DNA from: a virus
Length of the DNA: 22,926 bases
IMG/VR virus record: IMGVR_UViG_3300028610_002575
Coordinates: 1 to 22,926 of that record
Reading direction: 5' to 3' (one strand)
Both the position numbers and the translations under genes were made by a program. Below, one piece after another: positions 1 through 22,926 of the stretch. The first letter of the stretch is position 1; each line of letters opens with the position of its first letter. A model generated the notes under the pieces. It saw nothing but the letters and a program-made list of their open reading frames with translations. It was not told where the DNA came from and did no database searches.

Positions 1-351
1 GTAGCATTTGGAATGGGTGGAGCACTTCTTCAGCAAGTTAACCGCGACACGCAGAAGTTTGCCTACAAATGTTCTCATGCAACAGTTAATGGGAAAGATG
101 TTGATGTATTTAAACAACCCATTACTGACCCTGATAAAAACTCAAAGCCAGGTCGTCTTGAACTCACTAAAACAGGAAATAAATTTGAAACCGTTAATAC
201 AAGTGAAGGTCAATGGACTAGTGGTCAAAAAGTCATGGAAACAGTATTTGAAAATGGAGAAATTAAAAAAGAATATTCTTTTGAAGAAATTCGTAAAACG
301 GCAGCGGGATTCGCTCCAAAAGAAATAATACTTAATAGTGGATCAATTTAG
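1..351 (+). CDS. nadV: Nicotinamide phosphoribosyltransferase, C-terminal part (5' end outside window)
   Basis: Reads in frame from base 1 (V-A-F-G-M-G-G-A-L-L-Q) to a TAG at 349-351. The 116 residues follow the C-terminal end of the NAMPT/NadV family: FGMGGALLQQVNRDTQKF, then FKCS-like YKCS, then VFKQPITDP, KSKxGRL-like NSKPGRL, and the closing VFENGEIKKEYSFEEIRK. NAMPT joins nicotinamide and PRPP to give NMN, the limiting step of NAD salvage. The part seen holds the last piece of the barrel and the tail; most catalytic residues lie upstream of the window. The stop is 2 bases from the 3' end of the convergent tmRNA. NadV genes are known in large phages such as vibriophage KVP40, and NAD-rebuilding pathways let phages survive NAD-depleting defences; that role here is inference. 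Family assignment is firm. Confidence 0.9.
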   Translation, partial: VAFGMGGALLQQVNRDTQKFAYKCSHATVNGKDVDVFKQPITDPDKNSKPGRLELTKTGNKFETVNTSEGQWTSGQKVMETVFENGEIKKEYSFEEIRKTAAGFAPKEIILNSGSI

Positions 352-353
352 TA

Positions 354-711
354 TGGTGGAGGTGCCGAGAATTGAACTCGGGTCCTAAAATGATCTTCTA
401 AGCGCCTTTACGTGCGTTATGGGAACGATACAAAACATCGATCTCCACCACTTGTTTTTACATAAACAAGAAATGCTCTGGTTTTCAGTAGGCCAGCCCC
501 ACTTAAGTAGTTTTTTCCTTGCCACTCAACTCCAAGGGATCATCACTTTGGATACCAAGGCTGTGACCGCCCCGCTCTTCGTCAGCGACTAAGCTGCTTG
601 GAGTTCTTCGACATAGTTGTCAATTAGTTTTTTTGCCAGTTTTTACGTAGCCTCTGGCGCTACGGCACGAGCATCTCAGTATCAACATTCCAGTCGAAAC
701 CAGTCACCCCC
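354..711 (-). ncRNA. ssrA: Transfer-messenger RNA (tmRNA), complete
   Basis: On the - strand the 5' end reads GGGGGTGACTGGTTTCGAC and the 3' end CACCTCCACCA, so a 7-bp acceptor stem forms with a G-U third pair, the alanine identity element, and CCA is encoded. The T arm (CCCGAG-TTCAATT-CTCGG) is clear. The mRNA-like part has the usual A-rich lead-in (GGCAAAAAAACTAATT) and then an open reading frame at 621-589, GAC AAC TAT GTC GAA GAA CTC CAA GCA GCT TAG. The predicted tag is (A)DNYVEELQAA. It keeps the terminal Ala-Ala needed for ClpXP-type proteolysis but lacks the usual ALAA ending. The resume codon is placed by alignment with E. coli tmRNA; of the three frames through the A-run, this is the one without an early stop. 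tmRNA with SmpB rescues stalled ribosomes and tags the product for destruction. Confidence 0.95.
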
Positions 712-713
712 AC

Positions 714-725
714 TTAATTATACTC
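714..725 (-). promoter_or_regulatory. Promoter-like motif GAGTATAATTAA before the tmRNA
   Basis: A perfect TATAAT (722-717) sits five bases before the first G of the tmRNA. No convincing -35 hexamer is found 16-18 bases upstream. The same GAGTATAATWA string occurs at two intergenic sites inside the phage operon on the same strand, which suggests a phage promoter recognised mainly through a -10-like element. It overlaps the thioesterase stop codon. Confidence 0.5.
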
Positions 726-1221
726 AATGGTTAAGTAGAGTTTCTTTTTGAATCCTTACTTTGTCAATTAAAATTTTTCGAATCTCATATCTTTTATTAG
801 CATCTTGATTTCTTCTAATATCATTATCGGTTTTTAATTGAAGTTGAGGAACTTCAGCAGGTTTACCTATCGAATCAATAGCAATAAAAGTTAAATAAGC
901 TGTAGCTACATGAATTTGATCACCGGATCTAGGATTGTTTCTTTGAATTTTAACTCCGACTTCCATTGAAGTCCGACCCGTTCGATTAACCAAAGCACCA
1001 ATCACAGCATGATCTCCTACCTTTAATGGGTGTTTAAAAGCCAAAAAATCAATACTAGCTGTGACCACTGGTCTTAGGCAATATTTTTCAGCCGCCATCG
1101 CCGCCACCTTATCAATCCAAGACATCATTACACCTCCAAATAAAGTGCCGTGAGGATTGGTTTGATTTGGCATAACCAATTCTCTTGTTAAAACTTCACT
1201 ATCTGCTGGTGTTCTTTTCAT
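724..1221 (-). CDS. Acyl-CoA thioesterase, hot-dog fold (YciA-like)
   Basis: 165 residues. The N-terminal MPNQTNPHGTLFGGVMMSWI followed by D matches the acyl-CoA hydrolase signature, in which the Asn-x-x-Gly-x-x-(F)-Gly-Gly loop and the Asp in the long hot-dog helix are catalytic. A second strand block (TASIDFLAFKHPLKVGD, then GRTSMEVGVKI) also fits. The enzyme would hydrolyse acyl-CoA to free acid and CoA in the cytoplasm. ATG at 1221 is chosen because it is preceded by TGGGG five bases upstream; an in-frame TTG at 1287 would add 22 unlikely residues. The gene ends 12 bases before the tmRNA and is divergent from the lipoprotein gene. Such thioesterases are common in bacterial chromosomes and unusual in phages, so it may be host DNA or a captured metabolic gene. 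Confidence 0.85.
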   Translation of the reverse strand: MKRTPADSEVLTRELVMPNQTNPHGTLFGGVMMSWIDKVAAMAAEKYCLRPVVTASIDFLAFKHPLKVGDHAVIGALVNRTGRTSMEVGVKIQRNNPRSGDQIHVATAYLTFIAIDSIGKPAEVPQLQLKTDNDIRRNQDANKRYEIRKILIDKVRIQKETLLNH

Positions 1222-1295
1222 TTTAACCCCATAACTGTTTGTAATTATTAAACTTTTATAACCGAATTTAGATTGTAAACCTATCAAATCCTGGT

Positions 1296-1309
1296 GTCAA
1301 GTACTTGAC
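1296..1309. promoter_or_regulatory. Perfect 14-bp palindrome GTCAAGTACTTGAC, putative operator
   Basis: The two 7-base arms are exactly complementary. The right arm overlaps the -35 element of the promoter at 1305-1333, the usual place for a repressor site. It lies in the divergent spacer between the thioesterase and lipoprotein genes, so one dimeric regulator could act on both. No regulator gene is identified beside it. Confidence 0.45.
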
Positions 1310-1333
1310 TTTTATAGTCAGATCAAATACACT
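1305..1333 (+). promoter_or_regulatory. Sigma70-like promoter for the lipoprotein gene
   Basis: TTGACT (1305-1310), a 17-base spacer and TACACT (1328-1333) fit the sigma70 pattern (five and four of six matches). A TATATA follows directly. A GGAGG (1352-1356) precedes the ATG at 1361. Confidence 0.55.
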
Positions 1334-1360
1334 ATATATAGGTCGATAAATGGAGGGAAT

Positions 1361-1831
1361 ATGAAAATTTTAATATCTTTATTAATGATTGGTCTAGTAG
1401 CAGGTTGTGCGTCGTCAGGAAAAAAGCGAATAAGTGAAATAGAAGATGTTGTTTCAAAATCAGACGGATCTAATAGTCATGATCTTGCAGTAACTAATAA
1501 TGGAAGAATCGTTTCTGTTAAAATTCAAAATATCCAAGAAGAAAATGAAATACTTAGAATTCGAAATGAAAAACTTCAAAGAGATCTTGATTTTGAAATC
1601 GAACGAGCAAGATCTTTTGAAATGAAATATCGTGAGATAAGAATATTAGCTGGATTGCCACCAACAGAATCTAAAAAAGTTCATACGATTGATAAAAATG
1701 GTTCTATTTCTAAAAGTACTGGTCGTGATTACGATGATGAAATAAATGAATTAAGAAAAAGAAAAATTGAAATGGTTACTAGCCAGGTTGTGAGGCCAAA
1801 GGTTCGAAATGAAGAATCAGGAGAATATTAA
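1361..1831 (+). CDS. Small coiled-coil lipoprotein, function unknown
   Basis: 156 residues. The N-terminus is a lipoprotein signal peptide: MK, a hydrophobic stretch (ILISLLMIGLV) and the lipobox VAGC, with Cys16 as the lipidated residue. Ala-Ser-Ser after the Cys has no Asp retention signal, which in Gram-negative bacteria points to the outer membrane. Residues about 58-95 (ENEILRIRNEKLQRDLDFEI and onward) look like a coiled coil; the C-terminal third is charged. Strong ribosome site GGAGG at 1352. I do not recognise a family. A phage lipoprotein of this kind could be an outer spanin, a superinfection-exclusion protein or an envelope modifier, but nothing in the sequence decides this and no inner-membrane partner is adjacent. 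The next gene begins just after its stop and is probably co-transcribed. Confidence 0.8.
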   Translation: MKILISLLMIGLVAGCASSGKKRISEIEDVVSKSDGSNSHDLAVTNNGRIVSVKIQNIQEENEILRIRNEKLQRDLDFEIERARSFEMKYREIRILAGLPPTESKKVHTIDKNGSISKSTGRDYDDEINELRKRKIEMVTSQVVRPKVRNEESGEY

Positions 1832-1832
1832 A

Positions 1833-2072
1833 ATGGTTCAAACTGAACGAGGAAGTTCTAAAAACCTTCAAGATATGCTTGATGAAATCAAAGAAACGGC
1901 TTCTTTAAATGGAATTAAGTGCGATGATAACATGATTAAAATAATAGAAATGTCTTTTTATGATCTTATCTTAAATCAATTTCAGATATTTAAAAATGCT
2001 ATTAAAAATTGTGATTTATGTGAAAAAGAAATTGATAAATTAGTAGAAAGACTAAAACAAAAAAAGGGCTAG
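1833..2072 (+). CDS. Small helical protein, function unknown
   Basis: 79 residues from the ATG at 1833, chosen because AGGAG (1819-1823) lies nine bases upstream; an in-frame ATG at 1809 lies inside the lipoprotein gene and has no such site. The protein is predicted helical and charged, with a Cys pair late in the chain (NCDLCEKEID) and a Lys-rich end. No signal peptide or membrane segment. The start is one base after the lipoprotein stop, so the two are a small operon. The TAG stop is inside the left arm of the terminator hairpin. Family not recognised. Confidence 0.7.
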   Translation: MVQTERGSSKNLQDMLDEIKETASLNGIKCDDNMIKIIEMSFYDLILNQFQIFKNAIKNCDLCEKEIDKLVERLKQKKG

Positions 2073-2100
2073 GTATTTCTACCTAGCCCTTAAATTTTTT
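2064..2100. terminator. Bidirectional rho-independent terminator
   Basis: An 11-bp perfect stem (AAGGGCTAGGT, 2064-2074, with ACCTAGCCCTT, 2081-2091) closes a 6-base loop. It is followed by TTTTTT (2095-2100) and preceded on the other side by an A run, so it can stop transcripts from both directions. It sits between the convergent lipoprotein operon and the long head operon that ends with the capsid gene. Confidence 0.9.
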
Positions 2101-2116
2101 AGCTTATATCAGTCGC

Positions 2117-3649
2117 TTACGCTTTACCGATATTTTCAATCAAGCCGCTCTTACGTGGAGCGTACAAGATAAGCGTTCCTGCAAGCCATAGCAAGAACTC
2201 TTTCGCAGTTGAGATAGCTGCGAGATTGATCTTGAGCAATGGTGCAAGTTGTTTCCAACTAAACACTTCAGGCCGCATGTCAAACATGTAAGCTGTAGCT
2301 GCTCCAGGATCTTTATTATTCTTGTCAAAGAACTTGGTTTTAGCTCCGCTTCGCTTTACATATCCAATAAAACTTCTTGGAGATGTAAGTGCTGTTCCTG
2401 CATCCTTTTCAGTACGGTAAACCGCATAGTGAGAAGGGACATTACCAGCAGCCGGGTCAAGAATATGAAAGCTAACGCTACTACCGTCAGCGGCAAGAGT
2501 AAGGTCTTCAGAGATCTGAGATCCTGATCCTTCACCCTGTTCATTAACAGCAGTTACTTCGTATCGAACGATATCGCCCGTTACAAATGTTGTTCCAGCA
2601 CCAGCGTTTTCATCGAGAGCAGCAGCAGTTCCTTCAATAACTGAAGTGGTTGCATCGTTCTCAAGATCGGCTGGAGTTCCAGGTACACCTGATCGGTCTG
2701 CCTGAGACTTTTTGCTTTCTTTTGGTTTCAAGAACACGTTAGGTCGCAATGCGATCCCACCGGCAGTTGTAACCATTTCTCGAACAATATATCCAGCTTT
2801 TCCATCCGAAACACCAAGTTGATTAACTCGTTCTTTTGGAAAGAATTGCTTGATGAAATCGCTGAGATTTTTTGGAGATAAGTGAAGTTCACTTGGTCGT
2901 CCAAAGTTCTCTACGAGAACGTTAGCAAGGCTTTCGATGTCACTCTCATTGAGAATGTCACCAGATTTTGATTGAATGACAGATTGGTCTCCACCAAATC
3001 CATCCAATGCACGGGATTGAGCACTAAAGTCACTGTCTCCTAATCGGATTTGCTGTTCGGCACCCATCAAGTTAAGATTTTGCATCTTAATTGGGATAGA
3101 ACCAATAGCTCCAGTGAAATCACCATCAGAACTATAATCAGCATTCGCTTTATAAAGTTCTCGCTCAAGTCTTTCAAGCATCCAAAGAGTACCTGAATTA
3201 GTTTCACGTCCTTCAATGTCTCCACCGAAGTTTTGTTTAACTAAAGTTGACGCTAATGAGACACCTCTTCGTGTACTCATGAACATCACCTTTTGAGCGT
3301 GTCTTTGGTATTCGGAATCGTTCATTACTGGCGATCCGCTTTCAGGGATGTAGGGACTTCCTGCATCACCATATGCGTTAATTCTTACGTACTGCTCAAC
3401 TAGAGAGTATGCTCTGTCTTGCGGTACACTAGGCCACATTACGAGATTGGTAGCGTCATACGTTACACTTTTCAGCGTTCCGTCAATGCTCTCAACGCCT
3501 AATGCGCCTCCACCTACGAGATTCGGTCCAGCAGTACTAGCGTATCCGTGACCAACCTGAAGGGTTTTTAAGAGTTCCTCAGCTTGCTCAGCGTCCATCG
3601 CCTGTGATGCGCTGGCCCCCGACTCGATGTTAAATAGATCGTCAAACAT
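2117..3649 (-). CDS. Major capsid protein (probable) with an Ig/FN3-like insertion
   Basis: 510 residues, last gene of the head operon, directly after the scaffold-like gene and downstream of the prohead protease. This order (portal, protease, scaffold, capsid) is the main evidence. The N-terminal 300 residues are mixed alpha/beta as in HK97-fold capsids. Residues about 355-442 form a beta-rich stretch (GDIVRYEVTAVNEQGEGS, later HYAVYRTEKDAG, then KTKFFD) that resembles a fibronectin-III or Ig-like domain. The C-terminal 50 residues (QLAPLLKINLAA, later LLWLAGTLILYAPRK, then ENIG) resemble the closing segment of capsid proteins of large phages. Good ribosome site GAGGAGG upstream. A decoration protein is the alternative but the size and position favour capsid. 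Confidence 0.75.
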   Translation of the reverse strand: MFDDLFNIESGASASQAMDAEQAEELLKTLQVGHGYASTAGPNLVGGGALGVESIDGTLKSVTYDATNLVMWPSVPQDRAYSLVEQYVRINAYGDAGSPYIPESGSPVMNDSEYQRHAQKVMFMSTRRGVSLASTLVKQNFGGDIEGRETNSGTLWMLERLERELYKANADYSSDGDFTGAIGSIPIKMQNLNLMGAEQQIRLGDSDFSAQSRALDGFGGDQSVIQSKSGDILNESDIESLANVLVENFGRPSELHLSPKNLSDFIKQFFPKERVNQLGVSDGKAGYIVREMVTTAGGIALRPNVFLKPKESKKSQADRSGVPGTPADLENDATTSVIEGTAAALDENAGAGTTFVTGDIVRYEVTAVNEQGEGSGSQISEDLTLAADGSSVSFHILDPAAGNVPSHYAVYRTEKDAGTALTSPRSFIGYVKRSGAKTKFFDKNNKDPGAATAYMFDMRPEVFSWKQLAPLLKINLAAISTAKEFLLWLAGTLILYAPRKSGLIENIGKA

Positions 3650-3677
3650 CTTTTGTTTCCTCCTCAGTTATCCTTGG

Positions 3678-4427
3678 TTAAACACCAAGAATTCCTTTAA
3701 TCCTTTCAACGTCTGTTTGGACCATTCGATTGGTTTCAACACGATTGATAAGTGAGCTTCCGCCCGCTCCTTCAAGTCGCTTGTCACCGCTCTTTTTTAA
3801 ATCCAACAATTTATCAACCACTTCGCTCTTCTTCAGAGAAGGCGCACCTTCATCTGAATCAGATTTTCGAAGAGGTTTTGCTCCAGTCAACCCTTTGCGT
3901 GGTGCAGCAGGTTGTGCAGCGATTTTTTTGACACTTTCCCCAATAGCACCGAGAGTTTTCCCGAATGCTTCGAACTTTTCGTCATACGATTTTCGAAGGG
4001 CGTCCACAGCAGAAGTATCTGGGGCAGGAGCAACAATTGTTGCAACTACTTCAGCCGCCTTAGGCGCTTCTTCTGATTTTTGAACTTTAGAGATAAGTCC
4101 TCTTTCTTCCATTTTGGAAACAAGAGCAGCATAGGATCGCTTTAAATCTTCATCGCTTTCCTTTTTCTTATCTTTATCCTTGTCTTCATCGTCTTCCTTC
4201 ACCATGGCTCCACCACCACTGTTGTCAGCAGCTCCGCTGCCTTCTCCAGTAGATCCATCGGGGCCTGATGCTTTGGGACCGTCACCTTTTTTGTCATCAA
4301 TTGCTTGTGCGTAATCGATTCCCTGACCTGTTTTAGTCAGTTCATCATATTCCACCAAGGCTTCATCGATAACATCGGCAACAGCCTTAAGAAGTTCTTC
4401 TTGAGTTGGTTTTGTTTCTTTATCCAT
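3678..4427 (-). CDS. Scaffolding-like head protein
   Basis: 249 residues from the ATG at 4427, chosen for the AGAGG ribosome site just upstream and because the longer ORF (to 4484) would overlap the neighbour. Very charged and low in hydrophobics: an acidic/Gly-rich N-terminal half (GDGPKASGPDGSTGEGSG, then EDDEDKDKDKKKESDED), a Pro/Ala linker around 145-155, a helical coiled-coil-like part and a basic Ser/Lys C-terminal region. Such composition, together with its place between the prohead protease and the capsid gene, is typical of scaffolds that are cleaved during maturation. Repeated short LRKS, LKKS and KVQKS motifs could be cleavage or capsid-binding sites. Function is inferred from position and composition. 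Confidence 0.6.
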   Translation of the reverse strand: MDKETKPTQEELLKAVADVIDEALVEYDELTKTGQGIDYAQAIDDKKGDGPKASGPDGSTGEGSGAADNSGGGAMVKEDDEDKDKDKKKESDEDLKRSYAALVSKMEERGLISKVQKSEEAPKAAEVVATIVAPAPDTSAVDALRKSYDEKFEAFGKTLGAIGESVKKIAAQPAAPRKGLTGAKPLRKSDSDEGAPSLKKSEVVDKLLDLKKSGDKRLEGAGGSSLINRVETNRMVQTDVERIKGILGV

Positions 4428-4455
4428 CTCTTTTTCCTCTTTCTGTTTCCGATTA

Positions 4456-4887
4456 TTATTGACCAGAAGCACCTGTTCTTGCATTTGCAGGTAACTCAGC
4501 AGCTACGAGCGTTTCATCAAGAACGGAATCTTTGTCAATTGTTGCTTCAAATGCTACTTTGACCGAGCTAGCACCTACGTCTACAGCCATCTGCATGTAT
4601 TTCATGCTAAGAATTTGTGTAGCGCCGGTATCAACTGCAACCCAAGCAACATGTTCTGGTAGACCCTCAGCGGCAGATGAACTAAGTTCAGCAACAACGT
4701 TGAACCCTTCAAATGTTCGCTTCGAAACGGTAAAAGCCGCGTCTACACCAGAACCACTATCAATGAGCAAGATAGTTTCGCCATTAGAACCAAAATCTTT
4801 GGTAATCGTAAAAGACGGTTCCCTAAGTTTGATATCTGCTTCTAGGCGTTTTACTAGCTGCTCTCTCTGGTTATTAGCTAAAGGCAT
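4456..4887 (-). CDS. Head-region protein, function unknown
   Basis: 143 residues between the prohead protease and the scaffold-like gene; it starts three bases after the protease stop, with GGAGG upstream in the protease end. The sequence is compact and mixed alpha/beta (ITKDFGSNGETILLIDSGSG, later FEGFNVVAELSS, HVAWVAVDTG), with no signal peptide or membrane segment. Position suggests a capsid decoration or head-completion component. I do not recognise the family. Confidence 0.7.
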   Translation of the reverse strand: MPLANNQREQLVKRLEADIKLREPSFTITKDFGSNGETILLIDSGSGVDAAFTVSKRTFEGFNVVAELSSSAAEGLPEHVAWVAVDTGATQILSMKYMQMAVDVGASSVKVAFEATIDKDSVLDETLVAAELPANARTGASGQ

Positions 4888-4890
4888 ATT

Positions 4891-5619
4891 TTATTCCTCC
4901 AACCTTTCGTTTTTCATTTTTTTAAACCGCTCAAGCGACTTTTGACACTTAAGTAGTCGCATTGAACTTTCATTTTTTTGTAACAACTTGGCCTGTCGAA
5001 TAAACTGCCTTGCCGTTACCGCCAAATCAAAAATCCGTTCAGCCGGACTCTGATATCTTTCTTCAATAAAAAGTGGAACTTTATCAGATTCACTCTTCAC
5101 TAAACTTTCTGGCGCACCTGCACTTTTTACCAATCCAACCACGTCTGTCTTTGTTGTTTTGTTTGCTGGATGTACGGTGAGTGCAACACCTTTAATTATG
5201 GTGCGTTTAAGAAGACCACCCTTGCCACGTTCGAGAGTTTTTCCCTCGACGCTTAATTTAATAGGCGCTTCTTTATTTTGATCTTTGTAGTAATTATATA
5301 TGGAGCTAATCGCATCTGCTTCTTTGTGACCGTGTCCGTCCCATAATTCTAACTTCGTCCATAGGAACGGTTTTTTCATATCGCTCATGTATTTCATCTG
5401 TTGAGGTGTTTCGCAGTCCTCCATTTTATGGATCTTTTTGGCATCCAGGACACGACCTACTAGATGTTCGAAACGATTGCTGTGATCACTGTTTACGAAA
5501 CCACGGCCTTCTAATAGAGTAGAAATATCAGCACCATTTAAATCAAGACTTTCACCTTGTGAATCACGTGCCTCCGTCGAGGCAACTCCTTCAATAATAG
5601 TGGATTTCGATAGCTCCAT
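4891..5619 (-). CDS. Prohead (capsid maturation) protease
   Basis: 242 residues from ATG 5619. The N-terminus IIEGVASTEARDSQGE followed by a DLNGADIS block is the hallmark of HK97-type prohead proteases. H46 in NSDHS and S123 in LSVEG correspond to the catalytic His and Ser of this family. The region after about residue 165 is a charged helical tail that is probably removed on self-cleavage. It would cut the scaffold and capsid N-terminal parts inside the prohead. An in-frame TTG at 5694 overlaps the upstream gene and would add 25 residues with no homology to the family start. Neither start has a good ribosome site, so translation may be coupled to the gene upstream, whose stop is 43 bases away. 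Confidence 0.8.
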   Translation of the reverse strand: MELSKSTIIEGVASTEARDSQGESLDLNGADISTLLEGRGFVNSDHSNRFEHLVGRVLDAKKIHKMEDCETPQQMKYMSDMKKPFLWTKLELWDGHGHKEADAISSIYNYYKDQNKEAPIKLSVEGKTLERGKGGLLKRTIIKGVALTVHPANKTTKTDVVGLVKSAGAPESLVKSESDKVPLFIEERYQSPAERIFDLAVTARQFIRQAKLLQKNESSMRLLKCQKSLERFKKMKNERLEE

Positions 5620-5662
5620 AGGTAAAAAGAGTGAATGAAAAAGCGTAGATCGGCACAGAGCG

Positions 5663-5962
5663 CTAAAAAATTTCTTCAAGATCTTCAATACCAAAGAGCA
5701 TTGGTACTTTGCGTCGAAATGATTGAATCACTCTTTTTACTTCAGAATCGTCGATCATCAATAATCGAGCAATTCGATGTGTGGGAACGTTACGTCCATC
5801 ATCGATCATGAATCGAAAAAAACAATAATAAGACTCAGCATCGGCAACAAACCAAGGACATCCATCTATTTTACCCTTTCGGGCTGCCATCATAGCCTTC
5901 TTTCCTAAGAAACAAGGACTGTCAGGATAACATTCAAGCCCACGAGGGCATCTTTTTTGCAA
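5663..5962 (-). CDS. Small Cys-rich protein with a helix-turn-helix-like segment
   Basis: 99 residues, starting at a TTG (5962); the frame has a stop further upstream and no ATG before the Cys block, so a non-ATG start is forced. The N-terminal third carries Cys 5, 11 and 17 (CPRGLECYPDSPC), with Cys35 and Cys47 further on, enough to bind a metal or Fe-S cluster. Residues about 60-88 (PTHRIARLLMIDDSEVKRVI) look like a helix-turn-helix. It is the first gene after the phage-type promoter motif at 6001-6012 and leads into protease, scaffold and capsid genes. A role as a late-gene regulator is possible but unproven. Confidence 0.6.
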   Translation of the reverse strand: MQKRCPRGLECYPDSPCFLGKKAMMAARKGKIDGCPWFVADAESYYCFFRFMIDDGRNVPTHRIARLLMIDDSEVKRVIQSFRRKVPMLFGIEDLEEIF

Positions 5963-6000
5963 TAAATTACCAATAGGGAGATCGGTTATGGGAAGATATT

Positions 6001-6012
6001 TTTATTATACTC
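6001..6012 (-). promoter_or_regulatory. Promoter-like motif GAGTATAATAAA
   Basis: Contains a perfect TATAAT (6009-6004) in the 56-base spacer after the metallophosphoesterase stop, one of the few real gaps in the operon. It shares GAGTATAATWA with the sites at 714-725 and 13076-13087. No -35 match is seen. It resembles T4-type late promoters in having only an AT-rich -10 element. Confidence 0.45.
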
Positions 6013-6018
6013 TTTTGA

Positions 6019-7086
6019 TTATGCTGTATAAAGTTTTCCGTTAAAACTAAATTTACCACCCACAACAATGGGTGAGTATCGAGTATAAGTCCCATTTGAT
6101 TGGAACTCAAAAACACTCAAAGAATGACCCCAATTATTAGGTTTTCCTTTAAGGAAGTCTGCCTTAAGGGTTCTTAAGCATCCAAGTGACATTGCTTCAT
6201 GTAAGCCCTTTACAGACACGCCTGTGTGTCCCTGAATATCGTGTACATGACCATAATAAATATTTACTCCAAAAACATCTAAATGTTTTGAGGCGTGATG
6301 CTTTCCTGTGTAATACCCATGAATAAAGTGGGCTTCTCCAACACCTAAAATCTCATTTAAAGGAATAAAATCATAACCAAGACGATTCAACCCAAGGAGG
6401 TTTTTTAAATCAAGATTAATATCCAACTCATCCAATCCATCTAATACTTCAGGAATCTTTTCATTTAAATACTGTTGAAGCCAATCCTCATGATTACCTT
6501 CTAAAAATTTTCTATATTTACATTGTGGACCAGCAGCGTCTGTTATTTCATTTAATAGTTTTCTACCAATCTTAAGTTCTGGAACAATTCTTTTAGGTTT
6601 TGGATTATTTGGTCTCCAATGCGAAACACTTTCCATTTCAAGAAAATCCCCAAGATTAATCAATCCATGAGGACGATAATCATCAAGAAACTTCATAAAA
6701 ACAGACATTGCATCAGGATCATGGTCAGGACAGTGTGTGTCTGGCTGAACCACCATCTTAAATATTTCATTCTTTTTTAATTTGGCCTTTTTAAACATTG
6801 CCCCAATATCAGAATGATGGACTTTAAAATTGGTTATTTTTTTCTGTTTAAGACTAAATTTAACTTTAGTTATTTTTGGTGTAGATTTTGGTTTGCCATA
6901 AATCAAATTCAGAATATTTTTGAGACCCCCACGTTTACGGATCTCCCACTCAGTTAAATCAGCAGCACTATCATCATTTGATACTGTGTTCCAAAATTGA
7001 GAAGAAGTTACTTCCCATGGTGTGGTTTTATATTTTCGTGCAGCCTTATCAACATATTGTTTAATTCTTTTTTGAATCTCGTACAT
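6019..7086 (-). CDS. Calcineurin-like metallophosphoesterase in the head operon
   Basis: 355 residues. The catalytic domain begins near residue 108 and shows all metal-binding motifs in order: D116-x-H118 (QPDTHCP), GDF at 146-148, GNHE at 197-200, H256 (FIHG) and GHVH at 279-282. The first 105 residues form an extra domain of unknown fold, basic and helical. The ATG at 7086 has GGAGG nine bases upstream and overlaps the previous gene. Substrate unknown: the family includes DNA nucleases, protein phosphatases and nucleotide phosphoesterases. It differs from the SbcD-like enzyme at 16584-17567 and is set among structural genes. It could be a DNA-processing enzyme for packaging or an injected enzyme; this is inference. 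Confidence 0.88.
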   Translation of the reverse strand: MYEIQKRIKQYVDKAARKYKTTPWEVTSSQFWNTVSNDDSAADLTEWEIRKRGGLKNILNLIYGKPKSTPKITKVKFSLKQKKITNFKVHHSDIGAMFKKAKLKKNEIFKMVVQPDTHCPDHDPDAMSVFMKFLDDYRPHGLINLGDFLEMESVSHWRPNNPKPKRIVPELKIGRKLLNEITDAAGPQCKYRKFLEGNHEDWLQQYLNEKIPEVLDGLDELDINLDLKNLLGLNRLGYDFIPLNEILGVGEAHFIHGYYTGKHHASKHLDVFGVNIYYGHVHDIQGHTGVSVKGLHEAMSLGCLRTLKADFLKGKPNNWGHSLSVFEFQSNGTYTRYSPIVVGGKFSFNGKLYTA

Positions 7087-7705
7087 TCTGTGGGTCCTCC
7101 ATTTGACCTTCAGAATCTACTATACGCTTTTGTCTAATTCCGACGAGCGTCACAATACAATGATCTGTTTGACCCATCAATTCTACTGGAAATTTTTTCT
7201 CTTCACCAGATTTCATTTCTAATACAGCATCATGAAGCTCTGGGAAAAGTTCAGTGGACCCAAGACACACTTTTGCTCTTGGATATTCTTCTTCTAAAAG
7301 CTCTTTACCACCTTTAAAAAATTGAAGACGTAAAATAACATAATCATCTTTTTGGGCAGATCGATCTTGAATTACCTCTAAGCCCTTGATTTTATCATCT
7401 TGAGTGCTTTTAAGATCAAAATCCTCAACAATAATCTCGTTGTTAAGACGCATCATTTCATTTTTATTAGTAATTCCTTTGTTTTCAAGAGTGCGCTGTA
7501 CGGCTAAACTTCGATAATCAGCAGCCTTTGCAATCGGAAGCAATAACTTAATTTCTTTTATTGTTTTTTCTAATTCAAAAACTTTTTTTGAAAGTCCAAA
7601 AATGACTCCCATCAACTGTTCTTGTGAAACAGCAGCCTGATCGGCATTTAATTCTTGTATTTTTCTTTTTCTATTTCTGAAATCTACTACTCGTTTATTT
7701 GACAT
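7061..7705 (-). CDS. FKBP/trigger-factor-like protein with coiled-coil N-terminus
   Basis: 214 residues. The N-terminal 60 residues are basic then helical (QLMGVIFGLSKKVFELEKTI), likely a coiled coil. Residues about 118-193 resemble the FKBP-type domain of trigger factor: a strand DYVILRLQFFKGGKELLEEE, then CLGSTELFPELHDAVLEMKS, GEEKKFPVEL and a final strand IVTLVGI. In trigger factor the equivalent part is a peptidyl-prolyl isomerase domain with the GSGxFIPGFEExLxGMKxGE pattern. Whether the isomerase pocket is complete cannot be judged by eye. It is translated between a proline-rich unknown protein and the metallophosphoesterase, so a chaperone for head proteins is the simplest idea. The family call is moderately secure, the role is inferred. 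Confidence 0.6.
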   Translation of the reverse strand: MSNKRVVDFRNRKRKIQELNADQAAVSQEQLMGVIFGLSKKVFELEKTIKEIKLLLPIAKAADYRSLAVQRTLENKGITNKNEMMRLNNEIIVEDFDLKSTQDDKIKGLEVIQDRSAQKDDYVILRLQFFKGGKELLEEEYPRAKVCLGSTELFPELHDAVLEMKSGEEKKFPVELMGQTDHCIVTLVGIRQKRIVDSEGQMEDPQNVRDSKKN

Positions 7706-7714
7706 TCCTTCTCC

Positions 7715-8206
7715 TTAATTTTTTGGTATCACCAATTGCTGCGTAGTGAATTGACTCTCTCTTGAAATCATTGGTTGAGCATTCATAGCTGACTCACTTA
7801 AAACTGGTTCAGGTGGTGGTCGCCTGGGTGTTGGTTTCCTGGTTGGTGTTGGTTGTTTTTTAGGTGGTCCTAAATTTCCAACATTTTGATGATTATTTAA
7901 TTTAGCAGTTACTCTAGAAGCCATTTGTTTTAATACAATAACTTCCATGGGATTAAAAGTCTGACTCGACTCTTGACCAAGCATAATTAATACTTGGGAC
8001 TCAATCCAAGCCGCATGTTCCTTTAAGATCTCTTCATGAATATCTTTAGGAACGCCTTTTAATACAATTTTCTTTTTGAGCAAAGATCGGTAGGCGTTAA
8101 GCTTTGCAATCTTTCTTTCAACGCCGGTTAAAGGTGCTCTATCGTGTAGTCTTTGATCGCTCTCTCGTAATCCCGAAGCTGTTCTGACGGAATCTGTCTT
8201 AGACAT
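7715..8206 (-). CDS. Head-operon protein with proline-rich C-terminus, function unknown
   Basis: 163 residues from the ATG at 8206. A helical middle (IAKLNAYRSLLKKKIVLKG, then EEILKEHAAWIESQVLIMLG) is followed by a Pro/Arg-rich segment (KKQPTPTRKPTPRRPPPEP) near residues 120-140. The frame stays open up to 8431, but the part before 8206 is Ser/Gly/Arg-rich low complexity that is the shadow of the zinc-ribbon gene. The start is uncertain: ATG 8206 overlaps that gene by 79 bases and has only a weak CCGGA upstream. The helical core might belong to a head-completion or packaging accessory factor; no family recognised. Confidence 0.6.
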   Translation of the reverse strand: MSKTDSVRTASGLRESDQRLHDRAPLTGVERKIAKLNAYRSLLKKKIVLKGVPKDIHEEILKEHAAWIESQVLIMLGQESSQTFNPMEVIVLKQMASRVTAKLNNHQNVGNLGPPKKQPTPTRKPTPRRPPPEPVLSESAMNAQPMISRESQFTTQQLVIPKN

Positions 8207-8322
8207 TCCGGACAGTCGTGATCCTGAAACAGAGTTATTACCGGAACTATCAGTTCCGAGCACATTGGACACTCCACTTTTGGACCGTCTTGATCCATTA
8301 TTATTTCTAATTGTTCTTCCAC
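8128..8322 (-). CDS. Small zinc-ribbon protein
   Basis: 64 residues starting at GTG (8322), with GGGGA six bases upstream and the start 14 bases after the stop of the minor head gene, which is the spacing of the rest of this operon. Two Cys pairs, CPMC (about 18-21) and CPEC (about 37-40), separated by 15 residues, form a classic zinc ribbon. The rest is acidic with a C-terminal helix (QLRDYERAIKDYTIEHL). It is completely contained within a longer open frame in another phase, which would be chosen by length alone, but the composition and Cys pattern here are those of a real protein. Zinc ribbons bind nucleic acid or protein; exact role unknown. Confidence 0.7.
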   Translation of the reverse strand: MEEQLEIIMDQDGPKVECPMCSELIVPVITLFQDHDCPECLRQIPSEQLRDYERAIKDYTIEHL

Positions 8323-8336
8323 CTTTTTTCCCCGAT

Positions 8337-9215
8337 TTAACTAATGTTGCGCTGTCTTTTGAACTCATCATGATCCTTACCTGTGTACTGTAGATTGCCA
8401 TTAGTGAATCCCCACCCCTTTTTGATCTCAACCATTACGTGACGACCATTTGGATGAGTTAAATCTACTGTGGGCTTCCAATCCTTTTTCTTTTTTCCCA
8501 CATTACTTCCATTAGCAATCAATTCACTCATTTTATATATTCGGGGAGTAACTTTATCTGGCATAAACCAAAACTGGTAACAATATTTACAGGTAACACC
8601 ATCACTAGGTCCAACTTTATAAACATAAACTTCATCAGGAGTTTTGTCTTTGTTATTGGCAAAGATAGCATCCATTGATCCGTAGTTAGACGCTCTTGCA
8701 AGTTCAGTATCAACAATCAGCTTCCAACGATTGTTCCAATCCTGAACCTTGTCTTTTAAAGCAGCACCCAAATACTTCTTATGAATATCTTTATCTCTAA
8801 GAAGATCGTAAACATGTCTACCTTCTTCTCTATTAACAAAAGGCATAACCTGAGATTCAATTTGACCTAAAATATCAGTCTCTAATTGTTGACCAGCCTT
8901 ATCAGCATATCTTTCAAACATTCGTTCTAAATAATCAATCGCACCATCTCTTGTAGTCTTTGGTGCAATTTGATTACTAAACTGCTGATGTGTCTTATTA
9001 TACGCTACTGATATGGCTGTTTTAGATGCTTTAGTAGAACTAATATAACCAGTACGCACTAAGTCCTTTAACTCTTTTTTTGAAAGTATATGAGGACCAA
9101 CTGTTCTGTACTTTAAATAATTTACAAACAGTCTGGTAAGTTGCTTAATCTTTTTTAGAGTGCTTGGTCTTAATGCCACGTTTTTTCTTTTTCTTTGGTG
9201 ATATTTCTTGACCAT
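8337..9215 (-). CDS. Minor head protein (SPP1 gp7 / Mu gpF-like)
   Basis: 292 residues, directly downstream of the portal gene and overlapping its end by 71 bases. The C-terminal half carries the pattern of this family: WKLIVDTELARASNYGS, then a pair of Cys (TCKYCYQFW) and the block DLTHPNGRHVMVEI, matching the usual Cys-x-x-Cys ... HPNCRC-like end, though the last Cys is absent here. The N-terminus is basic and helical. Such proteins sit near the portal, help form the prohead and can be ejected with the DNA. The ATG at 9215 has only a poor ribosome site; a GTG at 9179 is an alternative. Confidence 0.8.
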   Translation of the reverse strand: MVKKYHQRKRKNVALRPSTLKKIKQLTRLFVNYLKYRTVGPHILSKKELKDLVRTGYISSTKASKTAISVAYNKTHQQFSNQIAPKTTRDGAIDYLERMFERYADKAGQQLETDILGQIESQVMPFVNREEGRHVYDLLRDKDIHKKYLGAALKDKVQDWNNRWKLIVDTELARASNYGSMDAIFANNKDKTPDEVYVYKVGPSDGVTCKYCYQFWFMPDKVTPRIYKMSELIANGSNVGKKKKDWKPTVDLTHPNGRHVMVEIKKGWGFTNGNLQYTGKDHDEFKRQRNIS

Positions 9216-11505
9216 CTTCGTCAGTTAGAAAATCACCAACAGATTCTTCTGAGATAAAGTCTGTTTTTTCTACCTCTTTTAATTTTTTGTAATAATCAGG
9301 ATCTTCCATGAGATGATCCATAGCAATTTCTTGAGCAATCTTTTTATCACTAGTATGTTCTAGTTCAACTTTAATTCCTTCTTTTAATTTTTTAGAATCA
9401 AAGTCAGATGGTTTCTTTTTATCTGCTAATCCACCAGGAATCTTGTCAGACTTTTGAACCCTACGATCGTCAAGATCTTCTTTTACACTTGAAAAGATTT
9501 CTTTCATTAATTTTTCAGATGCTTTTTCAAAATCCTTTGTAAGATCGTTTCTTACTTTTTTAACATGAGCATCATTTAACTCTGTTTTTTTAAGATTCTC
9601 TTGCATTGATTTGAAAAGCTCTGGGTTCGATGCCATAAATTTATCAACTGCTGAAAGCTGTGCTTCTGCCATTGCTTGTTGTTGGGCTTCGATTTGGGCT
9701 TGTTTTTCTGCTTCTGCTTTTTCTTTTTCTGCTTTATCTTTGTCTGAATTATCTCCACCGCCAGATGACTTGCTCCTTGAACTACCACCGCCGCTACCAT
9801 TCGATGAACTACCGCTGTTATCACCTCCGCCTCCTTCTGGACCACCGAGAGAAACACCTGCCTCAGCCATTGCCTGTTGTTGCATCATTTCCATCTGGAA
9901 CTGTTGCCATTGAAACCACATTGGGTCTGGAATATATTGAAGATCTGGTCGCTCAGCAGCGCCCTCAATACCAAGGAACTTCTCCATAAATACACCCTTA
10001 TAAAGGTTTGATTGAAGTGTTGAAACAAGAAGTGGGTTAAGAACTAATCCGCCACCAATTCCCATTGGAATAAGCTCAGCCTGTCCTCTAACTTCATCAA
10101 GAGTTGTGTGAAGTTGTACTTCGGCTTGAAGTCTCTGGATTTCTTCTTCTCTATTTTCTGCATCTAATCCAACAAAACAAAATTTATATTTGTCTGCATA
10201 TTTTGGATTCCATACTGGAAGAATATCATCATTAATAAGAGCTTCAATTCTTGCAAGTAATGGTCTTAATCCCTTATCTCGTGAAGCAGTAATCTTCCAT
10301 TCATTAGTTTGTTCTGATTGTGCTTTTTGTGCAATGCCCTTTGATAGATAACCAAATCCAGTTTCTTCAGCATCAATTGCAAAACAAGCATGTATTGTTC
10401 GAATAACATGATCTTGATAAGCAGCATATTCCATATCACGATTAGCAATCGTTAATGGTTCCCATTGAACACCTTTTATGCCTGCAAGAATAGGTGTTCT
10501 CCAAGCCGATTGTGGTCCAGATACTTGGTTGGTCCACTGAGCCTGAAGGGTTCTTAACTGGTTTGGAGTTACATCTCCTTGAATAACTAAAAGACCTCTT
10601 GATGCAACACCATGAGTAAAAAACATTTTTTGATGATTTTCAATTTGAAGATGCGCTGTTATCATCATCATAGAACGTTCAAGTGGACCAATAGCATAAC
10701 CACTTAAATCAATCTCTGAAAGTTCATAAATCTTTCCAAAAATCATTTCATCAGCCATGAATCCTTCAACTACTTTTCCATTAATTACTTGGAGATATTC
10801 ATACTGTTCATTTAAATATTCATCATTATCTAATTTTCCAGACATCCCGTGAATACTTTGATAAGCATCTCGATAGGTGTCTATCATTGTCCCTATTTGT
10901 TCTTTATTAACAAGATTCTTATTGGTATAATAAATTGTCTCTGCGGGAAGAGGTAAGAATGCGTAAAGATTACCACCACGGTTTTTAACCATCTCAATCG
11001 AACAGTGTCCATAAGTAAGCATGTCATGTGTAATCATGTATCCCCACTCAGGAAGTGTAAGAATATCTTCTTTACTTCTGTTATCTGTCTCACCACAATT
11101 AAGAAGAAAATGTTCTATTTCTTTTACTTCATTTTGATCAACTTCATCTTCTCCCTTACATTCGATTCTGAATCCTGTATCAAACCTATTGGATTGACGA
11201 CGACAAAACGTACTAACCTGATTAGATCTAAGATGAAGAATTGTTGAAACAATTGGATCACGACGACTAACTAATTTAAGAATAAAGTTACTAAGAAAAC
11301 CACTACCAGCACCTTTAGGACGAAAAAGACCACCAGAATATCCCTGATCTTGAAACGGATCAAATATAAGACCCTTACGACCATAACCATCTTCTTTAAG
11401 TGCTTTATTGAGAGGTTCGGACATATTAACCGGGCCTTTGAAGTTATCAATTCTAGAATCTAGTTCTGATTCAATATATTTTTTAGTACTATCCCAAATT
11501 CCCAT
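9145..11505 (-). CDS. Portal protein with Gly/Ser linker and extra C-terminal domain
   Basis: 786 residues, far longer than the usual 400-550 for portals. Residues 1-about 545 are portal-like: conserved features include PIVSTILHLRSNQVS near residue 85, LPEWGYMITHDMLTYGHCSI, and LPLPAETIYY, and the gene lies between the terminase and minor head genes. After about residue 555 comes a Gly/Ser-rich low-complexity linker, then an Ala/Glu/Gln-rich helix and residues 705-747 (LKEGIKVELEHTSDKKIAQE, then IAMDHLMEDPDYYKKL), which resemble the small DUF5661-type domain found in various phage proteins. The very C-terminus is poly-Lys. The dodecameric portal is the DNA entry and exit vertex. The ATG overlaps the RuvC-like stop (TAATG). 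Confidence 0.88.
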   Translation of the reverse strand: MGIWDSTKKYIESELDSRIDNFKGPVNMSEPLNKALKEDGYGRKGLIFDPFQDQGYSGGLFRPKGAGSGFLSNFILKLVSRRDPIVSTILHLRSNQVSTFCRRQSNRFDTGFRIECKGEDEVDQNEVKEIEHFLLNCGETDNRSKEDILTLPEWGYMITHDMLTYGHCSIEMVKNRGGNLYAFLPLPAETIYYTNKNLVNKEQIGTMIDTYRDAYQSIHGMSGKLDNDEYLNEQYEYLQVINGKVVEGFMADEMIFGKIYELSEIDLSGYAIGPLERSMMMITAHLQIENHQKMFFTHGVASRGLLVIQGDVTPNQLRTLQAQWTNQVSGPQSAWRTPILAGIKGVQWEPLTIANRDMEYAAYQDHVIRTIHACFAIDAEETGFGYLSKGIAQKAQSEQTNEWKITASRDKGLRPLLARIEALINDDILPVWNPKYADKYKFCFVGLDAENREEEIQRLQAEVQLHTTLDEVRGQAELIPMGIGGGLVLNPLLVSTLQSNLYKGVFMEKFLGIEGAAERPDLQYIPDPMWFQWQQFQMEMMQQQAMAEAGVSLGGPEGGGGDNSGSSSNGSGGGSSRSKSSGGGDNSDKDKAEKEKAEAEKQAQIEAQQQAMAEAQLSAVDKFMASNPELFKSMQENLKKTELNDAHVKKVRNDLTKDFEKASEKLMKEIFSSVKEDLDDRRVQKSDKIPGGLADKKKPSDFDSKKLKEGIKVELEHTSDKKIAQEIAMDHLMEDPDYYKKLKEVEKTDFISEESVGDFLTDEDGQEISPKKKKKRGIKTKHSKKD

Positions 11506-12137
11506 TATAATATTCCACCCCTTACCGTTCCGTCACAAACGGGTGCTCCTTTTATATATGCCAACCCAAGCAAAGCTGCGTCGCAAGCATCATTCATTGA
11601 ATAAGGAAGTTCTTTTCCAAATATTTCTTTAAATGCTCTTAATGCATAATCTTTTCGATTTAATGCTCTTGTTATTTTTCCATCAATTTTTGCTATTTTT
11701 CTTCTTCCAGCTTTTTTTTCTTTTGCTTTTAATCTATTTATTTTTGAATTATATTTTCGTTCATCAGCATTTTGATAAGCACCAACAAATTTTCTCCACA
11801 CACCAGTACGAACATATTTAACATCAGTAAAATCACAGTAATGATTTACGATACGATAATGAATATATTCCAATATCTTTTGAGAATAATTATTCTTACT
11901 TGATGTCGTTTCTTCGATCACAACTACACTTTCATTCGAACCAATAATAAAACCGTCTACTTTGTCCGTAATCTTTTTAAAAATCTCATCTGCAAAAGAC
12001 ACAAAATTTAATGGGTATTCACCAAAATCTTTAGCTTTTTTATCTAGAAAAATTGTTCCATAACTTATTAACTCTTTATTTTCGTAATAAGCCCATCCGG
12101 TTTTGGTGGATAAATCTAAAGATAAAACAATTTTCAT
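11505..12137 (-). CDS. RuvC-like Holliday junction resolvase
   Basis: 210 residues. RNase H-fold resolvase motifs are all visible: D8 in LSLDLSTKTGWA, a Glu pair at 75-76 (VVVIEETTSS) and D183/D186 in NDACDAALLGLAY. A basic segment at 126-160 (ADERKYNSKINRLKAKEKK and on) is inserted before the last motif and could bind DNA. The enzyme would cut four-way or branched DNA, which must be trimmed before packaging. It overlaps both neighbours by TAATG-type stop-starts, so it is translated with the portal. Its place in the head operon rather than the replication block fits a packaging-linked role. Confidence 0.85.
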   Translation of the reverse strand: MKIVLSLDLSTKTGWAYYENKELISYGTIFLDKKAKDFGEYPLNFVSFADEIFKKITDKVDGFIIGSNESVVVIEETTSSKNNYSQKILEYIHYRIVNHYCDFTDVKYVRTGVWRKFVGAYQNADERKYNSKINRLKAKEKKAGRRKIAKIDGKITRALNRKDYALRAFKEIFGKELPYSMNDACDAALLGLAYIKGAPVCDGTVRGGIL

Positions 12138-13063
12138 TACTCAGCTAAAAACAAGATCCCACTAGCAACTTCAAGTCCGGTGTTCTCCATATCTACTTGG
12201 AAAACCTTTCCTCTTTTAAGAAACAATCCAGGACTATTTACGATGTCTCCATCAGTTGGAGGTTCAACTTCGTTTCCTGTTCCAGTATCCCCATTTAATT
12301 TAACAACAACTTTTCTATCAACAGCCATAAGCATCCATTTAAATATATCTGGATAAATTACTAATCCTGTTGCGGTAACTCCGGTTATTCCTGATTCAGG
12401 TATAGAATCTGGATTTGAAAACTCTACAAGTGCATCAGTAACTCTAGTGATTATAAATTGACCACGATTAGGAAATGAAAAAGCTACATCTGTTAAATCT
12501 AAAGTATCTCCGACTTGAACTGGTCCAGAAGAATATATTTCTGCCTGAACAGTAACAGTTTCATTGGTGGCTATTTCATTTTCAAATTCAACAAAATCTG
12601 CACCGACTCTAACAATTGTAAAATCACCCTGATTAAGTACATTGAATCCTGTTCCAAGAGTTATTCCATCTCCAGCAGACATTCCTGCAAAAACTGGCGC
12701 AGTTCCTACAGTAGTCCATGTCAGGGTAACAAGTTTATTTACTTTAGTTAAAGCCCATTCAGTTGTTCCGTCGCCATCAGATCTTGCAGTTCTAGCACCA
12801 AAATCTCCAACCAATTGAGCATTAGTAGTACCCGCTACCTGCAAAACTGAAAAAGAAGTTCCAACCGTAAAACTAAGTGCCCGAGCAACCGACATTACAG
12901 TTGAACTCTCTCCAGGAGATAAATGAATAGGAACTTGTTTTGGATTATCAGTAGGTAAGCCAAGCAAAGACCATTTTAAATCTGCATGTTTTACTTGTGG
13001 ATTGATGCTTGAAGGAGCATCAGCATAAGCGACCAAGTTAAGACTAACGTTTAATAGTGACAT
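12137..13063 (-). CDS. Beta-rich structural protein with internal repeats, function unknown
   Basis: 308 residues, first gene after the promoter-like motif at 13076-13087. No signal peptide, membrane segment or catalytic motif. Two internal repeats are visible: residues 129-163 (GDGITLGTGFNVLNQGDFTI and on to VEFEN) and 184-218 (GDTLDLTDVAFSFPNRGQFI and on to VEFSN), sharing GD, a Phe-x(3)-(Q/R)G-(D/Q)F-I-(V/T)-R-V core and VEF(E/S)N. The composition (Thr, Val, Gly) is that of phage decoration or tail/fibre proteins. A ribosome site AAGGA lies six bases before the ATG. A head-decoration or vertex protein is plausible; I do not recognise a family. Confidence 0.75.
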   Translation of the reverse strand: MSLLNVSLNLVAYADAPSSINPQVKHADLKWSLLGLPTDNPKQVPIHLSPGESSTVMSVARALSFTVGTSFSVLQVAGTTNAQLVGDFGARTARSDGDGTTEWALTKVNKLVTLTWTTVGTAPVFAGMSAGDGITLGTGFNVLNQGDFTIVRVGADFVEFENEIATNETVTVQAEIYSSGPVQVGDTLDLTDVAFSFPNRGQFIITRVTDALVEFSNPDSIPESGITGVTATGLVIYPDIFKWMLMAVDRKVVVKLNGDTGTGNEVEPPTDGDIVNSPGLFLKRGKVFQVDMENTGLEVASGILFLAE

Positions 13064-13075
13064 AGAAATCCTTAT

Positions 13076-13087
13076 ATTATTATACTC
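13076..13087 (-). promoter_or_regulatory. Promoter-like motif GAGTATAATAAT
   Basis: A perfect TATAAT (13084-13079) lies in the 40-base gap between the homing endonuclease stop and the ATG at 13063. Initiation about seven bases downstream would give a leader of about ten bases that still holds the AAGGA ribosome site. It shares GAGTATAATWA with the sites at 714-725 and 6001-6012. Confidence 0.45.
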
Positions 13088-13108
13088 CTTAGGATTTTAC
13101 GTCCTAAG
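13088..13108 (-). other. Inverted repeat between homing endonuclease and next gene
   Basis: A 7-bp stem (CTTAGGA with TCCTAAG) and a 7-base loop. It covers the TAG stop of the homing endonuclease gene and abuts the promoter-like motif. No T tract follows on the - strand, so it is not a clear terminator; it may be an RNA structure or a protein site. Confidence 0.4.
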
Positions 13109-13676
13109 CCCTAGCATTTTTTGTGCGCCTAACGGATTCAGCAATCCTTTTCTTTGTTTCTTCTGAATGACGCTTTCCATAAAATGAATTATTTTGACCT
13201 AATTGTCTTTGAGACATCTTCTTTCTGGATTCAGTGCTATGTTTTTTGCCTTTCATTGATGACCAGTGCTTTGAGACACCTTTACGAGAGGCAGACATTT
13301 TAGATCTCGTTTCAAGAGAATGCCTTTTACCTGTAGCAATCTTTCTTAAATATTCAATAGTTTCTGGAGTATGTTTTTTAAAAGCACCGTCTTGGCCACC
13401 ATGAGTGACATTATATCCATTAGGTCTTTGGGTTTTTAATATCTGTATATAGTATTGCTCCAAGGCATCTGTTGCATCCTGAGCATAAGTTACAGCAAGT
13501 ATTTTTTTCTTGAATGCATCTCGTCCATATTTTTTTAATGCTCTACCAAGAGGAAATCTTTGATTTCTTTTTTCAAGATGTTGATTAAATCTTTTAGATA
13601 ATCGTTGCTTTGTTTGTCCAATATAAGATTTTCCAGTAATTTTACATGTAAGACAATAAATCTTATAAATACGCAT
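13104..13676 (-). CDS. GIY-YIG homing endonuclease with NUMOD3-type repeats
   Basis: 190 residues. The N-terminal nuclease domain has the KIYC ... SYIGQT pair (the GIY-YIG motif), a conserved Arg/His region (RLSKRFNQHL), the catalytic Glu in DALEQYYI and the Asn of GYNVTHGGQ. After it come several copies of the short DNA-binding NUMOD3 motif (RSKMSASRKG, SRKKMSQRQLGQ, GKRHSEETKKRIAES). ATG at 13676 is chosen since it lies two bases after the terminase stop with GGAG upstream; an in-frame ATG at 13694 lies inside the terminase gene. Free-standing homing genes of this class cut a homologous unoccupied site and spread by recombination. Here the likely target is the end of the terminase gene or its junction. 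Confidence 0.9.
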   Translation of the reverse strand: MRIYKIYCLTCKITGKSYIGQTKQRLSKRFNQHLEKRNQRFPLGRALKKYGRDAFKKKILAVTYAQDATDALEQYYIQILKTQRPNGYNVTHGGQDGAFKKHTPETIEYLRKIATGKRHSLETRSKMSASRKGVSKHWSSMKGKKHSTESRKKMSQRQLGQNNSFYGKRHSEETKKRIAESVRRTKNARA

Positions 13677-13678
13677 AC

Positions 13679-15553
13679 TTACGTCCAGCTCCACAGAGCC
13701 GATCCAGGTCTGCCATTTGGATCGTCATCGTCATCGTCATTCCCACCATCATCTCTGTTATCGAGATATTGAATGCCATGATCTAATGCAATTTTCTCAA
13801 GTGAAGGGATATTAGTTGGATTGCCTTGAGAATCCACCATTCCAGCACCGGAATACTCAGTACCAAGTCTCATTCGCATACGACCAAACAACCACCAACA
13901 CATATAGCGCAATGCATCTAGGTAATGATTATGTTCATCTGCTGGATCATCATCATCCAGAATCCGACCAGCAACATCCATTTTTTTATGATAGAGATCA
14001 AACTCTTCTAAAATGCCCTTATGGTTTTGTTTTCTTTTTGAATCTAGATCTGGTGCAAAAAACATTCTTGACTGACCATTAGTACCAGGAACCTTTAAAA
14101 GGCCTTTAATTACATTTATCCCAAGATTAATTGATTTATTAATGTCATCGGTTGTCGGAAGTTCTGCTTGGCGTAAAAGTTCGTTGCCTGATCCATTTGC
14201 CAAATCAGGACAATACATTTGAATACCATATTTTTTATTAATCGTTGTTCTAATGAGTTCAATAAATTCTGGATCACTAGTGAGAGTTCTTCCAACCGTA
14301 TCAATAACATAACAAAAATCTCTTTTATCAATAGCCATAACAACACAGGTCGATGGTGATGACCAACCCCAGTCATTTCCGGCATAGAATGTGGCACCCT
14401 TTTTCTTAAGTGCTTTGATAAATTGTTCTCTAGTAACTTCAAAACCAGCAGGTTCACCGATAAGGGTTTCCCACATAGCATTCCATCCAGGAACATGAAT
14501 TTGACGATCGAATTCAAAGTAAATCAATCCTTCAGTAGATGGTCTGAGTGACATAATTTGAGCAACGCCCCAGTCCCAAGATCCGGCAAGCCTAATTTTA
14601 TTAATAACGTCATCAATAGTTCTAAGTAATGGACTTTTTGAAATTTGTTTTTTAAGATCTCCACAACAAAAAGCAGCTATTGGGCACTGACGACATTTAT
14701 CAAACGTATCTTCAGTTAATTCAAAACCTTCTTTTCTTGCATCGGGAAGTGAACTATATTCTGTTTCAGTAAATTTATCTCCCCGATATGGATTTATATA
14801 TAAATAGGTAGGGATTGTTCCACTTCGTTCATCAGAACATCTTTCAGTAGCATCAAGAGTTGTCCATTTTAAAATTTTTAATCCTGATTCAGCAGCGTTA
14901 CGGATTTCTTCCTCGGCTAAAGAATGGCTTGTTTGACGAGAGGTAATCTTAACCGTAACAGCAGGCTTTCCATTTGTACTAGAACCCAAGATTCCATGAG
15001 CATCTTTATAAGCTTTTACGTTTGCCGGTTCCATTGATGATGCGACTTCATCAAAAGTAAGTAAAGAACAGTGTCCGCCTTGCACCTGCTTGGGTGTGGC
15101 AGAAAGAAGTTCCATACCCACTTCTTCATTATTAATTTTAAGCGTAATCTCTCTAGTGTTTTGTTTAATGATTGCGTTATTTAAAAATTCATTTCGAGTT
15201 AAAAACTTCTCAAGATAATTTCTTGCACGAGATCCTTGTTGTGCAGTCATAGCAATATGAATAGTATGTCTTCCATCATGAACAAATGAAAGTAAGTCAA
15301 TAACACTCAAACCAAGCGTTTTAAATGAATCTCGTCCAGCTAAACCAAGAACACCCAAAGGTCTTCCGTCCATAATGGCTGAATAAACAGTCCATATAAA
15401 ATCCATCGGATTTGAAGTAGAAAAGCGAGAAATAGTTGTCCCAGGAAAATCTAATCCAGTATGATATTTAATCCAAGCATGAAGATGCTCCTTATCTGAA
15501 CAAGGAGTCATTAGGAGCGCTAGTCGCTCCTGTTCAGTCGTCTGATGTGGCAT
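13679..15553 (-). CDS. terL: Large terminase subunit (ATPase and nuclease)
   Basis: 624 residues. ATPase: a divergent Walker A GLAGRDSFKT (70-79), Walker B LLTFDEV (164-170, D168/E169) and a coupling motif ITSRQTS near 203-209. Nuclease domain (RNase H-like): D394 in GNDWGWSSP, D450 in YCPDLANG, and the acidic end DEHNHYLDALRY with D546. Between the domains is an unusual Cys cluster, C287-RQ-C290-P, then C296-C297, with another Cys at 239. The C-terminal 35 residues are acidic (GGNDDDDDD), encoded by a run of GTCATC hexamers on the + strand (13721-13740). The protein cuts concatemers and pumps DNA through the portal. The start overlaps the putative small terminase by 20 bases. Confidence 0.93.
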   Translation of the reverse strand: MPHQTTEQERLALLMTPCSDKEHLHAWIKYHTGLDFPGTTISRFSTSNPMDFIWTVYSAIMDGRPLGVLGLAGRDSFKTLGLSVIDLLSFVHDGRHTIHIAMTAQQGSRARNYLEKFLTRNEFLNNAIIKQNTREITLKINNEEVGMELLSATPKQVQGGHCSLLTFDEVASSMEPANVKAYKDAHGILGSSTNGKPAVTVKITSRQTSHSLAEEEIRNAAESGLKILKWTTLDATERCSDERSGTIPTYLYINPYRGDKFTETEYSSLPDARKEGFELTEDTFDKCRQCPIAAFCCGDLKKQISKSPLLRTIDDVINKIRLAGSWDWGVAQIMSLRPSTEGLIYFEFDRQIHVPGWNAMWETLIGEPAGFEVTREQFIKALKKKGATFYAGNDWGWSSPSTCVVMAIDKRDFCYVIDTVGRTLTSDPEFIELIRTTINKKYGIQMYCPDLANGSGNELLRQAELPTTDDINKSINLGINVIKGLLKVPGTNGQSRMFFAPDLDSKRKQNHKGILEEFDLYHKKMDVAGRILDDDDPADEHNHYLDALRYMCWWLFGRMRMRLGTEYSGAGMVDSQGNPTNIPSLEKIALDHGIQYLDNRDDGGNDDDDDDPNGRPGSALWSWT

Positions 15554-16205
15554 CCATTAATTTCTTTTTAATCTCATCTTGAGCAGAGTCAGTTATTACA
15601 ATATCCGGTTTACCACCATTCGATTTGACCGTTACAGAAACAAGTGGTGTTGCAGGCAATCCTTGAGCATTAACTGCTCCTTGTTGTGGTCCGGGCTTTC
15701 CACGAAGTGGTGGGGTAATAATGTTTTGAAGCAATGTAGAAATCCTTCCATATTGATCCATGTTCTTTGGTAAAAAATTTGGTGGTTCAATGTTGTCTGG
15801 ATCAGCTAAATATTCAGCAAGCTGTTTTCTCCATTTCATATGGGTTGCAGTCATGATGTCAGAAACAAATCTAATTGATTCATTACGACTTGCATCTGCT
15901 GAACCAGAAGCATCCTTCATTACTCGATTATTATATTCAGTTCGAAGCAAATCCCAATCATGTTGATATCTAGCAAACAAAAGAAGTTCTAATGGGTAAT
16001 CTGGAAACCATTTATTAATTTCTTTACACGAATACCCCATAATATAAATTGCTGACATGGCTTCAGCTTTTGTTTTTGCAAGCCCCGGTTTTCCATCATC
16101 CATCCACTGAGCTAAAAGCTTTGCATCCTCACGACTAAATGATTGCTCTTTCATCTTTGGATATTTGCCGTAGTATAATGCTACTTCTTTTTTTTCTTCA
16201 CTCAT
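15534..16205 (-). CDS. Putative small terminase subunit
   Basis: 223 residues, overlapping the large terminase start, the classical place of TerS. Residues about 45-95 form a helix-turn-helix-like stretch (AEAMSAIYIMGYSCKEINKW, then PDYPLELLLFARYQHDWDLL), suited to DNA recognition, and a helical oligomerisation region follows (residues about 110-130). The C-terminal 70 residues are Pro/Gly-rich then charged, likely the contact to TerL. The ATG overlaps the stop of the gene upstream (ATGA). The function is inferred from position and domain layout; no sequence signature of a named TerS family is seen. Confidence 0.6.
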   Translation of the reverse strand: MSEEKKEVALYYGKYPKMKEQSFSREDAKLLAQWMDDGKPGLAKTKAEAMSAIYIMGYSCKEINKWFPDYPLELLLFARYQHDWDLLRTEYNNRVMKDASGSADASRNESIRFVSDIMTATHMKWRKQLAEYLADPDNIEPPNFLPKNMDQYGRISTLLQNIITPPLRGKPGPQQGAVNAQGLPATPLVSVTVKSNGGKPDIVITDSAQDEIKKKLMDATSDD

Positions 16206-16705
16206 ATCTTTTCAACAATCTCCACAGCCACTTCAAACTGTCCTGGTAAATATTCGGAAGCGTATTTAATTATGTCATCTTTAATGGTTACCGGAGCACC
16301 TGCTTTAATTATTGCAAGTACAGCAGCCTTCCTAAGTATTATATTTTTAATGTTCTCTGCTTTTTTTAAAGCATCCCATTTAAGATTTATTGATGGAGAT
16401 AATTTTATTTTATAAGTAACTTTAGGATTTTTACCTGAATTGGCTTCATCTTGATCTATTTCAAGAACCACTTTTTCAACTCCCAACTGGGAATATCCGT
16501 ACATTAATAAAGTATTTATTGAGCCATTTGGAACAACACCTGTTGACAATAACCACTTCTCTGTTATCTCACCCAATAAGTTTTCAGAAAGAGACGAAAG
16601 CTCTGGCGGCAGTTGAGACTCTACCTGAGGAGGTCCTCCATTTTTTTGATCGTATGAACGTTTCGAATTTATCCCTTTTGGTTTTATGTTCTCCGAAGAT
16701 TTCAC
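16202..16705 (-). CDS. Unknown protein between the SbcD-like nuclease and the small terminase
   Basis: About 167 residues from a GTG at 16705. Other in-frame starts are GTG 16717 and TTG 16732; the chosen one has AGAGGGG at the most reasonable distance. All lie within the end of the SbcD-like gene, so the genes overlap by over 100 bases; a TTG just after that gene's stop would give a shorter protein. The first 45 residues are polar and Pro/Gly-rich; the rest is mixed alpha/beta (VEKVVLEIDQDE, VTYKIKLSPS) with a C-terminal helical part (NIKNIILRKAAVLAIIKAG). No family recognised. Confidence 0.6.
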   Translation of the reverse strand: MKSSENIKPKGINSKRSYDQKNGGPPQVESQLPPELSSLSENLLGEITEKWLLSTGVVPNGSINTLLMYGYSQLGVEKVVLEIDQDEANSGKNPKVTYKIKLSPSINLKWDALKKAENIKNIILRKAAVLAIIKAGAPVTIKDDIIKYASEYLPGQFEVAVEIVEKI

Positions 16706-17567
16706 TAGGTAATTCACCCCTCTCAGGAACAATTGCGTCTATTATTCGCCTTGCTCCATTACGAAAATTCCGAACAATCGGATTTTTCCAAAAATCAATA
16801 ATCTCGGAAGGGGAACCCCGAGACACGATTTTATAACTCCATGAACGATTTGGACTTGGTAATAGATCAGGAATATCTGCAATATTCCCATCTATAACAA
16901 CATACTGTGGCAAATCTAAATCATGACCTCTAATTATTTGATACCCTGTTGAGTTTAGATCTATTGTAAATATTCTTGCCTCACAATTTGCTTCCGCAAA
17001 TGAATGTTGATAAGGAATACCTGGATAAAAAATATTGTTAAATGTTTGACGCCTATGGATATGACCTGAAACAACAGACTTTAAATGTTTTACACAAGAA
17101 ACATCAGCGCCATTTGGATCAAAAAATCCATTACCAAAGTCAGCACCAGTAAAAGATTGATGGCAAAACAAAATCATTCCAGGTGAGAGATTCTTACAAT
17201 ATTTTTCAAACTGCTCATTATCACGATAGAAAGGAAGATAAGCAATGTTATCTATGACCATTGGATGATCAACAATGGTGGCTCCAGTATTTTTAAAAAC
17301 CTCTAAAGCATGACTTCCACCACGCTGTCCTGCGTAATCGTGATTTCCAACTAAAGCCGTTGTTTTTTTACCGTGTTGATTAAAGTATTCAGACCAAAGC
17401 TTTAAAACTTCTGATCTAATAACTGCAAAAGTATGAAAAAGATCCCCAAGAATAATTACTCTCTCATGTTCATCGGTTAGGTCAGTAAGACGTTTTATAA
17501 ACATCTTACTATCTCCTAACTTTTGAATTTGAATGTGAGGATCTCCCACTACAAGCACTTTACTCAT
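16584..17567 (-). CDS. SbcD/Mre11-like nuclease (T4 gp47 type)
   Basis: 327 residues. All metallophosphoesterase motifs are present: D9-x-H11 (GDPHIQ), GDLFH (41-45), GNHD (74-77), H136 (LFCHQS) and SGHIH (167-171), in the Mre11/SbcD order. The C-terminal 100 residues are the capping and partner-binding region. With the ATPase SbcC/Rad50 (T4 gp46) such nucleases process DNA ends for recombination. No SbcC gene is in this window; it may lie beyond the right edge or be lacking. The ATG overlaps the recombinase stop by ATGA, so the two are translationally coupled. Confidence 0.85.
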   Translation of the reverse strand: MSKVLVVGDPHIQIQKLGDSKMFIKRLTDLTDEHERVIILGDLFHTFAVIRSEVLKLWSEYFNQHGKKTTALVGNHDYAGQRGGSHALEVFKNTGATIVDHPMVIDNIAYLPFYRDNEQFEKYCKNLSPGMILFCHQSFTGADFGNGFFDPNGADVSCVKHLKSVVSGHIHRRQTFNNIFYPGIPYQHSFAEANCEARIFTIDLNSTGYQIIRGHDLDLPQYVVIDGNIADIPDLLPSPNRSWSYKIVSRGSPSEIIDFWKNPIVRNFRNGARRIIDAIVPERGELPSEIFGEHKTKRDKFETFIRSKKWRTSSGRVSTAARAFVSF

Positions 17568-18676
17568 TTGTCTAAATCGTACACCGCTGCCATGATTTCT
17601 CTTTGAAGTTCTGGCTTTTCATCTAGATCATGACAAAGATTATCGAAGCCCTTCCAATTTTGATCTCCGAATTGCCACATCATTTTATTTGGTTTCCCAG
17701 AGCTTTTTGCAATTGGATGGAAGATCACACCAAGACCAGTGGCCAATAATGCAACCTCAATTCCTTGATCAACAACACCTTTTCCATAATGAATTCGATA
17801 TTCAGCTTCACGAAATGGTTTATCTAAATTAGCCTTATCAACTTTGATTCTGATCGTGTGTCCTTCTTGAACAGGCAGTTTTCTGACACCTTTCATTTCT
17901 TCTGAAAAGATCTTACTATCTTTAGCATTTACTCGTTCAATCAAAGCCATATTCTCGCAAAAGTGTTTCAACGATTGACCAGATGGGATAACATATTTCT
18001 TGTTCTGATACTTCACTTCATCTGCATTCATATTGATGTTAACTTGTTGAACAAAAATCGTCATAAGTTCATATTGTCTAATGACAGGAAGAACTCGTCT
18101 AAGTGCAGGATTTAGAAATCGTGAAAGATCTCCCATGATCTCTTTCTCTGAAGATTTTGAATCTTGCTCTCTTGGTCCAACAATTCCTTTTATTGAATCA
18201 ATAGCCAAAGCCTTAATTGGAGCACCCTGTTCTAAAACATACCTAAGACCTGAACCTTTTTTACTTCCATCTGAATTTGTAAATATTGAATCACCACTTT
18301 CAATCCAATCAAAAACATCATGAAGCGTATTTTTTTGACGAATAATCAATCGTCCTGGATCAATTCCTAAAACCCTTAATCGTTCAGGCGTTGGTGGTCG
18401 CATTTCTGTAGATATCAATACGGCTATTGCTTCTGGATCTGATTGATGAAGCGCAGCTATTGCAATCAAACTTGTTAATGACTTTCCAGATCCTTCTGGA
18501 CCATATAAACAAATTGTAAATCCACGATAAAAACCGCCATTCATTGCCCAGTTAAGACTTGGGCTAGCAGTCATTATTTTTGTTCTAGGAATAACATCTT
18601 CTGCAACAATATTTGATTCATCCTTAGTAAACATACTCATCCATTTGTTTGTCATTCCACCCTCTAATATTTCCAT
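17564..18676 (-). CDS. UvsX/RecA-like recombinase
   Basis: 370 residues. Walker A GPEGSGKS (59-66), the RecA catalytic-Glu region ISTEMRPP (89-94), Walker B KALAIDS (155-161), Q210/Q211 in FVQQVN, and the DNA-binding L2 loop region leading to PSGQSLKHF (231-239). The length and the layout fit phage recombinases such as T4 UvsX more than bacterial RecA. It forms filaments on single-stranded DNA and drives strand invasion, which primes recombination-dependent replication. ATG 18676 follows the upstream stop directly and has AGGAG eight bases before it; an ATG seven codons on is the alternative. Confidence 0.88.
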   Translation of the reverse strand: MEILEGGMTNKWMSMFTKDESNIVAEDVIPRTKIMTASPSLNWAMNGGFYRGFTICLYGPEGSGKSLTSLIAIAALHQSDPEAIAVLISTEMRPPTPERLRVLGIDPGRLIIRQKNTLHDVFDWIESGDSIFTNSDGSKKGSGLRYVLEQGAPIKALAIDSIKGIVGPREQDSKSSEKEIMGDLSRFLNPALRRVLPVIRQYELMTIFVQQVNINMNADEVKYQNKKYVIPSGQSLKHFCENMALIERVNAKDSKIFSEEMKGVRKLPVQEGHTIRIKVDKANLDKPFREAEYRIHYGKGVVDQGIEVALLATGLGVIFHPIAKSSGKPNKMMWQFGDQNWKGFDNLCHDLDEKPELQREIMAAVYDLDK

Positions 18677-19198
18677 TTATCTATCTCCTGACGGCAAGGC
18701 TGAAATAGACCCTGTTGGTTCTTTTTCTTTTTTATAAACTGATAAAGACGCTTCAAATCCACTTTGAAAAGAAAATAATTTATTCTTAAAATACTCTTCC
18801 TTAGCTTTCCAATACGATTCCATTTCACAAGCCTGTAAATAATCAAGATCCATATCAGCACATGCTGATGTTGCAGCCTCAGTTATCTTTAGGTTTTTTT
18901 GTTTTAAAACGCTTGATGCTTTATCCAATTTTGCGATCGACCAATATTTTTTTCTTTCCCTTTTTGCCACATCATGTTCATACACGGATTTGGAATAAAG
19001 GGCTGATGCTATATCTTTGGCCTTCATAAATTTAGACATGTAATCGAGAGCGTTTAAATAATTAACTTTCGTCAATTCATCAGAAAGAGTTAAATATTGT
19101 GCTAACTCTTTTTGTTCACCTGCAACAGGTGGCAATAAAGAAGATGGAGCAGAGGTTTTATCCTCTGCTCCGATAGAAGCGTCACTCCTCCCCTGCAT
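18677..19198 (-). CDS. Helical protein, possible recombination mediator (UvsY-like position)
   Basis: 173 residues between the single-strand binding protein and the recombinase. After a disordered 30-residue start it is predicted almost wholly helical (YLTLSDELTKVNYLNALDYM, then ERKKYWSIAKLDKASSVLKQ, then YLQACEMESYWKAKEEYFKN), ending LFSFQSGFEASLSVYKK. The last two helices resemble the layout of small mediator proteins that load UvsX-type recombinases onto gp32-coated DNA. The neighbour order SSB, this gene, recombinase supports that role, but there is no sequence signature to prove it. ATG 19198 has GGGAG eight bases upstream. Confidence 0.45.
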   Translation of the reverse strand: MQGRSDASIGAEDKTSAPSSLLPPVAGEQKELAQYLTLSDELTKVNYLNALDYMSKFMKAKDIASALYSKSVYEHDVAKRERKKYWSIAKLDKASSVLKQKNLKITEAATSACADMDLDYLQACEMESYWKAKEEYFKNKLFSFQSGFEASLSVYKKEKEPTGSISALPSGDR

Positions 19199-19201
19199 AA
19201 G

Positions 19202-20134
19202 TTACGCTCCCGAAGCCTGTAGCTTATTTAATCTTTCAACTTCTGATTCAGAATTTACTGGACCATCAGTTACCGAATCAGGGATATCATCTTCGGTAGA
19301 AGGATCATTAAGTGTATCAACTATTTTTTTTGGTTCATCCTTTTTCTTATCAGGAATGAGTCCACCATCTAAAAAACTTTGAAGTTCTCTAGCAGTACGT
19401 GAATCATAAAGAGCATGGATGTCATAAAGAGGGCCATCTTCACTTTTTGCTTTAAGTTGATCAATAATTCTTGTTAAGATATCATCAGCCATTGCGCTTC
19501 TATCTACTTTTTCAAGAGCTTCACCATCAACCATTACTTCAACTTTTTTAATCTTGACTGTGTACTTAGTACTGAAACCCTTTCCTTCCTTAGAAAATGT
19601 AAACCAAGCACCATCTGTTAGTGAAGTTGGATCGAATGCATTATTTTCTTTATAAACACATTCACCAATTAATTTAACTAATTGATCATGAGCAGTCTTT
19701 GGTATTTCAAGGATTACAACTCGACCATCAGTAGTTACAGCATTATAAACAAAAAATCGACGAGCACGACTAGTCTTTAAATATTCTGTAAGACTTTTTA
19801 CGGCTGTTTGATCCCCTGCTTCTTCAGCACGTTTTAATTCATCATCAGAATCAAATACGTTTTTACAAATAGGACAAAATCCTTCTGTCGGATATGAACA
19901 AGCAACAGGTTTTTGTTGTCCTCTTTCACCAGTTAATCCCCAGTGAATAGAATATCTATGGAACAATGTTCCATTAGCACCTTCCCCAAAAGGAGGAAGG
20001 ATTCGGTAATGTTGTTTTTTATCTGGTTGGATTCGTTCTCTTTCAAACTTTACGAATTGATTGTCGTTACCGCCCTCAAGAGTTCCAAGGTCGAAACTCA
20101 CGTTTGGTAATTCTGAATTTTGGTTTGTTGTCAT
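19202..20134 (-). CDS. Single-stranded DNA-binding protein, T4 gp32-like
   Basis: 310 residues. The core begins near residue 25 with FVKFERERIQPDKKQHYRIL and PP, followed by a zinc-site arrangement H64, C79, C87, C90 that parallels the H64/C77/C87/C90 site I recall for T4 gp32. A long OB-fold-like body ends near residue 250. The last 60 residues are acidic and Pro/Asp-rich (DPSTEDDIPDSVTD), the tail that in SSBs and gp32 recruits replication partners. It would coat single-stranded DNA for DnaE and the recombinase. The start at 20134 lies 58 bases inside the upstream gene. Confidence 0.85.
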   Translation of the reverse strand: MTTNQNSELPNVSFDLGTLEGGNDNQFVKFERERIQPDKKQHYRILPPFGEGANGTLFHRYSIHWGLTGERGQQKPVACSYPTEGFCPICKNVFDSDDELKRAEEAGDQTAVKSLTEYLKTSRARRFFVYNAVTTDGRVVILEIPKTAHDQLVKLIGECVYKENNAFDPTSLTDGAWFTFSKEGKGFSTKYTVKIKKVEVMVDGEALEKVDRSAMADDILTRIIDQLKAKSEDGPLYDIHALYDSRTARELQSFLDGGLIPDKKKDEPKKIVDTLNDPSTEDDIPDSVTDGPVNSESEVERLNKLQASGA

Positions 20135-20738
20135 TTATTTTTTCTTTCTGTTTTTTTTGTAGCTTTTTAAGCATGTTATTTATTTCTCTTTTAATTGCGT
20201 CTTCATTTTCTTTTAATTTTATTTTTAAATCAGTTTCTGGTAATACCTCTACTTTCTCTTGTATTTTGTCTTTTCCCTTTGGAGTGTCAGGTACTACCTG
20301 CACAACAAAAAAATCGTCTAATAATGTTTTAAGTTCTTTTAATTCTTCTTGTAAAAGTCCTCTTACTAAATATACCCCTGTTGAAAGTTCATCTGTTTGT
20401 TCTTTGAATGTTTGAAGCATCCAATTTTTACCAAATCGTTTATCTCCAACTTTGGTTTTGTAGTATTCTGCTAAGTCTTTAAAGTTATTGAATGTTGGTC
20501 CATGTTTAACTGCATGTGCTCCACGTTTCATTTTTGAAAAAAACAATCGCATATCGTTTTCAGTAACCTGAACCGGACCCTTGAAAGTTGCGGGAGTCAT
20601 TTTATAAATCTCTGACAACACCGCAACCAATTCCAGGTTTATATTAATTGAACCATCAATTTGTTCGCTTTTTTCAAGAAGAGAATAAATTTTGTCAACG
20701 AACTCTTGTGGTCCAACTATTCCAAAAAAACTTTTCAT
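20076..20738 (-). CDS. Unknown replication-region protein
   Basis: 220 residues. The ATG at 20738 has AGGA eight bases upstream and follows the previous stop by four bases. Two parts can be seen: an N-terminal globular part to about residue 145 (VDKIYSLLEKSEQ, later GPTFNNFKDLAEYYKTKVGD) and a basic, Lys/Glu-rich helical tail (REINNMLKKLQKKQKEKIND) likely to be coiled coil or DNA-binding. It overlaps the SSB start by 59 bases. Not recognised; its place among replication genes is the only functional hint. Confidence 0.7.
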   Translation of the reverse strand: MKSFFGIVGPQEFVDKIYSLLEKSEQIDGSININLELVAVLSEIYKMTPATFKGPVQVTENDMRLFFSKMKRGAHAVKHGPTFNNFKDLAEYYKTKVGDKRFGKNWMLQTFKEQTDELSTGVYLVRGLLQEELKELKTLLDDFFVVQVVPDTPKGKDKIQEKVEVLPETDLKIKLKENEDAIKREINNMLKKLQKKQKEKINDNKPKFRITKREFRPWNS

Positions 20739-20742
20739 TAAT

Positions 20743-21183
20743 TTAATCCTTTATGCAGTCTAAGTATCTATTTTCAATTGAAGAATCCGACGTAACCAAT
20801 AAAGGAAGCTCTAGGCGTGATCGATCCAATAATTGCATAGATTTACCTATACAGTTTTGTTCACCAGTTTCATCATCGGTTGCAAAGATAGGTTCTCCAA
20901 ATTGAGTTCCATGTTCTAAAATATATTTTAACTCTCTAGCCAAGACCTCAACCGCACCAGTCATTTCATTTTCAGACGGTTCACCAATAGGTGTAAAAAT
21001 CTCATGTTGCATTCGGTGCATATAACTAAGCCCTCCCCAAGTAGGGAGGTTCACATATAAAGTTGAGATGAGTTTTTCTGACTTTAGGTGGGAATGATAA
21101 ATAGATTGGTTAAGCAAATGTACAAGTTGAGTAAAGTTCTCTATCTTTAAATTTCTAGCATTTCCTGTACACTCATTGACCAT
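20743..21183 (-). CDS. Unknown small replication-region protein
   Basis: 146 residues. The ATG (21183) lies 37 bases inside the DnaE end and has GAGGGA upstream, so it is coupled to the polymerase. A mixed fold is likely (LVHLLNQSIYHSHLKSEK, LARELKYILEHGTQFGEP, ATDDETGEQNC), with scattered His and Cys but no clear metal motif. Family unknown. Confidence 0.65.
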   Translation of the reverse strand: MVNECTGNARNLKIENFTQLVHLLNQSIYHSHLKSEKLISTLYVNLPTWGGLSYMHRMQHEIFTPIGEPSENEMTGAVEVLARELKYILEHGTQFGEPIFATDDETGEQNCIGKSMQLLDRSRLELPLLVTSDSSIENRYLDCIKD

Positions 21184-22926
21184 TTGCCGGGTTCCCTCGC
21201 TGGCTTTAATTTGCCTTTACAAAAAATAATCGCACTCTCTCTTATTTTACCCTTTTGTTCATAAAGGTTGGGCCAGAGTAAGCATTCAAGGGAATCTCCA
21301 TCATTAGAAATAAACATTTTTAACGCAGTGACTTGTTTCTTGGATTTGCGATCTTTATAAACAAACTCATCTGACTTTTGGAGCAAGCCAGCCCAGCCAA
21401 TCTCAGTATTTTTATTATATTGACCATACTTGTCATAAAAGTATGCAAGATCATCTTGAGTTCGTAAGACTAGGCATCGCATACGCCCGTCATTATAAGT
21501 GACTTGTTTTGGACGACCTGGCATACCATACAAAAATTGATTGCTTTCAAGAACTTTTTGGAAGTGATCATGAACGTCAAGTCGATAAATAGGTAATAAA
21601 CGCATGCGCTGAACCTCAAGCTCTACATCATCTTGGTAAAGTTCAGGAACATCCAATTTTCCTTTAAACATTTTTACAGCTTGTAATAAAGCTTCGCCCT
21701 TTTTAGGAACCTTTATCGTTTTTTCTTTATCAGTACCTTTTCCAATAATTACTTTATCTTGACCAGCTACCAATGAAGTCACTCGTCTTAACGTATGATA
21801 AAAATGAAGCAGTTCCTTGATAGTTCTTTTGTCGATATAATTAAAAGCACCACATAAAATCATTTTATGAACAATATCTTTACTGATAACTCGCTTATCT
21901 ACTCTTTCATAAAAGTCTTGAAAATTACAATAATCTCCGCCACCTCTAGTTCGCTCTAGCTCAGCACATGCTGTTGGACCCACACCATCAATTAAATAAA
22001 GAGGTGCATGAACCTTGTCTTCTATTAATTCAAAAGTCTTCATCGGTCCATTTACATGAGGTAATATTAAAATATCTTTTAATGCATGAGCATAGTTTTT
22101 ATCACGGATATCTTCAACTTTTGCGTTCTGAAGAACTGATGTCCACCACTCCAATGGATAATGTTTTTTAAGAAACATACACTGATATGCAACAGTTGCG
22201 TATGATGCTGAGTGAGATTTATTAAATGAATAAGAAGCCGAAGCAATACAAAGATTAACAAATACTTGAGTTTGTTTATCTGTCCATCCCCGATCTTTTA
22301 ATCTACTTCTTAATTCAGGAATTGCTTTCTCAACTTTTTGTTTCTTTTTCTTAGATAAAATCTCTCGCATCTCATCAGCTTCTTCAGCCGAATAACCCGC
22401 AAGATCTGAGAACATTTGCTGAAGCTGTTCTTGATAAACAGCAACTCCATAAGTTTCTTTTAAGATTGGCTCCATGTCAGGGTGAGCATAAGTAATTGGC
22501 ATTTTGCCATATTTACGTTTAATATATGCTTCTGTCATAGTCGTCTTTCCATCTTCAATAATCGCAGAAAGAGGACCTGGACGAACCAAAGCAACAATAG
22601 CTGAAAGATCTTGTATATTCCTTGGTCGTATTCTTTTACAAAAACCTGTTAAAAGAGGAGTGTTCATTTGAAATACAGTTTCAGTATTTCCAAGATCAAA
22701 TTCTCTATAAACTAAAAGATCATCAGGTAATCTATAAATATCCAATGTCTTATTTTTAAAAGGAATTTGTTCGACTGAGATATCTCCTTGCCAAATATCA
22801 AACTCATTACCATCAAATTTAAGTTTTTCCTGCCAGACCTTATATCCTTTTTTCTGTTGAACTAATCGAACACATCCAGCAACATCGGAAAGAGTATTAA
22901 CTCTTAGAAAATCAAATTTAATCAAC
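21147..22926 (-). CDS. dnaE: DNA polymerase III alpha subunit (C-family), C-terminal part
   Basis: 593 residues are in the window; the 5' end lies beyond the right edge. The visible part starts with LIKFDFL, which matches the KFDFLGL motif carrying the third catalytic Asp (E. coli D555); the first two (PDFDID) lie outside. Then come the fingers: FQMNTPLLTGF, LSAIVALVRPGPLSAI, VYQEQLQQMFSDLAGYS and the strongly conserved FNKSHSASYATVAYQ. A helix-hairpin-helix follows (LIDGVGPTACAEL) and an OB-like end (ALKMFISNDGDSLECLLWP). The PHP domain, if present, would be outside. Being translated in one operon with SSB, recombinase and terminase marks it as a phage replicative polymerase, as in SP-beta-like and some large phages. 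Confidence 0.93.
   Translation of the reverse strand, partial: LIKFDFLRVNTLSDVAGCVRLVQQKKGYKVWQEKLKFDGNEFDIWQGDISVEQIPFKNKTLDIYRLPDDLLVYREFDLGNTETVFQMNTPLLTGFCKRIRPRNIQDLSAIVALVRPGPLSAIIEDGKTTMTEAYIKRKYGKMPITYAHPDMEPILKETYGVAVYQEQLQQMFSDLAGYSAEEADEMREILSKKKKQKVEKAIPELRSRLKDRGWTDKQTQVFVNLCIASASYSFNKSHSASYATVAYQCMFLKKHYPLEWWTSVLQNAKVEDIRDKNYAHALKDILILPHVNGPMKTFELIEDKVHAPLYLIDGVGPTACAELERTRGGGDYCNFQDFYERVDKRVISKDIVHKMILCGAFNYIDKRTIKELLHFYHTLRRVTSLVAGQDKVIIGKGTDKEKTIKVPKKGEALLQAVKMFKGKLDVPELYQDDVELEVQRMRLLPIYRLDVHDHFQKVLESNQFLYGMPGRPKQVTYNDGRMRCLVLRTQDDLAYFYDKYGQYNKNTEIGWAGLLQKSDEFVYKDRKSKKQVTALKMFISNDGDSLECLLWPNLYEQKGKIRESAIIFCKGKLKPAREPGKWSMSVQEMLEI

Follow-up and report, generated by a model that had tools for sequence, protein, structure and literature searches.

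A complete one-piece tmRNA in phage DNA

The window, by which we mean the whole stretch of DNA analysed, is the 22.9 kb linear IMG/VR record IMGVR_UViG_3300028610_002575, and coordinates refer to it unless another record is named. The following features lie at or near its left end, some of them also present in a second contig, L002:

1–351, plus strand: 3' end of nadV (nicotinamide phosphoribosyltransferase; Pfam NAPRTase), convergent with the tmRNA across a 2 nt gap; the full 470-aa gene is in L002
354–711, minus strand: one-piece tmRNA (ssrA), 358 nt, CCA encoded (ARAGORN; Rfam RF00023, 120.4 bits); identical copy in L002
354–364, minus strand: 3' half of the acceptor stem, CACCUCC, followed by ACCA
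589–621, minus strand: tag reading frame, with GAC (Asp) resume codon, DNYVEELQAA and UAG stop (ARAGORN)
635–664, minus strand: PK1 pseudoknot, S1 CGUAGC/GCUACG and S2 GCCAG/CUGGC (script search for knots)
705–711, minus strand: 5' half of the acceptor stem, GGGGGUG, with G3 paired to U (alanine identity)
724–1287, minus strand: acyl-CoA thioesterase (4HBT, YciA-like), 12 nt upstream of the tmRNA on the same strand
2117–3649, minus strand: major capsid protein, SPO1-like (phrog_752), the synteny anchor

The same tmRNA span, 354–711 on the minus strand, is called by both ARAGORN and the Rfam covariance model RF00023. The covariance-model search had been proposed by an earlier, sequence-only reading of this DNA, and the model matches over its full length (1–374) with 120.4 bits and an E-value of 6.5e-47, against a gathering score of 47 bits. 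The score lies below those of two bacterial tmRNAs (120 versus 171–213 bits), and Rfam calls no riboswitch family alongside the tmRNA. The acceptor stem (GGGGGTG/CACCTCC) comprises seven pairs, the third of which is G-U (G3-U70), and is followed by a discriminator A and an encoded CCA, while the T arm is intact and carries the canonical T loop GTTCAATTC. Thus, the earlier claim of a complete tmRNA with a G-U third pair and an encoded CCA is confirmed by the two programs and by the acceptor stem itself.

PK1 forms a perfect H-type pseudoknot of 6+5 bp that ends 13 nt upstream of the resume codon GAC. The TAATT upstream of GAC represents the usual context, and this placement agrees with the position of the resume codon in the Rfam consensus. 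The peptide added by the tmRNA is predicted to be Ala followed by DNYVEELQAA, with a polar residue at position -3, such that the tag lacks the ALAA ending, as had been read from the sequence and as ARAGORN also finds. Overall, the RNA folds better than its dinucleotide shuffles (z -3.1). Rfam aligns the region of pseudoknots 2–4, located 3' of the tag, with low posterior, and the relatives are few for covariation.

The gaps flanking the tmRNA are exactly as described before, with positions 712–723 separating it from the stop of the thioesterase gene and positions 352–353 from the stop of nadV. To the right of the tmRNA, the window encodes the SPO1-like major capsid protein, a head maturation protease, the portal and the terminase, as well as RecA-like and SbcD-like proteins, an SSB and a DnaE-type polymerase. 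To the left, L002, which overlaps the window over 11,063 bp at 99.97% identity and contains an identical tmRNA, reaches 7.1 kb past the end of the window, where it encodes the whole of nadV, an RlmN/Cfr-like radical SAM protein, a bifunctional NadM-Nudix protein, six tRNAs and an Ig-domain lipoprotein. No host genes are seen left of the tmRNA in this extension, and no integrase was found in the window, L002 or the related record G002. The tmRNA belongs to the phage and not to the host. The sequence-only reading had named host chromosomal genes to the left of nadV as the observation that would speak against a tmRNA brought by the phage; in L002 phage genes and tRNAs stand there instead, and relatives have a tmRNA in the same interval (see below), which leaves its other suggestion, a host ssrA or integration locus, unsupported.

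Several neighbouring genes merit mention in their own right. The radical SAM gene of L002 (12138–13124, minus strand), between nadV and nadM-Nudix, scores far under the family cut-offs for RlmN/Cfr and is possibly a phage rRNA-modifying enzyme. The YciA-like thioesterase (724–1287, minus strand) is found here in a phage genome; its sole relative among viral contigs is the same virus, L002, and it has no relative in the genome-contig collection. An ORF at 13104–13694 (minus strand), with the terminase on one side and the next virion gene on the other, resembles a GIY-YIG-type homing endonuclease when its translation is inspected by eye.

The tmRNA occupies the same interval in related phages

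Capsid- and terminase-based searches retrieved the relatives G002 (46 kb), G005 (157 kb), G003, G006, G007, G008 and G009, every record in the group being a genome fragment. The major capsid proteins of G002 and G005 are 72–74% identical to that of the window, and in the four records compared (G002, G003, G005 and G006) synteny with the window extends over the head, packaging and replication genes at 30–75% protein identity. A single tmRNA is present in G002 and likewise in G005; in both it shares the strand of the head genes and has the capsid gene on one side and a tRNA cluster on the other, as in the window and L002. In addition, the stretch separating capsid gene from tmRNA contains, in the window as in G002, a related lipoprotein gene of the opposite orientation, and nadV/nadM lie on the far side of the tmRNA in window/L002 and in G002. 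These arrangements suggest that the tmRNAs of the clade go back to a single phage tmRNA.

The tmRNA of G009 resides at another site, where it immediately follows the homologue of gene 8337–9215 within the head operon, so that a separate gain or a move has taken place at least once. No tmRNA was seen in G003, G006 or G007, of which G003 and G006 extend many kilobases past the capsid gene, so the tmRNA is dispensable. The tmRNAs of the relatives are only 45–52% identical in sequence, and a DNA search with the window tmRNA against phage records gave no match; a PK1-like knot with different bases can nonetheless be drawn in G002, G005 and Mx1, and a weaker one in G009. A tyrosine recombinase domain (31.7 bits) is encoded at 29280–29759 of G005 (L024–L031), far from the tmRNA of that record.

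The nearest named phage is Mx1, whose nadV is 54% identical to that of the window and whose terminase, at 27%, is the only terminase match in 50,697 phage records. The phage of the window is best explained as a lytic-type large phage that is distantly related to Myxococcus phage Mx1.

A probable promoter element common to the tmRNA and phage genes

A short element stands directly before the tmRNA and at two further positions between genes:

714–725, minus strand: GAGTATAATTAA, probable phage promoter element, directly before the tmRNA
6001–6012, minus strand: second copy, GAGTATAATAAA, intergenic, upstream of gene 5663–5962
13076–13087, minus strand: third copy, GAGTATAATAAT, between genes and 22 nt upstream of the virion-region gene 12137–13063

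The sequence-only reading had this motif occurring twice more in the phage operon, which holds for two near-copies with the same core, GAGTATAATAAA and GAGTATAATAAT, but not for the exact 12-mer GAGTATAATTAA, which has a single occurrence in the window (714–725). With two mismatches, the 12-mer occurs at chance level (6 matches versus 4.55 expected). The core GAGTATAATWA has three occurrences on the minus strand and none on the plus strand, with 0.007 expected per strand, and all three sites are intergenic. Since it favours one strand by 3 to 0 and always lies between genes, the core supports the idea of a promoter, and the earlier proposal of an upstream motif common to the tmRNA and phage genes is upheld in this form.

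The relatives show a similar bias, with GTATAAT, often intergenic, distributed between the head-gene strand and the other strand at 15 to 2 in G002 and 13 to 3 in G005. GTATAATA also stands before the homologues of gene 12137–13063 in G002 and G003, and GTATAATAG directly before the G002 tmRNA; GTATAAT is absent in front of the G005 tmRNA. We note that the strand-biased GTATAATA sites of G002 (L039–L041) and G005 (L024–L031) often show CAAAA on their upstream side and are followed by an ATG at a distance of about 10 nt or less, which suggests a phage-specific promoter giving near-leaderless mRNAs.

In front of the window tmRNA, the last base of TATAAT lies 5 nt upstream of the mature 5' end. 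A sigma-70 -35 hexamer is absent at normal spacing, and TTGACA lies 39 nt before TATAAT. The natural reading is probably an extended -10 promoter of phage type with a transcription start close to the mature 5' end; transcripts reading through from the thioesterase gene represent another possible route.

The tag differs between syntenic phages

The predicted tags are DNYVEELQAA in the window, DNSNVVRPAFGARAVSMAA in G002, ANDNVVRVDFSRKADLRLVA in G005, DEEQYFQAAA in G009 and VNTNVFGSQMMAAA in Mx1. The window tag comprises 10 residues versus 19–20 in G002 and G005. When compared by eye, the latter two look homologous because they have NVVRxxF and a basic-Ala segment in common, whereas the window tag bears no resemblance to either. 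By contrast, one-piece tmRNAs across a bacterial phylum keep AND[ED]xYALAA-like tags. A relaxed form of the window tag, NY-[VAIMT]-[ED][ED]-[LF]-x-AA, yielded three chance matches in 84,980 species genomes, none of them with a tmRNA.

Among nine one-piece tags read from an unbiased sample of viral contigs carrying a tmRNA 5' signature, four have a QAA or KAA ending, two of the four being near-identical, and a targeted viral search gave many more tags of this type, mostly AQAA. Among 200 Pseudomonadota genomes, the QAA/KAA pattern had nine matches and no tmRNA, with about 20 one-piece tmRNAs of the sample having a hydrophobic-Ala-Ala end, and among 149 Bacillota genomes there were two matches, neither called by ARAGORN and one tmRNA-like by eye. 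These counts hint at a higher frequency of polar -3 residues among viral tmRNAs, which we treat as a lead rather than a result because the host phyla are not matched between the samples. The viral contigs L052 and L073 have near-identical tags, ANNDVELDNFAQAA and ANNDVELDDFALAA, which are distinguished by an L-to-Q change at -3 and an N-to-D change earlier, and form a natural pair for probing how ClpXP handles the -3 residue.

In E. coli, the Ala-Ala end dominates recognition by ClpX, and changing the Leu at -3 raises KM only modestly (PMC7652416). As the C-terminal Ala-Ala is kept in the window tag and the -3 effect is modest in E. coli, any effect of the tag on handling by ClpXP or SspB, of the kind suggested by the sequence-only reading, would probably be graded.

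Proposed role and alternative readings

Given the anatomy, phage location, syntenic relatives and common promoter element described above, we consider it very likely that the locus encodes a working one-piece tmRNA that belongs to the translation kit of a large phage, has a phage-type promoter and rescues ribosomes with the help of the host. In such a scheme, the tmRNA, adjoining tRNAs and NAD-salvage genes, would be expressed from the probable extended -10 promoter immediately preceding it, charged with alanine by the host AlaRS and bound by the host SmpB. Neither SmpB nor a ClpP-like protein was found in the records of the group, a ClpP-like protein being present only in Mx1, and the SmpB would therefore have to be that of the host. 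The charged tmRNA would enter ribosomes stalled on broken mRNAs, which should be abundant while the phage takes over the cell, and Ala-DNYVEELQAA would be joined to the nascent chain, such that its Ala-Ala end could be read by ClpXP-type proteases. Ribosome rescue, which would keep ribosomes free for the phage, is the most likely role. The relatives that lack a tmRNA, the modest Rfam score beside the two bacterial tmRNAs and the missing GTATAAT in front of the G005 tmRNA weigh against this scheme.

Alternatively, the tmRNA gene may have been taken recently from the host, reproducing the host tag and simply adding copies, the tags of these phages differing because their hosts differ. The strong differences between the tags of otherwise syntenic phages would fit such an origin, as would the lineage-specific tmRNAs that Melnitz-type phages follow (PMC9004378). 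However, no tmRNA in the 84,980 species genomes has the relaxed window tag, and the low identity of the tmRNAs between relatives is also unfavourable, making this a possibility that we hold tentatively and on balance doubt.

It is also conceivable, but unlikely, that the tmRNA serves mainly to install a different tag, so that tagged chains are handled unlike host-tagged ones through slower delivery to ClpXP, lack of SspB delivery or another protease, thereby protecting phage proteins or redirecting turnover. A tag unrelated to those of close relatives is what such a function could produce, and it would also accommodate the recurrence of polar -3 residues in viral one-piece tags in both the unbiased and the targeted searches, when the sampled Pseudomonadota and Bacillota genomes yielded no confirmed tmRNA with the QAA/KAA pattern and the Pseudomonadota tmRNAs favoured hydrophobic-Ala-Ala ends. 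Yet the window tag keeps the Ala-Ala end, a change at -3 has modest consequences in E. coli (PMC7652416), and the sampled phyla probably do not include that of the host. A more speculative extension, which we regard as a long shot, is that tags are a fast-evolving phage trait, with the switch between unrelated tags of 10 and 19–20 residues within one syntenic lineage and the polar residue at the ClpX-contacting -3 position serving to route rescued polypeptides away from the host's normal tag recognition.

A decaying, non-functional relic could explain the divergence from the Rfam consensus and the low posterior in the downstream pseudoknots; this is quite improbable, since the acceptor stem, T arm, G-U pair, CCA, PK1 and the open tag frame with its stop are all intact and related phages keep the same features with different bases. 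Finally, although ssrA is a common integration target (PMC9004378, PMC11915505), a host ssrA at the attachment site of an integrated prophage is hardly credible and we reject it, because L002 continues past the tmRNA for seven more kilobases with phage genes and tRNAs, G002 and G005 have their tmRNA in the same interval and no integrase was found in the window, L002 or G002, so that only a chimeric assembly common to both contigs could rescue it.

The present group combines a tmRNA whose location recurs among several relatives, under what resembles a phage promoter, with tags that have changed wholly. With the host tag in hand, these phages would allow a direct test of whether the degradation tag is copied or deliberately altered.

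Comparison with known tmRNA systems

Phage tmRNAs are already documented (PMC9004378, PMC4131195), having been reported in 402 of 18,146 phage genomes (PMC9004378), and the tmRNA of the window adds another. Its architecture and RNA family are those of bacterial ssrA (RF00023), from which it is distinguished by its lower score, its location in phage DNA and a tag whose relaxed form is not found with a tmRNA in the species genomes. Full tmRNAs are likewise found in the large virulent Mycobacterium phages Bxz1, Wildcat and Cali and Bacillus phage G (PMC4131195), whereas the present one belongs to another phage lineage, host and tag, with an Asp resume codon and an LQAA end. Melnitz and the pelagimyophages provide a further case of an environmental-phage tmRNA under phage promoter control (PMC9004378), but the Melnitz tmRNA is permuted, two-piece and accompanied by a glutamine riboswitch, in contrast to the one-piece form observed here. 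Mycobacterium phage DS6A also has a tmRNA-derived RNA, consisting of the tRNA-like domain only and lacking the tag frame that is complete in the window, and an RNA similar to the DS6A form inhibits the host tmRNA (PMC4131195, PMC11915505).

The closest named relative by nadV and terminase, Mx1, likewise has its tmRNA among tRNAs, although it differs in its tag (VNTNVFGSQMMAAA), a Val resume codon, a CCA that is not encoded and an identity of 45% to the window tmRNA. The Mx1 tmRNA, which we locate at 46646–47022 of OR576727.2 (1501–1877 of locus L017), is unannotated; the Mx1 genome paper lists 22 tRNAs and no tmRNA, and a small ORF called a Hef-like endonuclease overlies the 3' part of the tmRNA.
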